From assembly GCF_000186865.1 (NCBI RefSeq), contig NW_008705588.1, positions 266,489-330,488 of the forward strand: a stretch of DNA of 64,000 nt, given 5' to 3'. The notes under the pieces were generated by a model. The model searched no databases, had not been told where the DNA came from, and saw nothing but the letters and a program-made list of their open reading frames with translations. Source of the stretch: Aureococcus anophagefferens. Its lineage: Eukaryota > Sar > Pelagophyceae > Pelagomonadales > Pelagomonadaceae. Every line of letters begins with the position of its first letter. Position 1 is the stretch's first letter. Below are positions 1-64,000 of the stretch, one piece after another. The position numbers were made by a program, and so were the translations under genes.

Positions 1-219
1 CGACGTCGTCGGCGCGTCGCGGGGTCGTGTACGCTGCGCTGTCACGGGTTATTTTAAAGCTGTTCACACTGTCGTCGCCAAGACGCCTCTCCCTGATTGT
101 TGCGCGACGTCGCCTCCCAGGAGGGCACCATCGACCCTGAAGTCCAACGCCGGCGCGATACGGTGCAGCCCGCGTGCCGCCGTGCCGCCCCTCAGCGTTA
201 CGACGCCGGCCGCGCCGCC

Positions 220-1948
220 ATGGAGGACAGCCTGGGCGACGACGAGGAGGAGGAGGTCGAGAAGATCGACCCGGCGACGCTCGCCCCGGACCTGTACAGC
301 TCGTGCAAGGCCGGCCAGGCCGACTCGGCGCGCGAGCTGCTCGACGTCTTCGTGCCGCCGTTCCACACGGAGGGCGAGACGGGCTGGACGTGCCTGCACT
401 GGGCCGCGCGCCACGGGCTCGTGGAGACGGTGGAGCGCCTCATCCGCGTGAACGCCGCGGAGCCGTACCTCGCGGCCAGGGCCGCGCGCGACGCGCCGCC
501 GGCGGAGCCGCCGCGGCTCCCGCCATCGGCCGACGGCGGCGAGGAGGGCGAGGCGAAGTCAGGGCGACGGGCCCGGCGAGGGCGAGGAGGTCGAGCCGCC
601 CAAGCCCGGCACGGTGAACGTCGTGCCCGGCGACCGGCTCCTGCGGAACACGCCGCTCCACTGGGCGTCGTTCCACGGCCACCTCCGCGTCGCGCGGCTC
701 CTCCTCCAGGCGGGCTACACGAACGACGACGTCGACGAGGTCGGCAACACGCCCCTGCACCTCGCGGCGGCGGGGGGCCACGCGGCCGTCGTCCGCGCGC
801 TGCTCAACGACGGCTCCGACGGCGCGCGGCGCAACGACTTCAGCAACGCGCCCGCGGAGGTGACGACGTCCGAGGAGGTGCGCGCGCTGCTGGCGAAGCA
901 CGCGGCGTCCCTGGCGAAGACGGCGGCGGAGCGCCTGGCCATGCGCGGCGCGAACCTGTCGCGGTACCGCGACGTCGCCGCGGAGCTCGCGGCGGCCATC
1001 GAGTCCAAGGAGGCGGACGGCGCGGACGCGGAGGTGCTCCAGCAGCAGAGCGCGCGGCTCCGGGCCGCCGTCGCCGCGGCGGAGGCCGAGGCCGTCGCCG
1101 AGCCCCTCGTGGCCCGGGGCCGCCGCGCGCTCGCGCGGCTCGAGACGCACATCGTGCTCAAGGAGCAGGTCGGCGCGGTCAAGGCCGCGGCGCCCGTCAT
1201 CAGCCAGGCGGCCTACACGCGCCTCGTGAACAAGCTCAAGCGCCTCGCGCGCGAGGCGCTCGCGCTCCGCGAGGAGGAGAAGGCCATCGCCGCGGCCGCG
1301 GGCGACCGCCTCGCGGCCGAGGACTGCGGCGCGTCGCCGTCGCTTTTAGCGGAGGCCGAGGGCCTGGCGCTGCGGTCCAACGCGGAGTACTGGCTCCACA
1401 GCTCCTGCGCGCCGCTCGACGCGCTGCCGTGCGCGGACGCGTCCTGCCAGCGGCCCATGGAGCGCCTCGAGAAGGCCATCGCCGAGGCCGACGCGCACCG
1501 CGCGGAGAAGAACCTCGTGAGCCACGCGCGCGCGCTGTTGAGCCGCTTCACGGCGGAGCTCGAGCTCCGCCGGTCCATGGACGCGGTGCCGCAGGTCAAG
1601 CTGCCCGTCCCGGACCCGGAGCCGGACTACTGGGCCGAGGAGGACCAGGGCACCATCGAGGAGACGCCCGAGTACCCGCTGCCGCCGGAGAGCGGCGTCT
1701 ACATCTGGCACCCGTCCGCGAATCTGACGAAGCTCCGCGGCGCGTCGATGCGCCTCGAGAAGGCGCTCGCGCGCGCGACGCAGTGCACGGCCTACCCGGA
1801 CCTCGTCAACGCGGGCAACGTCAAGCACAAGGCCGTCTCCGAGGAGCTCAAGCAGCTCGAGCGCAAGGACGAGGAGGACAAGGAGACGGCCATCGCCGCC
1901 GCGGAGAAGGCCGCGAAGAAGCTCAAGAAGAAGAAGAAGAAGAAGTGA
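220..1948 (+). CDS. Ankyrin-repeat, coiled-coil protein (apparent 1-base frameshift)
   Basis: The protein starts with an acidic head (MEDSLGDDEEEEVEK). One ankyrin repeat (GWTCLHWAARHGLVETVERL) lies near residues 50-75. Two more (NTPLHWASFHGHLRVARLLL and NTPLHLAAAGGHAAVVRALL) follow after a change of frame. The rest, about 350 residues, is charged and probably helical or coiled coil, ending in a lysine run before TGA at 1946. The frame changes near 559-563, within a low-complexity Gly/Glu linker. One extra base there explains it: 1729 nt minus 1 gives 575 codons. I see no plausible intron at that point, so an assembly indel or a real disruption is likely. Ankyrin repeats mediate protein binding; the partner is unknown. 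The ATG at 220 was chosen because it opens the acidic head directly upstream of the first repeat. Confidence 0.75.
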
Positions 1949-2164
1949 GCGCCGTCTCGCGCGCGCCCGGGGGAGCCTCGTTACACGGCCCCGCTTCCGA
2001 GCTGCGCGCGTGGCCATGGGGGGGGGCTCCGGGACGCGCCCCGCACCCTCTGTCCGAGCCGGCCCGCCGGGGCGGCGGCATGCCTTTTGTCCGAACCTTT
2101 GGAGCACATGATGCCGCAGATCAGGCTGCCCGGCACGGCCTAGAGGAGGCTGCCCCGCGGTGCC

Positions 2165-2761
2165 ATGTTCTCCTTCCCGTCGCGCCGCACCATGGCGCCG
2201 GGCACGAACACGAAGGCCGGCGGCGCCGTCGTCGCCGTCGGCGCGCTCGTGCTCTTCCCGCTCGAGGACGCGGTGCTCGCCATGAACTGCTTCTGGTTCG
2301 GCGCGGCCGTGCGGTTCTTCCTGCTGCGGCCCGGCTGGGCCATGGACCGCATGACGGCGCCGAGCGAGCACCGCCTCTACTCGACGCTCGTCGCGACGCT
2401 GCGGGGCCTCGGCGCGATGAACTCGGCGCCGCTCCTGCTGAGCGCGCTCGCGCTGCTGGGCCGCCGCGACGGCCTCTTCGCCGGCGCCGCGGAGACGCGC
2501 GCCATCTTCGCCGTGCTCGGCGTCGCGCACCTCGGCCAGGTCGTCGTCAACGTGCCCGGCTTCGCGCTCCGCTACGCGGGCGCGCGGCGCGCGCTCCGCG
2601 ACGCGCTCCGCCTGCGGCCGGGGCTGCTGCCGCCCCACGTCGCGCGCTTCGCGGAGACGCCGCCCTGGCCCACGCCCGACGACGAGATGCTCACCGTGTT
2701 CTGCGTCGACGGCGTCCTGGCCGCGCTGAACTTCGCGTGCATCGTCGACGTCGACGGGTAA
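2165..2761 (+). CDS. Small multi-pass membrane protein, unknown
   Basis: 198 residues with four or five hydrophobic segments: VVAVGALVLFPL near 22, the Cys/Phe-rich CFWFGAAVRFFLL near 43, APLLLSALALLG near 87, VAHLGQVVVNVPGFAL near 120, and a C-terminal VFCVDGVLAALNFACIV. It probably lies in an intracellular membrane. I do not recognise a family. The stop (TAA, 2759-2761) sits two bases from the stop of the convergent gene, so their 3' UTRs must overlap. The start could be ATG 2165 or the later Met at residue 10. Confidence 0.6.
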   Translation: MFSFPSRRTMAPGTNTKAGGAVVAVGALVLFPLEDAVLAMNCFWFGAAVRFFLLRPGWAMDRMTAPSEHRLYSTLVATLRGLGAMNSAPLLLSALALLGRRDGLFAGAAETRAIFAVLGVAHLGQVVVNVPGFALRYAGARRALRDALRLRPGLLPPHVARFAETPPWPTPDDEMLTVFCVDGVLAALNFACIVDVDG

Positions 2762-2763
2762 CT

Positions 2764-4536
2764 TTACTCGCTCTCCAGCGTCGCGCCCGCGGGCGCGGCG
2801 TCGACCCAGATCGTCAGCGCCCGGCGGTCCTTGGCCGCGGGCCGGACCTCGTGCCAGACCTTGCGCGAGTCGAAGGCGACGACGCGGCCGAGCTTCGGCG
2901 TGACGTCGCGCGCGCCGTTCTGGAACGCCTTCGAGTGGACGCGGAGGCAGCCGCCGTCGTCGATGGGGTCCCAGCCGTCGTCGTTGACGTAGAGCAGCAG
3001 CGTGATGCGCCGCCGGTCGAGCACGGACCCCGCGACGGCCGCGGCCGCTTCCGCGTCGCCGCCGTACGCGTCCTTGTGGAGGTGGTACGTCGCGTCGGGC
3101 GTGTAGGCCGCGATCATCGCCGGCGGCGCGCGGACGTCCAGCGGCTCGCTGCGTCGCAGCGCGTCGCCGACGGCCTCGCCGACGGTCCGCAGCACCAGAA
3201 GCGCCTTCCGCAGGCCGTTCTCGCAGCTTTCCGGGATCGCGTCGTCGAAGGGCAGCGTCTCCGAGAACTGGCGCGGCGCGCACGCGTGCCGCGCGGCCCG
3301 CAGGCAGCCGCAGGCGCGCCGCTCCTCGATCTCGAGCATGGCCGCGCGCCACGCGGCGTCGCGGAGCTTCCACCGGCAGTCGACGACGACGACGCCGCCC
3401 GCCGCGAGCGTCGCGGCGAGCTCCGCCGGCGGCGGCACGGCGTCGCGCACGCTCGCGGCGATGGCGACGCGGTGCGCGAAGGGGAAGGTCGCGAGGGCGC
3501 GGTCCGGCGCGCCCGCGCGCTTCCGCCGGTACGCCTCCGCCGTCGCGTCCGCGAGGCACCGCCGCCGCGACGACAGCGCCTGGACCTCGAAGGCGTCCGC
3601 GTAGGGCCGCGCGCCGAGGGCCGTCGCCCGCTCGGCGTAGGCCCGCGCGCGGGGGCCGAGGTGGGCGCAGGGCTCGCGCGCGACGAGCGCCTCGTAGACC
3701 TCGCGGTTCGCGGCCGCCGCGCCCTTCAAGCTCAGGCTCTCGTCCTCGAGGTCCGCGGCGGCCATCGTGTCCTCGATGGTCGCGTAGGACTCCTTCGCGT
3801 CGCCGTCCAAAATCGCGGCGAAGCGCCGCGACAGCGCCTCGTCGCACTTCCGCGCGGACCGCTCCGCGGCCGTCTCCGCGTCCGCGGTGCCGTCCTCCGA
3901 CCGCTGCTTCGCGGCGACCTGGGCCTCCTTGGCCGCGCAGCCCGCGTGGCAGGTCACGCGCCGGGCGCCGGCCGCGTCGCCCATCGCCGCGAGCCGGTCC
4001 GCGTCGCGGAGCGCGCGCTTGAGGTCCCACTGGCCCGCGAACGCGGAGCCGCGCGCGACCAAAGCTCTTTTGGCCAGATCGCTGCCGGCGTCGGCGAGCG
4101 CGAAGGCGTAGCCCGCGTCCTCGACGGCCCGGCCCTGGCGCCCGCAGGCGACGTGGTGGAAGCTCCGCGCGACGAGCGCCTTCGCCGCGGCGACGCGCGA
4201 CTCGGCGCCCGGGAAGCAGCCGTCGCCCGACCTCCGCTCCTCCGCGCCGCGGTCCGCGAGGAACGTCCAGGGGCTGTCGAGCTGGCCGCCGCGCCGCGGG
4301 CCGCAGCCGAGGCACCCCTCGAGCATGGCGTCGCCGCGCCAGTCCATGGTCGGCGGGCCCCAGGGGTTCTTATCTTCGACGCCTTTGCCCCACGTTAACG
4401 CGCAGAGCGCGACGGTGCAGTAGTCGCAGCCGCGCTCGAAGTCGCCGACGTCCGCGGCGAGCTCGCCGTCCTCGACGCAGCGCTCCGCGAAGGCGACGTC
4501 TCTGGAACGAGCGGACACGTCTTGCTGGGCTGCCAT
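2764..4536 (-). CDS. 2-oxoglutarate/Fe(II) oxygenase, prolyl-4-hydroxylase (PHD/EGLN) type, with helical N-terminal region
   Basis: 590 residues. The C-terminal ~200 residues carry the double-stranded beta-helix signature of PHD/P4H oxygenases. An HxD pair lies in YHLHKDAYGG, the distal His in KVWHEV and the 2OG-binding Arg in RRALTIWV. LLLYVNDDGWDPIDDGG is the typical strand before the distal His. Such enzymes hydroxylate prolines using 2OG, O2 and Fe(II). The N-terminal ~300 residues are Cys- and Ala-rich and helical with TPR-like spacing; a substrate-binding role is inference. The gene converges on its neighbour with two bases between stops and diverges from the ZIP transporter gene through a 138-bp gap. 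Confidence 0.8.
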   Translation of the reverse strand: MAAQQDVSARSRDVAFAERCVEDGELAADVGDFERGCDYCTVALCALTWGKGVEDKNPWGPPTMDWRGDAMLEGCLGCGPRRGGQLDSPWTFLADRGAEERRSGDGCFPGAESRVAAAKALVARSFHHVACGRQGRAVEDAGYAFALADAGSDLAKRALVARGSAFAGQWDLKRALRDADRLAAMGDAAGARRVTCHAGCAAKEAQVAAKQRSEDGTADAETAAERSARKCDEALSRRFAAILDGDAKESYATIEDTMAAADLEDESLSLKGAAAANREVYEALVAREPCAHLGPRARAYAERATALGARPYADAFEVQALSSRRRCLADATAEAYRRKRAGAPDRALATFPFAHRVAIAASVRDAVPPPAELAATLAAGGVVVVDCRWKLRDAAWRAAMLEIEERRACGCLRAARHACAPRQFSETLPFDDAIPESCENGLRKALLVLRTVGEAVGDALRRSEPLDVRAPPAMIAAYTPDATYHLHKDAYGGDAEAAAAVAGSVLDRRRITLLLYVNDDGWDPIDDGGCLRVHSKAFQNGARDVTPKLGRVVAFDSRKVWHEVRPAAKDRRALTIWVDAAPAGATLESE

Positions 4537-4674
4537 AGTCGCCTTTCGTGTTCACCGGCGGCACCGTCGGCATGATGAACTTTGCGGTACGCGGTCGATT
4601 GAACTCGGACTCGAGTTTTTCAGCCGTGCGAGGTGGTCGTCGCGGCAACCACCCCTGTTGCAGCCGCGTCGCGC

Positions 4675-5691
4675 ATGATCGTGAGGACCGCAGCCATGGG
4701 AGCGCCTGGCAAAATGCTCCCCGCCCTCCTGCGCCACGCGCCCGTGCGCGGGCGCGCGACCATGGCGCTGTCTCCGGCCCTGGAGGCCGGGGGCAAGTAC
4801 CTCGCGGCGCTGGTCCCCCTGCGCGGCGGCGCGTCGGAGGGCGGCCCCATCGGCAAGTTCTTCCTCGGCGACGAGAACGTCGTCGCCTTCAAGGTCGGCC
4901 TCGCCTTCGCGCTCTGCGCCTTCAACGCGCTCTGCTGGGGCGCGCCGCTGCGCTACAAGCGGTTCACGGGGAACCCGAAGAAGCTTAGCATCGCGTCGAC
5001 GTTCAGCGGCGGCGTCTTCCTCGCGCTGGCCTTCGGCCACATGATGCCCGAGGCGGCGAGCGCCTTCGGCGCCGGGGGCGCGCGGCCCGCGTGCCTCTGG
5101 ACGCTCGCGGGCTACCTGCTCATCTGGTCCGTCGAGCGGTGGTCCGCGCCGGCGCACGCGCCGCCGGACTTTGGGCACAACGCCGTGCCGGCGCCCGGGG
5201 GCGAGGGCGAGGCCAAGGCCCACGGCGGGTCCGCGGCCATGCTCCTGGGCGCGCTCTCCGTGCACTCGATGCTCGAGACGATGGCGCTCGCCGTCGCGCG
5301 GACGAAGACGGCGGCGCTGTTGCTCAGCGCGTCCATCGCGCTGCACCAGCCGGCGGAGTCGCTGGCGCTGGTCGTCGCGCTGTTGCGCAGCGGCATGCCC
5401 TCGCGGCGGTTGCTCCGGCTCCTCCTCACGTTCACGGCCATGGGGCCGATCGGCGCGGGCCTCGGCCTCGGCCTCCAGCGCGCGTTCGGCGGCGCGATCG
5501 GCGGCGCGCTCGACGGCGCCCTCATCGCCCTCACGGCGGGCACCTTCGTCTACGTCGGGGCCACGGAGGTCATCCCCGAGGAGTTCGAGGGCGAGGCCGC
5601 CTCGAAGGCGAAGGTCCTCGCGCTCGTCGCGGGCGTCTGCACGATCCTCGGCCTCGCCCACTTCGCCGAGGTCCTCGAGGCGAGCATCTAG
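4675..5691 (+). CDS. ZIP-family metal (zinc/iron) transporter
   Basis: About 338 residues with eight or so hydrophobic segments. The two ZIP signatures are present: HSMLETMALAV followed by SIALHQPAESLAL in the TM4/TM5 metal-binding helices, and GTFVYVGATEVIPEEFEG in a late TM. An earlier helix has FGHMMPEA. ZIP proteins move divalent metal into the cytosol. A His-rich loop is short (HAPPDFGHNAV). The first in-frame ATG is at 4675; upstream codons are only GTG. The N-terminus (MIVRTAAMGAPGKMLPALL) could be a signal or organelle presequence, so the membrane is uncertain. Confidence 0.85.
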   Translation: MIVRTAAMGAPGKMLPALLRHAPVRGRATMALSPALEAGGKYLAALVPLRGGASEGGPIGKFFLGDENVVAFKVGLAFALCAFNALCWGAPLRYKRFTGNPKKLSIASTFSGGVFLALAFGHMMPEAASAFGAGGARPACLWTLAGYLLIWSVERWSAPAHAPPDFGHNAVPAPGGEGEAKAHGGSAAMLLGALSVHSMLETMALAVARTKTAALLLSASIALHQPAESLALVVALLRSGMPSRRLLRLLLTFTAMGPIGAGLGLGLQRAFGGAIGGALDGALIALTAGTFVYVGATEVIPEEFEGEAASKAKVLALVAGVCTILGLAHFAEVLEASI

Positions 5692-5797
5692 GCGGCCTCG
5701 CGCGCCGTGCTCCTCCCGCTCCTCCCCGCGCGCCCGCTCCACTAAGCACCACGTCGCTCGCGAGGGTGTGTGACGCGCGCCGCGGCGCCGGCCGCGC

Positions 5798-7231
5798 CTA
5801 CTTGACGTACTTGGACTGGGGGATGGGGTCGACCTTGATGCCGGAGTACTTGCCGAACTGGTGGTAGTTGGGGATGCGCGTGAGGCCCTTCTCCTCGAGG
5901 GACTTCTGGTAGTACTTGTAGCCCATGTTGCGCCGCGCGTCGTAGGCCTTCTTGATGCGGTGCTTGTCGAGCCAGCCCTGGATGTCGTTGAAGTACTCGG
6001 AGCCCTCGAAGGGGCCGGGCTCCTGGAGGTCGTCCCAGGTCTCGAGATCCTTGACGGCCTTGGTCGAGATCCAGCCGGCGACGGGCTTGTCGATGTAGAG
6101 GCGGATGGGCGTCGTCTCCCACGACTTCGGGTCCACGGGGACGACGAACTCGCCCGTCGCGCAGACGACGGTCTTGCAGGCGACCTCGCCGACGACGGGC
6201 GACTTGAGGTCCGGGCCCTCGCGGACCGTCGCGACCTTGGTGAAGACCTTGTAGAAGTGCCACTGGTGGTAGCGGTGCGGCGCGAGCTGCGACGTCCAGC
6301 CGGGGACGACGTAGCCGCCCATGGGCCGGTCCTTGAGCTCGTTCTCGAGCACGTCGCCGCGGAGCTCGGCCTCCTCGTCGAAGAGGGGCGGGCCCAACAC
6401 GTAGTCGGGGAAGACCTGGGTGAAGACGTCGCGGCCCTTGACGCGCTTCCAGTACTGCCAGCACCGCGGCCGCGCCTGCATGTTGCGCCGCGTGAACTTG
6501 CACCACCAGCAGCGCGCGAGGAGGCACGTCCACAAAATGTCGCAGACCGTGTAGGACGCCTCGTCGGGGCCGCACATCCACGAGTCCCACATGTTCGCGC
6601 ACTCGTTCGTCTCCATGACGCCCTCGAGCGCGTCGAACGCGCCGTAGAAGTGCATCATGTGCTCGTTGAAGAGCTCGTCGCTGTACTTCATGTCGTGGAG
6701 CGTCTTGCGCTTCTGGTTGATCAAAGCGGCCATGGCGGCCTTGAGCTCCGGGTCCGCGCACTTCTCGACGGCGGCCGTCAATTTTTTTATCCCGTCGAAG
6801 ATGTGCTGCGTGATCTTGAGCATGGACCCCTCCTTGCTCCAGCCGCAGACCTCGACGCGGTAGAGCAGCGTGTAGGAGACGACGTCCATCTCGTAGTGCT
6901 CGTCCATGAGCTCGTCGTAGCGCTTGAGCATGTACGACTCCGGCGGGGGCTTCAGGGGCACGCGGCCGATGGGCAGCTCCTGGATCCACTCGATGATCTT
7001 GCGCGGCTCGCTGACGACCGTGCCCCCGCAGACCAGGGTCGGCAGCGTCGCCTTGGGGTTGAGCTTGAGGTACCACTCCTCGAGGTTCTCGAGCTTCTCC
7101 TCGTCGACGGGCTTCGACGTGTACTTGACGCCCTTCTCGATGAGCAGCATGCGCGCGCACTGGCTGTGGTAGTCCAGCGGCGACTCGTAGAGGATGATCT
7201 CCCCGCCCTCGAACTCGACGAGGGCCGCCAT
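5798..7231 (-). CDS. GST-like protein with C-terminal SH3-like domain
   Basis: 477 residues. Residues ~10-95 form a glutathione-S-transferase thioredoxin fold: IILYESPLDYHSQCARMLLI then NPKATLPTLVCGGTVVSEP, the cis-Pro segment before the helix. A helical GST C-domain-like region follows. Near residues 340-420 an SH3b-type barrel is suggested by VATVREGPDLKSPVVGEV and AGWISTKAV. The C-terminus (DIQGWLDKHRIKKAY and following) is unassigned. The GDAP1-like branch of GSTs is the closest N-terminal match I can suggest. The SH3-like fusion is unusual. Substrate unknown. Diverges from the ACT-domain gene across 165 bp. Confidence 0.7.
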   Translation of the reverse strand: MAALVEFEGGEIILYESPLDYHSQCARMLLIEKGVKYTSKPVDEEKLENLEEWYLKLNPKATLPTLVCGGTVVSEPRKIIEWIQELPIGRVPLKPPPESYMLKRYDELMDEHYEMDVVSYTLLYRVEVCGWSKEGSMLKITQHIFDGIKKLTAAVEKCADPELKAAMAALINQKRKTLHDMKYSDELFNEHMMHFYGAFDALEGVMETNECANMWDSWMCGPDEASYTVCDILWTCLLARCWWCKFTRRNMQARPRCWQYWKRVKGRDVFTQVFPDYVLGPPLFDEEAELRGDVLENELKDRPMGGYVVPGWTSQLAPHRYHQWHFYKVFTKVATVREGPDLKSPVVGEVACKTVVCATGEFVVPVDPKSWETTPIRLYIDKPVAGWISTKAVKDLETWDDLQEPGPFEGSEYFNDIQGWLDKHRIKKAYDARRNMGYKYYQKSLEEKGLTRIPNYHQFGKYSGIKVDPIPQSKYVK

Positions 7232-7396
7232 GCTCGGCGGCGCAGTGGACTCGGCGGCCTTTCCGATCGATGCCTCGATGGTCGAAGCGGGGCAACCCGT
7301 GCAACATTAGCTGCCGCATCCTTTAAAAACGAAGGCAGGATTGCCGCAAGCTTGCGAGACGTCGACGAGCTCTTGCGCGAGCTCTTGTCGTCCACC

Positions 7397-8491
7397 ATGA
7401 CGACGCAGCGAGCCGTGCGCGGCAGCGACCTGACGCTCCACGTGCTCGGCGAGCACTACGAGGTCGTGCGCCTCGGGCCCGGCGCGGCGATCCCGGCGGA
7501 CCTCTTCTCCTCGAACCCGTCGTCGAGCCTCGTGTCCATCACGCGCACGGCCGACGAGCTGTCGATCATCCGGCCGCGCGGCGCGCGGCGCATCGACGGC
7601 GAAAAGCTCGAGGCGGGCTGGCGCGCGCTCAAGGTCCAGGGCCCGCTGCCCTTCCACCTCGTCGGCGTGCTGAGCCACCTGTCCGCGACGCTGGCCGCGG
7701 CCGGCGTGTCCATCTTCGTCAACAGCACCTACGACACGGACTACGTCATGGTCAAGGACGACAAGCTCCACGCGGCCGTCGACGCTTTGAAGGCCGGCGG
7801 CTCGACGGTCCACGGCTTCAAGGCCAAGAAACCCAAAAAGGCGTCGCTCGAGGACGCGTTCGCGAACGCGGGCCAGGCGCCCCCCGAGAAGAAGGTCAAG
7901 GACAAGAAGAAGAAGGAGCGCAAGGCCGCGGCGCCGCTCGACAACGACGCGGCGGCGCTGAACGACTGCTTCGCGTCGTACGTGCCCGCGGCCGAGCCCG
8001 TCGCGGCGCCGCCGGACGACGACTCGGACTCGTCGTCCGACGACGGCCTCGCCGCGTCCTTCCGCGCCGCGACGACGGAGAAGCGGCCGAGCGGCCTCGC
8101 CGCGGACCTCAAGGCCGAGTTCGCGTCCCTCGTCGACACGGACGCGATCGTCGCTCCCGAGCCGCCGCGGAAGCTCAGCCTCGCGCCGCCGCCCGCGCGC
8201 TACCCGGGCGCGGCCCTCGTCAACCGCCCGCCGGCCAAGTCGACCATGACCGGTGACCCGGTCATGGTCGACAACCGCTTCACGCAGTCGTCGACGAAGC
8301 TCGCCGCGGGCTTCGGCGTCTGCGGCAACGCGCCCCTCGGCGACGTGCCGGCGGCGCGGCCCCAGATCGCGCCGGCGAGGCCGCCCCAGACCGCGTCCGT
8401 GGGCGAGGCCTTCGGCTCCGCGATCGACGGCTGGTCGAACGCGCCGCGGCCGCCGACGAGCCCCGGCGGCGGGTTCCCCGGCGGGCTCTAG
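7397..8491 (+). CDS. ACT-domain protein with disordered tail
   Basis: 364 residues. The N-terminal ~135 residues resemble the paired ACT-like fold of the CASTOR/ACT_7 type: SLVSITRTADELSIIRP, then LKVQGPLPFHLVGVLSHLS, and VSIFVNSTYDTDYVMVK. Such domains bind small ligands, often amino acids. The remaining ~230 residues are disordered, with a KK-rich segment (KKVKDKKKKERK), an acidic DSDSSSDD patch and Pro-rich repeats. ATG 7397 is the only Met that places the ACT domain at the N-terminus. A nutrient-sensor role is by analogy only. The coding sequence carries a strong hairpin at 8239-8272. Confidence 0.65.
   Translation: MTTQRAVRGSDLTLHVLGEHYEVVRLGPGAAIPADLFSSNPSSSLVSITRTADELSIIRPRGARRIDGEKLEAGWRALKVQGPLPFHLVGVLSHLSATLAAAGVSIFVNSTYDTDYVMVKDDKLHAAVDALKAGGSTVHGFKAKKPKKASLEDAFANAGQAPPEKKVKDKKKKERKAAAPLDNDAAALNDCFASYVPAAEPVAAPPDDDSDSSSDDGLAASFRAATTEKRPSGLAADLKAEFASLVDTDAIVAPEPPRKLSLAPPPARYPGAALVNRPPAKSTMTGDPVMVDNRFTQSSTKLAAGFGVCGNAPLGDVPAARPQIAPARPPQTASVGEAFGSAIDGWSNAPRPPTSPGGGFPGGL
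8239..8272. repeat. Perfect inverted repeat inside a coding region (15-bp arms, 4-nt loop)
   Basis: Left arm gtcgaccatgaccgg (8239-8253) and right arm ccggtcatggtcgac (8258-8272) are exact reverse complements around tgac. It lies in the tail of the ACT-domain gene and encodes a short MTGDPVMV stretch. Confidence 0.9.
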
Positions 8492-8819
8492 CTGTTTTTG
8501 TACGCCGCTCATTTAACGTTTGATATTCGCGTAACTCCTGTTTTTATTTGCATCCTGCGCCTCGCCGAGGCGGACGATGAGGTCGTGCATGGTGGAGGTA
8601 CTACGGTCGGTCGTGGAGCCTTCGAGGCCTCGCCGCCGTCGGTCGGTGGCCGACGGTCTGTCGTGTCTCTCGTGTTCGCCGTGTCGCTCGCTTTTTCCCG
8701 GAATCTGCCAGAGCTTGTCTCGTCGCAAGCACCCACAAGGAGATCTCGACTCCACAAAGCAAGCGTTCGCGCACCGCCCACACTCACAGCTAGCGTTCAC
8801 GAACACGGCAGCTCACGCA

Positions 8820-9779
8820 ATGAACGCTTCGCATTCGCAACTGCTCGCAACCGTTTGCGCCGCCATCGCGTTCGCACGCCTCCTAACCTTCGAGAATGCC
8901 GCCGACCTCAAGTTTTTCGGCGGCGTGCCGTTCGCCCTCGATTTCTGGCACGCCGTGCGCGGCGCGCCGCCGCCGACGCTCTTGAAGCTCCCGTGCGACC
9001 AGATGGACCGCGCGCTCGACGCGAATCAGCCGATACTGTTCGAGGGTTGCATTCCGGACGGCGTGGGACTGACGGACCAGATCAGAGTGAGACTGCGTTA
9101 CGGGTATCCTAGGCGTATCCTGGCTCCTCTGCTCCCCCGCCGCGGCCGGAAAGGCGGAGCGGGGACTGCGAAGCCAGGCCGGGGAATGAGAATGTGCACG
9201 CCGCAGCGTGCAGGGAGGCGGGCGGGCGCCACGGCACCGCGCCGGACGATGGTCGTGCCCGAGGCGTTGTCCGTCGGTCGCATGACGGCGCCCGTCGTGA
9301 CGCATTTCTTCCACGCGGGACGGACGGCCGTCTACTACCTCCACGCACACATGGACCGGTTCCTCAGCTTCTGCCTCCAGGAGGAGAAGCGGTGGACGCT
9401 CGTCGCGCCGCGGCACTTCAAGCACTTCCAGCACCGCTGGTCGGGCAGCGCGGAGATGATGCTCCGGGAGACGACGCCGGCGCCGCGCCCCGAGGTCACG
9501 CAGCGCCGGGGCGACGTGTTGTTTGTCCCGCCGTGGTGGATCCACGAGACGCGCGTCGCGCCCGGCACCAAGAACTTCGGCATGAACATCCACTGGATGT
9601 CCCAGGGGCAGGTCCTCGGTTGGGCAGCGCGTCTGCATCACTTCCTCGGCAACCCCTTTTGGTTCTTCGGGACTCATGAGGCGCAAGCGTCGCCGAGCGG
9701 CCCGCGCCGCGGTCCGCCGGCGGCCGCCGCCGCGGCGCTCGCGGCGACTTCGCTCGCCTCCGCTAAGAAAGCCGCGTAG
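8820..9779 (+). CDS. Cupin-8/JmjC-like protein with signal or anchor sequence
   Basis: About 319 residues from ATG 8820. It begins MNASHSQLLATVCAAIAFARLL, a signal peptide or anchor. The C-terminal half is a cupin_8/JmjC barrel: VVTHFFHAGRTAVYYLHAHMD, FLSFCLQEEKRWTLVAP, and GDVLFVPPWWIHETRV with the distal His. Members hydroxylate proteins or RNA with 2OG and iron. A low-complexity Arg/Gly block (about codons 90-140) interrupts the barrel. A GTGAGA donor at 9087 and an AG at 9205-9206 would remove 120 nt in frame, so an unspliced intron there is likely but not proven. The 328 bp upstream (8492-8819) hold no gene I can support. Confidence 0.6.
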   Translation: MNASHSQLLATVCAAIAFARLLTFENAADLKFFGGVPFALDFWHAVRGAPPPTLLKLPCDQMDRALDANQPILFEGCIPDGVGLTDQIRVRLRYGYPRRILAPLLPRRGRKGGAGTAKPGRGMRMCTPQRAGRRAGATAPRRTMVVPEALSVGRMTAPVVTHFFHAGRTAVYYLHAHMDRFLSFCLQEEKRWTLVAPRHFKHFQHRWSGSAEMMLRETTPAPRPEVTQRRGDVLFVPPWWIHETRVAPGTKNFGMNIHWMSQGQVLGWAARLHHFLGNPFWFFGTHEAQASPSGPRRGPPAAAAAALAATSLASAKKAA

Positions 9780-9995
9780 AATCGGGGGAACCTGGCACTG
9801 GTTCGCGATGGTCAGGCGCCCATTTGAGACGAGGCCCGGGCGCGGCCCGGGCGGCGCGCCGACGCATGGCCGACGCCTCCGCGAGTCCTTCCGCACCCGA
9901 CGGCGCCGACCCCCGGCGAGACGATTGCCACTGGAAGGTCGTCTCCGTCGCATGCGATGAGAGGCAGTCGTAGTACGTCGCGTGCGCCTGGGCAA

Positions 9996-11864
9996 ATGGC
10001 GCGCGCGCTGCTGCTGCTCTTCTGCGTCGCACGTTACACCGTCGCCGTCACGCCGACAGCAGAGCTCACGTTCGCCACCACGACGCTCGGCGCCGCCCCT
10101 GCATCCTTTGGCGTCGCGCTACCGACGAGCAAGGGCAGCGCCCTGCGCCTCACGCTGCGCTGGGCCGGCGGCCTCGCCGACGGCTGCGCGCCCGAGGTGG
10201 ACAAGTGGAGCGACGTCGCGAGCGTCGCGCACGACGGCTTCGGCCTGCTCGCGGCCCGGAGCCCGAACTGCACGTTCGTCGACCGCGCGGCGGCCGCCGC
10301 CAAGGCGGGCGTGCGCGCGCTCGTCGTCTACAACACGGTCGAGGGCATCTACCGGAACCGGTCGTACGCCGAGGACAAGTACGACTACGACTGCGGCAAC
10401 GGGCGCGGCGCGGTGGACGCGTCGTCCTACGCGTCGAACGACGCGTACAAGGAGGACCGGCTCGCGGGCTTCCCCGGGTCGTCCTGCGCGACGGGCTCGT
10501 CCTGCGAGAGCGGCCGCTGCCTCTTGACGGGCAACGGCGGCGAGGTCTGCTGCGCCTGGGACACCTACATGACCATGGCCGGCGACGCGGCGGAGACCGT
10601 CGGCGCGGTCTCCGCCGTGTTCGTCACGATGCGCGACGCCGACAAGCTCCGCGGCAACGCGAACCTCGCGACGCCGGCGCCGAACGCCGTCGCGGCGACG
10701 CTCTGGGACGACGGCCAGGAGAGCCTCGTGTCCTGGAGCTCCGTGTTGATTTGGTTGTTGGGCGTCTGCACGTGCGCGTACGCCGCGTGGGCGTCGGGCG
10801 ACGACATCCGGCGGCGCGCGAAGCGCGGGTCGGACCCGGCGGCGAGCGTGGCCATCGACGGCGGCGACGACGACGACGCGCCGGAGTTCGAGCTGACGCC
10901 GGCCCACGCCGTGGGGTTCATCTGCGTCGCGTCGGGCGCGTTGTTGGTGCTCTTCTACGTGGACATGTACTTCGTGGTCATCTGCGCCTTCGCGCTGTCG
11001 TCGGCGTCGTCGACGACGGCCGTGCTCTGGCGGCCGCTCCTGGGTCGGATCCGCTCCTGCGCGCGGCGCGAGCTCTTCGAGAGCCGCCATTTCGGCGCCG
11101 TGTCGCTCCTCGACGTCGCGTCGGCGGGCCTGGGCGTCTCCTGCTCGCTCTGGTGGCTCGCGGCGCGGCGCGCGTCCTACGCCTGGGTGCTCCAGGACAC
11201 GTTCGGCATGTGCCTCTGCGTGCTCTTCCTCAACGTGATCAAGCTCAACAGTCTGAGGGTCGCGGCGATGCTGCTATCCATGGCGTTCTGCTACGACATC
11301 TTCTTCGTCTTCCTGAGCCCCTACTTCTTCGAGGAGTCGATCATGGTCAAGGTGGCCACGGGCAAGGGGCCGTCGAAGGACGCGGACTATTGCGAGAAGT
11401 ACCCGGCCGACGACGACTGCCAGTCGACGCAGCTGCCCATGCTGCTCATGCTGCCGCGCTTCGGCGAGGTGGGGGGCGGCTACACCATGCTCGGCCTCGG
11501 CGACATCGTCCTGCCGGGCCTGCTCGTGTCCTTCGCGGCGCGCTACGACGCCGCGGCCGCGGCCGCGCACGGCACGCGGCTGCCCAAGTACTTTTTGCTC
11601 ATGGTCGCGGGCTACGCGGCGGGCCTGGCCATGGCGAACGTCGCCGTCGCCGTCTTCCAGCTCGGCCAGCCGGCCCTGCTCTACCTCGTCCCCTGCACGC
11701 TCGGCGTCTTCCTCCTCTACGCGCGGTCCGAGGGCACGCTCCCCATGTTCTGGCGCGGGCCGCCGGCGCTCAACGGCGGGCCGCCGCCGAAGAGCGACGG
11801 CCGCCAGCTCGGCAACCTCCCCTACCAGAACGAGGACGAGGCGCTCCTCAAGATCTCCATCTAG
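9996..11864 (+). CDS. Signal-peptide-peptidase-like (SPPL2-type) intramembrane aspartyl protease
   Basis: About 622 residues. A signal peptide (MARALLLLFCVARYTVAV) leads a lumenal PA-like domain (AAAKAGVRALVVYNTVEGI) with a Cys-rich insertion, then nine or so TM helices. All three GXGD-protease motifs are present: YD in MAFCYDIFFVF, GxGD in LGLGDIVLPG, and PAL in QPALLYLVP. The enzyme cleaves type II membrane proteins within the membrane of the ER, Golgi or endosome. The tail ends NEDEALLKISI. Another in-frame ATG at 9957 would hide the signal peptide behind an Arg-rich stretch, so 9996 is preferred. Confidence 0.92.
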   Translation: MARALLLLFCVARYTVAVTPTAELTFATTTLGAAPASFGVALPTSKGSALRLTLRWAGGLADGCAPEVDKWSDVASVAHDGFGLLAARSPNCTFVDRAAAAAKAGVRALVVYNTVEGIYRNRSYAEDKYDYDCGNGRGAVDASSYASNDAYKEDRLAGFPGSSCATGSSCESGRCLLTGNGGEVCCAWDTYMTMAGDAAETVGAVSAVFVTMRDADKLRGNANLATPAPNAVAATLWDDGQESLVSWSSVLIWLLGVCTCAYAAWASGDDIRRRAKRGSDPAASVAIDGGDDDDAPEFELTPAHAVGFICVASGALLVLFYVDMYFVVICAFALSSASSTTAVLWRPLLGRIRSCARRELFESRHFGAVSLLDVASAGLGVSCSLWWLAARRASYAWVLQDTFGMCLCVLFLNVIKLNSLRVAAMLLSMAFCYDIFFVFLSPYFFEESIMVKVATGKGPSKDADYCEKYPADDDCQSTQLPMLLMLPRFGEVGGGYTMLGLGDIVLPGLLVSFAARYDAAAAAAHGTRLPKYFLLMVAGYAAGLAMANVAVAVFQLGQPALLYLVPCTLGVFLLYARSEGTLPMFWRGPPALNGGPPPKSDGRQLGNLPYQNEDEALLKISI

Positions 11865-11904
11865 GGGACGCCCCTTTTTTCGGCGCGGTTTTTAACGCGC
11901 GCGC

Positions 11905-12705
11905 CTAGAAGATCTTGGCGAGGCGCCACTCGACGTCGTCCAAATCCGTCGTGAGGAAGCGCCACGTCGACAGCTGGCGCTTCTCGACGACGACCGTCTG
12001 CCCCGCGGCCTCGACGCTCATGCGCTCGTTGCTCTCGAAGAGCACGTCGAACTCGCAGGACACGAAGGGCGCCTCGACGGCGCCGTGCTCGTCGCCCCGC
12101 GCGGCGCGGAGCTCCGTGAGCTCCTCGCCCATGGAGACGAGCATCTTCGACCGCGCCTCGTCCGTCTCGAGGTCGTGCAATAGGTCGTCGTAGCCCCGGA
12201 GCGCGTGCTCGAGGTCGCGCTCGCGCTCCGTGGCGAAGGTGTCGCAGACGGCGGCGCGCAGGGACCGCCGCGCGAGCGCGGACTCCTCGAGCGTGTAGGT
12301 CATGGCCCGGTCCGCGCCGTGGAGCTCCTCGGCCGTCGCCGAGAGCACGCGCGCCATCTGAGGCGTGCACGTCCGCTCGAGCAGGCCGAGGTCGCGCGTC
12401 GTCGACCGCCGGTACACGAGCGCGTTGAGCGTCTCGTAGGCGTGCGCCGCGCCCTCGACGAACTCGCCGAGGCCGCTCGCCGTCGCCAGCTCGGCCTCGT
12501 CGAGCGGCGGCATGGTGCACTGCAGCGCCAGCGCCATGCGCGGCACGGCCCAGACCAGGGAGGCGTCGCAGGCGCCGCTCTCGAGGAGCGTCTCGTAGAG
12601 CCTCGACGCGTGGGTGACCTGCGCGAAGATGCGCTGCATGGCGCGCGGCTGGAGCTGCCGGCAGGCCGGCGGCGGTGGTGGTCGGCAAGGAAGCTGAGGC
12701 AACAT
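11905..12705 (-). CDS. Tim44/MRPL45-like domain protein (tentative)
   Basis: 266 residues. The N-terminus is Pro/Arg-rich (MLPQLPCRPPPPPACRQ), possibly a mitochondrial presequence. The middle is helical. The end (VVVEKRQLSTWRFLTTDL then DVEWRLAKIF) resembles the last strands of the Tim44/Mba1/MRPL45 fold, whose members sit at the inner mitochondrial membrane. No catalytic motif is visible. Assignment rests on the C-terminal pattern and could be wrong. The gene ends 40 bp from the convergent SPP-like gene. Confidence 0.4.
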   Translation of the reverse strand: MLPQLPCRPPPPPACRQLQPRAMQRIFAQVTHASRLYETLLESGACDASLVWAVPRMALALQCTMPPLDEAELATASGLGEFVEGAAHAYETLNALVYRRSTTRDLGLLERTCTPQMARVLSATAEELHGADRAMTYTLEESALARRSLRAAVCDTFATERERDLEHALRGYDDLLHDLETDEARSKMLVSMGEELTELRAARGDEHGAVEAPFVSCEFDVLFESNERMSVEAAGQTVVVEKRQLSTWRFLTTDLDDVEWRLAKIF

Positions 12706-12750
12706 CGATTCAGTTTAGGTTCAACTACATGTCTTTTGCGCGCTTCTCGA

Positions 12751-12840
12751 GCCTCTGCCCTTGGTCATGGGCGTCGTCGCGCCTCTGCCCTTGGTCATGG
12801 GCGTCGTCGCGCCTCTGCCCTTGGTCATGGGCGTCGTCGC
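12751..12840. repeat. 30-bp minisatellite, three perfect copies
   Basis: Three identical 30-bp units (12751-12780, 12781-12810, 12811-12840), each starting gcctctgccc and containing ggtcatgg. They span the predicted start of the ARM-repeat gene. Each unit carries an in-frame ATG, so start choice is ambiguous. Confidence 0.97.
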
Positions 12841-13600
12841 GGCGGCTGCGCGGGTGCTCGTGAAGCTCTTCCCAAGGCTGCGCTACCCGCCTCGCGGGAG
12901 CATCGCGTGGTTGGTGATGATCGCGGAGAGCGGCAGCGACGAGGAGCAGGTGGACGCCGCGTGTGCGCTGGCCAACGTCGCGTACCTCGACGACGCCAGC
13001 GAGGTCGCCAAGGCGGGCGGCATCGCGCCGCTCGTCCAGCTCGTGCAGGGTGGCAGCGACGAAGCCAAGATGTACGCCGCGTGGGCGCTGAAGGAACTCT
13101 GCCACTACGAGGACAACCGCGGCCCCGTCGGCGCGGCCGGCGGCATCGCGCCGCTCGTCTCGCTCTGCAAGCGCGGCATCGACTTCTCGCCGAGCACGGA
13201 GCTCGCGGTATGCTTGCTCGGTTCCGTCTCCCAGCAGGCCGCCGCCGACGCGCCCGAGGAGGAGGAGCCGGCGCCCGCGCCCGCGACGGCCGGCCGCGGT
13301 CGGAAGCGCAAGTACGCCAAGAGCGGGGGGCGCGACTTCGGCAAGGTCCTCGCCACGCAGGCGCTGTGGAACCTCGCGTGGGCCAACGACGACAACAAGA
13401 TGCGGATCGCAGAGGCCATCGGCCTCCATGGCGTCGTCGAGTTCGCCCAGACGGGCAGCGTGTCCCTCGAGTCTGGCTTGCTCGTTTGCGGTGCCAGCTT
13501 GGCCGTCAAGCGCAAAGCCTGGCAATTGCTGATCCGGAAGTGCCTCCGCGGCGTAGTCCCCGAGGACATCGAGCTCGTCATTGCTGCCTTCGCCCTCTGA
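12767..13600 (+). CDS. Armadillo-repeat protein
   Basis: About 277 residues. After a repetitive N-terminus (PLVMGVVA units from the 30-bp minisatellite) come ARM repeats: QVDAACALANVAYLDDA, GGIAPLVQLVQGGSDEAKMY, AAWALKELCHYEDN and GGIAPLVSL. A disordered insert (EEEEPAPAPATAGRGRKRK) with a basic nuclear-localisation-like patch follows, then a final repeat (ATQALWNLAWANDDNKM). This consensus is typical of a large ARM family in pelagophytes. It is a binding scaffold with unknown partner. ATG 12767 is the first in frame after a stop at 12716. Ends 33 bp from the convergent GT25 gene. Confidence 0.75.
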   Translation: MGVVAPLPLVMGVVAPLPLVMGVVAAAARVLVKLFPRLRYPPRGSIAWLVMIAESGSDEEQVDAACALANVAYLDDASEVAKAGGIAPLVQLVQGGSDEAKMYAAWALKELCHYEDNRGPVGAAGGIAPLVSLCKRGIDFSPSTELAVCLLGSVSQQAAADAPEEEEPAPAPATAGRGRKRKYAKSGGRDFGKVLATQALWNLAWANDDNKMRIAEAIGLHGVVEFAQTGSVSLESGLLVCGASLAVKRKAWQLLIRKCLRGVVPEDIELVIAAFAL

Positions 13601-13633
13601 TGTCCATGGTCTTTCGGGAGTCGTAAAGGACAC

Positions 13634-16600
13634 TTAGCTCCTGATGGTCGCGAGGTTGCCCTGGCGGGACCGGCCGACGCGGCCCGATTTGTCGGTGGCG
13701 CGCCCTTGTCCGGGGCCCGATTGTCCGGGGCCGACGCGGGTCGTGGCGCCGACGGGGCGCGATTGTCCGGGGCCGACGCGGGTCGTGGCGCCGACGGGGC
13801 GCCCTTGTCTGACGCGGGTCGTGGCGCCGACGGGGCGCGATTGTCCGCCGGAGGCGACGCGGATCGTGGCGCCGACGGCGAATTTTCCGACGTTGTTGGA
13901 GACGGTCTTCGGCGTCGACGAGCGCTGGCCCATGCGGCCGCCGGAGCCCGGCGGCGTGCGCGCGGAGCCGTACGCGCCGGGCGGCGTGCGCACGGTGCCC
14001 GCGGGCGAGGTGCCCCGGGGCGTCCCGCCGGGCGAGCCCGAGAGGCCCCGGCTCGTCGCCCCGGGCGAGCCGAAGGCGCCGCGGCCCGTCGCCGCGGCCC
14101 GGGGCGACGGCGCCGCGCCGCGGCTCGACGGGCCGCGGGGCGACGGCGCCGCGCCGCGGCTCGACGGGCCGCGGGGCGACCCCGGCGCCGCGGGCCGCTT
14201 CTCGCTCGCGTTGCCCCGGGCCTTCATCTGGTTCGAGTTGGGCCGCGAGCCGGGCCGCGGCGCGCCTCGGACGGGCGTCGTCGCGCGGCTCGCGGCCGGC
14301 GACTGCTTGCGGCTGTTGGGCGTCTGCGCGCGCGACCCGGCGCGCGACTCCGACGGCGACGGCCGGTTCGAGCCCGACGCGACGGGCGTCGTCTCGATCA
14401 TGCGCCGCAAACCCCGCGTGAGCGTGCCCATGCCCGCGCGGCCCAGGTGGTCCGCCTCGGAGAACGTGCCCCGGTGCAGGTTCGGGATCGCCGCGTGCAC
14501 CGAGTCGCGGTGCGCGGGCTCCTCGGGCGCTTTGCGCGCGGACGCCTTGGCGGGCCGCGGCGGCCTCGTCTCCGGCGCGCCGCCGCGCGAGCCCGGCCGC
14601 GAGCCCGGGCGGCTCGACGGCGCCGTCGACGGCGCGCCGTCGTCGGCCGCGGGCGCGGGCGCCGCGGCCTCGAGCTCCCGCGCGGTGACGTAGTCCTCCA
14701 TGCGGCGGCCGGAGACCTTGGGCTTGCGCACGGGCGCGACGGCGTGGAGCAGGGACGGGGGCCGCTTCGCCGGCGCGGGCTTGTCCGGCGGCGCCGCGGC
14801 CGGGTTCATCTTCGCGCCGAGGAGGTTCGCCATCGGATTCAGCGACGCGAGGACGTCCTCCATGCGCCGCGCCTTTGGCGCCTCCGCCGACGTCGGCGTC
14901 TCCGACGACGGCGGCCGCGTCGCCGCCTCCCCGGCGGGCGGCGTCGCCGTCCGCGGGCGCGACGACGGCGGCCGCGACGGGCCCGGCGACGGCGACGGCG
15001 TCGGCGACGGCCTCGGGTCCGGCGCGGGCGCGTCCGCGGGCGGCGTCGCGCCGTCCCAGGAGTCGGGCACGCCCCCGGCCGCCGCGGAGAAGCGCAGCTC
15101 CTTCTTGCCCGCGGCCGTGATCTCCACGGTCATGACGACGTTCGACAGCGGCGCCTCCGCGGACTCCATGAACCCCGCGGCCGCGCCCTCGGCCTCCAAT
15201 CGCGCCGCGGCCTCGGCCGCGTCGAGCTCCTCGTCCAGCGCGAAGAGCTCGCTCAGGTCCTCCATGGCGTAGGGGTGGTAGGAAAAGCGGTGCTCCCGCC
15301 GCTTCTGCTCCAGCAGCGCCTCGCGCTGCTCCTCGGTCCGCCCGACATGGATTGGGGGCTCGTCGGACGAGTGGTCCACGTCGCCGCGCGCGACGCGGCC
15401 CTGTGTGCGGTGCGACGCGAGCTTGCCGCCCGCGCCGCCCACGCCCTCGCCGGGGACGACGAGGCAGAAGACGTCGAGGCCGAACCATTGGTTGTCCGCG
15501 AGCCACGCGTCGACGGGGCCGACGACGGGCAGGTGACCCGCGAGCTTCGCCGCGGCCGTGTTCCGCAGCGCGTAGCAGTGCATGCCCAGCGTGTACTCCG
15601 GCCGGAAACAGCAGTTGCCCGTGCCCTCGGCGTAGCGCCGCTGGCCGTAGTCGTGGAAGCCGAGGTAGACGACGTCACACCGCGCGTGCCAGAGCCGCGG
15701 CCAGAGCCTGGGCAGGAAAAGGGTGATTCAACGTCGCTTCAACGTGAGTGTTTCGCGCGCGCGCGTTCCGGAAAAAGCGTCTACGCTTCGAGACCGTTCC
15801 GAGAGATGATCGCTCGTCCAAAAGTCAGCCAAAACGAGTGGAAAACGGCCGAGATATGAGCCTTTGAAGTTGGGAATTTCGCTCTCTTTTGCTGCCCTGG
15901 CCAGAGCCTCGCGATCTGGAACGCGAAGCGCGGGTGGAGCTTCACGTCGTCCTCGCAGATGAGGTGCCAGGAGTCCTTGGTGCCCCGCGGAGCGATGCGG
16001 CGCCAGATGGACGCGTGGCTCAGAGCGCAGCCCTGCTCGCCGAACGACGCGAAGCGGCAGCCGGGCTCGACGGACGGCTCGCGGTCCGCCAAATTCGACG
16101 CGTCCCAGAGCGGCTCGAACATGCCGTTGAGGAAGGACCCGCCCCGGTGGAGCTGGAAGCCGTCGAAGGCCTCGACGACGTCGACGGCGACGCCGTCGCC
16201 GAGCGCCTTCGGCGCGTCCTCGAGGAAGGCCTCGAGGCGGTCCGTGCGCCGCTTGAGATTGATGAGGCTCACGCCCGACGTGAATAAAGTCGTCGCGTCC
16301 CAGGGCACCTTCTCGCGCGGCGCCGCGCCCTGGGGCGCCGCGCCCTTGGGCGCCGCGCCCTTGGGCGTCGGCCGCGGGCCCCGCGCCGGCTTCCGCCGCG
16401 GCGGCCGCGGCGGCGCGGGCCTGTCCGCGAAGTCCGCCGCCGCGGCGTCGAAGGTCAGCACCGACGGCCGCTCGCTGATCATCAGCGACGTCCGCTCCGT
16501 GCAGGCGCTGAAGCGCGACGGCGACAGGCTCTCGGCCAGGCTCTTCTGCGGCAGCGCGAAGGGCTCCGGCTCGGGCTCCGGCTCGGGCTCCGGCGGCTCG

Positions 16601-16677
16601 GCGATGACGACCTTGACGGGACTGCGCTCCGCCATGGCGTCCAGCGTGCCCATGCCGAGGCCCAGCGGCTCCGCCAT
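13634..16677 (-). CDS. GT25-family glycosyltransferase with long disordered C-terminal tail; one introner intron
   Basis: Two exons, 16677-15908 and 15707-13634, encode 947 residues. Exon 1 has a Pro/Glu-rich head, then the GT25 start (GVSLINLKRRTDRLEAFL), GCALSHASIWRRIA and the acidic metal-binding motif HLICEDDVKLHP. Exon 2 resumes the domain with CDVVYLGFHDYGQ and TLGMHCYALRNTAAAKL. Joining gives IARLWPRLWHARCDV and matches frame exactly. GT25 enzymes add sugars to lipopolysaccharide or collagen hydroxylysine in the secretory pathway. The ~500-residue tail is Ser/Pro/Arg-rich with tandem repeats (GPSSRGAAPSPR, SRPVGATTRV) and has no known fold. No signal peptide is obvious at ATG 16677. 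Confidence 0.85.
13731..13879. repeat. Coding tandem repeat of ~36-42 bp, about four copies
   Basis: Units contain cgcgggtcgtggcgccgacg and encode, on the minus strand, repeats of the form (R/S)RPVGATTRV at the C-terminus of the GT25 protein. A separate 36-bp unit is duplicated at 14101-14136 and 14137-14172 and encodes GPSSRGAAPSPR. Confidence 0.85.
15708..15899. mobile_element. Introner (192 bp) forming the intron of the GT25 gene
   Basis: The 8-bp direct repeat gccagagc flanks the element at 15700-15707 and 15900-15907. The ends are inverted repeats: ctgggcaggaaaag (15708-15721) against cttttgctgccctg (15886-15899), 12 of 14 matching. On the gene strand the element ends in CCCAG, giving an AG acceptor. 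Removing the element plus one 8-bp copy (200 nt) joins the two GT25 reading frames exactly. The donor would then be GC, from the target duplication. Internal sequence (15785-15830) resembles the element at 54595-54797. Confidence 0.85.
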
Positions 16678-16794
16678 GCTGGGCTTCCTAGTACGGAGAG
16701 CACATCGTGATCATGAAACGCTCGGGTAAATGTGTGGTTCAACATGATCAATTCGCAAAATGGCTTGTGGTGAAAGGCCGAGCCCTAGCTGCTG
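16678..16794. promoter_or_regulatory. Shared 117-bp gap between divergent GT25 and SET genes
   Basis: Both genes start at its edges, so promoter and 5' UTR elements for both must lie here or within the coding regions. The gap is clearly AT-richer than its flanks. No TATA box or other named motif is recognised. Confidence 0.4.
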
Positions 16795-17925
16795 ATGCCC
16801 GTCACGTTCCAGCCGCTGTCGGCCTGGCGGCCCGGCCGCGCCGTCGTCCACGTCAAAGGCTTCGCCGATCGGCTCGACTATTCCAATGCCGCCGTCGCGG
16901 CGTGCGCCGATGCGCTGCTCGCAGCCCTGCGAGACCGCGCGGCGCAGCACGCGCAGCTCGCCGTCGCCTTCGACGGCGACGACCTCGCGGCCGGGAGCTT
17001 CACCGACGTCGTGCGGCGCGCGCACGAGGAGCTCGGGCTGCCGCTCGTCGCCTTCAAGTACGAGCGCGAGCGCGCCGCCTTCGAGCGGTCCTGGCGGGAC
17101 CGGCCCGTCGAGTGCTTCCTCGCGCCGGAGCCGCCGGACGGGTTCGACGGATGCCGCTACGCGCGCCTGGGCCTCGCCGCGCTCGAGGCGACGGGCGCGG
17201 CCGAGGCGCTGTGCCTCGGCGGCGGACCCGTCGCCGCGCGGGAGCTCCGAGGCTCGGACGCGCTGCCGCCGCCCGCGCGGACCTTCGTCCTCTTTCCCGC
17301 GACGCGGCCCGGAGCGTCGGGCGGCGTCGAAGCGAGCGCGCTCCTCGAGCACCGCGCCTCGCCGCGCCTCGTCGTCGTCGACGCGGCCGCGCCGCCGCCG
17401 CCGCCGCCGCCGCTCCGACTCTCGAGCGCGGACGCCGTCGTCAAGCTCTCGCGCCTCGCCGGCGCGGGCCTCGGCCTCTTCGCGGCGCGCCGCTTCGCCG
17501 TCGGCGAGGTGCTGCTCGACTACGGCGGCGACGTCCTCGGCACGAAGGACGCGATGCGTTTGGGCGACAAGTCGTACCTCATGCGCCTCGGCGGCGACGT
17601 CTACGTCGACGCGCGGCGCCGCGACGACGTCCAGGCGCGCTACATCAACGACGCGCGCGACAAGCGCGTCCACAACGTCGCGTTCCGCAAGCTCCCGGAC
17701 CTCCGGAAGGCCGAGGTCGTCGTCTCGCGGCCCGTGGACGCCGGCGACGAGTTCTACGCGTCCTACGGCACCTTCTACTGGCTCTCCCTCGACATGCGCG
17801 GCGAGGTCTCGGCGCGCCTGCCCGAGGACCAGGTCCGCGCGCTCGTCGCCAAGGAGGCCGCGTTCTGGGACGGCGCGCCGCCGAGGCCGCCGGAGCCGCC
17901 GGAGGCGGAGGGGGGGGGCGCTTAG
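16795..17925 (+). CDS. SET-domain protein
   Basis: 376 residues. The C-terminal ~150 residues are a SET domain: KLSRLAGAGLGLFAARRF, VLLDYGGDVLG, YINDARDKRVHNVAF at the NHxC-like position, and AGDEFYASYGTFYW at the catalytic Tyr motif. SET proteins transfer methyl groups from SAM to lysines of histones or other proteins. The N-terminal half (KGFADRLDYSNAAVAA and following) is not recognised, and pre- and post-SET Cys clusters are absent, suggesting a non-histone substrate. A poly-Pro run (~residue 200) separates the halves. Ends 55 bp from the convergent ankyrin gene. Confidence 0.8.
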   Translation: MPVTFQPLSAWRPGRAVVHVKGFADRLDYSNAAVAACADALLAALRDRAAQHAQLAVAFDGDDLAAGSFTDVVRRAHEELGLPLVAFKYERERAAFERSWRDRPVECFLAPEPPDGFDGCRYARLGLAALEATGAAEALCLGGGPVAARELRGSDALPPPARTFVLFPATRPGASGGVEASALLEHRASPRLVVVDAAAPPPPPPPLRLSSADAVVKLSRLAGAGLGLFAARRFAVGEVLLDYGGDVLGTKDAMRLGDKSYLMRLGGDVYVDARRRDDVQARYINDARDKRVHNVAFRKLPDLRKAEVVVSRPVDAGDEFYASYGTFYWLSLDMRGEVSARLPEDQVRALVAKEAAFWDGAPPRPPEPPEAEGGGA

Positions 17926-17980
17926 TTTTGCTTCTACTCTAGCGTGGATGGTGTGGGTCGTTTTGTGATGACTTAGGCAG

Positions 17981-18741
17981 CTAAAGCGACTCGGAAAAGC
18001 GACGGTTCCAGAAGCCCAGGATGTGCGCGAAGACCTCCTTTGGCAGCGGCGTCGCAGCTGCGACGCGCCGGGCGCGCGTTCGCGCCTTGCCGGCGTTCGG
18101 GATCGGCGCGGCGCCGAAGAGTCGCAGGAAGTGCGGCGGAGCCCTCGCGCGGCCCGCGAGGCAAAGATAGCGCAGCGCGAGGAGCGCCGCGACAGGTTCG
18201 CGGACGTAACGCGTCCACGATCCGGCCGCTCGCACTCCCTGAGGAATTTGATCAAGTAGTAGTTTTCCCATGCAGGTTGGGCTTCATATCGGTGACGCGC
18301 GACGTCGAGCGCATCCACACCATCAGAAGTACGCAGATCGAGCGACGCCCCGTGTCGGAGCAGAGCGACAATGCAATCAGGCGGACCTTCAGCGACGGCA
18401 CAAATGAGCGGTGTAATCCCTCCTGTTTTTACACAATCCACGTGCGCGCCGTGCGCGACGAGGAGGTCGATGTACATGCTCTGCTTCGTGGCGACAATAT
18501 GCAAAGGCAGCGCCCACTCCTCATTCCCGGCGTTTGGGTCTGCGCCATGATCCTCAATCAGGCTTCGAACCATCTCCATTTTTACTTCATCACTCGTCTC
18601 ATCCGAGAACAACGCGCAGGCCAAGACTGGGACAACTCCTAATCGGTCGTTCACGTCGACGGTCCCTGAAGCCAATGCGGCTTCCACACCTCGAAGGTCT
18701 CCATCATACACCCTGCGGAAGAATTCGGAAGTTGAAACCAT
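17981..18741 (-). CDS. Ankyrin-repeat protein with C-terminal helical box; frameshifted
   Basis: From ATG 18741 (MVSTSEFFRRVYDGDLRGVE) come ankyrin repeats: LEFT-to-right VNDRLGVVPVLACALFS, LPLHIVATKQSMYIDLLVAH, GGITPLICAVAEGPPDCIVA and DGVDALDVARHRYEAQ. Then YYLIKFLRE should run into VRAAGSWTRYVREP, AALLALRYLCLAGRA and LPKEVFAHILGFW, an F-box/SOCS-like end. The second part is in another frame. One missing base near 18235-18240 explains it (761 nt, one short of a full codon count). It may be a recent pseudogene or an assembly error. Base composition is less GC-rich than its neighbours. Such ankyrin families are large in this lineage. Confidence 0.7.
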
Positions 18742-18995
18742 GCTCGTCGACTGCACGGTGCGGGCGAACACACCGGCAATGCACCGTCTCTGCGCGTGAG
18801 CGACAAACGCGTCTCTGGCGACTGCGGGCGTGTACCTCGAGCACCACGCGACCACGACGATCACGACGTCATCAAGACTTCATCACTGCAATGTGCCAAC
18901 CTTGGAGCGATAGAGTATGGCCTGGGATGGAGTGAGACGCTGCCCGAAACGCTGCGACATGTAGTGAGATGGCGCCGCTCAGAATAATCTAGTCC

Positions 18996-20132
18996 TTATA
19001 TCACCTCCCCCCTTGCCAGCGCGCCAAACATCCGCTCGAGTTCCGAAATATCCTTCGCGTACGACGTGGCCACGAGCGTCGCGACGTCGTCGAGGTCCCG
19101 CGCCGTCTCGCGCGCGCAGTCGACGACCCGCGGCGACGCGTCCACCCCCTGGACCCAGTACTCCGCGCCGTACGTCGTGAGGAACTCGTCGCCTGAATGC
19201 GAATCACGTCAGAGTTTCCAGAAGGTGGTTGATTTGCGCGCTGCTCGTCGCCCGCGCTCACGTCCCGCGTCGTCGCGTACGCCAGCAGCGGCGCGGGACC
19301 CACGGGGACCAGCGCGCAGTTTTTCCGCGCCCGCGACGCCTCGTAGTAGCTCACCGCCGAGGCCTCGTCGCCCGCGGCGGCCGAGGCGCCGTCGTTGACG
19401 AGCGACGCCGTCCAGCCCGTCGGGTTCGGCCTCAGCGGGTTGACGTCGATGAAATACGGCGTGGATACGTCGTCGGCCGCGCCAAAGAGGCTCCGGCCGC
19501 CGACGACGTACTGCTTGTAGGCCGCCGAGGCGTCTGGCGCGCGGCCGTCGAAGAAAGGCTCGTCGGTCGCCTGCGCGGGAGCAAACCCTCGACACGCGTC
19601 GAGGAGGACTACATCACAATTGACGCGCGTCGAGAGGACTACGTCACAGCGTCAATTGAATGCACACACCGTCCGCCACGTCCGCCAAAAACGCCGAGTC
19701 GCCGGTGGGAAAGTGGTTGTCGCGGCCGACGGCGTGCACCGCATAGAAAGCGACCAGCGTCGCGGCGGGCACGTCCGTCGCGGCGAACAGGCCCGTCCCG
19801 GCGCCCGCGATCGAGGAGGGCCTGGCTTCCGCGAGCGCCGGCAGTCCCTTCATGCGCTCGAAGGCCGGGTGCGCGAGGAACGCGGGCTGCTGCACCGCGC
19901 GCAGCACGTCCAGAGTCAGCGCAACCGCGTCGCCCGCGGCCGCGCGCGCGGCCGCGTCCGCGTCTTCCTTGGACCCGCCGCGGGGCGCTTTCTTTTTGCG
20001 CTTCGCGCCGTTCGGATTCTTCAACTCCGCCAAGCGCTTCTTGGCTGCGAGAGGTGTGAGTGAGCTCTGTGTGCTGCAGCGCAGGAATGCACTTGCTGCA
20101 GCGCACAGCAGCAAGCATGAATGCGACGGCAT
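18996..20132 (-). CDS. SET-domain protein with ASAF-type presequence; two introns
   Basis: Exons 20132-19668, 19570-19252 and 19192-18996 give 326 residues in one frame. The start (MPSHSCLLLCAAASAFLRC) is a signal peptide ending in ASAF, as in heterokont plastid presequences. A basic segment (KRLAELKNPNGAKRKKKAPR) follows. The SET domain begins SSIAGAGTGLFAATDVPA, continues FIDVNPLRPNPTGWTASLVN and CALVPVGPAPLLAYATTRDV, and ends AGDEFLTTYGAEYWV across the last junction. This fits a plastid-type protein-lysine methyltransferase; the substrate is unknown. Intron 1 (19571-19667, 97 nt) is GT-AG. Intron 2 (19193-19251, 59 nt) is a short introner with a GC donor. The upstream TTG at 20150 is not needed. 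Confidence 0.75.
19193..19243. mobile_element. Short introner (51 bp) in SET gene
   Basis: The 8-bp direct repeat ctcgtcgc lies at 19185-19192 and 19244-19251. Ends are weakly inverted (ctgaatgcgaatca against tgatttgcgcgctg, 9 of 14). Its right end ggttgattt matches the right end of the 203-bp element at 54595. Excising it with one repeat copy (59 nt) restores the SET motif AGDEFLTTYG and the frame. Confidence 0.75.
19571..19667 (-). other. Spliceosomal intron, 97 nt, with internal near-repeat
   Basis: On the gene strand it starts GTGTGC and ends GCGCAG and links ADVADG to ATDEPFFDG in frame. Inside, two similar ~30-bp units (tgacgtagtcctctcgacg and tgatgtagtcctcctcgacg) lie in tandem. No exact 8-bp flanking duplication was found. 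Confidence 0.6.
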
Positions 20133-20285
20133 GGCCCCGGGGCGCCGCAAGAATTAGTTCGACTTACGGCGCCGACGACGACGGCGTCAAGAATTGGTTC
20201 GACGACGGCGCCGACGACGCGGCGTCGAGGAGATGTCGAGGGCGTCCCCTTCAACTACATCAACAACTAATTCATCTTACAGCTG

Positions 20286-20428
20286 TAGCCTCAAGGACGC
20301 CGGCAGCCGTGAAGCATGTGGGTTCCACCCATGCTGCGCGCAGCGTTGGTCGCTCACCTTAGCCTCAGAGACGCGGGCAGCCTTCGAAGCATGTGAGTTC
20401 CACCCATGCTGCGCGCAGCGTTGATCGC
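20286..20428. repeat. 75-bp imperfect tandem duplication over the sulfotransferase start
   Basis: Copy 1 begins at 20286 and copy 2 at 20361; both contain ttccacccatgctgcgcgca. The ATG in copy 2 (20406) starts the sulfotransferase. The ATG in copy 1 (20331) opens a 21-residue upstream ORF ending at TGA 20394-20396. Just upstream, a ~40-bp unit starting caagaatt is also repeated (20148-20187 and 20188-20226). Confidence 0.85.
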
Positions 20429-21335
20429 CATCGCTGCGATGCGCGCGCGCGCGTCAAACAACTACACCTTCGTCTGGTACCATCCGCACAAGTGCGGCAC
20501 GAGCTTCGCGCTCACGCTCCTGCGCTTCGACTGCCCGAACCTGCCGGACGACGCAGCGCTGGACACGACCGCGAGCACGGCGGCGACGCAGCCGCGGCCG
20601 TCGAAGCTCATCGGCGACTTCAAGGCCAAGTACGACTGCGACGCGCGCCTCAACGGCGAGCACACGCGCGTCGGCCGCGAGCGGCGGTCGCGCGACGGGA
20701 GCGAGCAGCTCGAGTGGAGCTGGGTCCAGCGCAGCGTCGAGCGACGGGAGTGTTTTTTTGCGTGGATGTCGCCTGAAGATGTGAAGAAATCCGACCCCGT
20801 CGCACTTGGTAGGTCCAGCGCAAAGGCTTGTTCGTCACCATCCTGCGCGACCCGCGGGAGCGCATCTTATCCCACCTCGCGCTCGTGATGCAGCACCGCG
20901 TCCGCCGCCGGCGGCCGCCGAGCTCGGACCTCTCGAAGCTCGCGGGCGAGAAGTCCGTCTACGTCCGCGGCCTCACTGCGGACCTCGCCGCCGCGGACGC
21001 GGGCACCGCCGCGGCGCGCCTCGAGGAGGGATTCCAGTTCGTCGGCATACTCTCACACTGGGCCGCGTCGATCTGCCTCTTCCACGCGCTCTTTCCCGGC
21101 GTCGCGTGCCTCGACGACGGAGTTCGCCAACAGCCGGCCCGGCCCGGCGGGCCACGATCGCCTCGCCTACCTCAACGACGCCGGCTGGAACATCTCGCTG
21201 ACCGACCCGTTCTGGACCGCCGACTTTCCCGACCTCGCCGTCTACGACGCGGCCGTCCGCTGGTTCGACGCGCGACGGCGGGGCGACGACGAGTGCCGGA
21301 CCATCTGCCCGCCGCGCTTCTTCGGGTCATCATGA
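20406..21335 (+). CDS. Membrane or secretory sulfotransferase; one introner intron, one apparent frameshift
   Basis: Exons 20406-20723 and 20813-21335. A short signal or anchor (MLRAALIAIAAMRARA) precedes the PAPS 5'-phosphosulfate loop FVWYHPHKCGTSFALTLL. After the intron the 3'-phosphate motif appears: GLFVTILRDPRERILSHLA. Downstream come GFQFVGILSHWAASICLF and, in another frame, DAGWNISLTDPFWTADF. A single extra base near 21120 explains the change; with it removed the product is 279 residues ending at TGA 21333. Family members sulfate carbohydrates in the Golgi. The short upstream ORF at 20331 could lower translation. Confidence 0.75.
20732..20812. mobile_element. Introner (81 bp) in sulfotransferase gene
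   Basis: The 8-bp direct repeat gtccagcg flanks it (20724-20731 and 20813-20820). Ends are imperfect inverted repeats sharing the core gcgacggg (left) and ccccgtcgc (right). The element ends TTGGTAG. Splicing from the GT of the left repeat (20724) to 20812 removes 89 nt, joins WSWVQRKGLFVTI and restores frame. Confidence 0.8.
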
Positions 21336-21343
21336 TGATAAAT

Positions 21344-22312
21344 TTACTTCGCGACGAAGTCCGCGGCCTCGAACTCCGGCGGCGCGGGCGCGAGGTCCGA
21401 TGCTGGGCAGGTGCCGATGGCCCCCCGGTCGTCGTGGAAGACGACCTCGACGTCTCCGTGGCCGTGCTCGCAGAGGAAGGCGCGGCCCGCGGCGAAAGGC
21501 GCGTGGGCCACGCCCAGCTGGTCCACGAGCGCGAGCGCCGCCGGAGCCGCGTCGCGGTCCGCGACGGCCGTCGCGAGCTGGCCGACGGGGTCGAGCGTGC
21601 AGCCGTACTCGAGGGCCTTGAACTGGCGCGCCGTCGCGACGCTCCCGTCGCAAAAGACGACCGCCGCGCCGTAGCGCACGGGGTGCAGGTCGTCGCGGCC
21701 GTCGCCCTTCGCCGCTCCGAGCGCGGCGTCGTAGGCCCGCCGCGCCGGGCCGCCCGTCGGCACCTCGAGCGTGCGCGACAGGGCCCACTCCTTCTGCTCC
21801 CGCGCGTTGAGCCGCGCGTAGGGCGACGCGCGCGGAAGCAGCTCCGCGAGGCTCGTCTCGATCCTCACGCGGAGGCCCGGCGACGCCGTGACGACGCGCG
21901 TGGCCGGCTCGCAGAAGGGCGACGAGTACATGAACTCGCGGCAGAGCAAACCCGGCGTGATGGGCCGCGACGCGTCGCAGACGATGTAGACGCAGGCGAC
22001 CTCCGTCGGCGCCCGCGACCGCGCGGCGACGAGCTGGAGCGCCCCGAAGGCGGTGCGCTCCGCGCAGACGCTGTTGCGCAGCGTGTGCGCCTCGATGTTC
22101 GTGCCCACGACGTGGCCCCCGCCGACGAGCGTCACGACGGCGACGACGCGGAACGACGACTGCGACGGCGGCGGCAGCGACGCCCGGATGCGATTGGCCA
22201 GCGCCAGCCAGGCGTCGTCGGAGTCGTACCAGCGCAGGAACCGCGCCAGCGCGTAGGTCGCCGCCGCGCCGGCCGCGGCCGCCGCGGCGACGCGCAGGCG
22301 CTGCGTCGACAT
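21344..22312 (-). CDS. Cytidine-deaminase-like tandem protein, one zinc ligand altered
   Basis: 322 residues. An N-terminal hydrophobic stretch (VAAAAAAGAAATYALARFL) may anchor it. The first CDA fold has GTNIEAHTLRNSVCAERTAF, the CAE metal and catalytic motif. The partner motif, normally PCxxC, reads TPGLLCREFMY, so the first cysteine is Gly. A second degenerate fold (GAAVVFCDGSVATARQFKAL, ALEYGCTLDPVGQL) follows, as in two-domain CDAs. The usual reaction is cytidine to uridine. With one Zn ligand missing, activity is doubtful unless another residue substitutes. Ends 8 bp from the convergent sulfotransferase stop. Confidence 0.7.
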   Translation of the reverse strand: MSTQRLRVAAAAAAGAAATYALARFLRWYDSDDAWLALANRIRASLPPPSQSSFRVVAVVTLVGGGHVVGTNIEAHTLRNSVCAERTAFGALQLVAARSRAPTEVACVYIVCDASRPITPGLLCREFMYSSPFCEPATRVVTASPGLRVRIETSLAELLPRASPYARLNAREQKEWALSRTLEVPTGGPARRAYDAALGAAKGDGRDDLHPVRYGAAVVFCDGSVATARQFKALEYGCTLDPVGQLATAVADRDAAPAALALVDQLGVAHAPFAAGRAFLCEHGHGDVEVVFHDDRGAIGTCPASDLAPAPPEFEAADFVAK

Positions 22313-22428
22313 GCGACGAGTTCAAGACGCCGCGGCGTGCGCGCAGAGCTTCATGCTCTCCGAGAAATGCAACTGAAAGGAAAGCAACGACGTTGCCCCC
22401 ACACCTTACCGCACAATTTAACCACGGG

Positions 22429-24807
22429 TCACCGCTCCTCGTCCTTGACCTCCTCGCCGCCTTCGCTGTCGTCGTCGCTGTCGTCGTCGCCCTCGACGGG
22501 GATGTCGAAGAGGCCCGAGGACCCCTGGTTCGTGAGCGGCGGCGGCTTCCGCCGGGGCGCGTCGGGCGAGCCCTCGATGGCCTCGAGCTTCGTCGAGTCC
22601 TCGCCGAGGGGCCGGAGCTTCGCGAGGCCGCCGCCGAGGCCGGACTGGAGCTTGTGGTACTGGAGGGCCGCGTTGGGGGGCTTGGAGGCCCGGATCGACT
22701 CCTTGACGTGGAGCGACGCCTTGACCGAGGGTTTCACGTCGAGCTTGCCCATGGTCCGCTCCAGGTTCAGCGCCTGGCGGATGAGGCCCTCGATGCTGTT
22801 GAGCTTGTGCTTGAAGTCGTCGAGCTGCTTCTCCGTCTTCTCCTGGTAGTGCGCGAGGTCGTGGTGGATCTCCGCGATTTCGGACGCGATGTGGTCGTTC
22901 GAGCTCAGCGTGGACGCGGCCGCGAGGTTGCCCTGCATCTTCGCGCGCTTCTTCGCGACGGCGGCGGCCATCTTCTTGCGCGCCATGGAGCCCTGGCGCA
23001 CGGTGATGGACTGGCGCGTCGACACGTTGTCGACCTGGTTCGCCGCCTTGTTGCTCACGCTGACGTTCGCGTTGAAGAAGAGGCGGTCGAAGGTCGACGT
23101 GGCCCGCGAGCCCTGCTGGGACGCCTCCCGCGCCTCCCGCGCCATGCGGACCAGCTGCGACTTGACCGTGTAGAAGGCCGACGCGACCTTGGCGGCCTTG
23201 AGCTCGTTCGGGAAGTACTCGAGGATCTGGTAGAGGCCCGCCGCGGACAGGCACAGCACCTCGATGTAGGTCAGCGCGCAGGCGCACGTCGAGTCCGCCA
23301 AATCTAAATTCTCCAGCACAAAGTCCTCGCCCCAGACCGTGCCCCGGCTGAAGGGGATGCCGTGGCGCGCGGCGATGCCGCGCCGGAGCACGAAGAGCGT
23401 GTGCGCGATGTCGACGACCTCGAGGGGCGCGAAGGTCATGGTGCCGAGGCGCTGGGAGATCTCGACGATGCAGGCCGCCGACGCCTTGCGCAGGTACCAG
23501 ACGCGGTGGAGCCACATGGCGTTGTTCGCGGCCGCGGCCTCGCCCCGGAGCGCGAACGACATCATGCCCTCGAGCTTGCGGTAGTTGTGGATGCGGAGCT
23601 GGTTCCGCGACTGGCGGAAGAAGGTGCGGCAGCGCCGCCGCAGGGACGACGGGTAGCCCCGGTCCTCCATCATGATGTTGAGCTCGTCCATGGACTGGCG
23701 GAACTGACTCCCGTAGACGTCGACCGTGGACAGGATCGAGCAGAACGTGCCGATGATGTAGGCCCACAGGATGCCGCCGGCGACGATGAAGACGATGCCG
23801 ACGACCATTTCCAAACTGTTCGCCGGCGTGAGGTCCCCGTAGCCGACGCCCGTGATCGTGTAGAGCACGAAGTAGAACGCCGCGATGTACGCGTCCGCCA
23901 TGGAATTCTTCCCGAAGTGGCGCTTCCCGTACTTGTCCTTCTTCGTCTCCGACAGCGCGTCGAGCCAGGTCCACTTGGACGACGACCGCGCCGTCGCGCA
24001 GATGCCCCAGAGGCAGGCCATCCAGTGCGCGACGAGCAGGAACATGCCCGCGAGCTTCATGATCGTCAGGTGCGCGTAGGAGATGGAGATCATCGACTCC
24101 CAGCGCGTGAGGATGCGCGACGCCCGCAGCACCCGCGCGAGCTTGAGCAGCCGCAGCAGCCGGATCAGGCGGATCGTGCGCAGCGACGACAGCCAGGACC
24201 CGCCCTGCGCGTAGAGCTGGAGCACGTCGATGGGCACGGAGCTCAGCACGTCGATGATGAACCAGGACTGCACGTAGCGCTTCGCGATCTGCTTGCGGCT
24301 GCGGATGAGCATGTTGCCCCGGTGCTCGTCGAGGTAGGCGAGGTCGAACTGGACGAAGATGTCCATAACGAAGACCGCGTCGATGACGCGGTTGCTCCAG
24401 AAGAGGCCCGTGCCCGGCCGCACCTCCGCGCCCCCGAAGCCCACCTCCACGGGCGTCACGATCGACGTGTAGAGCAGGCAGAAGACCGTGAGGCCGTCCC
24501 AGGAGCGCATGGTCGCGCTCGTCGGGTCGAGCGCGCTCGACGCGTCGCTCCGGAGCCGCGCGCGCATGGCCTCGATCTCCTCGCCGAGCTTCGCGTCGAA
24601 GCCCTCGCGCACGCCGTTGATCGTCTTCGGGGCCGGGCGCTCGTCCTCGACCTTGTAGGACTTCTTGCCGCGCTTGGCGGCGCGGCGGCCCTTCATGCGC
24701 TGCGTCTTGCCGAGCTTGAGGCTCAGCTTGTCCTTGATCGTGTTCCGCTCCTCGTCCGTGAACCAGAGGCTCCGCCAGTTGCGCGTCTTCTCCCTCGGCT
24801 TCCCCAT
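22429..24807 (-). CDS. Voltage-gated, cyclic-nucleotide-binding-type K+ channel (EAG/HCN-like)
   Basis: 792 residues. S1-S6 lie roughly at residues 105-350, with S4 arginines in RTIRLIRLLRLLKLARVLR and the selectivity filter in YTITGVGYGDLTPA. A C-linker (SQFRQSMDELNIMMEDRGYP) and a CNBD-like beta-roll follow (IAARHGIPFSRGTVWGEDFV), though the phosphate-binding Arg/Ser set is not clear. A coiled coil (ASEIAEIHHDLAHYQEKTEK) and an acidic tail complete it. It should conduct K+ at the plasma membrane. The GYG filter indicates K+ selectivity. Confidence 0.9.
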   Translation of the reverse strand: MGKPREKTRNWRSLWFTDEERNTIKDKLSLKLGKTQRMKGRRAAKRGKKSYKVEDERPAPKTINGVREGFDAKLGEEIEAMRARLRSDASSALDPTSATMRSWDGLTVFCLLYTSIVTPVEVGFGGAEVRPGTGLFWSNRVIDAVFVMDIFVQFDLAYLDEHRGNMLIRSRKQIAKRYVQSWFIIDVLSSVPIDVLQLYAQGGSWLSSLRTIRLIRLLRLLKLARVLRASRILTRWESMISISYAHLTIMKLAGMFLLVAHWMACLWGICATARSSSKWTWLDALSETKKDKYGKRHFGKNSMADAYIAAFYFVLYTITGVGYGDLTPANSLEMVVGIVFIVAGGILWAYIIGTFCSILSTVDVYGSQFRQSMDELNIMMEDRGYPSSLRRRCRTFFRQSRNQLRIHNYRKLEGMMSFALRGEAAAANNAMWLHRVWYLRKASAACIVEISQRLGTMTFAPLEVVDIAHTLFVLRRGIAARHGIPFSRGTVWGEDFVLENLDLADSTCACALTYIEVLCLSAAGLYQILEYFPNELKAAKVASAFYTVKSQLVRMAREAREASQQGSRATSTFDRLFFNANVSVSNKAANQVDNVSTRQSITVRQGSMARKKMAAAVAKKRAKMQGNLAAASTLSSNDHIASEIAEIHHDLAHYQEKTEKQLDDFKHKLNSIEGLIRQALNLERTMGKLDVKPSVKASLHVKESIRASKPPNAALQYHKLQSGLGGGLAKLRPLGEDSTKLEAIEGSPDAPRRKPPPLTNQGSSGLFDIPVEGDDDSDDDSEGGEEVKDEER

Positions 24808-24864
24808 GGCCGCGTTCAGGGAAGAAGCCGCTCAGGACGGCGGACGATCTCCCAACATATGGAG

Positions 24865-24933
24865 TATATATGTTTGGGGCAGCGCCGGGCCAAAGCCGGT
24901 TTCATGATATTTGCAGTTATATATGTTTGGGGC
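24865..24933. repeat. Duplicated 16-bp motif upstream of the K+ channel gene
   Basis: tatatatgtttggggc occurs exactly at 24865-24880 and 24918-24933, in the short AT-rich gap upstream of the channel start and downstream of the zeta-kinase stop. On the channel's strand it reads GCCCCAAACATATATA. A promoter role is possible but unproven. Confidence 0.7.
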
Positions 24934-24963
24934 TGCAGCCGGGCCCGCCGGGGGTCGATGCCT

Positions 24964-27096
24964 TTACTCGAGGTCGCCGCGGATGGGGAAGAGGCGGACG
25001 CTCGTGGCGCCCGTCGGCGAGTGCTCCTCGGCGTGGGCGCCGCCCCCGCTCGCCGGCACGGCGCCGAAGAGGAAGGCGACGCCGCCGTGGGGCGCGTGGC
25101 GCGTCCCCAGGACCATCTCCCGGGGCGCGAGGAAGAGGAAGGCCGACGCCCGCTTCGACGCCGGGCCCTCGGGCCAGGGCCCGTCCTCGAGCGGTCTCCA
25201 GCGGCCGCGGAGCGCCGCCGCGGCGTTCGCCGGCATCTCCGCGGGCTCCCCGAACGTGAGCTGCGCGTCGTGCTGCTTCGCGGCGTCGTCGTGCCGCTCG
25301 AAGCTCGCGACGGACAGGACGTCGCCCTGGAGCCCGAGCCAGGCGAGGCCGCCCCGCGCCAGGGGACCCGCGCCGCCGCGCGCGTCGACGTACGCGAAGA
25401 AGACGGCGCCGTCGGGGCAGCCCGTCGCGCGGCGGCTCTCCGGCGAGAGCGCCAAAACGTGCGGCGCGCTGCCCCGCGCCTCCTCGCCGCCGGCCAGGCG
25501 CAGCACGAGCCGCCCGGCGCCGTCGAGGCGCGCCTCCGTTGGCGCGTCGACCCAGGGCGCGACGCCCACGGGTCCCAGGCGCTCGGGGAACCGCGCGAAG
25601 GGGTCCGCGGGTTCCACGGTGTGCGCGAAGCGCCGCCGCAGCGCCGCGAAGTCGCCCGAGTTGTCGACGGCCTCCACCGCGTCCAGGGACGGCGGCGCGC
25701 CGTCGACCTCGTTCGACATGCGCGCCAGGAAGTCGACGTGGGGCGTCAGCAGCCGCAGCGACGCGTCCGGCGCCGCCAACGAGTCGAGGAAGAGCGCCTC
25801 CGGGATCGCGCGGCCCGTGCGCTCCGCGCGCGCCTTCGCCCGCCGCCGCGCCGTCGCCTCGGAGCAGGTCACGTAGAAGATCGCGAGGCGATAGTGCGGA
25901 TACCGCTCGCGCCTGCGGCGAGGGATGCTCGGGCCGGCGTCTCTCGCGCGATTCCCCCGGGACGCCGGCGCGCGCAGGTCCGCCATGACCTGCGCGTAGT
26001 AGGGGCCGTCGCGGAGGCTGCCGTCGACCCAGACGTGCTGCGACTGCTGCATGGCGACGTCCTGCGTGAGCTCCGCGAGGAGGCCCGACTCGCGGTGGCA
26101 GCGCGTGCCCGCGGACCGCGGGTCGCGCGCGACGTAGCCGGGCCACTCGGGCATGAGCTGCTTGAAGAGGTCCGGGTCCACGTGGACGATGTTCTCCAAC
26201 GGAAAAAAGCCGTGCTCGCTGAGCCAGGAGAGCGCGTGGCCCTTGCCCGCGCCCATGGGCCCGCAGGTGAAGACGACCCAGGGCCGCCGCTGCGGCTCGG
26301 TGCGCACGGCGATGGACTCGACGATGCCGTTCTGCCACTTTTCGCGCGCCGCGGCGTAGTGGCCGTGGTAGCCCGCGTCGACGAGCGCGCGCGCGGCGGC
26401 GACGGCCGGCGACGCGTCGACGGCCGGCGCGGCGTCGGCCCGGTAGTTGTCGCGCGTGGACCCGTCGTAGTCGTAGCCCGCCGGCACGGCGAACGCGTTC
26501 GCGTCGCCGTCGCGGTCGCAGCGGTCGTCGACGTAGGCGGCGACGATGCGCCGCAGCAGGCGCCGCCGCCGCACGGCGCGCTCGAAGGCCGCGAAGCTCA
26601 CGGCGCCCGTCCGCTGGAGGTCGACCTGGCGCCAGACGCGCCGGCACTCCGCGGGCGACAGGTTGAGGCGGAGCACGGCGGCGAGGGCGACGAACTCGCG
26701 CTCCGTGATGGAGTCGCCGCCCTCGGCGATGGCGTCGAAGACGTGCCGCAGCTCCGCGTGCGCGTCGGACGCGCCGAGGCCGGGCGAGGGTTCGCGGAGC
26801 GAGTCGGCGACGCGGCTCGCCATGCGCTCGCACAGACTCGCGCGCACGGACGCCTCGGACTCGCGCGCGTCGACGGCGTCGTCGGCGTCGTCCGCCGCGC
26901 CCATGGTCGACAGGCGCCGCAGCGCGCGCTGCGCGCCGGACATGGGCGACTCCTGCCGCGGGCCGCCGAAGACCTCGCGGCCCTCGTCGTCGCCGAAGGC
27001 CGGCGCTTGCGTCTTCATGCGCCGGAAGGACCGCGCCTTCTCGAGCCGGATCGGCGGCGGCGGCCGCGGCGGCGGGTCCGCGAAGAAGACGCCCAT
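24964..27096 (-). CDS. EF-hand-like protein fused to a zeta-type P-loop kinase
   Basis: 710 residues as read through, 689 if the 63-nt introner is spliced. EF-hand-like helices at about residues 75-150 (HVFDAIAEGGDSITEREFV, VDLQRTGAVSFAAFERAV) lack some calcium ligands. The kinase has Walker A (VFTCGPMGAGKGHALSWL), HVDPDLFKQLMPEW and RCHRESGLLAEL, as in zeta/PezT-type UNAG or related kinases. After the intron comes YPHYRLAIFYVTCSEATAR. A ~250-residue C-terminal region is unassigned. No antitoxin partner is present; eukaryotic homologues are not toxin-antitoxin systems. ATG 27096 was chosen because the longer start at 27228 overlaps the divergent rhomboid ATG. Confidence 0.75.
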   Translation of the reverse strand: MGVFFADPPPRPPPPIRLEKARSFRRMKTQAPAFGDDEGREVFGGPRQESPMSGAQRALRRLSTMGAADDADDAVDARESEASVRASLCERMASRVADSLREPSPGLGASDAHAELRHVFDAIAEGGDSITEREFVALAAVLRLNLSPAECRRVWRQVDLQRTGAVSFAAFERAVRRRRLLRRIVAAYVDDRCDRDGDANAFAVPAGYDYDGSTRDNYRADAAPAVDASPAVAAARALVDAGYHGHYAAAREKWQNGIVESIAVRTEPQRRPWVVFTCGPMGAGKGHALSWLSEHGFFPLENIVHVDPDLFKQLMPEWPGYVARDPRSAGTRCHRESGLLAELTQDVAMQQSQHVWVDGSLRDGPYYAQVMADLRAPASRGNRARDAGPSIPRRRRERYPHYRLAIFYVTCSEATARRRAKARAERTGRAIPEALFLDSLAAPDASLRLLTPHVDFLARMSNEVDGAPPSLDAVEAVDNSGDFAALRRRFAHTVEPADPFARFPERLGPVGVAPWVDAPTEARLDGAGRLVLRLAGGEEARGSAPHVLALSPESRRATGCPDGAVFFAYVDARGGAGPLARGGLAWLGLQGDVLSVASFERHDDAAKQHDAQLTFGEPAEMPANAAAALRGRWRPLEDGPWPEGPASKRASAFLFLAPREMVLGTRHAPHGGVAFLFGAVPASGGGAHAEEHSPTGATSVRLFPIRGDLE
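25913..25967. mobile_element. Candidate in-frame introner (55 bp) in zeta-kinase gene
   Basis: Flanks are gctcgcgc (25905-25912) and gcgcgcgc (25968-25975), 7 of 8 identical. The gene strand ends the insert in CGCCGCAG. Removing 63 nt keeps frame and converts an odd Pro/Arg insert into DLRERYPHYRLAIFYV, a much better family fit. The donor would be GC. Since the frame is open, only RNA can prove it. Confidence 0.5.
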
Positions 27097-27226
27097 GCTC
27101 TCGATGCCAGGGCTGCCCAGACTCCGACAGATAACTTTCTTGAAGTTAAGGTGCTCTTCAAGCTTCGATCGCCTGTGGCAGCTCTCGACGCGCGCGCGCC
27201 GCAACGCACGAGCGCCGCAACGCACC

Positions 27227-28195
27227 ATGGTCTACGTGAGCGGCGATGGCACGATCTACCGCGCGCGGTCGCCCCGGTCGCGCTGGCGCTGGAAGGAGAC
27301 GGGCGACCGCATCGCGTCGACGGTGCAGTGGCAGCTCCACTCCCTGCTCGCCGTCCTCGTGATCGCCATCGCCGCCGCCATGTGCTCCGTGCCGACGGTC
27401 CAGGACTTGAGGGAGCACCGCGTGCGCGAGGACGGCCTCTGGTTCGCGCCGGCGATCGACAAGCACCGGTCGCTCGGCGTCTGCGCCGTCGCCGAGGTCG
27501 CCGTGGGCGGGAAGCCCACCTGGCACGTCGGCGCCTATGGGGCCTGGGTCGCGCTCCGCGGCGGCGCGCTGCTCCGGGGCGCGGCCGCCGACGACGCGAC
27601 GCTGCTCGTCGCGCTCATCGTCGCGGGCTTCGCGCTCCACGCGCTCGGCCTGCCGTCGCGGGGCTGGCTCCGGCGCCACTGCGCGGCGAGCGCGGCGAAC
27701 GCGCGGAGCGGCCGCGTCTGGTGCCTCGTCCTCGCGGCGCTGGCCCACGAGGACGCGCTGCACCTGAGCATGAACGGCCTGGCGCTCGGCCGCGCGGCGC
27801 CGCGGCTCGCGGAGCGGCTCGGGGACCGGTCGCTCTTCTGGGCGTTCGTCGGCGCCGCCGCGGCCGCGAGCTCGGTCGCGTCCATCGTCCTCAACGCGCT
27901 CCTCCGCGGCTACTCGGAGACGCGCGGCGCGTCGGGCGTCCTCTTCGCCATGCTCGCCTTCGAGGCCGCGCGCGCGCCGCACGCGACGACCGCATTCTAC
28001 GGCGTCCCGGGGCTGGAGATGCCCGCGTCGACGGCGATGCTCTGCTCCCTCGCGCTCGACGCGCTGGTCCGACGACGGAGCGGCGTCGACTTCGCCGCGC
28101 ACCTCGGCGGCGCGGCCTTCGGCGCGGCGTTCTACCAGTGGCGGGTTGGACGGTGCGCCGCGGGCGCCGGGCTTTTCTCCCCCTGGCGGTGCTAA
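27227..28195 (+). CDS. Rhomboid-family intramembrane serine protease
   Basis: 322 residues. A cytoplasmic head (MVYVSGDGTIYRARS) is followed by a first TM (LLAVLVIAIAAAMCSV) and a bundle of six or so. The usual rhomboid HxxxN appears in HLSMNGLALG, the catalytic Ser in RGASGVLFAML (GxSG) and the catalytic His in FAAHLGGAAFG. It cleaves TM substrates near the lumenal face. Organelle unknown. The ATG overlaps, within CCATGG, a possible ATG of the divergent gene. The TAA stop at 28193-28195 directly abuts the next gene's stop. Confidence 0.85.
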   Translation: MVYVSGDGTIYRARSPRSRWRWKETGDRIASTVQWQLHSLLAVLVIAIAAAMCSVPTVQDLREHRVREDGLWFAPAIDKHRSLGVCAVAEVAVGGKPTWHVGAYGAWVALRGGALLRGAAADDATLLVALIVAGFALHALGLPSRGWLRRHCAASAANARSGRVWCLVLAALAHEDALHLSMNGLALGRAAPRLAERLGDRSLFWAFVGAAAAASSVASIVLNALLRGYSETRGASGVLFAMLAFEAARAPHATTAFYGVPGLEMPASTAMLCSLALDALVRRRSGVDFAAHLGGAAFGAAFYQWRVGRCAAGAGLFSPWRC

Positions 28196-31100
28196 CTAGA
28201 CGTGCTGTAGGAGCGAGTTCCGCCGCCGCGGCGGGTCCTTGGACGGGAGCCGGACCGTCGGCGGCTTGCGGTACTTGTCGCGGAGCGCCGCGGGCATGGG
28301 CGTGGGCTCGCGCTCGAGGTCCGGCGGCGCGGACTGGTCCGACGCGTCGTCGGATTGCGCGGGCCGCTGGACCATGGACGCGCGCGGGTTCCGCACGAGG
28401 AAGGCCGGCGTCGACGTGGACCGCTGGAGCATGGACGTGCGCTGGAGCACGGACGCGCGCGCGGGCCGGTCCGCCGTGGACAGCGTCGGCCGCTGGATGA
28501 GCGACCGGCGGCTCCGGTTCGTGAGCGTCGCGCGGCGCGCCTGCTCGGCGACGCGCTCGTCGTTGCCCGCGCGCGCGTAGGACCGCCGCGCCTCCTGGAT
28601 CTCCGTGAGGCCCTTCTCGCGGATCGTGAGCCGCTGCGTCTTGCGCCGCTCCGACATCTTCTGTGCGCGCTCGAGCATGTCGAGGACGTCGTCGAGGTGC
28701 CGCGCGCCCTGGGACTTGGCGATGTCGAGGAAGTGGGAGAGCCAGACGGGCGCGGGCACGCAGACCTCGCCGTCGTGCTGGAGCGCCGCGCCGCCCTTGA
28801 GCACCTGCTCCTTCTCCGCGGCCGCGTCGTCCTCGCACTCCTCGTAGAGCTCGGGCACGCGCAGGTGCTCCGACGCCTTGATGCCCGCGACGGCCACGAG
28901 GCCCTTGAGCGCCTCGAGCTTGACGCGCTTGACGACGTCCTTCGTGTTGTCCGGCGGCTTCGGCGGGTCGCTGGCCGCGCTCGCGTCGCCGAGGCGCTCG
29001 AAGACGCGGTCGATGCGGTGCACGGCGATGCCGCCGGCGCGCTCGAGGAGCTCCTCGCGGTCGTGGCTCACCTGCTTGGACGCCGCGGTGCTGAGGCTCT
29101 TCTTGTCGTCGTCCTTGGACTCGTCGCCCGACGCCTCCGTCTCCTTGGTGTGGTCGTCGTCGTCGCCGCCGTCGCCGTCGTCGTCGCCGTCGCCGGCGGG
29201 CGCGTCGCCCGCGTCGAGCGCCGCGAGCTTCTGGCCCATCTGCTTGAGGCGGCTCAGCTCGTCCTCCTTCTGCTGGGCCTCGAGGGCCTGGATCGCCGCG
29301 ACGTCGCCCGCCAAGATGGAGTTGCGCCGGATCTGGTCCTCGACTTGCGCGCGGCGCATCGTCGCCACGTTGACGATCGTGCTCCGCCAGCGCGCGGCCG
29401 CGGCGTCGTAGGCCGCGCTCGGCTTCTCGCCGCCGTCGCCGCCCGGCGACGGCGGCTTGCGGAACGACGCGGCCCGGCTCACGCGGCGCTGCGGGGACGC
29501 CGCGGGCGCCGAGGCGCCGCCGGACTCGGACTCGCGGCGCTCGTTCGCCTGCCGCGCGCGCCGCCGCCAGCGGATCGCGAGCATCAACGCGGACGCCGTC
29601 GACGAGAAGGCGTCGCCGTCCTGCGCGTCCTGGAGGTGGCGCGTGAACGTGCGGAACGTCTCGAGCACCCTGTCCGCGGCCGACGGGATCGCCGCCGCGA
29701 GCCGCGACAGCTCCGTCGCGTAGCGCACGTCGCCGCGGACCGCGACGACGGACGCGCGGCGCCGCGGCGCCGCGGGCGCGGGCGCGGGCGCGTCGGCCCC
29801 GTCGGCGTCGGGGGGTCTCTGGCGCGCCTCCTCGCGCTCCTTCAGGGCCGTCTCGAGCTCGCCGACGCGCGTGAGCGCCGCGTCCGCGAGCGGCTGCACG
29901 CGCGCGAACAAACGCCGCGTCGCCGCGACGGCGTCGCGCACGTCCTCCGGCGGCAGGCGGCTCGCCAGCGGCGGCAGGGGCGGCGACTCCTCGTCGGCGC
30001 TGAAGGCCAGCAGCGAGACGATGGCGTCCTGGAGGTCGCAGGCCCGCTCCTGCAGTTCCTCGGCGAACGCGACCGCGGGCGCGGCGGCCGCGCGGCCGCT
30101 CTCCTCGCCGTCGTCGAGGGCTTTTGTTAATAACGGTAACCCGGCGCTCAGCATGGACACGTGCGTCGTGAGGAAGCGGCGCACGTGGGCCTCGGACTCG
30201 CGGACCTTGACGCTCTGCGGCGCGAGGTGCGACGCGGACCCGGGCGCCTGCGCGCGGCTCCGGAGCACGGCCATGGACGCGACGCGCGCGAGGCTCAGCC
30301 GCTTCGGCGCGGCGCCGTCGACGGCGGCGAGCTGCCGCGCGCGCTTCATCGTCAGCTTCCAGCGCGCGCGGTTGACCCGGCTCGACTCGTCGTCGGGCGT
30401 CTCGCCGTCGTCGGACGTCCGCGCGGTCGACGCGCCGCTCCGCGCCGTCGGCGTCCCGTCGGCGTCGTCGTCGTCGTCCGGGGACCCCTCGTCGTCGTCG
30501 CTCTCGGGCCGCGTCGGCTCGGGCGGCGTCGCCGGCGGCGGCGTCTCCGGCCGCGGCGGCGCCGCGCCGACGAGCTCCCGCGCGGCCGCCGTCAGCGTCA
30601 ACGCCGGCGACCCGTCGGCCCAGGACACGTCGTAGTGCCTCGGGCGCACGGTCTCGAGCATGAGCGGCTTCTCGACGCCGAGCTCCGCCGCCGTCGCGAA
30701 GGCCGGCCCGTTGAGCGACGGCCGCCCGGGCTCGTCGTCGTCCCGCGGCTCCTCGGGCTCGGGCGGCGGCGGCTCCGAGAGCCGCCGGCTCGCGTCGAAG
30801 CCCTCGAGCCAGGGCGGGATGCGCCGCAGGCGCCGCTCGCGGCCGCCGCGCTTGTTCGCGTAGTCCCAGTAGCCCGGGTCCTCCGCGTGCCAGAGCGCCT
30901 TGATGGCCTTGGCGTGGTAGCGGAACTGCGCGCCGTCGAGGCGGCCGCCGCGCGACAGCACGGCCGTCTCCGCGCCGGGCCGCAGCGTCTCGCTCAACCG
31001 CCAGGCCGGCGGCGCGCTCGCGAAGGGCGTGTCGAGCATGCGCGCGATCTCCAGCGTCACGGACTTGGCCGCGACGTCCGCCAGGGCGCTCTGGCTCGCC

Positions 31101-31213
31101 GCGTCCTTGACGGCGAGCGTGACGGCCGAGCGCTCGAGCATGGCCTTTTGCTTGCGGAGCGTCGCGAGCGGCACATTTAAGCGCGACTGGCGCGGCAGCT
31201 CCGACGTGCGCAT
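28196..31213 (-). CDS. Large, mostly disordered protein, unknown
   Basis: 1005 residues with no family I recognise. Order: a basic N-terminus (MRTSELPRQSRLNVPLATL), short conserved-looking block near residues 60-140 (AIKALWHAEDPGYWDYA), long acidic and Pro/Ser-rich linkers, helical blocks near 350-480 and 520-560, a coiled coil (AIQALEAQQKEDELSRLKQM), then a C-terminal array of short repeats of the form RASVLQRTSMLQRSTS. The repeats resemble Ser/Arg phosphorylation clusters. The stop abuts the rhomboid stop with no gap. Function cannot be inferred. Confidence 0.65.
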   Translation of the reverse strand: MRTSELPRQSRLNVPLATLRKQKAMLERSAVTLAVKDAASQSALADVAAKSVTLEIARMLDTPFASAPPAWRLSETLRPGAETAVLSRGGRLDGAQFRYHAKAIKALWHAEDPGYWDYANKRGGRERRLRRIPPWLEGFDASRRLSEPPPPEPEEPRDDDEPGRPSLNGPAFATAAELGVEKPLMLETVRPRHYDVSWADGSPALTLTAAARELVGAAPPRPETPPPATPPEPTRPESDDDEGSPDDDDDADGTPTARSGASTARTSDDGETPDDESSRVNRARWKLTMKRARQLAAVDGAAPKRLSLARVASMAVLRSRAQAPGSASHLAPQSVKVRESEAHVRRFLTTHVSMLSAGLPLLTKALDDGEESGRAAAAPAVAFAEELQERACDLQDAIVSLLAFSADEESPPLPPLASRLPPEDVRDAVAATRRLFARVQPLADAALTRVGELETALKEREEARQRPPDADGADAPAPAPAAPRRRASVVAVRGDVRYATELSRLAAAIPSAADRVLETFRTFTRHLQDAQDGDAFSSTASALMLAIRWRRRARQANERRESESGGASAPAASPQRRVSRAASFRKPPSPGGDGGEKPSAAYDAAAARWRSTIVNVATMRRAQVEDQIRRNSILAGDVAAIQALEAQQKEDELSRLKQMGQKLAALDAGDAPAGDGDDDGDGGDDDDHTKETEASGDESKDDDKKSLSTAASKQVSHDREELLERAGGIAVHRIDRVFERLGDASAASDPPKPPDNTKDVVKRVKLEALKGLVAVAGIKASEHLRVPELYEECEDDAAAEKEQVLKGGAALQHDGEVCVPAPVWLSHFLDIAKSQGARHLDDVLDMLERAQKMSERRKTQRLTIREKGLTEIQEARRSYARAGNDERVAEQARRATLTNRSRRSLIQRPTLSTADRPARASVLQRTSMLQRSTSTPAFLVRNPRASMVQRPAQSDDASDQSAPPDLEREPTPMPAALRDKYRKPPTVRLPSKDPPRRRNSLLQHV

Positions 31214-31857
31214 CGTCGCGTAGGGGGCTGCCTACAACATCGTCGCGCTGGGGGCTGCAACCAATCCTTCCATGTATCTCGACGAGTTGGCGCTTGATTC
31301 CACGCGTTAGAATTTAATTTTGTTGCACGGCAGATGGCAAAATGGACAGTGCTGGTATATGTGTGAGCGGTGCGGGTGGCTCGTGAGTCGTGCGGCTGGG
31401 GTTGGGGTTGTTACGTGCGTGCCGGTGGTGGGCGGGGGGGAAGGGGAAGAGGAGGTTGTTCCTCTGTGGCGAAACGCGACGACAAAAACCCCCGGCGAGA
31501 GGTTCGCTGCGAGAGCCTCGCGAGTAAACCACTCCGCCGCCGTCGCCGCCAATCGAAGTCGAATGCGCGTCTCGGCGTCCATTCAAACACCCGCCGCGCG
31601 CGCGCCGCCTCCCCGGCGCCCTCCGGGTGTCGCCTGAGAGACGAGACGAACGTCGAAGGCGCGAGGTTCTGCCGTTCCCGTCGAAGATCGCTCCGATACT
31701 TTCGGGTGTTCTCGCGGCTTCCGAGGCCGCGCGGCGGCGCCGTCCGCCCGCGCCGCCCCCCGGGGCCGCCCTCGGCGCCCCCGCGCGCCCCCTGCGGCCC
31801 TCGCGTCGCTCGTGGACCGCCGAAACTCACCTCGCCGTCCCGCGCCGCAGATCCACC
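31214..31857. other. Gap without a supported gene
   Basis: Contains a near-duplicate ~27-bp unit at 31210-31262 (catcgtcgcg with gggggctgc), a G-rich stretch (31380-31460) and a less GC-rich segment around 31265-31350. Short ORFs on both strands show no recognisable features. The distal end is presumably the promoter and 5' UTR of the 78-residue protein gene. Confidence 0.5.
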
Positions 31858-32372
31858 ATGCCTGAGTACGACATCTCCGCCTCGCTCGACGCGCTCCTCT
31901 CCAAGTCCTGGGACGACGTCCTCGCGGAGAACCCCAAGTTCAAGCAGGCGACGGAGAACTGGGGTCCGCCGCCGCGTCCGAAGGCGCGCGATCGTTCGGG
32001 CGCGCGGCGCGCCGCGGCGCGCGGCGCGCCGCGGAATTCCGAGGATCCGCCGCGCGCCGCGCGCCGCGCGGGGCACGTCGAACGCCGCCGGCCGGTCCGC
32101 CGCGCGCCCGCCGGCTCCCCGGCCCGCCGCGGCCCGCCGGTCGCGTTCCGCGGCGCCCCGTCGCGCGCGGCCGGCCGCCCCGACGCGCCCGTTCGAATCG
32201 CCCCGCGCCGGCGCCGCGGCTCACCCCGTCGTCCCCTCCAGGCGCGCAGACCGCGGCCAACTACAAGTCCGTCTGGAAGCCCGAGTCGAAGCCGTCCCTG
32301 TCGTCCCACCTCACGGGCTACATCAACGACGGCAAGTTCGAGGCGTCGTCCCTCGTCCCCAAGTCGGGCTAG
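31858..32372 (+). CDS. 78-residue protein of unknown function, one 278-bp intron
   Basis: Exons 31858-31963 and 32242-32372. Exon 1 encodes MPEYDISASLDALLSKSWDD and on to ATENW; exon 2 resumes with TAANYKSVWKPESKPSLSSH and ends at TAG 32370. The junction TGG-G/GC is in frame, with GT at 31964 and a tccAG acceptor at 32241. The intron is extremely GC-rich, with long runs of gccgcgc, and shows no 8-bp flanking repeat, so it does not look like the introners. Conserved-looking Trp and Tyr suggest a small folded or structural protein. No family recognised. Confidence 0.6.
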
Positions 32373-32950
32373 GCGCGCCCGGCGACCCGGTGCGGCATCT
32401 CCCCGAACAGCGCGTCAACGTTTTGCGGCCGCCCCGACGGACAAGTAGACCCCGTCCGGCCGGCCGTTCGCCGCGATATGCGTCCACGCAGGACGCGTCG
32501 CGGTGTGGAGCGCCCGCTCTGTAAACCGCGACGCCGCTCGCAAGGTCGAGGGCGCCCACCACCACCGTCCCACGCCACTCTATACACAGAAAAAAGCTAG
32601 TCTCGCGTGATCGACCGGGGAGGGCTGGTTCCTCCGCTGCCCTGAGCGGCGGCGTCTAGGCCGCCGCGCGCGGCCGACCGCGGCGGCCGCCAAAGTTTGA
32701 ATTCCCAGCGCGCGCTTCCAATCGAGTTCCTGCGAATAGATCCGCGTTCAACGTAGCATCGCGGATCTGCATCTGGCAGCATCGAAGCTTCAGCGAGGCG
32801 AATTACCACAAGGTTTTGGGAGCTGGGTTTGGGCATCTGGGGCAGGCGGCTGCCCGTCGCGAGGGAGGTCACCCGGCACCAGCAGCACGCCCAGCGCGTC
32901 CAGAAGACGCACACCACCAAAAAGAACGCACGCACGAATCGCCACAAGGG
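32373..32950. other. Gap without a supported gene
   Basis: Holds the 3' end of the 78-residue protein gene and the upstream region of the TTD14-like gene. Composition drops in GC around 32575-32830. I see no conserved ORF, RNA gene or long repeat. Confidence 0.5.
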
Positions 32951-34375
32951 ATGCAGCCGCCGCAGCTGGCCCTGGTCGCCGGCGCCCTCGCCGCCACGGT
33001 GGCTGTCGCCGCGTCGCTCTACGCGCGATCGAGAAAACGGCGGGACGACGACGAGGAGGAGGACGGGGGCGTCGCGCGGCACGTCTACCGCATCGTGCTC
33101 ACGGGCGGCCCCTGCGCGGGGAAGACGACGGCGCTCGCGCGCCTGAGCGGCTACCTCCAGGAGCGCGGCTTCCGCGTCTACATGATCCCCGAGATGGCGA
33201 CGGTCATGTTCACGAACGGCGTCGCGTTCAGCGACCTGTCGAGCGACGCCGCCGTGCGGACCATGCAGCGCGCGATCCTCGACGGGCAGCTGACGCTCGA
33301 GGACGGCTTCGCGCGCATCGCGGCCGAGACGCGCGCGCCGGCCGTGCTCTTGTGCGACCGCGGCGCCATGGACGGGTCGGCCTACATGCGGCGGGAGCTC
33401 TGGCGGGACCTGCTCCGGGGCTACTTCCCGCGCGGCGCGAGTCTGGAGCGCGCGGAGCGGACGCTCTGCGAACGCTACGACGCCGTCTTCCACCTCGTGA
33501 CGGCCGCGGACAGCGCGGAGCGCTTCTACACGCTGGAGAACAACGCGGCGCGCACGGAGTCGCCCGAGGACGCGCGGGCCCAGGACTCGGCGACGCAGCG
33601 TGCGTGGGCCATGCACCCGAAGCAGATGGTCTTCGACAACTCGTCGGGCGAGCTCGGCTTCGAGGGCAAGCTCGAGCGCGTCGTCGACGCCGCGGCGAAG
33701 ATCGTCGGGCTGCCCGTGCTCCCCAAGTCCGTGCGCAAGTTCGTGCTCGACGCGGAGCTGCCGCCCGCGGCGACCTTTGAGGCCGCGGGCGTCGACCTGA
33801 CGACGTTCTCCGTGACCAAGGTCTTCCTCCAGCAGACGCCGCGGAAGCCCCGCACGTCCCACCTCTCGCACGCCCTCCCGGAGGAGGAGAGCTCCTACGA
33901 CTGCCACGCCTACGTGCGCGTGCGCACGTCCGTCGAGGGCGCCGCGTCCTACGGCTACGTCGAGGTCTTGCGCGAGGAGGCGGGCGACGGCCAGATCCAC
34001 GAGCGCAAGCGGCGCATCCTGCGGCGCGAGTACGAGGCGCACCTCGCGACTGCGGACCCGCGGCGGAAGCCCATCGCCCAGCGGCGGCTCCACTTCCTCT
34101 ACGGGAACCAGTCCTTCGTCGTCCACCAGTACGTCGACCGCGACTTGGCGATCCTCCACTGCCAGGCCGCGCGGCCCGACGGCTCCATCGACTTCCCGCC
34201 CTTCCTCAAGGTCGGCCCGGAGATCCACGACAGCCAGGACCGCGAGCACTTCTCCGCCTACGACCTCGCGCTCGACAAGCCGTCCTCGCCGAGCCGCGGG
34301 ACCTACCGCAAGTCCCTCTCGCCGCCGAGCTCGCCGAAGACGTCGCCCACGGCCAAGAAGACGCCCGCGGCCTAG
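32951..34375 (+). CDS. TTD14-like P-loop NTPase with CYTH-like domain
   Basis: 474 residues. A TM anchor (LALVAGALAATVAVAASLYA) is followed by a basic and acidic linker. The AAA_28-type P-loop is RIVLTGGPCAGKTTALARL near residue 50, with VYMIPEMATVMFTNG and a Walker-B-like VLLCDRGAMDGSAYM. The C-terminal half matches the CYTH-like region of translocation-defect protein 14: KVFLQQTPRKPRTSHL, RKRRILRREYEAHL, FVVHQYVDRDLAILHCQ. In flies TTD14 binds GTP and phosphoinositides and aids membrane trafficking. The membrane anchor is a variation. Confidence 0.85.
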   Translation: MQPPQLALVAGALAATVAVAASLYARSRKRRDDDEEEDGGVARHVYRIVLTGGPCAGKTTALARLSGYLQERGFRVYMIPEMATVMFTNGVAFSDLSSDAAVRTMQRAILDGQLTLEDGFARIAAETRAPAVLLCDRGAMDGSAYMRRELWRDLLRGYFPRGASLERAERTLCERYDAVFHLVTAADSAERFYTLENNAARTESPEDARAQDSATQRAWAMHPKQMVFDNSSGELGFEGKLERVVDAAAKIVGLPVLPKSVRKFVLDAELPPAATFEAAGVDLTTFSVTKVFLQQTPRKPRTSHLSHALPEEESSYDCHAYVRVRTSVEGAASYGYVEVLREEAGDGQIHERKRRILRREYEAHLATADPRRKPIAQRRLHFLYGNQSFVVHQYVDRDLAILHCQAARPDGSIDFPPFLKVGPEIHDSQDREHFSAYDLALDKPSSPSRGTYRKSLSPPSSPKTSPTAKKTPAA

Positions 34376-34555
34376 GCGCGGTGCTCTTAGGAGTCGCCTC
34401 GCTCTTCCCGGGTCTCTAGCCGCGGCGCCGCTTCTTGTCCGCGTGGCCGCCGGCGCGAAGTGGTCCGCGCGCGTGCTGGCACTTGTGCTGGCCAAGGAAG
34501 CTGGGAATAACTAGGCGCGCGCTAACTTGAAGCTGTCCTAAAAGCAGCGGAGACG

Positions 34556-35425
34556 ATGCCCGACGCGATGACCACCGTGACCGTGCGTCGGTCGGACACG
34601 GGCCGGTCGGCGCGGCTGCGCTGGTACGGCGTCGGCCGGGCCGGCTCCGTGGAGCGCGCCGTGCGGTCGAGCCTCGGCTTCGAGACGGCCGCGGTGGTGT
34701 ACGGCGACGGCAGCCCCGTCGTCCTCGGCGGCGGGTCCGGCGATCCCGCGGCCATCGACCTGCTGGACGAGCTCGGCAACGCCGTCGACGTGGCGGCGGT
34801 CAAGGACGGCGCGTCCCTCGTCGCGCGCGCGAAGCGTGTTGTCGGCGGCGCGGGCAAGGACCGGAGCCGGTCGCTGCTCCGAAGCCTCGCGAGGGAGGTC
34901 CTCGAGGCCTGGCGGAGCCTGAGCGCGCCGGACGACCTCACCGTCGGCGGCGCCGACGGCGCCGACGACCCGTCGCCCCGCGGCGACTGGAACGACCCCA
35001 AGTTCCAGCAGACGCTGTTAGACGTGGAGCGCGCGCGGAGCCACCTCGCGAACGAGCGCAACATCTTGGCCTGGACGCGCGCGGCGCTCACCTTGGCGTC
35101 CCAGGGCATCGTCATCTGGAAGCTCTACGCGTCGGCGTCGGCCCACAGCCTCATCCGGCCCTACCTCTACGCGACGGGGGCCCTCGTGTTCCTCACGACG
35201 CCGTTCACCATGCTCCTGGGCCTCCACCGCTGGTCGGGCACGAAGCGCGCGCTCAGCTCCCAGAGCGGCGCCGAGGCCATGGACCACTTCGGCAAGCTGG
35301 GCGTCGAGGTCCAGGCCGCGAACGTCGCCGTCGTCCTCTTCGCCGCGGCCGCGGCCTACGTCGTCGTCGGCGCCGACGACTCCGTCGGCGCCGACTTCCG
35401 GATCTCGTCGCGCATCTTCGACTAA
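34556..35425 (+). CDS. DUF202-domain membrane protein
   Basis: 289 residues. The C-terminal ~120 are a DUF202 unit: VERARSHLANERNILAWTRA, followed by three TM helices (LASQGIVIWKLY, LYATGALVFLTTPFTMLLGL, VAVVLFAAAAAYVVV). This domain also occurs at the end of VTC polyphosphate polymerase subunits. The N-terminal part (MTTVTVRRSDTGRSARLRW and following) is unassigned. It may belong to vacuolar or acidocalcisome membranes by analogy. TAA at 35423-35425 is one base away from the next gene's stop. Confidence 0.75.
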   Translation: MPDAMTTVTVRRSDTGRSARLRWYGVGRAGSVERAVRSSLGFETAAVVYGDGSPVVLGGGSGDPAAIDLLDELGNAVDVAAVKDGASLVARAKRVVGGAGKDRSRSLLRSLAREVLEAWRSLSAPDDLTVGGADGADDPSPRGDWNDPKFQQTLLDVERARSHLANERNILAWTRAALTLASQGIVIWKLYASASAHSLIRPYLYATGALVFLTTPFTMLLGLHRWSGTKRALSSQSGAEAMDHFGKLGVEVQAANVAVVLFAAAAAYVVVGADDSVGADFRISSRIFD

Positions 35426-35426
35426 C

Positions 35427-38400
35427 TTACTCGGCGAAGAGGTCCCTGACGGCGTCGGGCGGCGCGCGCGGCCGGCCCGTCTCCGCGTCGACGCAGACGC
35501 ACGTGATCCGCGCGCGCGCGGCGGGCGCGCCGCCGACGGCGACGGCCTGGTCGAAGACGATGCGCGTCCGCGCGAGCGTCACGTCCGCGAGGACGTCCAC
35601 CTCGGCCCCGAGGGCGACGTCGACGGGCTTGAAGCGGAGCTCGTCCACGAGCGCGACGACGACGATGACGCCCGAGTCCTGCAGCGCCGCGAGCCCCGCC
35701 GGCCCGCCGAGGAAGGTCGACCGCGTCCGCTCGAAGGCGCGCAGGCACGCGTCGAGGCTGAGGCTGCCGTCGCTGTAGGCAGCCGCGGTCTTCCCGTCGC
35801 GGCCGTCGAGGTCGTCGTGGCGCGCGACGTGGACCGCGGCCGCGCGGACGCCGCCCTCCGGCGGCGCGGCCCCGAGCGCGGCGACGGCGACGTCCGCCGT
35901 CGACGTCGTCGCGGTCATGAGCGCGTCGCCGCCGCGGAGGATGCGCTGGTCGAAGCGGCCGTCGTCGCGACGCGTCGTCGCGACTTCCAGCGAGTCGCCG
36001 AGCTTCGCGGGCTTGGCGTACTTCATGCCGTCGACGGCGCGCAGGCGACCGGGCAGGCCGTACTCGAAGAACTTGAAGTAGTTGGCGTAGAAGACGACCT
36101 GGAACGCGTCCGTCGACTCGATGAAGACGTCGACCGCCGTCGTCGTCGTCGCGACGGCCGCGGCCTCGGCGGGGGCGGCCTCGGCGGGGGCGGGGGCGGG
36201 GGCGGGGGCGGCCTCGGCGGCCTCGGCGGGGGCGGCCTCGGCGGCCTCGGCGGGGGCGGCCTCGGCGGCCTCGGCGGGGGCGGCCGCGGCCTCGGCGGGG
36301 GCGGCCGTGGCGGTGGCGTGATCGGAGAGCCAGGCGGCCCCCTCGGCCGAGGAGAGCCAGGCGACTCTGGCTCTGGCTCTGGCCTGCTCGTACTTGGTTG
36401 GGCCCTTTCCGACAAGGCCCACGGTTGGCGCGGTGTGGCTCGTCGAGCCATCGGCCGCGGCCTTGGCGGGGGCAGCCGTGGCCGCGGCGGACTCGGCGCG
36501 ACGACGGCGACGCTGCTGCGCAGCCTGCGCGATTCCGGGCCCGAGATCGAGCCAGGCGGCTCTGCGCTCCGCCTGCTCGGACTTGTCTGGACCCGGGCCC
36601 TTGATGAGGCCAGCGGTGTTCGCGCCGCCCACGGCCTCGGGCTTGTCCTGCGTGAAGGCCTCCAGGGACGCGGCGACGCGGCCGCCGAGCGGCGGCACGT
36701 GGCCCTTGACGTTCTCGCCCGCCGGGGCCGAGCCACCGGCCGCGGCCTCGGCGGGGGCGGCCGTCGCCGCGGGTTCGGCCGTGGCGGCGGCGGAACCGGA
36801 GAGCCAGGCGGCTCTGCGCGCCGCCTGCTCGGACTTGCTTGGGCCCTTTCCGACAAGACCCGCGGTTGGCGCGGTGTGACTCGTCGAGCCACCGGCCGCG
36901 GCCTTGGCGGGGGCGGCCTTGGCCGCGGCGGAAGCGGCGCGACGACGGCGACGCTCCTGCGCAGCCTGCGCGATTCCGGGCCCGAGATCGAGCCAAGCGG
37001 CTCTGCGCTCCGCCTGCTCGGACTTGTCTGGACCCGGGCCCTTGATGAGGCCCGCGGTGTTCGCGTTGGGCATCGAGCCATCGGCCGCGGCCTTGGCGGG
37101 GGCGGCCGTCGCCGCGGGGGCGGCCGTCGCCGCGGGTTCGGCCGTCGCCGCGGGTTCGGCCGTCGCCGCGGGGGCGGCCGTCGCCGCGGGGGCGGCCATG
37201 GCGGCGGCGCGACGTCGGCGACGCTGCTGCGCAGCCTGCAGGAGTCCGGGTCCGACATCGAGCCAGGCGGCTCTGCGCTCCGCCTTCTCGGACATGCTCG
37301 GGCCCGGGCCCTTGACGAAGCCCGCGGCGGCCCCCCAGTGGCTCGTCGAGGCACCGGCCGCGGCCTTGGTGGGGGCGGCCGTTGCCGCGGGGGCGGCCGT
37401 CGCCGCGGGTTCGGCCGTCGCCGCGGGTTCGGCCGTCGCCGCGGGTTCGGCCGTCGCCGCGGGTTCGGCCGTCGCCGCGGGGGCGGCCGTTGTCGCGGGG
37501 GCGGCCGTGGCGGCGGCGCGACGTCGGCGACGCTGCTGCGCAGCCTGCGCGATTCCGGGCCCGAGATCGAGCCAGGCGGCTCTGCGCTCCGCCTTCTCGG
37601 ACATGCTCGGGCCCGGGCCCTTGACGAAGCCCGCGGCGGCCCCCCAGTGGCTCGTCGAGGCACCGGCCGCGGCCTTGGTGGGGGCGGCCGTTGCCGCGGG
37701 GGCGGCGGAACCGGCGGCGGAACCGGCGCGACGTCGGCGACGCTGCTGCGCAGCCTGCGCGTGTCCGGGCCCGAGGTCGAGCCAAGCGGCTCTGCGCTCC
37801 GCCCGCTCGGACATGGACATGCTTGGACCCGGGCCCTTGACGAGGCCCGCGGTGGACGCCACGGGGCTCATCGGGTCACCGGCCGCGGCCTTGGCGGGGG
37901 CGGCCGCGGCCGCGGGGGGCTGCTCGGCGGCCGACTGCTCGCCGAGGCCGGCGAGCTGCGTCGCCGTCGCCGTCGCCGCGCGCGCGGCCACGGCCAGCGC
38001 CGCGGCCTCCTCCGCGCTCAACACCACGGGCACGTCCGCGTTGTCCGGGAGCAACGCCGGTTCGGACGAGTCGCCCCCGGCCTCGGGCTTTTGCGTGAAG
38101 GCCTCCAGGGACGCGGCGACGCGGCCGCCGAGCGGCGGCACCGCGGCCTCCTCCGCACTCAACACCACGGGCACGTCCGCGTTGCCCGGGAGCAACGCCG
38201 GTTCGGACGAGTCGCCCACGGCCTCGGGCTTCTGCGTGAAGGCCTCCAGGGACGCGGCGACGCGGCCGCCGAGCGGCGGCACCGCGGCCTCCTCCGCACT
38301 CAACACCACGGGCACGTCCGCGTTGCCCGGGAGCAACGCCGGTTCGGACGAGTCGCCCACGGCCTCGGGCTTGTCCTGCGTGAAGGCCTCCAGGGACGCG

Positions 38401-38681
38401 GCGACGCGGCCGCCGAGCGGCGGCACGTCGCCCGCCGGGGCCGAGCCACCGACCGCGGCCTCGGCGGGGGCGGCCGTCGCCGCGGGTTCGGCCGTGGCGG
38501 CGGCGGAACCGCCCGCGGTGGACGGTGGGCGCCTACTCGAGCCACCGGTGTCCTCGACGACCGCCGCGGCCGCGCGCGTGGGAAGGCGGTAACGAGGAAC
38601 GGCGGCATGTAGGGCAAGGCATTCAAATGAGTGCGCCCAGAGCGCAGCGCAACCAAGAATTCGCACAATTCGAGCAGCCAT
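35427..38681 (-). CDS. Repeat-rich secretory protein with C-terminal hotdog (acyl-CoA thioesterase-like) domain
   Basis: 1084 residues from ATG 38681. A signal-like start (MAARIVRILGCAALWAHSF) leads about 800 residues of repeats. Three copies of a 47-residue unit (VPPLGGRVAASLEAFTQ... ending VVLSAEEAA) come first, then seven copies of a unit built on KGPGPSMSEKAERRAAWLDL and QAAQQRRRRR, separated by Ala/Pro/Thr hexads (ATAEPA). The last ~240 residues are a 4HBT hotdog fold: FIESTDAFQVVFYANYFKF, YGLPGRLRAVDGMKYAKPA and FKPVDVALGAEVDVLADVTL. Such domains hydrolyse acyl-CoA or acyl-ACP. The role of the repeats is unknown. Start choice rests on the hydrophobic leader. Confidence 0.7.
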   Translation of the reverse strand: MAARIVRILGCAALWAHSFECLALHAAVPRYRLPTRAAAAVVEDTGGSSRRPPSTAGGSAAATAEPAATAAPAEAAVGGSAPAGDVPPLGGRVAASLEAFTQDKPEAVGDSSEPALLPGNADVPVVLSAEEAAVPPLGGRVAASLEAFTQKPEAVGDSSEPALLPGNADVPVVLSAEEAAVPPLGGRVAASLEAFTQKPEAGGDSSEPALLPDNADVPVVLSAEEAAALAVAARAATATATQLAGLGEQSAAEQPPAAAAAPAKAAAGDPMSPVASTAGLVKGPGPSMSMSERAERRAAWLDLGPGHAQAAQQRRRRRAGSAAGSAAPAATAAPTKAAAGASTSHWGAAAGFVKGPGPSMSEKAERRAAWLDLGPGIAQAAQQRRRRRAAATAAPATTAAPAATAEPAATAEPAATAEPAATAEPAATAAPAATAAPTKAAAGASTSHWGAAAGFVKGPGPSMSEKAERRAAWLDVGPGLLQAAQQRRRRRAAAMAAPAATAAPAATAEPAATAEPAATAAPAATAAPAKAAADGSMPNANTAGLIKGPGPDKSEQAERRAAWLDLGPGIAQAAQERRRRRAASAAAKAAPAKAAAGGSTSHTAPTAGLVGKGPSKSEQAARRAAWLSGSAAATAEPAATAAPAEAAAGGSAPAGENVKGHVPPLGGRVAASLEAFTQDKPEAVGGANTAGLIKGPGPDKSEQAERRAAWLDLGPGIAQAAQQRRRRRAESAAATAAPAKAAADGSTSHTAPTVGLVGKGPTKYEQARARARVAWLSSAEGAAWLSDHATATAAPAEAAAAPAEAAEAAPAEAAEAAPAEAAEAAPAPAPAPAEAAPAEAAAVATTTTAVDVFIESTDAFQVVFYANYFKFFEYGLPGRLRAVDGMKYAKPAKLGDSLEVATTRRDDGRFDQRILRGGDALMTATTSTADVAVAALGAAPPEGGVRAAAVHVARHDDLDGRDGKTAAAYSDGSLSLDACLRAFERTRSTFLGGPAGLAALQDSGVIVVVALVDELRFKPVDVALGAEVDVLADVTLARTRIVFDQAVAVGGAPAARARITCVCVDAETGRPRAPPDAVRDLFAE
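36430..37880. repeat. Coding array of seven KGPGP/RRAAWLDL units with Ala-Pro-Thr spacers
   Basis: Near-identical blocks, for example 37205-37390 and 37513-37700, alternate with runs of the 18-bp unit gccgtcgccgcgggttcg. All are in frame within the hotdog protein. The high nucleotide identity suggests recent expansion or homogenisation. Confidence 0.9.
38005..38428. repeat. 141-bp coding tandem repeat, three copies
   Basis: The marker aacaccacgggcacgtccgc recurs at 38020, 38161 and 38302, a period of exactly 141 bp (47 codons). The copies are nearly identical and encode the N-terminal units of the hotdog-domain protein. Confidence 0.95.
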
Positions 38682-38750
38682 CGCGGCGAACAGATCGAAC
38701 GTCACTACTGCTCGTGATGGGCAACAGTAGCTAAAACGCCTGCCGGCACG
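38682..38750. promoter_or_regulatory. Shared 69-bp gap between divergent genes
   Basis: It separates the ATGs of the hotdog-domain and TIR-like genes, one of the shortest divergent gaps in the window. It is less GC-rich than its flanks. It must hold both 5' UTRs and any core promoter. No named motif recognised. Confidence 0.4.
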
Positions 38751-40841
38751 ATGGGCAGCCCGGCGCACCGGCTGGACCCTCCGCGCATGGAGCTACCGAC
38801 GCGGGAGGCAGAGGCGCTCTCTCGCGATGGCCTGCTCGACGAGGCCGCGGCGGCGCCCTCCGACGACGACGTCGAGCCACACGCCGAGGCGCCGCCCTCC
38901 GACGACGACCTCTGCGACGGGACGGATTTCTCCGACGACGGCGCCACCGACGACGACATCTCGAGGGTGCATTTCGACGACGACGGCGCCGGCGGCGAGC
39001 TCGTGTCGAGCCTCAGCATGATCCAGCTCGACGTGTCGCCGTCGCGGTCGTCGTGGTCCGCGTGCCCGACGCGGCTGCTGCGCGACACGCACACGACGGG
39101 CGACGGCGACGCGGAGACGCCGGCGCCGCGGAGGAGCCGCGACGAGGCCGTCGCCGACGCCCTGCGGCGCGCGCGGCGCGAGGGCCGGCGCCAGCGCTTC
39201 CGCGTCTCCTGCACGACGGGCGTCCTCGGCGCGGCCGCGACGGGCGCCGGCTGCCTCTTGGTGGTGACGCAGAGGGTCGCGTCCGACGCGTGGTACGCCG
39301 GCGGCGTGAGCCTCACGCCGGGCCTCGTCTGCTTCCTCCTCGCCGTGCGGCCCTGCGACCGGCGCGCCGTCGTCGCCGTCGCCTACGTCGCGGCGACGGT
39401 CGCGCTCATGTGCTGCGTGGTGTCCGTCGCCGAGGCCGCGCGCCACGGCGGCGGCGGCTGCGACGCGCGGGACGAGGCGGACCCGTGGTACTGCGCCGCG
39501 TTCCTCGTCGCCTGGTGGGCGGCGCTGGCGGTCGTCGCGGCGGAGGCGGGCGTCGCCGCGGCGCGGTCGGCGCGGCTCCGCGGCGGCGCGCTGGCCGCGG
39601 TCTGGCGCGTCGTCGGCCGCGCGGCGCTCGAGCTCGGCGCGCTGCTGGTCGTGGACCGCGTCGTCGGGATCGTCGCCGGCGCCTACGACCCGGCCCGGTC
39701 GTCGCCGCGGCAGGCGGCCTGGTTCGCGGCCGTGCCGCTCGAGCTCCTGGTCGTCGGCTGCGCGACGCGGCGCGACGCGTTCCGGTCGACGGTCCACGCG
39801 TTTTTAGCGTCCCGCGACGAGCGGTCGCGGGTCGCGGCCGTCGTCGCGGGCCTCATGCACGGGAGCGACCCGGACGTCGTCCGGGCCGCGGCGACGCGCC
39901 AACTTCGGGCCGTGTCCCTCGCGGACGTCGCCTACGAGGACTTCGTGCCGACGCCCGCGGCCGCGGGCCCGGCGCGGGACGCGTCCGTCGGCGCCAAGTT
40001 CGGCGAGATCGACGCGTTCCTGTCCCACTCCTGGAGCGACCCCGTCGACGCAAAATGGCGCGCGTTGCAGGCCTGGCGGCGCCGCTTCAAGCGGAGGCGC
40101 GGCCGCGAGCCCCTCGTCTGGATCGACAAGTACTGCATCCGCCAGGGCGCCGACATCTCCGAGCAGCTCGCCGTGCTGCCGATCTTCTTAGCGGCCTGCG
40201 ACCGGCTCCTCGTGCTCAAGGGCCCGACGTACCTCGACCGGCTCTGGTGCGTCATGGAGCTCTTCGTCTTCTTCGCCATGGGCGCGCCCCTGTCGAAGAT
40301 CGACCTGCGGCTCCTCGACGAGCCCCGGCCGGCGGAGGGCGGCGACGACGAGTCCAAGGACGAGGAGCGGCCGAGCGCGGCGAGCCGCCGCCGCGCGTCG
40401 TCGGCCGCCGAGAGTTTGCGCGCGTCGCTCGCGGCCTTCGACGTGCGGTCTACGGCCTGCCGGGGCGAGGCGACGCGCGACGCGCTCCTGGGCATCATCG
40501 AGTCCGGCTTCGGCTCCCACGGCGCCTTCGACGACGCGCTCGCGGCGACGCTCCACCACGTCCACGCGCGCCGGGAGCTCCGGTCGCTCCGGTCGCGCGC
40601 GACGCCCGAGCCGTCGACGGCGCGGTCGCGGCGCCCGAGCCTGGCCACGACGCGCGGCGACGCCGACGACCCGTCGACGTCGAGCCTCGACAGCGCGAGC
40701 AGGACGCCGCGGTCCTCGTGGTGGCGCCTCGGCTCGAGCAAGCACCGCTTCGTCTTCAAGGCGTCGTCGCAGCGCGGCTCCCAGCTCGCGCTGTCGTCCT
40801 CCGAGTCCCGCGCCCCCGTCCGCGGGAACCTTACGACCTAG
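38751..40841 (+). CDS. Multi-pass membrane protein with TIR-like domain
   Basis: 696 residues. An acidic disordered head (~130 residues) is followed by about six TM helices (residues 155-345; for example CTTGVLGAAATGAGCLLVV, VAVAYVAATVALMCCVV). A soluble domain begins FGEIDAFLSHSWSDPVDAKW, then RGREPLVWIDKYCIRQGADI, LPIFLAACDRLLVLKGPTYL and DRLWCVMELFVFF. This is the TIR-like fold common in algal membrane proteins; the Glu in VMELFV sits where SARM-type NADases have theirs, but activity is unproven. A Ser/Arg-rich tail follows. The TAG stop overlaps the TAG of the convergent gene. Confidence 0.75.
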   Translation: MGSPAHRLDPPRMELPTREAEALSRDGLLDEAAAAPSDDDVEPHAEAPPSDDDLCDGTDFSDDGATDDDISRVHFDDDGAGGELVSSLSMIQLDVSPSRSSWSACPTRLLRDTHTTGDGDAETPAPRRSRDEAVADALRRARREGRRQRFRVSCTTGVLGAAATGAGCLLVVTQRVASDAWYAGGVSLTPGLVCFLLAVRPCDRRAVVAVAYVAATVALMCCVVSVAEAARHGGGGCDARDEADPWYCAAFLVAWWAALAVVAAEAGVAAARSARLRGGALAAVWRVVGRAALELGALLVVDRVVGIVAGAYDPARSSPRQAAWFAAVPLELLVVGCATRRDAFRSTVHAFLASRDERSRVAAVVAGLMHGSDPDVVRAAATRQLRAVSLADVAYEDFVPTPAAAGPARDASVGAKFGEIDAFLSHSWSDPVDAKWRALQAWRRRFKRRRGREPLVWIDKYCIRQGADISEQLAVLPIFLAACDRLLVLKGPTYLDRLWCVMELFVFFAMGAPLSKIDLRLLDEPRPAEGGDDESKDEERPSAASRRRASSAAESLRASLAAFDVRSTACRGEATRDALLGIIESGFGSHGAFDDALAATLHHVHARRELRSLRSRATPEPSTARSRRPSLATTRGDADDPSTSSLDSASRTPRSSWWRLGSSKHRFVFKASSQRGSQLALSSSESRAPVRGNLTT

Positions 40842-41452
40842 CCGAGGAGCTGCTCGTCCGTGGGGCCGTCGCCGGGCTTCTCGTTCATGCGGTCGATGAG
40901 CTCGTTGAGCTTCTCCTCCTTGCGCTTCTCCGAGGACAGGACGAGGAGCGCGAGCTGCTCGTGCATGGTCCGCTTCTTCGCGAGCGCGGCCTCGCGCGCG
41001 TCCTTCGCCTTGACGTAGGCGGCCTCCTTGGTTTTAAAATCCCGGTCGAGCCACGCGAGGTCGCGCTGGCACTCCTCGAGCTTGGAGCGGAGGACGCCGA
41101 CGTCCTCGGCCTCCTTGACCTTGAGCTTCTTGAGCTCCGTCTCGAAGACCGCGAGCCGCCGCGCCTCGGCGGCGACCTTCTCGCGCTGCGCGTCGAGGCT
41201 CGCCTTGACCTGCGACTCCTTCTCGCTCGTCGCCCGCTGCGTCCGCGCGAGCGTCGCCACCGCGGGCTCCGCCGGCGCGGCGGGCGCCGGCGCCGGCGCC
41301 GGCGCGTCGTCGCCAAAGAGGTCCTCGGCGTCCTCCATCTCCCGCTCCAGCGCCGCCGCGCTGTCCTCTGCGGCGGCGACGGCCGCCGCCGTCGACGACG
41401 TCGCCGGCGGCGCGGGCGGGCTCGGCGGCTTGTCTTTCAAGTTGGCCCACAT
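40838..41452 (-). CDS. Coiled-coil protein, unknown
   Basis: 204 residues. A Pro/Ala-rich head (MWANLKDKPPSPPAPPATS) and an acidic EDAEDLFGDD patch lead into a long coiled coil (residues ~75-190: LDAQREKVAAEARRLAVFE, VLRSKLEECQRDLAWLDRDF). No enzyme motif. Probably a structural or adaptor protein. The stop codon shares the palindrome CTAG (40838-40841) with the neighbour's stop, so the two coding regions overlap by three bases. Confidence 0.65.
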   Translation of the reverse strand: MWANLKDKPPSPPAPPATSSTAAAVAAAEDSAAALEREMEDAEDLFGDDAPAPAPAPAAPAEPAVATLARTQRATSEKESQVKASLDAQREKVAAEARRLAVFETELKKLKVKEAEDVGVLRSKLEECQRDLAWLDRDFKTKEAAYVKAKDAREAALAKKRTMHEQLALLVLSSEKRKEEKLNELIDRMNEKPGDGPTDEQLLG

Positions 41453-41691
41453 TGATGCGTCTTTCGGCGGTCGCGGCGCGTCCTAGTACTCGGTCGTGGC
41501 GTGCGACGCGTCCTATTAATGCGCAAACAAGTCGCACATGCGCTCGATCTGCACGGCCAAGTCAAGAGTGCTGTGGACTCGAACGTCAATTCCACCGGTA
41601 CCGGTCCAAGAGCAAGGTAATACTATTTATTACCCCTTGCCAAGAGGCTTCCAAGAAACGCGCGCTACGGAGCCTCTACGGCCTTCCACAC

Positions 41692-43242
41692 CTAGAACGC
41701 CCCCCGCGACCGGCGTCCCTGTCCCGGGTCCCAGCCGAACGTCGCGCAGCGGCCGCCCTGGAGCGCCTTGCGGTCGTGGACGACGAGGCACGGCGAGCCG
41801 CCGCCGCAGCGGAGCTTGTCGCAGTTCCACGCGCGGCAGATCTCCTTTCCGAGGACGTCGACGGCGAGCGTCGGGTGGGCCCACAGGGCCTCGCGGAACG
41901 CGTACTGCGTGCCGCCGCCGGAGGAGACGAGGCTCGGCGCGGCCGCGGCCGCGAGGATCTTCCTGCGGTGCGCGTCGTACGCGTCCGTCAACAGCGCGTC
42001 GAGCGCCGGCCCCGCGCGCGCGGCGACGACGCCCGTGTTCGGCTCCGGCCGGCACTCGAAGCGGGGCGCCCAGGGCGACCCTGTCGCGTCGCCGCACCGC
42101 GCCTCGAGGGCCGCGTCGGAGCTCGACGCGTTCGCGTCGCCGTCCGCGAGCAGCGCCGCGGCGCCCGGCGCGCGGAACGCGGGCAGGAGCCGGTAGCCCG
42201 CGCGGCCGTTGGAGCCCGCGCGGTCGAAGGGCCGCAGCGCGCCCCGGAGCGCCACGGTCGCGGCGCCGCGCGCGACGCGCGCGAGGACCGCCGCGAGCGC
42301 GCCGGACGAGCACGCCTTGACGTCCGCGTCGAGGAAGAGCGTGTGGTCGAAGGGCGTCGACGCCCAGGCCTGCGACGAGAACGTCTCGCGGCGCGCCACA
42401 AAATCGAAGGGACGCCGGCGCGGGGCCAGGATCTGGTAGAGGCCGCTTAATGTCCCGCCGAGGTCCGCGTCGAAGCCCGCCCGGACGGCGGCCGCGTCGA
42501 CGTCGTCCGCGCGGACCGCGACGCGCTCGGCGACGTCGAAGACCTTGCCCTGGGACGGCGTGAGCAGGCGCTCGAACTCGAGGTCCGGGTGCGTGTACAA
42601 GGCGAAGGCCGCGGCGCCGCCGCCGCCGGGGCACGCGACGCGGCCGAGCCGCTTCAGCGCGCGCGTCGTCGCCGACGCGTCGACGAGGAACTTGCGCGCC
42701 GTCTCCCACTGCACGAGGTCCCGCGGCGGCGGGTTCATGACCGTCATCACGACGCCGCAGCCGCGCCGCGCCGCCCGCCCGACGTCGAGGGCCCGCGCGA
42801 CCGGCGAGTCCGCCCCGAGCGGCGGAAGCCGCGACGCGACCGCGGCCAAAGCGTCGGGGCCCGGCCGCTCCACAAAGTCGCTGGGCACGCCGCCGCGCCG
42901 GAGCCGCGCGGGCCGGAAGCCGGCGAGCGCGTGGCCGCCGTAGAGGTGCGCGAACGCCGCCGCGGACTCGTTCGCGGGGAGCAGCGGTTTCACGGGGCCC
43001 CAGACCCGCGCGGCCTGGCGCGCGGCGCCGCGCGGCGGCTTCGGCTGCGGCTGCGGCGCCGGCGCCGGCGGCGCCACGCGCGCGTGCAGCGCGACCTGGG
43101 CCGCGCAGACCGCCGCGACGAGGATGGAACCGGCCCAGACGCGCCGCAGCCGCGCGGCTGAGCCCTGGCAGCAGAAGCGGTGCAGCGGCTCCTCGCAGGC
43201 TTCGACGCAGCAGTCGTCGTCGCGAGGTCTCGCGAGCATCAT
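41692..43242 (-). CDS. Type II membrane GT-A-like glycosyltransferase
   Basis: 516 residues. A Cys-rich cytosolic tail, a TM anchor (VWAGSILVAAVCAAQVAL, ~residues 35-52) and a Pro-rich stem show a Golgi type II layout. The lumenal domain has CGVVMTVMNPPPRDLVQWET, SGLYQILAPRRRPFDFVA, the DxD metal motif in FDHTLFLDADVKACSSG, and PEPNTGVVAARAG, typical of nucleotide-diphospho-sugar transferases. The acceptor and sugar are unknown. Together with the GT25 and sulfotransferase genes it points to active glycan building. Confidence 0.7.
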   Translation of the reverse strand: MMLARPRDDDCCVEACEEPLHRFCCQGSAARLRRVWAGSILVAAVCAAQVALHARVAPPAPAPQPQPKPPRGAARQAARVWGPVKPLLPANESAAAFAHLYGGHALAGFRPARLRRGGVPSDFVERPGPDALAAVASRLPPLGADSPVARALDVGRAARRGCGVVMTVMNPPPRDLVQWETARKFLVDASATTRALKRLGRVACPGGGGAAAFALYTHPDLEFERLLTPSQGKVFDVAERVAVRADDVDAAAVRAGFDADLGGTLSGLYQILAPRRRPFDFVARRETFSSQAWASTPFDHTLFLDADVKACSSGALAAVLARVARGAATVALRGALRPFDRAGSNGRAGYRLLPAFRAPGAAALLADGDANASSSDAALEARCGDATGSPWAPRFECRPEPNTGVVAARAGPALDALLTDAYDAHRRKILAAAAAPSLVSSGGGTQYAFREALWAHPTLAVDVLGKEICRAWNCDKLRCGGGSPCLVVHDRKALQGGRCATFGWDPGQGRRSRGAF

Positions 43243-43373
43243 CGGGTCGTATGCGCGGGCTGGCTAGCTAGGGCTGGCCAGCTAGGGCTGCCCATCCAAG
43301 CTCGACCATCGTGCTATCATTGTGCAAGGTGATTCTTGCACCCATCTTGCATGCGATGTTTACCTGTGTGAGC

Positions 43374-43473
43374 TGTGCGTGATGGAAGCCAAACTCGATG
43401 CTCGGCAGCCCTAACAAGCCACATGTGCGTGATGGAAGCCAAACTCGATGCTCGGCAGCCCTAACAAGCCACA
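43374..43473. repeat. 50-bp perfect tandem duplication
   Basis: Copies at 43374-43423 and 43424-43473 are the same, each containing gatggaagccaaactcgatg. They lie just upstream of the LIM-DA1 gene. An earlier stretch (43257-43293) repeats gctagggctggc. Confidence 0.95.
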
Positions 43474-43500
43474 TGTCCGGCAGCCCATGCGGCGTCTAGG

Positions 43501-44787
43501 ATGCCGTCGATCCGCGAGCTCCGCCGCCACCTCGACGCCGCCGGCGTCGACCACAGCGCGGCGCGGGACCGCGGCGCGCTCGAGGAGCTCTGCGTCTCCC
43601 GCGGGCTGGCGCGGCGGGAGCCGGCGCCGAGCCAGCCCTGCGCGGCGTGCCGCGAGCCGCTGGCGGGCCCGGTCGTCGAGATCGGCGGGAGGCCGTACCA
43701 CCGGCGCTGCGCGGTCTGCGCGGTCTGCGCCGTCGCGCTCGGGAAGGAGGTCGTCGTGCGGCGGGACGGCGCGTTCAGCTGCGAGCGCTGCGCGCGGGCG
43801 GCGCTCGAGGCGACGGCGCCCAAGTGCGGCGCGTGCGACGCCGCCGTCGTCGACGGCGGCTGCCAGGTCGACGGCGCGCACTTCCACCGCGCGTGCGTCC
43901 GCTGCGCCGCGTGCGCCAGGGCCCTCGTGTCGACGGCGCCGGGATCGACGAAGCACCGCATCAAGATGGGCAAGGACCGCAAGGTCTACTGCCACGGCTG
44001 CCTCGAGGAGCGGTTCGGCGAGATCTGCGGCTGCTGCGGCAAGCCCGCGATCCGCTACGCGCGGAGCGAGGCCACGGGCCAGTCGTTGTGCCTGACCTGC
44101 GTGAAGCGCGCCGGCTGCGACGCGTGCTTCCTGCGCCGGGGAGGCCCGCTCGTCGAGCGTGACGGCTTCAAGCACTGCGACGTCTGCGACGCGACGGCCG
44201 TGACCTCCGACGCCGACGCGAACGCGATCATGAGCGAGGTCGTCGACTGGCTCCGGCGCGCGCACGGCCTCCGCTCCTTTCTCGAGGACGAGGGACTCAA
44301 GGGCCTCGGCGTGCGGCTCGTCGACGAGCAGCGCATGACGACGCTCGCGAAGGGCTCGCGCCACGGGTCGTGCAAGTGCCCGCTCGGCATCACGGTGTCG
44401 GAGCGGCGCGTCGCGGTCTCGAGCGCGTCGCGATCCGAGGACTTCGCCGTGCGAGATGTCTACGCGCGCCGGGGCTTGCCGCGCGCGCGGCTCGCGTCCG
44501 TGCTCGCGCACGAGCTCTGCCACGCGTTCTTCACGATGAAGTCCTTCCGCAAGGCGGGCGAGAGGCCGCTGCCGCTGGCCGTCGAGGAGGGCTGCGCGGA
44601 GCTGTGGGCGTCCCTCTGGCTCGAGGGCCACGACGACCCGTCGTCGCGCACGTTCCTCGCGCTCATGGTCGCGTCGACGGACCCCGTCTACGGCGACGGC
44701 TACCGAAAGGCCAAGGCCGCGTTCCGACGCGCGCCGTCCCTCATCGACTTCATGCGCGGCGTGCGGCGCGCGAAAAAGCTGCCGTAA
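43501..44787 (+). CDS. DA1-like LIM-domain zinc peptidase
   Basis: 428 residues. A SAP-like helix pair (MPSIRELRRHLDAAGVDHSA) starts it. Two LIM zinc fingers follow (CAACREPLAGPVVEIGGRPY, CGACDAAVVDGGCQVDG), plus more Cys pairs (CGCCGKPAIRYA, CDACFLRRGG). The peptidase core has SVLAHELCHAFFTMKSFRK (HExxH-type, HELCH) and PLAVEEGCAELWASLWL with the downstream Glu ligand. Plant DA1 cleaves growth regulators after ubiquitination; this copy lacks a visible UIM. A 50-bp duplication lies upstream. Confidence 0.88.
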   Translation: MPSIRELRRHLDAAGVDHSAARDRGALEELCVSRGLARREPAPSQPCAACREPLAGPVVEIGGRPYHRRCAVCAVCAVALGKEVVVRRDGAFSCERCARAALEATAPKCGACDAAVVDGGCQVDGAHFHRACVRCAACARALVSTAPGSTKHRIKMGKDRKVYCHGCLEERFGEICGCCGKPAIRYARSEATGQSLCLTCVKRAGCDACFLRRGGPLVERDGFKHCDVCDATAVTSDADANAIMSEVVDWLRRAHGLRSFLEDEGLKGLGVRLVDEQRMTTLAKGSRHGSCKCPLGITVSERRVAVSSASRSEDFAVRDVYARRGLPRARLASVLAHELCHAFFTMKSFRKAGERPLPLAVEEGCAELWASLWLEGHDDPSSRTFLALMVASTDPVYGDGYRKAKAAFRRAPSLIDFMRGVRRAKKLP

Positions 44788-45056
44788 GTTAGCTTCTACG
44801 CTTCCGCGGATGATGGTAGTAGCGCGAACAGATAAAAGCGCGGGCAGCGACTTCACGAAGATGATTGCGCAAGGGCAACCATAACCTAGAGAGAGATACC
44901 CCAAACGACCCCGCAGCACACGCCCCTACCCCGCGACGCCGAAGCGCCCGACGAACGGCGCGCGCAGCTCTAGGGTTGCTTGCCGCGCTTACGTCAGGGT
45001 TACGCGCTACTCGGTGAGTCCCAACGCGCGCGTTTGGAGGTCCTAAGTCGTAGGAT

Positions 45057-46041
45057 TTAGGGGGGCGCGCCGCGCGAGGGCCGCGGCGAGCGCGGCGAAC
45101 GCGACTCGCGCCACAGGGCCGCGAGGATGGTATCTGCGTCCTGCTCGGCGACGCGCGCGAGCGGCCCCGGGGAGCACTGGTGGCCGCCGTTTGCTTTTTC
45201 TGAAACCGTGCACAGCCCCTCCTCGGCCGAGCAGCCCTTCACGCCGACGGCGTTCTCCGGGAAGTCGATGAGGGCCGCGCGCGGGAACGCGGCGCGGTAG
45301 CGGCCGAGCTTGATTCTGTGACGTTCTCCAAGGGAAACGTTTCGGTCTAAGCCTTCAATATGTCGGTCTTGTTCATTTGTCACGCCCACGAGGAGCACGT
45401 CGGGGTCGAAGCCGATGCCGCGCAGGAGCTCGATCGCGGGCTCCGAATATTTCGCCTGGAACATTTCGTCGTTGTCGAACCTACGGAGACAGGTTTCCGA
45501 CGAAGGCCTCGGACGCGGCGGCCGCGAACAGCAGAAGGGTCGCGTTGTTCTTCGCGCTTTGCGCGAGGTATGAATTCATATTGTTGCCGTCGAGCTTGAA
45601 GACGTCGGTGGAATGACAGCCGCAGAGCAGCGTCGTCATCCGCTCCGCGAGGTACGAGTTCCCGTCCGCGAAGATGCGCGCGCTTTGTGGCAGATTGGCG
45701 AGCTGGAAGCGCCACGGTCGATAAGGCTGCGTGCGCTTGAGCACCGCCGCGTACGCGTCGCCGACGCACGCCCAGTTAGAGCGCGTGAGCGTGCACCACT
45801 CGTGGTCGCTCGCCGACACGACGTCGTAGTTCTCCCGCATCCTCCCGGGCGGAAACGCTCGGAACGCGTGCTTGATGTCGTGCAGGCTCTTGACCTTGGA
45901 CCACGAGGGCGTCCCGTCGCCGGCGCCCCACAGCCGATCCGGGGTCCACGCCGTGGAGAGGTTCGCGTTTTTTTTTTTTTTTGACGGTCCCGAAGTCGCG
46001 ACGACGCCGAGCGCGAGGAGCAAGTACGGGTTGGGGGGCAT
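45057..46041 (-). CDS. Secreted protein, SGNH-hydrolase-like (tentative), one 49-nt intron
   Basis: Exons 46041-45530 and 45480-45057 give 311 residues. A signal peptide (MPPNPYLLLALGVVATSG) is followed by a Lys run from a T15 tract. ARIFADGNSYLAERMTTLLC has the GNS pattern of SGNH esterases, and GGHQCSPGPLARVAEQDAD could carry the late His. Splicing GTTCGC...CCGTAG turns a stop-containing frame into NATLLLFDNDEMFQAKYSEP. The left and right borders share only GTTCG, so an introner origin is uncertain. Family assignment is weak. Confidence 0.5.
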
Positions 46042-46167
46042 GAGGTCCCCTAATGATCTCGGTCGCGGAGCGCGAGGAGCGGGGCGCGGCTCGGGAGAGC
46101 GTCGGGCGGCGCGACGCGGTTCCTCGTGCGACTACACGATTAGCGCTAGTCCCACGTTAAAGCACCC

Positions 46168-46206
<39 letters not shown>
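46168..46206. repeat. (ATA)13 microsatellite
   Basis: Thirteen ata units in a row, isolated in GC-rich DNA, upstream of the secreted-protein gene. Confidence 0.98.
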
Positions 46207-46216
46207 GCTAAGTTAG

Positions 46217-46540
46217 CGAGACCTCTAGACCGGGCCTCACCCGCCTGCGGACCCCTGGCCTGGGCTCCTTACTACTACGCCTACTACTAGTACTAGCCCG
46301 GGCCTAGCCGAGACCCACTAGGGAACCGGACTCTCGCTGGGAGGAGCGCCTAGGCGCGTCGCGTCCGGGGTGAGGGACCCCAAAGAGCGCGCTGGTCCAG
46401 CGCTCTCGCTGCCTCGTGGCCGGACCCCCGGCCAAGCGCGCGCGCTCGGTCCAAGCTCTTGAACCGCTCTCCGAGCGGGGCAAGGTCGGCCCGCAGGCGG
46501 GTGGCCGGGCCTCGCTCGCCCCCCGAGAGCCGAGGCCGCA
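46217..46540. repeat. Possible foldback element next to the microsatellite
   Basis: The arm cacccgcctgcgg (46238-46250) is the reverse complement of ccgcaggcgggtg (46489-46501), with weaker pairing on either side over ~40 bp. The centre is rich in short inverted pieces (gcgctggtccagcgc). No ORF in this stretch looks real. A MITE-like or structured element is an inference. Confidence 0.4.
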
Positions 46541-46548
46541 ATTTGTGT

Positions 46549-49032
46549 TTATCCCAACCGCACGAGCGTGAGCCGCCAGAGGCGCGCGAGGCGGAGGTAC
46601 ACGTCCGCCTCGGAGACGGGGTCGCTCTCGTCCTCGTCGAGGTCCGCGACGAGGTCCGCGGCGAGCTCGGCCGCCGACAGCTCGCCGTCGCAGCGCTCGT
46701 AGATGGCCGCGTCGAGCGCGTCGAGGAGTTCGACGTCGCCGCGCCTCGTCCGCGCCGCGTCCTCGAGGGGCTCGTCGAGGTCGAGGACGCGGAGCGTCGA
46801 TGTTTCCCGGGGCTCGCCGTCGTCGCCGCGCTCGACGGTCGTCGTCAGCGCGTAGCGCGCGTGCTTGCGCGCGGGGAACGACGCGGCCGCGCCCGGGAAC
46901 GACCCCGCGGCCTCGTCGACGGGGCAGCGCCGCGCGCGCCGCAGCTTCCCGGGCGTCGCGAGGAGGAGGTCGAGGCGCCGCGTCGGCGACGCCGCGGCGC
47001 GCGCGTTCGCCGCGAGGAAGCTCGACACGGCGCCGCGGGGGCTCTCCGCGACGGGTTCGGCCGGCTTCGTGTTGAACGACGTGTTCAAAACGAACGGCAC
47101 GCCCGTGAGCGCAAAGACGGCGGCGATGAGCGCGCGGTAGCGCGCGAGGCGCGGCTCCGTCGACGCCACGGTCTGGGGCCGCGCCGTGTCGTCGACGTGG
47201 GCGCACGCGGGCACGAGTTCGGCCCTGTCGCGCGCGAGCGTCCAGACGCGGCTCATGTAGGGCGTCGGCGCGTCGCCGCCCTTCCCCGCGAACCATTTGC
47301 TCGCCTCCTCCTCCAGGACCGCCGGCGCGAGGGGGCGGAAGTCCTCGCGGCCCTTGACGACGTCGTTGATGCCGTCGACGACGTCGTAGCGCGTCGCCGG
47401 CGCGACGATCGACCGGTGGCCGAGCGCGCGGGGCCCGAACTCGCCGCGGCCCTCGAACCAGAAGACGACGCCCGCGGCGCCGTCGTTTGCCGCGAGCGCG
47501 GCGGCGCAGCGGGCGACGAGCGCGCCGTCGTCGCCGTCGGCCACGCCGTCGACGGCCTCGAGCCACTCGCCGAAGTCGTCGAGGGCGTCGTCGATCTCAT
47601 CGTCGCTCGGCGCCGCGCCGCCGTACGGCAGGAGCGCCGTGTTTAGATGCTTTGTTGCACCGGCGACGGCCAGCGCCCGCGCCGCGCAGCCCAGCGCGCA
47701 GCCCTCGTCGCCCGGCGCGGACGGCACGTGCACTCTGACGGCCGCTTCCTCCTCCGCGAGGCCGTTGAGCACGCTGTTGAGGCCCACGCCGCCGCAGAGC
47801 ACGACGCGCGTCGCGTCCGGCACCCGGGCCGCGGCGTGGGCCGCGAAGGCGAGGGCGACGGCCTCGAGGTCCTTTTGCGCAAAGTAGGCGAGCGCCGCGC
47901 AGCACGCGCGCGCGGCGACCGGCTCCGACGGGAACTTCCAGAGGTTCGTCGGGCTCGCGGGCGGGAAGGCCGCCCGGAACGCCGCGGCGTCGCCGACGAA
48001 GGCCGCGTCCGGCAGGGCCGCCGCGGCCCGCGCGAGGAGGTCCGCGATCGCGGACCGGTCGATGGAGACGCCCGCGTCGACGGCGCCGGCGTAGAGCCGC
48101 GGCCGGCCGCCGCCGTCCAGGGCCGCGGCGGCGTTTCGCGCGTACGGCGCCCAGGAGTCGCGCGTCCGGCCGCCCCAGGTCGCGTCGCCCGTCGTCGCCG
48201 GGTCGCCCCAGGGCGCGAGGCCCATGACTTTCCCGCACGCGTTCCAGTCGCCGAAGACGACGTGCGACACGTGCGAGTAGGCGGCGCCGAGCGAGTCCAT
48301 GGGCGCCGCGAACCAGTCGCCGAAGCCGAAGAAGGCGCCGGGCACGCCCAAACACCAGCGCTTGACCAGCGGCGACAGCGCGCCGTCCGCGCTTTCGGCG
48401 TAGGCCGTCTCGCATTCGCGCGCGTCCGGCGGGACGGCCCCAAAGTCCACGCGGGCGTCGTTGAGGACGTGGACGCAGTCGCCGAAGCCCGGGAGGTCGG
48501 CGTCGCTGTGGAAGTCCGCCTCGTCGAAGCGGCGCCGCTCCTCGCCCATGCCGTCCATGACGACGACGACGCCGGGCCCGATCCGGTCGCCGGTCGCGGC
48601 CGCGCCGAGCGCGTGCGCGAGGTGGTGCGACATCTCCGATGTGATCGTAGCGTCGAAGGCGTTGTAGGGGTCCACGGCGTCGCCCACGTCGACGCCGGCC
48701 GCGGACTGCGAGAGCCCGAGCGCCGCGGCGCGAGCGAACGCGCGCTCCTCGGACGCGACGGACCGGTGGTGGTCGTTGGCGACGACGGCGACGACGTCGT
48801 CGATCCCGACGTCGCAGGCCGCCAGCGCGTGGCGCACGAGGTCGCCGACGGCGCCGCCGTCGTTCTTGACGCGCGTGAGGCGCTCCTTCTCCTGGGCGAA
48901 GAGGAGCTCGCCGGTGTGCGCGTCGGCGACCGCGACGCAGGCGTTGTGGCTGTACTTGTTGAGTCCCAGGACGACGGAGCGCGGCGCGTGCAAGGCCGAA
49001 ACAGCGGTGAGGGCTGCGAGCAGTACCCACAT
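46549..49032 (-). CDS. Secretory carbamoyltransferase (NodU/CmcH/TobZ-like) with C-terminal extension
   Basis: About 827 residues. A signal peptide (MWVLLAALTAVSALHAPRS) precedes the kinase-like YrdC/ASKHA fold: VVLGLNKYSHNACVAVADA, HHLAHALGAA with the metal His pair, and VVVVMDGMGEE. The C-domain has GEFGPRALGHRSIVAPATR, DFRPLAPAVLEEEASKWF, and PFVLNTSFNTKPAEP, the family hallmark. Bacterial relatives carbamoylate sugars or antibiotics from carbamoyl phosphate. About 130 extra residues follow. A secretory copy is unexpected because carbamoyl phosphate is normally cytosolic or plastidic, so a plastid route is possible. Confidence 0.88.
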   Translation of the reverse strand: MWVLLAALTAVSALHAPRSVVLGLNKYSHNACVAVADAHTGELLFAQEKERLTRVKNDGGAVGDLVRHALAACDVGIDDVVAVVANDHHRSVASEERAFARAAALGLSQSAAGVDVGDAVDPYNAFDATITSEMSHHLAHALGAAATGDRIGPGVVVVMDGMGEERRRFDEADFHSDADLPGFGDCVHVLNDARVDFGAVPPDARECETAYAESADGALSPLVKRWCLGVPGAFFGFGDWFAAPMDSLGAAYSHVSHVVFGDWNACGKVMGLAPWGDPATTGDATWGGRTRDSWAPYARNAAAALDGGGRPRLYAGAVDAGVSIDRSAIADLLARAAAALPDAAFVGDAAAFRAAFPPASPTNLWKFPSEPVAARACCAALAYFAQKDLEAVALAFAAHAAARVPDATRVVLCGGVGLNSVLNGLAEEEAAVRVHVPSAPGDEGCALGCAARALAVAGATKHLNTALLPYGGAAPSDDEIDDALDDFGEWLEAVDGVADGDDGALVARCAAALAANDGAAGVVFWFEGRGEFGPRALGHRSIVAPATRYDVVDGINDVVKGREDFRPLAPAVLEEEASKWFAGKGGDAPTPYMSRVWTLARDRAELVPACAHVDDTARPQTVASTEPRLARYRALIAAVFALTGVPFVLNTSFNTKPAEPVAESPRGAVSSFLAANARAAASPTRRLDLLLATPGKLRRARRCPVDEAAGSFPGAAASFPARKHARYALTTTVERGDDGEPRETSTLRVLDLDEPLEDAARTRRGDVELLDALDAAIYERCDGELSAAELAADLVADLDEDESDPVSEADVYLRLARLWRLTLVRLG

Positions 49033-49235
49033 CGTCCTCGCCGGCGGCCTTTGAGGTAGACCTTGAGTGGCACTTTGCCAAAGACTTTGCCGCAAGATCA
49101 GCGACGCTCGAGCCGGAGCTGCGACGCGGCACCCAACTTTGTCAAGCGCCTGACGCTCTGCTGCCGGCCGGCTCGTTCAGCAGCAGCGCGGGCGCGAGCG
49201 CCTGACGCTCTGCAGCCCGGGTCGGCGCGGGCGCG

Positions 49236-50894
49236 ATGGCGCGCCGGCTCCTGGGTCTCCTCGCGACCTTGGCCGTCGCCTCCACGAGCGAGGACTTCGG
49301 CATGAGCTACGGCCAGCGCCTCGCGCTGCGCGACGCCGTCGTCGAGATGCACGGCCACGCGCACCGGGCCTACATGGCGCACGCGTTCCCGCACGACGAG
49401 CTCATGCCCCTGAGCTGCCAGGGCCGGCGCTGGGACAAGCGGCGGCGCGGCACGCTCGACGACGTGCTCGGCGGCTACCTCATGACGTTGGTCGACGGCG
49501 CGGACACGATGCTGACGATCGGCGACTACGAGAGCTTCGCGGCCACGCTGGACGTCATCGCAGCGACGCTCACCTTCGACCGGGACGTGACCGTGTCGAC
49601 GTTCGAGGCGTGCATCCGCGTGCTGGGAGGTCTGCTGTCGGCGCACTACCTCGTGACGGCCGACGCGCTGCGGCCCGCGGTCCTGCGCGCGGCGGCGAAC
49701 GCGACGGACCCCGCGGCGGCGGTGGACCGCTGGGCGCGGTCCCTGCGGAGCCTGGCAACGGATTTAGGGCGGCGGTTGCTGCCGGCGTTCGACACGCCGA
49801 CGGGCATCCCCGCGCACCGCGTGAACCTGCGACGGGGCGTCGCGACGTCCGAGAGCCGCGAGACGTGCTCCGCGGCCGCGGGGACCATGCTCCTGGAGAT
49901 GTCCAAGCTCAGCGCGTTGACGGGCGACGGGCGCTTCGAGGCCGCGGCGCGGCGCGCGCTCGACGAGCTCTGGCGGCGCCGGTCCAAGGTCACGGACCTC
50001 GTCGGGTCGACGGTGCACACGCACACGGGCCAGTGGCTCGCGCCGAACACGGGCGTCGGCGCGGGCGTTGACTCCTACTACGAGTACATGGTCAAGGCGG
50101 CCATTTTTCTGGATGACGCGCCGCTGCTGCACCGGGGCCTCGCGGGCGTGCGCGCCGCGCACAACGAGACGTCCTTCCGGGACCCGGCGTCGGCGCTGCT
50201 CTGGAACGTCGAGGTCTACCGGGATTCGGGCCGCTATTTTGGCCACCGCGTGTCGGCGCTGCAGGCCTTCTGGCCGTCGCTGCTGCTCATGGCGGGCGAC
50301 GTCGGCGCGGCGCGCGACACGTTCAAGGCCTACTGGTCCGTGTGGCGCAAGTACAAGTCGCTCCCGGAGCTCTTCGATCTCTCCAAGAACGACGTGCTGA
50401 CCTTCGCCAAGGACTCGCCGCTGCGGCCGGAGCTCGCGGAGTCGGCGCTGCATTTATATCTGAAGACGCGCGACGCGCACTTCCTCGTCGTCGGCCGCGA
50501 GCTCGTCGCGGCGCTGAACAACATCTCGCGCGTGCCCTGCGGCTTCGCGTCCATCGCCGACGCGACGACGCACCGCCTCGACGACCGCATGGACTCCTAC
50601 TTCTTCGCGGAGACGCTCAAGTACCTCTTCCTCCTCTTCGACCTGAGCCTCGAGCCCGCGGACCGCCGGTCCTTCTTCTGCTGCGACGACGACGACGACG
50701 ACATCGCCGACGGCGCGCCCTACAGCGACGCCAAGGGCTGCCCGCCGGCGGGCGCCTGCGTGCGCCTCGACCGCACCCTCTTCTCCACGGAGGGCCACTT
50801 CTTCGAGGTGCCCTTCCCGGAGGCGCTCGGGCCCTTCGGGAGCTTGAAGGCGGGCCTCGAGCCCGTCTGCGACGCGCACGCGGGCGCCATGTAA
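49236..50894 (+). CDS. GH47 alpha-mannosidase-like (EDEM type)
   Basis: 552 residues. The signal peptide is MARRLLGLLATLAVASTS. GH47 features: MHGHAHRAYMAHAFPHDELM, GGYLMTLVDGADTMLTIGDY, FEACIRVLGGLLSAHYLV, GVGAGVDSYYEYMVKAAIF with the Glu, and DSYFFAETLKYLFLLFDL with Glu near the substrate pocket. Such proteins trim mannose from misfolded glycoproteins in the ER and mark them for ERAD. No transmembrane anchor or KDEL tail; it ends CDAHAGAM. A Cys-Asp-rich loop (FFCCDDDDDD) is lineage-specific. Confidence 0.9.
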   Translation: MARRLLGLLATLAVASTSEDFGMSYGQRLALRDAVVEMHGHAHRAYMAHAFPHDELMPLSCQGRRWDKRRRGTLDDVLGGYLMTLVDGADTMLTIGDYESFAATLDVIAATLTFDRDVTVSTFEACIRVLGGLLSAHYLVTADALRPAVLRAAANATDPAAAVDRWARSLRSLATDLGRRLLPAFDTPTGIPAHRVNLRRGVATSESRETCSAAAGTMLLEMSKLSALTGDGRFEAAARRALDELWRRRSKVTDLVGSTVHTHTGQWLAPNTGVGAGVDSYYEYMVKAAIFLDDAPLLHRGLAGVRAAHNETSFRDPASALLWNVEVYRDSGRYFGHRVSALQAFWPSLLLMAGDVGAARDTFKAYWSVWRKYKSLPELFDLSKNDVLTFAKDSPLRPELAESALHLYLKTRDAHFLVVGRELVAALNNISRVPCGFASIADATTHRLDDRMDSYFFAETLKYLFLLFDLSLEPADRRSFFCCDDDDDDIADGAPYSDAKGCPPAGACVRLDRTLFSTEGHFFEVPFPEALGPFGSLKAGLEPVCDAHAGAM

Positions 50895-51197
50895 CACGTG
50901 GGGCTTTCCAGCAGGGGCAGCTGCGCGCGCGTGCCTTCGTCGGCGGCACTCTGCCTGCGTCGATTGCGCCTCTCAGACGTCCAAGGTCATGCTTAGGGCA
51001 GCCCTCGCAGGCGCATCACATCACGATAAGTTTGAAAGGGCAGCATCCAGTCAGAGCATCCTTCAAGTGATGGGCTCAAGCCGAAGAGCAAAATAGGAGC
51101 CAGCGGCCGGAACGAGTGTCAATCTGTGTTGCCCGCCGCAACCTCACCTCCGCGACAGCAGCACCCACGACCGCCCCAGTACCACCACATCGAAGCC
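50895..51197. other. Gap without a supported gene
   Basis: Holds the EDEM 3' UTR and the upstream region of a small gene. It is less GC-rich in the middle (50990-51110). Nothing else recognised. Confidence 0.5.
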
Positions 51198-51485
51198 ATG
51201 TCGACGCCGGCGAAGAAGAGACTTATCGACACGAAGGTGATCCGCAGGTTGATCGAAGAAGACACGGCGGACTCCCCCAAACGCCCGCGCCCCCTGGACA
51301 TCTGCCGCCGGATCGTCGACACCGGCGATCTGCGCTCGCCGCTCACGCCGCTGTCCCCGAACACCGTCATGAAAAGGAAAACCGACATGGCGAGCCAGTT
51401 GGATGAGTTCGACGAAAACCTGCGCAAGGCGAACCAGCGCGTGTACCTCCGGACGCACGACGCGCCGCCGCCGAGCGCGTTCTGA
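51198..51485 (+). CDS. Small basic protein (95 aa), unknown
   Basis: ATG 51198 opens MSTPAKKRLIDTKVIRRLIE. A middle part reads DICRRIVDTGDLRSPLTPLS with Ser/Thr-Pro sites, and ASQLDEFDENLRKANQRVYL is a probable helix. The evenly mixed charge and lower Arg bias than shadow ORFs support it as real. No family recognised. It might be a regulator with phospho-sites; that is a guess. Confidence 0.5.
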   Translation: MSTPAKKRLIDTKVIRRLIEEDTADSPKRPRPLDICRRIVDTGDLRSPLTPLSPNTVMKRKTDMASQLDEFDENLRKANQRVYLRTHDAPPPSAF

Positions 51486-51692
51486 AGCACCGGTGGCGAA
51501 CCTTCCACCCGCATCCCTAGGTGCCACCCCGCTCGAAACAGACCGCTCGCCGAACCGTCTGGAGCCGCGACATGTGAAAAACCCTCTGTGCCCCGCGTCG
51601 CCTGTGACTGTTTTAAGCCGATAGAACTCCCTCTGGTGGTGCGTATCGTAGGGTAGAGACGCACGTCCGTGCCGCTCCAGACAAATGAAGGC

Positions 51693-52379
51693 TTATCCGC
51701 GCGGCAGGCCCGCGTCGTCGAAGGGGAACTCGGGGAACGCGTCGGACCCCAGCGACGACGCGTCGCCGAGCGCGTCGCCGTCGGCGAAGGCGGACCGCAG
51801 CGCGTCGTCGGCGACGGGCGACGCCGCGGCGTCGCCCGTCGCCTTGGCGCGCCGCGCGGCCCGCGCGACGCGCCGCTTCGCGAGCTTGGCGACCTCGGCC
51901 GCGCGCTGCTTCCAGTCGCGCAGCTCGCGCTCCGCGAGGAGCCGCCGGCACCGCTCGTCGGCGTGCGCGGCGCTCAGGCCCAGCAGCGCGTCGCGCGCGG
52001 CGCCGTCGCGCTGCTCGCGCTCCGCGGCGGCGGCGATCGCCGCGGCCTCGGCCTCGAGCCGCAGCTTGTCGAGTGTTTCCGCGTGCCGCCGCCGCTCGCG
52101 CGCGAGCTCGGCCGCCGCGAGGTCGCGCTCGACCAGGGCCTCGTCGCGCGCGGCGGCGGCGGCGGCGAGCTCCTGCGCGTGTTTTTTGTGATCGCTCGGC
52201 GCGGCCGCGGGCGGCGGCGGCGGCGGCGGTGCGTCGCCGCCCTCGGCCTGCAGGACGCGCAGCTGGAGCTCGACGAGCTCCGATTCGAGCAGGCGCTGTT
52301 GTTGCAGTAATTTGGCGTTCGCGCGGCTGCTTCGTCGCAGCGCGCGCAGCACGTCCGCATCGGCGTTTGGCTCGGCCAT
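51693..52379 (-). CDS. Coiled-coil protein, unknown
   Basis: 228 residues from ATG 52379 (MAEPNADADVLRALRRSSRA). A first helix (KLLQQQRLLESELVELQLRV) and a poly-Pro break lead to a long Ala/Glu/Arg-rich coiled coil (residues ~75-185), then an acidic, Asp/Ser-rich tail ending FDDAGLPRG. Structural role likely. Diverges from the PNGase-like gene with a 68-bp gap. Confidence 0.6.
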   Translation of the reverse strand: MAEPNADADVLRALRRSSRANAKLLQQQRLLESELVELQLRVLQAEGGDAPPPPPPPAAAPSDHKKHAQELAAAAAARDEALVERDLAAAELARERRRHAETLDKLRLEAEAAAIAAAAEREQRDGAARDALLGLSAAHADERCRRLLAERELRDWKQRAAEVAKLAKRRVARAARRAKATGDAAASPVADDALRSAFADGDALGDASSLGSDAFPEFPFDDAGLPRG

Positions 52380-52447
52380 CGCGCGCCAAGAGCTCAAAAA
52401 GTGCATTGATGTGCACCCAAAACCTTGTGGCAAATTCCGCCCTCGCG
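52380..52447. promoter_or_regulatory. Shared 68-bp gap between divergent genes
   Basis: It is the shortest divergent gap seen. It contains a dyad, gtgcattgatgtgcac, near its middle. Both promoters must be in or near it. No named core motif. Confidence 0.4.
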
Positions 52448-53569
52448 ATGAGGGGCTGCAATTTGCTCCTCATCGCGGCCTTGGTCGGCGCCGGGGCCTT
52501 CCTCCCGCCCGTGTCGGTCCCTCGGCTGCGCTTCCTGCGGCGCCTGGGCATCCGGCGCGCCGGCGCCGTGGAGCAGCGGAAGAACCTCACGCTCCTCACG
52601 TGCCTCGCGGCGCCGCGCGTGCGCTACCTCGGCGACAACGCGACGCTGTTCCTGCGGTACCTGAACGCGACGTCGCCGAGTCCCATCCCCGCGGACGCGG
52701 AGGTGGCGAGCGAGCAGCTCGACGCGGCGTCCGCGGGCGCGCGCGTCGAGGCGCTGTGGCGGAGCCGCGAGCTCATCGTCCACGACAAGGCCGCGTACCG
52801 CGAGGCCGTCGCCGGGTCCAAGCTCGCGGGCCAGCTCGCGGGCGGCGCGCGGCGGGCGAGCGCCATCTGGGCGAAGATGCCGCGGGACGTCGCGGCCGCG
52901 CGGCGCTACGTCGACGCCGCCGCGCCGGCGCTGCCGCGCGACGGCGCCGCGGACGAGGCGGCGCTCAAGGCGCTGCTCGTCGACTTCAAGGAGCGCTACC
53001 CCTACTACCACGGCCAGTGCACGCACTGCGGCGCGCCCGCGACGGACTTTGTGGGCGAGATCTCCGCGTCCGAGGCCGAGGCCGAGGCCGCGCGCGCGGG
53101 CCGCGTGGAGCTGCGCTTCTGCGAGGCCTGCCACGGCGCGAGCCGCTTCGTGCGCGCCAACGACGTCGGCTACGCCCTCCACACGTCGAAGCGCGGCCGC
53201 TGCGGCGAGTACAGCGCCGCGTTCCTCGCGGTCCTCGTGTCGCTCGGCATGGAGGCGCGCTGGGTCTTCGACACGACGGACCACGTCTGGTGCGAGTGCA
53301 AGCTCGGCGGACACTGGGTCCACGTCGACCCCTGCGAGGCGTCCATCGGCGAGCCCCAGATCTACGAGGGCTGGGGCAAGAACGGCACGCTCGTCGTCGC
53401 GTTCGCCGAGCGCGAGGCCGTCGACGTCACGGACCTGTACTACGCGAACCAGAAGCGCGACGTCAAGGCGCGGCGGAAGAGCGACGGCCTGACCGCGGCC
53501 GCCGTGCGGGACGTCCTCGCGGGCTACGCGGCGCGCGACGGCGAGCTGGGCGAGGACGGCGGCGCGTAG
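52448..53569 (+). CDS. Peptide:N-glycanase-like transglutaminase with signal/plastid-type N-terminus
   Basis: 373 residues. The start (MRGCNLLLIAALVGAGAFLP) is a signal peptide whose GAF-LPP end resembles heterokont plastid presequences. The middle has a split zinc knuckle, CTHCG then CEACHG, as in PNGase. The catalytic triad is clear: Cys in KRGRCGEYSAAFLAVLV, His in DTTDHVWCECKLG, Asp in HWVHVDPCEASIG, then QIYEGWGKN. PNGase removes N-glycans from ERAD substrates in the cytosol. A secretory or plastid (or periplastid) location would be unusual. No PUB or PAW domain is seen. Confidence 0.85.
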   Translation: MRGCNLLLIAALVGAGAFLPPVSVPRLRFLRRLGIRRAGAVEQRKNLTLLTCLAAPRVRYLGDNATLFLRYLNATSPSPIPADAEVASEQLDAASAGARVEALWRSRELIVHDKAAYREAVAGSKLAGQLAGGARRASAIWAKMPRDVAAARRYVDAAAPALPRDGAADEAALKALLVDFKERYPYYHGQCTHCGAPATDFVGEISASEAEAEAARAGRVELRFCEACHGASRFVRANDVGYALHTSKRGRCGEYSAAFLAVLVSLGMEARWVFDTTDHVWCECKLGGHWVHVDPCEASIGEPQIYEGWGKNGTLVVAFAEREAVDVTDLYYANQKRDVKARRKSDGLTAAAVRDVLAGYAARDGELGEDGGA

Positions 53570-53965
53570 CTTGGGAGGGTATGTCGCTCTCCTAACTCAA
53601 GGGCGCCCTTCTCTTCCATCCAAAGCTCTTCGCGCGGGATCGTACTTTAATCAAAGACCTGTCTTTCAGCGTAACATATCCCGCCGGCGGGATATGTTAA
53701 ATGCTACACTTTGCGGCACGAAATCCAATCTGCAATTTGCTCATTGTCCGAGTCGCCGTCGGAGTCGTTTTCACCATCGGCGTCAGAGTCGTTCTCAAGC
53801 TCGTTCGCCATGAATTGGATAATTTCTGTAACTTGAAGGTCAAATTGAAGCATTATGCTGAAGTTTTGGGGCAAGACGATGACGAGCCGGGCGAGCACTC
53901 GTCTCGCGTGAGGGCATAACGCAGTCGACACGAACCGGAGCACAGCGAACAAGGCTGCAGACCAC
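53570..53965. other. AT-richer gap with a short acidic ORF
   Basis: On the minus strand, 53704-53811 encodes MANELENDSDADGENDSDGD and a few more residues. I cannot tell if it is a real small protein or a remnant of a transposon ORF. A perfect palindrome lies at 53672-53699. The right end is the MFS promoter. Confidence 0.4.
53672..53699. repeat. Perfect 28-bp palindrome
   Basis: The arm taacatatcccgcc (53672-53685) is followed directly by its reverse complement (53686-53699), with no spacer. It lies between genes. It could be a cruciform, a protein-binding site or a terminator-like hairpin. Confidence 0.95.
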
Positions 53966-55781
53966 ATGTACGCGCCCGTGCAAGCCGTGGACGAAGCTGC
54001 CGCTGGCGAGGAGCCGTGGCAGGCAGCGGACGAGGCTGCCGAGGAGCCCTGCGTCGACGCGCGCGCCCTCGAGGCCGCCAAGGCCGACGAGAGCCTCGCG
54101 GGCGCGCTCGACGGCGAAGCCGCGTTGCCATCGGTCGGCCGCCGCTGGCTCCGCTTCGCCGTCGTCGCGGCGTCGTCCTTCCTGCTGAACGCGACGAGCA
54201 GCGTCATCATCATCGTCATGCCGAAGATCGCCGAGGACCTCGACGCGTCGCTGTCGTCCGTGCTCTGGGTGAGCCTCGCGCACAGCCTCGTGACCTGCGC
54301 GCTCAACTCCGGCGCGGGCCTCCTCGGCGACGTCGTCGGCCACCGGCGGCTCTGGTACGCGGGCATGGCCGTGCGCGCGGCCGCGCAGCTCTGCAGCGGC
54401 CTCGCGCCGTCGCTGCCGGCGCTGGTCGCGTGCCGCGCGGCCGCGGGCGTCGGCGGCGCCATGGACGGGCCCTCGGGCATCGCGCTCGTGCTGCGCACGT
54501 TCCCGCCGGAGCGGAAGCCGTTCCTGGTCGCGCTGTGCACGGCCGTGGGCACGTCGGCGCAGTCCGCGGGCATGATCCTCGGGGCCGTCGTCGCCTGTGT
54601 GGAAATCAAATATTCAACCCGACTTCAATGTGCGCGTAATCGAACGGATTGGACCAGACTATTTCGCTGTGCTTCGAGAACTCGACGAGAGCAATCGATT
54701 CGTCCAAAAATCAGCCGAATCGACTTCGATTTGACCGAGCTAGAGATTTCTGAAGTTTGGCCCCGACGTCCCAGCTCACTGGTTGATTTCCACACAGGTC
54801 GTCGCGCAGAGGTTCGGGTGGCGCATGTGCTTCCTCGCGCCCGTGCCCCTGCTGGCCGTCATCGTGCTCGCCGCGCCCGTCGCGCTGAGGGACGACGACG
54901 GCGGCGGCGGCGGCGGGGGCGACGTCTCCGGGCAACTGCGGGACTTCGACTGGGGCGGCACGGCGCTGCTCGCCGCCGCTTTGATCCTGTACCTCCTCGC
55001 GATCAACGCGCACGCCGGCGCCGCGCGCCTGGTCTTCTTCGGCGCGTCCGCGGCCGCGGCCGTCGCGCTCTTCGCGCTGGAGCGGCGCGTCGAGGCCGCG
55101 GGCGGCAAGCCCGTGCTCGCGCTGTCCGTGCTCGCGCGGGGGCCGCTCTGCGCGGCCTTGCTCGCGCACTTCTTGCTCTGGTCGTGCTACATGATGGCCT
55201 ACCTCCTCTACCCTTTATTCCTCCAGGAGCGCCGCGGGTTCTCGCCGGCGCGGGCCGCGTCGCGGCTCTGGCCGCGGCCCCTCGCGAACGCGCTCTTCTC
55301 CACGCTCGCCGGGCGCGTCGGCGGCCGGTCCACCGCGACCTTCGTGTCCGTCGGCGCGGCGCTGCAGTACCCGTCGTTCGTCGCCGTCGTCTTCTGGCTT
55401 CGCCTGCGACGGCTCTCGTCGGACCTGCTGCTCGGCGCCATCCAGGTATTCCAGGGCGCGGGCAACGGCATCGCGTCCAACACGCTCATCGTCTTCGTCA
55501 CCGCAGCCATGCCCGGCGACCGCATCGGCAACGCGCTGGGTATCGTGAAGACGGCGCAGAGCGTCGCGCTCATGACGGGCTACTCGAGCACGACGGCCAT
55601 CGTCGACGGCGGCGGCGCGGAGAGCTACGCGACGGCCGCCTACGCGGCGCTGGCCGTCGCGACGGCCTTCCTCTTCTTCCCGTGCTACGCCTCGGGCTAC
55701 GAGGCGGGCCGAAGAGCGGCCGCCGCGGAGACGGAGGACGCGCCCGTCGAGAGTCCCCTCGTCGCCGCCGCCGCTAAGTGA
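53966..55781 (+). CDS. Major facilitator (DHA2-like) transporter, one introner intron
   Basis: Exons 53966-54586 and 54798-55781 give 534 residues. Hydrophilic head of ~60 residues, then about 12-14 TM helices: FAVVAASSFLLNATSSVIII, LWVSLAHSLVTCALNSGAGL, LGDVVGHRRLWYAGMAV (MFS loop 2-3 signature), AAGVGGAMDGPSGIALV. After splicing comes GAVVAQRFGWRMCFLAPVPL, typical motif-C and TM6 region. The last helices include ALIAFLFFPCYASGY-like segments. It likely exports small molecules by proton antiport; substrate unknown. Ends 14 bp from the convergent PDZ gene. Confidence 0.85.
54595..54797. mobile_element. Introner (203 bp) in MFS transporter gene, perfect TIRs
   Basis: Ends are exact 15-bp inverted repeats: ctgtgtggaaatcaa (54595-54609) and ttgatttccacacag (54783-54797). 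The 8-bp target duplication gtcgtcgc lies at 54587-54594 and 54798-54805. Splicing from GT at 54587 to AG at 54796-54797 removes 211 nt and restores the frame. The element is AT-rich against its GC-rich exons and codes for nothing, so it is a non-autonomous transposon acting as an intron. Confidence 0.93.
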
Positions 55782-55795
55782 CGGCCTTAGGATCC

Positions 55796-56734
55796 TCAGG
55801 GCGGCGCCGGCCCGACGAGCGTCGCGAGCCCCCGCTCGGGGTCGACGACCCAGGGGCTCCGGCGCGTCTTCGCGACGGCGTCCAACGCGCGCGCGCGCCG
55901 GTTTCGTCGGTCGAGCGCGTCGAACCAGACGCGGAGCGACTCGCCGTCGACGGTCTCGACGGACACGATGGCGAGCTCCGAGGCCGAGATCCACGCCGAC
56001 GCGCGCCGCCGCACGGCGTCGAAGCGCTCGCCGTCGCCCGGCGCGAACGTCGCGCAGTCCAGGAGCGTCTGCCGCGGCGGCGGCGTGAGGAACCGGAGCG
56101 CGTAGGCGCTGGGCGTCGCCTTGACCAGGCGCGCGAAGACCTATGCAAGGTGGCGATTTTTTCTTCGGTTTCACAAGAGCTCCTGGGACGCCGGCGAAGG
56201 CGCCTTCTCGCACTCGGCCCAGTGCAGCGCCGTCAGGTCGATGCCGTCGATGGACACGAGCTTGGCGCCGACGGCGACGCGGCCCGCGAGCGGCGACTCC
56301 GCCGCGACGGCCGCGACGACGGCGGGCTTGGCCGCGGCGTCGAAATCCAGCCCCAGGTTCACGATCGTCGCCCCGTCGACGGCGATCTCCACCTTCTCCA
56401 GCGCCTCGGCCTCGCCCGTCTCGAAGCGCAGCTTCCGGTCCTCGCTCGACCGCTTCTCCAGCACCGCGCGCACGCCGTCCGCGCCCACGCCCGCGACGTC
56501 GATGCCGTTCACGGCCACCAGCCGCCAGCCGACGCCGACGTCGGCGTCGAGGGGCGCGCGCGCCGCGGCGACGCGGGCGCCGCAGCCCGCGTCCTCGAAG
56601 ACGAGCGGGATCGTGCCCGGGCCCACGCGCACCTCGGCGACGCCGGCCTCGGCGGCCTCGGCGGACGGGTCCTGGATCTCGAAGAGGAGGTCCTCCTCGT
56701 CCACGGGCGCGGGCTTTTTTGGCTTCGTGAACAT
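55796..56734 (-). CDS. Protein with two PDZ-like domains, one 63-nt intron
   Basis: Exons 56734-56204 and 56140-55796, 291 residues. After a short acidic head, PDZ 1 has IPLVFEDAGCGARVAAARAP, VGWRLVAVNGIDVAGVGADG; PDZ 2 has VGAKLVSIDGIDLTALHWAE, and crosses the intron into KVFARLVKATPSAYALRFL. A last ~80 residues (WISASELAIVSVETVDGESL) may be a PH-like fold. PDZ domains bind C-terminal tails. Without splicing a stop (TGA) occurs 10 codons into the intron. The donor must be GC (AAG/GCGCCT) and the acceptor ATAG; the flanks share 7 of 8 bases at a slight offset. Confidence 0.65.
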
Positions 56735-56866
56735 GTTCCGCTCGTGCGAGGCTGCCCTCTTCTCAGGCTGGGGCAACAGCCATTGGAATCCTCAGCGTGT
56801 GCTTCTTGTGCTCAATTTCGACCCAGACGCACGTTGACCTTCGGCAAGGGAGCCTAGCATCTCGCA

Positions 56867-58585
56867 ATGCCCCCCAAGAAGAAGCAGAAGGTCGCGCCGC
56901 CGCAGGAGCGCTTCAAGGCGTTGAAAATCGTCATCATCGATGCCCTGCCCTTCCAGAGGAAGCTCTGGCAGGAGCGCATCGGCGCGGGCTTCGTCGCCGT
57001 GACCTCCGCCGACGTCGCGGCCGGCGCGCTCGCGCGGCACGGCGACGCGACGCACGTCGTGTCCTGCGCCAAGGACCGCGCGCTCGCGGGCCGCGTCCGC
57101 GACGACGTCGGCGCCGCGCCGCACGTCGTCACGGACGAGTGGCTGACGACGACGCTGCGCGCCGCCGACGGCCTCGCGGCCGAGGCGGACTTCGCGTGGC
57201 GCGCGCCCGCGCCCGCCGCGCCCGCGGTCGCGGCGCCGGCCGCGGCGCGCGCGCGCGCCGTCAACGTCGACGCCGGCCAGAACGACGACGTCGTCGCCAA
57301 GCTCAAGGAGCTGCTCGAGTTCTACGAGGCCGACGGCGAGAGCAACTTCCGCACGATGCCGCTCAAGAAGGCGATCAGCCGCCTCGCGACGCTGCCGGCC
57401 CTCGCGGAGGACGACCTCGACGACGCGTCCCTCGCGGCGCTCCTGCCCAAGGCCTGCCAACAGAACACGCGCGCGAAGATCGTCGAGATCTTCGAGACCG
57501 GCGACCTCGAGCGCCTCGTCGAGTTCCGCAGGAACCCGGACAAGCGCGCGAGGAAGGAGCTGACGACGGTCTTCGGCGTCCAGACCGCGACGGCGAACCA
57601 GCTCATCCAGCAGGGCGTGCGCTCCGTCGCGGACCTGCGCGCGGCCGTCGCCGCGCGGCCGAACTTGGTGCCCGCGCGGACCGTCGCGGCCCTGGCGGTG
57701 CACGAGGACCTGCAGACGCGCATGCCCCGCGCCGAGTGCGCGCGGATCCGCGACGAGATCGCTCAAAAGGCGCGCGCGATCTTCGCGCGGCGCTACCCCC
57801 GCGCGGACCCCTTCGAGCTCTCCGTCGAAGCCTCGGGCTCCTTCCGCCGCGGCGCGGCGACGTGCGGCGACGTCGACGTGCTCGTGACGGCGCCGGTCTG
57901 GCGCGACGGCGACAGCGATGGCGCGCGGCGCGCGTCCGACGACGGCGCGCGGCGCCCGTCGGACGACGCCGGCGACCCGGACGTCGGCGCCGCGGAGTCG
58001 CGGTCGAGCCGCGACGCGTTCCTCCGCGACCTCGTCGGCGCGCTCCGCGACTCGGGCCTGCTCACGGCGCACCTCGCCGGCGCGTGCCTCGGCGGCGGCG
58101 CCGCGGACGGGCCCGTCGAGGTCGACGACGTCGGCAAGGTCCTGCGCGCGGGGCCGTCGACGTACAACGGCATCGGCCGCGTCGACGGCGGCGCGCACCG
58201 CCGCGTCGACGTCAAGTGCTACGCGCCCCAGCACTACGCCTTCGCCCTCGTCTACTTCTCCTCCGGCGACCACTTCAACCGCGCCATCCGATCCCTCGCC
58301 AAGGCCCAGGGCTACTCGCTCTGCGACACGGGCCTCCGCGCGAGCGCGCGGTCGGGCTCGTGCTACGGCGGCGACGGCAAGTACGTGTCCAACAAGATCC
58401 AGGTCTGCCGGAGCGTGCCCTGCGCGACGGAGGCGGACATCTTCGACTTCCTCGGCATCGACTACAAGTCGCCCGAGGAGCGCGCCGTCGCGGACAACGC
58501 GACGGCCGTCGGGTCCCGCGCGCGGGCGATCCGCCTCGGCGCCGGCCTCGCCGCGGACTCCGACGACGACGACGCCGCCGCGTAA
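56867..58585 (+). CDS. Family X DNA polymerase (pol beta/lambda-like) with BRCT domain
   Basis: 572 residues. A basic nuclear signal (MPPKKKQKV) leads a BRCT domain (IVIIDALPFQRKLWQERIG, THVVSCAKDRALAGRV, PHVVTDEWLTTTLR). An Ala/Pro linker and the 8-kDa lyase-like HhH domain follow (LLPKACQQNTRAKIVEIF). Palm: GSFRRGAATCGDVDVLVTAP with two catalytic Asps, and HRRVDVKCYAPQHYAFALVY with the third. Thumb: SGDHFNRAIRSLAKAQGYSL. It fills short gaps in base-excision repair or end joining. Acidic DDDD C-terminus. Confidence 0.92.
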   Translation: MPPKKKQKVAPPQERFKALKIVIIDALPFQRKLWQERIGAGFVAVTSADVAAGALARHGDATHVVSCAKDRALAGRVRDDVGAAPHVVTDEWLTTTLRAADGLAAEADFAWRAPAPAAPAVAAPAAARARAVNVDAGQNDDVVAKLKELLEFYEADGESNFRTMPLKKAISRLATLPALAEDDLDDASLAALLPKACQQNTRAKIVEIFETGDLERLVEFRRNPDKRARKELTTVFGVQTATANQLIQQGVRSVADLRAAVAARPNLVPARTVAALAVHEDLQTRMPRAECARIRDEIAQKARAIFARRYPRADPFELSVEASGSFRRGAATCGDVDVLVTAPVWRDGDSDGARRASDDGARRPSDDAGDPDVGAAESRSSRDAFLRDLVGALRDSGLLTAHLAGACLGGGAADGPVEVDDVGKVLRAGPSTYNGIGRVDGGAHRRVDVKCYAPQHYAFALVYFSSGDHFNRAIRSLAKAQGYSLCDTGLRASARSGSCYGGDGKYVSNKIQVCRSVPCATEADIFDFLGIDYKSPEERAVADNATAVGSRARAIRLGAGLAADSDDDDAAA

Positions 58586-58647
58586 GGAGAGGGGCGCGAG
58601 CAGTTACGGGGGCGCAGGCGCGCCGCGGCCGCGTCGGGGGCGCCGCC

Positions 58648-59271
58648 CTAGAGGCGCTTGAGGCCCTTCTTCTTGTTTTCCTTCTGCTTCTTCTTCTCCT
58701 TCTCGACCTTGCGCTTCGCGGCGAGGTTGGCCTCCGCGTTCGCCTCGCCGGCCTCGTCGCCGTTCTTCTCCGTGAGCGTCGGGCCGGGCGACGCCGCGCC
58801 GCGCCTCGCCGCGTGGAGGTCCGTGTAGAGCCGCGCGCGCGCCGCGTACTCGTCGTAGGACGTCATGAAGAGCTTGCCCGCCTCGTCGTTGAGGCTCGAC
58901 TCGGGGAAGGGCACGATGAGGAGGCAGCGGATGACCTGGAGCACGTGGCTCAGCGTCACGTCGCTGCTCCAGTCGCGCTTGAGCGTGTTGACGCAGATGT
59001 CGCCGTTCGCCGCGATGTTCGGGTGGAAGATCTTGGTCAAAAAGAAGCCCCGCGGCGGCGCCGACGGGAAGTCCGAGCCGAGCACGAGCTTCAGGCGGAA
59101 CGTGCCGCCCTCGTAGGGCGTGCCCGTGGGGCCGCTCATTTCCGCGTGGATCTCCGTGAGCTGGTCCGCGTCCGTCTCGACGTACTTGACGCCCTCGGGC
59201 GGCGACGTCGCGAGCGCCTTGACCTCCTTGCCCATGCGCGCCGCGAGCTCGGACGTTACGTGGGAGGCCAT
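58648..59271 (-). CDS. UBE2S: Ubiquitin-conjugating enzyme E2 S
   Basis: 207 residues. The UBC fold is complete: KYVETDADQLTEIHAEMSGP, TPYEGGTFRLKLVL, FFLTKIFHPNIAANGDICVN with HPN and the active Cys, TLKRDW. A ~50-residue tail ends KKKGLKRL. UBE2S tails end in a basic LRRL-type motif that docks on APC/C; LKRL fits. The enzyme extends K11-linked ubiquitin chains on mitotic substrates. Acidic-basic linker (EKNGDEAGEANAEANL) separates them. Confidence 0.93.
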   Translation of the reverse strand: MASHVTSELAARMGKEVKALATSPPEGVKYVETDADQLTEIHAEMSGPTGTPYEGGTFRLKLVLGSDFPSAPPRGFFLTKIFHPNIAANGDICVNTLKRDWSSDVTLSHVLQVIRCLLIVPFPESSLNDEAGKLFMTSYDEYAARARLYTDLHAARRGAASPGPTLTEKNGDEAGEANAEANLAAKRKVEKEKKKQKENKKKGLKRL

Positions 59272-59814
59272 GCTTGCCAGACTAAAAAAGAGTGGATCGA
59301 TAAAGGGGCGTGGCGAGTCGGTTTCGCGAGAAAGAAGGAGCGGAAGCGAAAGCGGGACACAACATCCTCAATTAAGTCACACGCCTTGGTAAAGTCACGC
59401 GCACACGCTCGGAAATCGTCACGCGCAGCCGATGCCCCGCGCGCGATAAAATACCCCGCACGGCCGCGCGCCTGAATCAGTGCCGAGCGCCCGGAGCGGC
59501 ACCACCCCGACGCCAACAAAGCCAAGCAACGGGACGCTGCAAGTTGCAGTTCAACAAAGCCCACGGATTTGCGTTGCAGGCCGAATCATCAACACGGTAA
59601 GCTGCCCGGGCTCGGCGTCGATAATAGCAAACGGTGGCCTGATCGGTGTGCGCATCGGTCGGCCCGGCCGCCTGCGGACCTAGAGCCACCCCCGGTGCCC
59701 GGGCGGCGCTTCCAGCGCCGGCCCGCATCTCCGTCCAGCCTTGCCGCAAGGCCTCACAACACCGGGCGCGGCGGCGACACCGCCGCGCCGCCGCGGCTGC
59801 GCGCACCCGCAGTC
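59272..59814. other. 543-bp divergent gap
   Basis: Between the UBE2S and kinesin starts. Lower in GC near 59280-59420. No convincing ORF or RNA gene. Any ORF upstream of the kinesin ATG is Arg/Pro-rich shadow sequence. Confidence 0.5.
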
Positions 59815-62355
59815 ATGGGGCGCAAGGCCGAGTCGTTCCACGTCAAGGTCGCCGTGCGCGTGCGGCCGCTCCTGAAACACGACAAGGAGCAGCGCGAGGT
59901 CGTGTCCGTGAGCTCCGACGGCGGCGCGCCGTCCGTGACCGTCGTCGACCCCGACAAGGCGTTCCCCGGCAAGAAGCAGGAGATCGACTACCTCCGCGTG
60001 GACTACGTGCGGGAGCGCGCCTACGAGTTCGACCACGTCTACGGCCCCGGCGACGACACGGGCCGCGTCTTCCGCGAGGCCGTGCGGCCCATGGTCGACG
60101 TCGTCCTCGAGGGCGTGAACGTGACGATCTTCGCCTACGGCCAGACGGGCAGCGGCAAGACGCACACGATGCTCGGCCACCGCGGCGAGACGGGCGTCAT
60201 GCGCCTGACCCTGGCGGAGATGTTCGGCAAGGCCAAGGGCGCCTGCCGCTTCTTGGTCTCGTTCGTCGAATTGTACAACGAGGAGATCCGCGACCTGCTG
60301 CTCGACGCGCCGATCCGCGCGCACGTCGACCACGGCGGCCAGGGCGGCCTGGACCTGCGCGAGGACCCCGTGCGCGGGCCCTGCATCGCCGGCGTCACGG
60401 AGGTCGCGGCCAACGAGGTCGACGAGGTCATGTCGCTTTTAGCCGCGGGCAACGGGCGGCGGACGCAGGAGTCCACGCGGGCCAACAGCGAGTCGTCGCG
60501 GTCCCACGCCGTGCTCCAGATCGCCATCGAGTCGAGCGACAAGGTGCCGAGCCGCAAGCGCGAGGGCCAGGTCGTCAAGGTGAAGCGAACCTCGAAGCTC
60601 TCGATGATCGACCTCGCGGGCTCGGAGCGCGCCGCGGAGACGCGGAACTCGGGCGCGCGGCTCCAGGAGGGCGCGCGCATCAACCGGAGCCTGTTGGCCC
60701 TGGGCAACGTCATCAACGCGCTGCGCAAGGCCAACGGCGGCGGGCCGTCGTACGTGAACTTTAGGGATTCGAAGCTCACGCGGCTGCTCAAGGACTCCCT
60801 CGGCGGCAACTGCCGCACGCTCATGCTCGCCCACGTCGGCCCGTCGTCGAGCTCCTTCGAGGAGACGCTCAACACGCTCAAGTACGCGCACCGCGCGCGC
60901 GCGATCAAGAACTCCGTGAAGGAGAACCTCCGGAAGATCGACAAGCCCAAGCACAAGGTCTTCAAGGCCGCCGCCGTGCACCCCGAGCCCGGCCCGGCGC
61001 CGAACCGGCCCGACCACGGGCGGTCGAAGACGAGCCTCCACGAGGCCGACGCCGCGGACCCGCGGCGCGTCCGGCGGCAAAAGTCGAAGGTCGGGAGGCC
61101 CGAGCGGTCCGTCCACGACGTCAAGGCCAAGCTGCGGGCTAGGCGCGAGCGGCGCCAGCGCCAGGTCCACCCCGTCAAGGAGACGCGCCTCATGCTCGAC
61201 GGCCACGCGGTCGCGCCCGGCGCGTCGCCGTCGGGGCCCGGCGACGCGGCCGCGCACCGCGCGCGCCTCGTCGAGCAGCTCCACAAGACGCGCAAGGAGG
61301 TAGTGGGCCAGGTGCGCGCGGCCATCGAGCTCCGCAAGACCGTCGAGGCGCTCACGGCGGGCCGGAGCCGCACGAGCCTCTTCAAGACGCAGCGGCGGTC
61401 GCCCGCGCGGCGCGTGCCGCCGGACGGCGAGCCGTCGCCGACGCTGCCCAAGATCGAGACGGCGACGCCCGTCGCCGCCGCCGCCGAGGCCTACGCCGCG
61501 GCGACGAACCTGTCCAAGTCGTCCCACGAGCTCCTCCGGCGCGACCCCTTGGCGTTCCTGTCCGACGTGCTCCTCAACAACGGCGGCGCGGCGCCGCCGC
61601 CGCCCCAGGTCACGCCGACGTCGTCGTCCGCCGAGCCGTCGCCGGCGAAGCAGACCGCGGACCCGCGGGCCTTCGACGAGGCGACGTCGACGCGCGTCCG
61701 CGCGCGCGCCGCGCGCGAGTGCGAGGGCCTCCGCCGCGCGGTGAAGCGCAACCTCGACAAGCACCAGCTCGGGGCGCCCGCGGAGCCGAAGCCCGCGGAG
61801 AAGCACGCGAAGCTCGGGCTGCCCGGCGGGCCGAGCCACGCGACCGCGCTGCTCGACGCGGAGATGAAGATCGTCGGCCTCGAGCTCGAGAAGCTCGAGA
61901 TCGCCGAGGCGGCGCACCAGCAGCCCGAGACGCAGACCGACGAGCGCGAGGTCCACGAGATGGCCCTGAAGAAGCTCGAGCTCCAGGTGCGCCTCCGGAA
62001 CAACGTCATCCGGAAGCTGGTCAACGAGCTCGAGAAGCGCGGCTCGGGCGGCAAGCTCCGCAAGAGCCGCCTGAGCCACCCGAACATCTCGCCGTCGAAG
62101 CACCTCGTGCCCCCGGCGGGGGACAAGCCGCCGAGCCCGCGGCCCGCGTCCGCGCAGGACCTCACGCCGCGCGCGCCCGGCGGCGGCGGCGACGACAAGT
62201 CGGGCAACATCTTCGCGGAGCTCCTAGGCTCGCCGTCCTTCCTCGGGTCCCTGCCCAAGGCGGGGAACGTCGCGGACCTGAGCCTGCCGACGCTGCCCCA
62301 CCGCCCCGCGGCCGAGCGCTCGGGCGGCAACGCGCCGAGCCGCTGGAGGAGGTGA
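59815..62355 (+). CDS. Kinesin motor protein (N-terminal motor, kinesin-8/KIF19-like)
   Basis: 846 residues. The motor covers ~1-385: VKVAVRVRPLL, P-loop FAYGQTGSGKTHTMLG, switch I NSESSRSHAVLQIAI, switch II MIDLAGSERAAETRNSG, then NFRDSKLTRLLKDSLGGNC and LKYAHRARAIKN, the neck. A basic, disordered stretch follows, then a coiled coil near 690-760 (LLDAEMKIVGLELEKLEIAE, ALKKLELQVRLRNNVIRKLV) for dimerisation and a Ser/Pro/Gly-rich tail. It moves on microtubules with ATP. The subclass is inferred from the neck alone. ATG 59815 (MGRKAESFHVK) is the obvious start. Confidence 0.9.
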   Translation: MGRKAESFHVKVAVRVRPLLKHDKEQREVVSVSSDGGAPSVTVVDPDKAFPGKKQEIDYLRVDYVRERAYEFDHVYGPGDDTGRVFREAVRPMVDVVLEGVNVTIFAYGQTGSGKTHTMLGHRGETGVMRLTLAEMFGKAKGACRFLVSFVELYNEEIRDLLLDAPIRAHVDHGGQGGLDLREDPVRGPCIAGVTEVAANEVDEVMSLLAAGNGRRTQESTRANSESSRSHAVLQIAIESSDKVPSRKREGQVVKVKRTSKLSMIDLAGSERAAETRNSGARLQEGARINRSLLALGNVINALRKANGGGPSYVNFRDSKLTRLLKDSLGGNCRTLMLAHVGPSSSSFEETLNTLKYAHRARAIKNSVKENLRKIDKPKHKVFKAAAVHPEPGPAPNRPDHGRSKTSLHEADAADPRRVRRQKSKVGRPERSVHDVKAKLRARRERRQRQVHPVKETRLMLDGHAVAPGASPSGPGDAAAHRARLVEQLHKTRKEVVGQVRAAIELRKTVEALTAGRSRTSLFKTQRRSPARRVPPDGEPSPTLPKIETATPVAAAAEAYAAATNLSKSSHELLRRDPLAFLSDVLLNNGGAAPPPPQVTPTSSSAEPSPAKQTADPRAFDEATSTRVRARAARECEGLRRAVKRNLDKHQLGAPAEPKPAEKHAKLGLPGGPSHATALLDAEMKIVGLELEKLEIAEAAHQQPETQTDEREVHEMALKKLELQVRLRNNVIRKLVNELEKRGSGGKLRKSRLSHPNISPSKHLVPPAGDKPPSPRPASAQDLTPRAPGGGGDDKSGNIFAELLGSPSFLGSLPKAGNVADLSLPTLPHRPAAERSGGNAPSRWRR

Positions 62356-62542
62356 GCGCCCGAGCGGCGGCCGCGAGCGCCGCCGCGAGATCCCGCGCGC
62401 AGCCCGACACAAGTTAACACGGGGCTCCCGGTATTTCTTCTGGGGCGGGGTGGGCTCAACGCTAGTGAATGGCATTGATATCGATTACGATTACCTCGCC
62501 GAGCGCCTGCGGGGACCTCGTCGTCCGACAAATGTTAAAAGC

Positions 62543-63727
62543 CTAACGCTCAGTTAGCGAGGCGACCGCGTCGTTTGCCTCCTCAACGCTCCTCCTCAAG
62601 GCCCTTTGAAAGGCACTAGTGCCCTTGGCGGCCGCGCGACGCACAGGCAGCGTGTCGAGTACTTCGATCGCATACTTGTCGCCCTTGGCCGCGGCCTTCG
62701 TGAACCAACGTTCGGCTTCCTCGAAGTCTTGTTCCACGCCTTCGCCCTCTAAGTAACGAATACCGAGGTTGTGCTCTGCAAGGGTTAAGCCAGCGTCTGC
62801 GGCGAGCCTGTAATGGTATACTGCCTCTTTCATATGGCCGCGATCCCTGAAAAAGTTTCCAAGATTGAAGTGGGCGTCACAGTGACCACGCTCCCCAGCC
62901 ATTCGCCACAGGCTTATTGTCTTCTTCCTGTCCACCTTGACGCCTTCTCCACCAGACCAGCAAAGTGACCCAAGTTTCAACATCGCATCCGCGTTCCCGA
63001 GCTCCACAGCGCGCCGGTAAATCTTCGCTGCTTTTCTTTCGGATTTTGGAATACCGAAGTCCTCATCACCGTCGCGGTAGCAATCTCCCAAAAGCGAAAT
63101 CGCTTCCGGTACCTCGTTCTCCACGTGGCGACGAATCAGAGCCAAATCTTCCGCTCCAGTTTCGGACATCGGGGTTCGACACAGCGGACACGGCTCGAAG
63201 CCGATGTGATTAGCACACGACATGCAGATCTTTCGGCAGCAGCAAATTCGAAGGACGTCTTTCTTATTCGCGTCCCAGTCCTCGCGGCAGATCGGGCAAC
63301 ACGGGCCGTGCCGCGCCGACAGCGGCTCGGGCGCCGGGTTCGCCTCGCGTCGCAGACGAGCGGCCTCGTGTTCCGCCGCGATGCGCGCGCGAATCTCGTC
63401 GGCTTGCGACCGCGGCGCGGGGCCGTAGAACACGTCCCGCGGCGGCGACGGCGGGGGCGTCGGCGCCTCCGCCCGCGCCGCCTCGGCCGCCCGCTCGTTT
63501 CGAATCTTTTTGCACGCCTTCCGGTGGCCGCGGTCGCGCCAGTCGATGCGTTGACATTCGGTCGAACAATACTGCGTCGTGCCACAAGGACAATTCAGCT
63601 TCGCCTTCTCCGAGCAGATGGAACAGGTCAGGCGGAGCTTCAAGGCTTTGGCTCGAGCTTTTTTGATTTCGTACTCGCGTTGCTTTTTACGCCATTCCGG
63701 CTCGTCCGGGGGGGGTCGTGAGTCCAT
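62543..63727 (-). CDS. MYND/RING-type zinc finger protein with Sel1 repeats
   Basis: 394 residues. A basic helix (KKQREYEIKKARAKALKLRL) is followed by a MYND finger (TCSICSEKAKLNCPCGTTQY, CSTECQRIDWRDRGHRKAC), a Pro-rich linker and a RING-like finger (CCPICREDWDANKKDVLRIC, CPLCRTPM). Four or so Sel1/TPR-like repeats follow (KIYRRAVELGNADAMLKLGS, SLWRMAGERGHCDAHFNLGN, YHYRLAADAGLTLAEHNLGI, RWFTKAAAKGDKYAIEVL). This architecture is abundant in pelagophytes. Possible E3 ligase or scaffold; partner unknown. Codon use is less GC-rich than elsewhere. Confidence 0.85.
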   Translation of the reverse strand: MDSRPPPDEPEWRKKQREYEIKKARAKALKLRLTCSICSEKAKLNCPCGTTQYCSTECQRIDWRDRGHRKACKKIRNERAAEAARAEAPTPPPSPPRDVFYGPAPRSQADEIRARIAAEHEAARLRREANPAPEPLSARHGPCCPICREDWDANKKDVLRICCCRKICMSCANHIGFEPCPLCRTPMSETGAEDLALIRRHVENEVPEAISLLGDCYRDGDEDFGIPKSERKAAKIYRRAVELGNADAMLKLGSLCWSGGEGVKVDRKKTISLWRMAGERGHCDAHFNLGNFFRDRGHMKEAVYHYRLAADAGLTLAEHNLGIRYLEGEGVEQDFEEAERWFTKAAAKGDKYAIEVLDTLPVRRAAAKGTSAFQRALRRSVEEANDAVASLTER

Positions 63728-64000
63728 GCTCTATCCTTCGACAGGTCTCGCGTTGTGACGTCGGGCGTTTGTTGTGCTCACGGCGACGGCGGCGGCGAGC
63801 GGCAGTCGCTCCTTCTCCTCTGGTCTTGAGGCGCTCTTCGCACTACTCGACTGTGGCAAAAAATCTGCGGCCGCGCGCTGCGCATATGCGGAGGTGGCAG
63901 GCTCGCCCGACGTTGTACGATGGCACATTTAACAAAACTGTCGCCGCCGAAATTCTGAAGCTCGACACATAATGTGCAGCTTCCTCTTCATCGCTATCCT
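63728..64000. other. Window edge, no supported gene
   Basis: Upstream region of the MYND/Sel1 gene. Short ORFs on both strands lack recognisable features. A gene starting outside the window cannot be excluded. Confidence 0.5.

Follow-up and report, generated by a model that had tools for sequence, protein, structure and literature searches.

The locus described here raises the question of whether an intron can be traced to the insertion of a transposon and, if so, which of its splice sites the transposon brought with it. It lies in a 64,000-nucleotide stretch of Aureococcus anophagefferens DNA, here called the window (C28:266489-330488). The original prediction placed a 203-bp element with exact 15-bp TIRs between two copies of GTCGTCGC inside an MFS gene, and direct reading of the sequence bears out both the structure and its coordinates (Table 1). 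The element's outer ends, CTGTGTGGAAATCAA and TTGATTTCCACACAG, are reverse complements of each other without mismatch along all 15 bp.

Table 1 Features of the window discussed in the text.
Feature	Position	Strand	Remarks
Second introner, family 2	15708..15899	-	192 bp; 93.75% identity over 192 bp to a family-2 copy; predicted donor GC
Upstream MFS exon	53966..54586	+	207 codons, ends at a codon boundary (phase 0); PF07690 profile 2-142
Left copy of 8-bp target duplication, GTCGTCGC	54587..54594	+	first GT is the predicted splice donor
Introner	54595..54797	+	203 bp, non-autonomous TIR element, GC 48% (0.48); sequence read directly
Left TIR, CTGTGTGGAAATCAA	54595..54609	+	read directly, counted genome-wide
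Right TIR, on the + strand TTGATTTCCACACAG	54783..54797	-	last AG (54796-54797) is the predicted splice acceptor
Right copy of target duplication, GTCGTCGC	54798..54805	+	opens the downstream exon
Downstream MFS exon	54798..55781	+	in frame to the stop codon; PF07690 profile 143-344

The feature is an introner, a kind of non-autonomous transposon previously described from Aureococcus and already known. In the work of Huff, Zilberman and Roy (Nature, 2016), A. anophagefferens introners were reportedly short non-autonomous DNA transposons that create introns, each of which is said to carry one splice site and to co-opt the other from the duplicated target. The window introner would share this architecture, with one site carried and one co-opted. 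That introners of such a kind are known in Aureococcus, as had been claimed, also agrees with passages of Gozashti et al. 2022 (PMC9860276), which describe introner families with rare GC donors, at 0-50% of a family.

At this locus, a short non-autonomous DNA element would have entered an exon and duplicated 8 bp of the target. The spliceosome would then use the GT contributed by the target (54587) as its donor and the AG that closes the element as its acceptor, and removal of 211 nt would give back the original coding sequence. Since the element would supply an acceptor in either orientation, the target must supply only a GT or GC (GY), and insertions that lack GY on the sense strand would presumably be lost by selection. 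The mobilising transposase would act in trans. The sequence evidence set out below makes it almost certain that the introner is such a short cut-and-paste-type element, inserted in an exon with an 8-bp target duplication, a target-derived donor and a TIR acceptor.

The target duplication by itself is weak evidence, because GTCGTCGC is frequent in this GC-rich window, where the word alone occurs 70 times on both strands. A search of the entire window for TIRs bounded by exact 8-bp direct repeats returned 4 places, of which the one at 54587-54805 matches at 15 of 15 TIR bases and the other three, all GC-rich, at 13, 10 and 8 of 15. Control scans of five block-shuffled windows gave 1-3 such places each.

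The host gene, which encodes an MFS transporter, spans 53966-55781 on the + strand. The MFS_1 profile is contiguous across the insertion site, and the joined protein scores 119.8 bits, compared with 70 and 41.3 bits for the two pieces. The open reading frame that runs through the retained element departs from the MFS frame after it. Two distant paralogues in the same genome (32% identity) align across the site in one piece, over query residues 53-221 and 134-244. Orthologues were sought among 5.8 billion proteins, with the 8000 best candidates scored, and those candidates included three ENA proteins of 524-526 aa (86-96% identical, full coverage) and a fourth, P0004, an A. anophagefferens protein that is 94% identical over half of the query and apparently belongs to a fused gene model. 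In all four (P0001-P0004) the peptide GA(V/L)VAQRFGW is uninterrupted at the site and contains neither an insert nor additional residues, which would be compatible with removal of the element by splicing, P0004 being a gene model that may already assume the intron. In P0001 and P0003, Leu replaces the first Val of this peptide; by the genetic code, these alleles therefore cannot have GT at the donor position. The longest contigs behind the three ENA orthologues measure 3.3-6.2 kb and may be DNA or assembled RNA, in which latter case they show splicing rather than an empty site. DNA, in which case they would be empty sites, is made likely by one contig that extends 6.2 kb around a 1.6-kb open reading frame.

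A mobile element is best judged by its other copies, and a genome search for the TIR had been proposed to count them. In the 49.05 Mb of the genome (86 contigs), the exact 15-bp TIR occurs 774 times (394 + 380) and the reversed control sequence 0 times, which argues that the element is not a product of chance. A DNA search with the whole element yielded 1746 first-look candidates, of which the 40 that were scored are 91-100% identical to it, the 100% match being the window element itself. An introner of the DNA-transposon type is expected to occur in one genome as numerous near-identical copies at unrelated sites, as it does here. On contig C1, 57 exact TIRs form 15 pairs, and a two-end recapture estimate from these figures gives roughly 750 copies genome-wide (~735-756), a lower figure because copies with both ends mutated are missed. 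A 745-bp TIR-to-TIR stretch on C1, considered as a candidate autonomous copy, consists of two separate introners.

The copies also share their target duplication. Among the 30 best copies, both ends could be found by TIR match (at most 3 mismatches) in 29; the thirtieth, L010, had ends outside this limit. At those 29 copies the duplication is a perfect 8 bp in 27, with 1 mismatch in one and 2 in another. A larger set of 88 distinct full copies was taken from fetched loci (BLAST, E up to 1e-10), leaving aside 16 partial alignments and copies too near the end of a locus. There the duplication matches at 8 of 8 positions in 73 copies, 7 of 8 in 11, 6 of 8 in 3 and 2 of 8 in 1, although in this set the duplication itself was used in part to adjust the ends within 4 bp, which favours high matches, unlike in the 30-copy set. 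By either measure (27 of 29 TIR-defined and 73 of 88 duplication-refined copies), TIRs occur together with a target duplication of fixed length, as in introners. Three copies (L015, L023 and L024) have the same base change in both of their TIRs, reading CTGTGTGCAAATCAA at each end. L002 and L005, which might be taken for same-site insertions in opposite orientations, belong to a segmental duplication of 3.2 kb shared by C5 and C4 (98.4%), in which an introner was copied along (202 of 203 bases equal), and this rules out two separate insertions.

The window holds a second introner, of a related family 2, at 15708-15899. It is flanked by a perfect duplication, GCCAGAGC, at 15700-15707 and 15900-15907, and sits in a minus-strand gene whose frame continues across the element. 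Similarity to glycosyltransferase family 25 (PF01755, 34.6 bits, cut-off 24) is confined to the upstream exon piece, the downstream piece having no match. Family-2 elements have the ends CTGGGCAG.../CAGGGC(A/G)G... and can be aligned to parts of the family-1 interior. The fetched loci yielded 11 family-2 copies, with ends chosen partly by the duplication; this is a perfect 8 bp in 9 of them and matches at 7 of 8 positions in the other 2. On the strand with the ..CCCAG acceptor, the donor would be GC in 6, GT in 4 and GA in 1, the last being L022, whose ends are doubtful.

Which transposase mobilises these elements was asked by searching for an autonomous partner. Exact TIRs followed by non-introner bases occur at 44 places (12 + 25 + 7), but all of these align to the introner and are diverged introners rather than autonomous copies. 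Among these 44 places no autonomous partner with an exact TIR and a transposase was found, and for TIRs with the usual next bases the search covered the 100 of 774 places that were listed. Genome searches with one domain model each gave no match for MULE (PF10551) or Merlin (PF12762), for which positive controls matched, and none for hAT (PF05699) or KDZ (PF18758), where the controls did not respond either and the negative therefore says little about these two groups. In viral contigs the introner 5' pattern gave 0 matches, and the 1 match to a 20-base core pattern lies in a contig with 39% GC and, by look, phage-like open reading frames; this contig has no longer introner match and was judged a chance hit rather than a viral carrier. 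A search of the literature from 2023 on found no work that brings together introners, an autonomous transposase and horizontal transfer.

The search did return one mobiliser candidate. P-type transposons make 8-bp duplications, the same length as at the introner, and P-type transposase sequences are present in this genome. A catalytic-domain search detected one relic, on C25, and with a piece of this relic as query an open frame of 563 aa was recovered on each of C2 and C11 (29% identity). The C11 frame contains three P-type domains in order (22.5, 18.2 and 14.4 bits, each below the Pfam cut-off). Probes of 50 bp agree between the C2 and C11 copies at four places inside the element and disagree at two outside it, which gives the position of its ends. 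The C2 copy occupies C2:3446601-3451872 (5.3 kb, pieces L085-L092) and has perfect 56-bp inverted repeats. The C11 copy (L084:131-5340) has two convergent open frames, lacks the right end and differs from the C2 copy in its flanks. The C25 relic (L083:1-1131, C25:178000-179130) is broken in frame only by TAG (7 TAG, no TAA or TGA); directly after it comes introner-like sequence, with N on its other side. Searched against PDB sequences, the C25 piece gave no match at E up to 1.

That this P-type element, in its C2 and C11 copies, mobilises the introner is improbable, even with the shared duplication length and the introner-like sequence beside the relic in its favour. The inverted repeats of the C2 copy start CAAGGGGATCTTCAAG, unlike CTGTGTGGAAATCAA, so that the introner does not have the TIRs expected of a MITE of the P-type transposon found here. 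At the C2 copy no target duplication is visible (flanks AGCCGCGG and AGATCCCC), and no family-1 introner TIR with at most 4 mismatches occurs in 5.7 kb at the C11 copy. Because its TIR is not the introner TIR, and with the sequence evidence speaking against it, the P-type element is not named here as the mobiliser.

If the target provides the splice donor, the duplication is expected to begin with GY on the sense strand of the host gene. The sense strand was called from codon usage in ~420 bases of flank with the element removed and one 8-base copy kept inside the stretch; the GY rule itself was not used. For the 73 perfect duplications, the sense strand begins with GT or GC in 72 (GT 31, GC 41) and the antisense strand in 22 of 73, against a one-strand GY background of 0.208 in the flanks. 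These 72 of 73 copies have the GT/GC...AG sense-strand borders seen for introners in exons. The sole exception on the called strand is the second copy in L030, whose strand margin of 20.2 is among the lowest. With a codon model from four window gene pieces only, which dropped 2 of the 73 copies for too little flank, the result is 70 of 71 sense and 22 of 71 antisense. The 5' copy also begins with GY in every one of the 14 insertions whose duplication matches at 6 or 7 of 8 bases (4 GT, 10 GC). Another group of 14 copies lies in loci that were fetched on other grounds; of these, 13 carry GY and 13 a perfect duplication.

A transposase should not know which strand of a gene is the sense strand, and this polarity therefore points to selection for splicing at the GY taken from the target. 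Some target preference of the transposase may be added to it and is not fully separable from splicing selection: sites in weakly coding flanks keep GY on the called strand (7 of 7), no copy lacks GY on both strands (0 of 73), and there is a purine excess at +7 of the duplication (52 of 73, base composition p = 0.0003) that mirrors the Y at +2. The antisense share (22 of 73) is also somewhat above the 0.208 background.

The same polarity bears on a second reading of the locus, in which both splice sites lie inside the element. The donor would then be the GTGG in the left TIR (CTGT/GTGG, element position 5), and 12 nt would be added to the message, 8 from the duplication and 4 from the element, keeping the frame and adding four residues. 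An Aureococcus sp. introner family of this kind has been published; according to the legend of Fig. 2F in Gozashti et al. (PMC9860276), the example carries both splice sites and adds 12 nt, whereas the family studied here most likely restores the message exactly. A donor inside the TIR sets no demand on the target, yet nearly every sense-strand duplication starts with GY, and we regard this reading as very unlikely. Judged from sequence, the most likely arrangement is a donor co-opted from target DNA and an acceptor supplied by the TIR. The original prediction of a target-derived GT, a TIR-derived AG and an exactly restored reading frame is thus supported by the sense-strand GY rule, the MFS_1 profile and the four orthologues.

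Both ends of the element give an outgoing CAG, so that an acceptor is available in either orientation. Insertion in both orientations is expected if both ends carry an acceptor, and 41 copies are plus and 32 minus relative to the gene. The acceptor in the 88 copies is CACAG in 74, CGCAG in 13 and CTCAG in 1.

It is also conceivable that the element is never spliced, and that a transposon or repeat has simply disrupted the MFS gene and left a pseudogene. A retained insert would indeed throw the gene out of frame, but the frame of the downstream exon is intact to the stop codon and MFS similarity is kept. Across the family, coding-like flanks are present at 75 of 86 sites, against a proportion of 0.58 for stretches drawn at random from the window and 0.52 for those drawn from the loci, the latter value being lowered by the introners that these stretches contain. 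Together with the polar use of GY, this is unexpected from disruption, and the pseudogene reading is highly improbable. The least probable explanation, that the intron arose as a copy made through RNA, by reverse splicing or otherwise, as has been suggested for introner-like elements of fungi, would fit the excess of copies in coding-like sequence, but the 8-bp duplications, the TIRs and the occurrence in both gene orientations are marks of a DNA transposon, and reverse splicing would be expected to insert in the sense orientation only and to make no 8-bp duplications.

The original prediction also took the perfect TIRs as a sign of recent insertion. The TIRs are perfect, as it said, but so are those of 35 of the 88 fetched copies, including 7 of the 43 that are below 86% identity to the window copy (a share biased upward, since many loci were fetched by exact TIR), and youth is not proven by them. 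Against the consensus of the 88 copies the window copy shows 94.1% identity, and the closest of the other copies are 97.5% identical to it. The uninterrupted orthologues are better evidence for recency than the perfect TIRs. Pairing of the two TIRs as a conserved RNA stem was considered and rejected: among the 14 copies from loci fetched on other grounds, both TIRs diverge from the consensus by 0.17 and the mean identity to the window copy is 84%, with no sign of extra conservation.

The usual donor consensus is GTRAGT, and the introner donors look nothing like it. Across the 73 copies with perfect duplications, the strong signals are G at +1 and Y at +2 (p below 1e-19). Of the other twelve positions tested (-6 to -1 and +3 to +8), ten show no difference from flank composition at p = 0.05; the two that deviate are -2, where T occurs in 19 of 73 copies (p = 0.001), and +7 (p = 0.0003). 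GC is the commoner donor, found at 51 of the 86 GY among 87 copies with at least 6 of 8 duplication bases matching. Intron phases, scored for the 83 of 88 copies that passed filters, are 42 phase 0, 21 phase 1 and 20 phase 2, and these counts show no clear difference from the GY supply in the same exons (p = 0.13).

What merits following up here is the donor pattern. A 2011 survey (PMC3033335) found 39.6% GC-AG introns in A. anophagefferens, exceptional among 61 species. Its passages call the origin of this excess 'an enigma', report that the U1 5' end is normal and that the information deficit exceeds that of every other species examined, and offer as explanations a high genomic G+C, U1 base modification or U1 proteins. 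Like the GC-AG introns of that survey, the introner donors are largely GC and have little further consensus. Its passages name no transposon; on the present reading, GC-rich targets would contribute to the excess by lending GC donors to the introners. The GC-rich donor use of the introners fits the 39.6% figure, and insertions of this kind may have added such introns. More speculatively, and on balance we doubt it, the 5' splice site of introner introns may be set by the element rather than by donor sequence, any GY 8 nt upstream of the TIR being accepted without a U1-type consensus; insertion into GC-rich exons would then be a main source of the GC-AG excess in Aureococcus.

The low-information, mostly GC donor, the finding that perfect TIRs are no proof of youth and the second introner in the window go beyond the original prediction. 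In the literature, introners are the best-supported source of massive intron gain, and the window locus is a clean, readable example. The family-wide donor count adds a testable link to it: the GC-AG puzzle of Aureococcus may follow from transposons that take their donors out of GC-rich target DNA.
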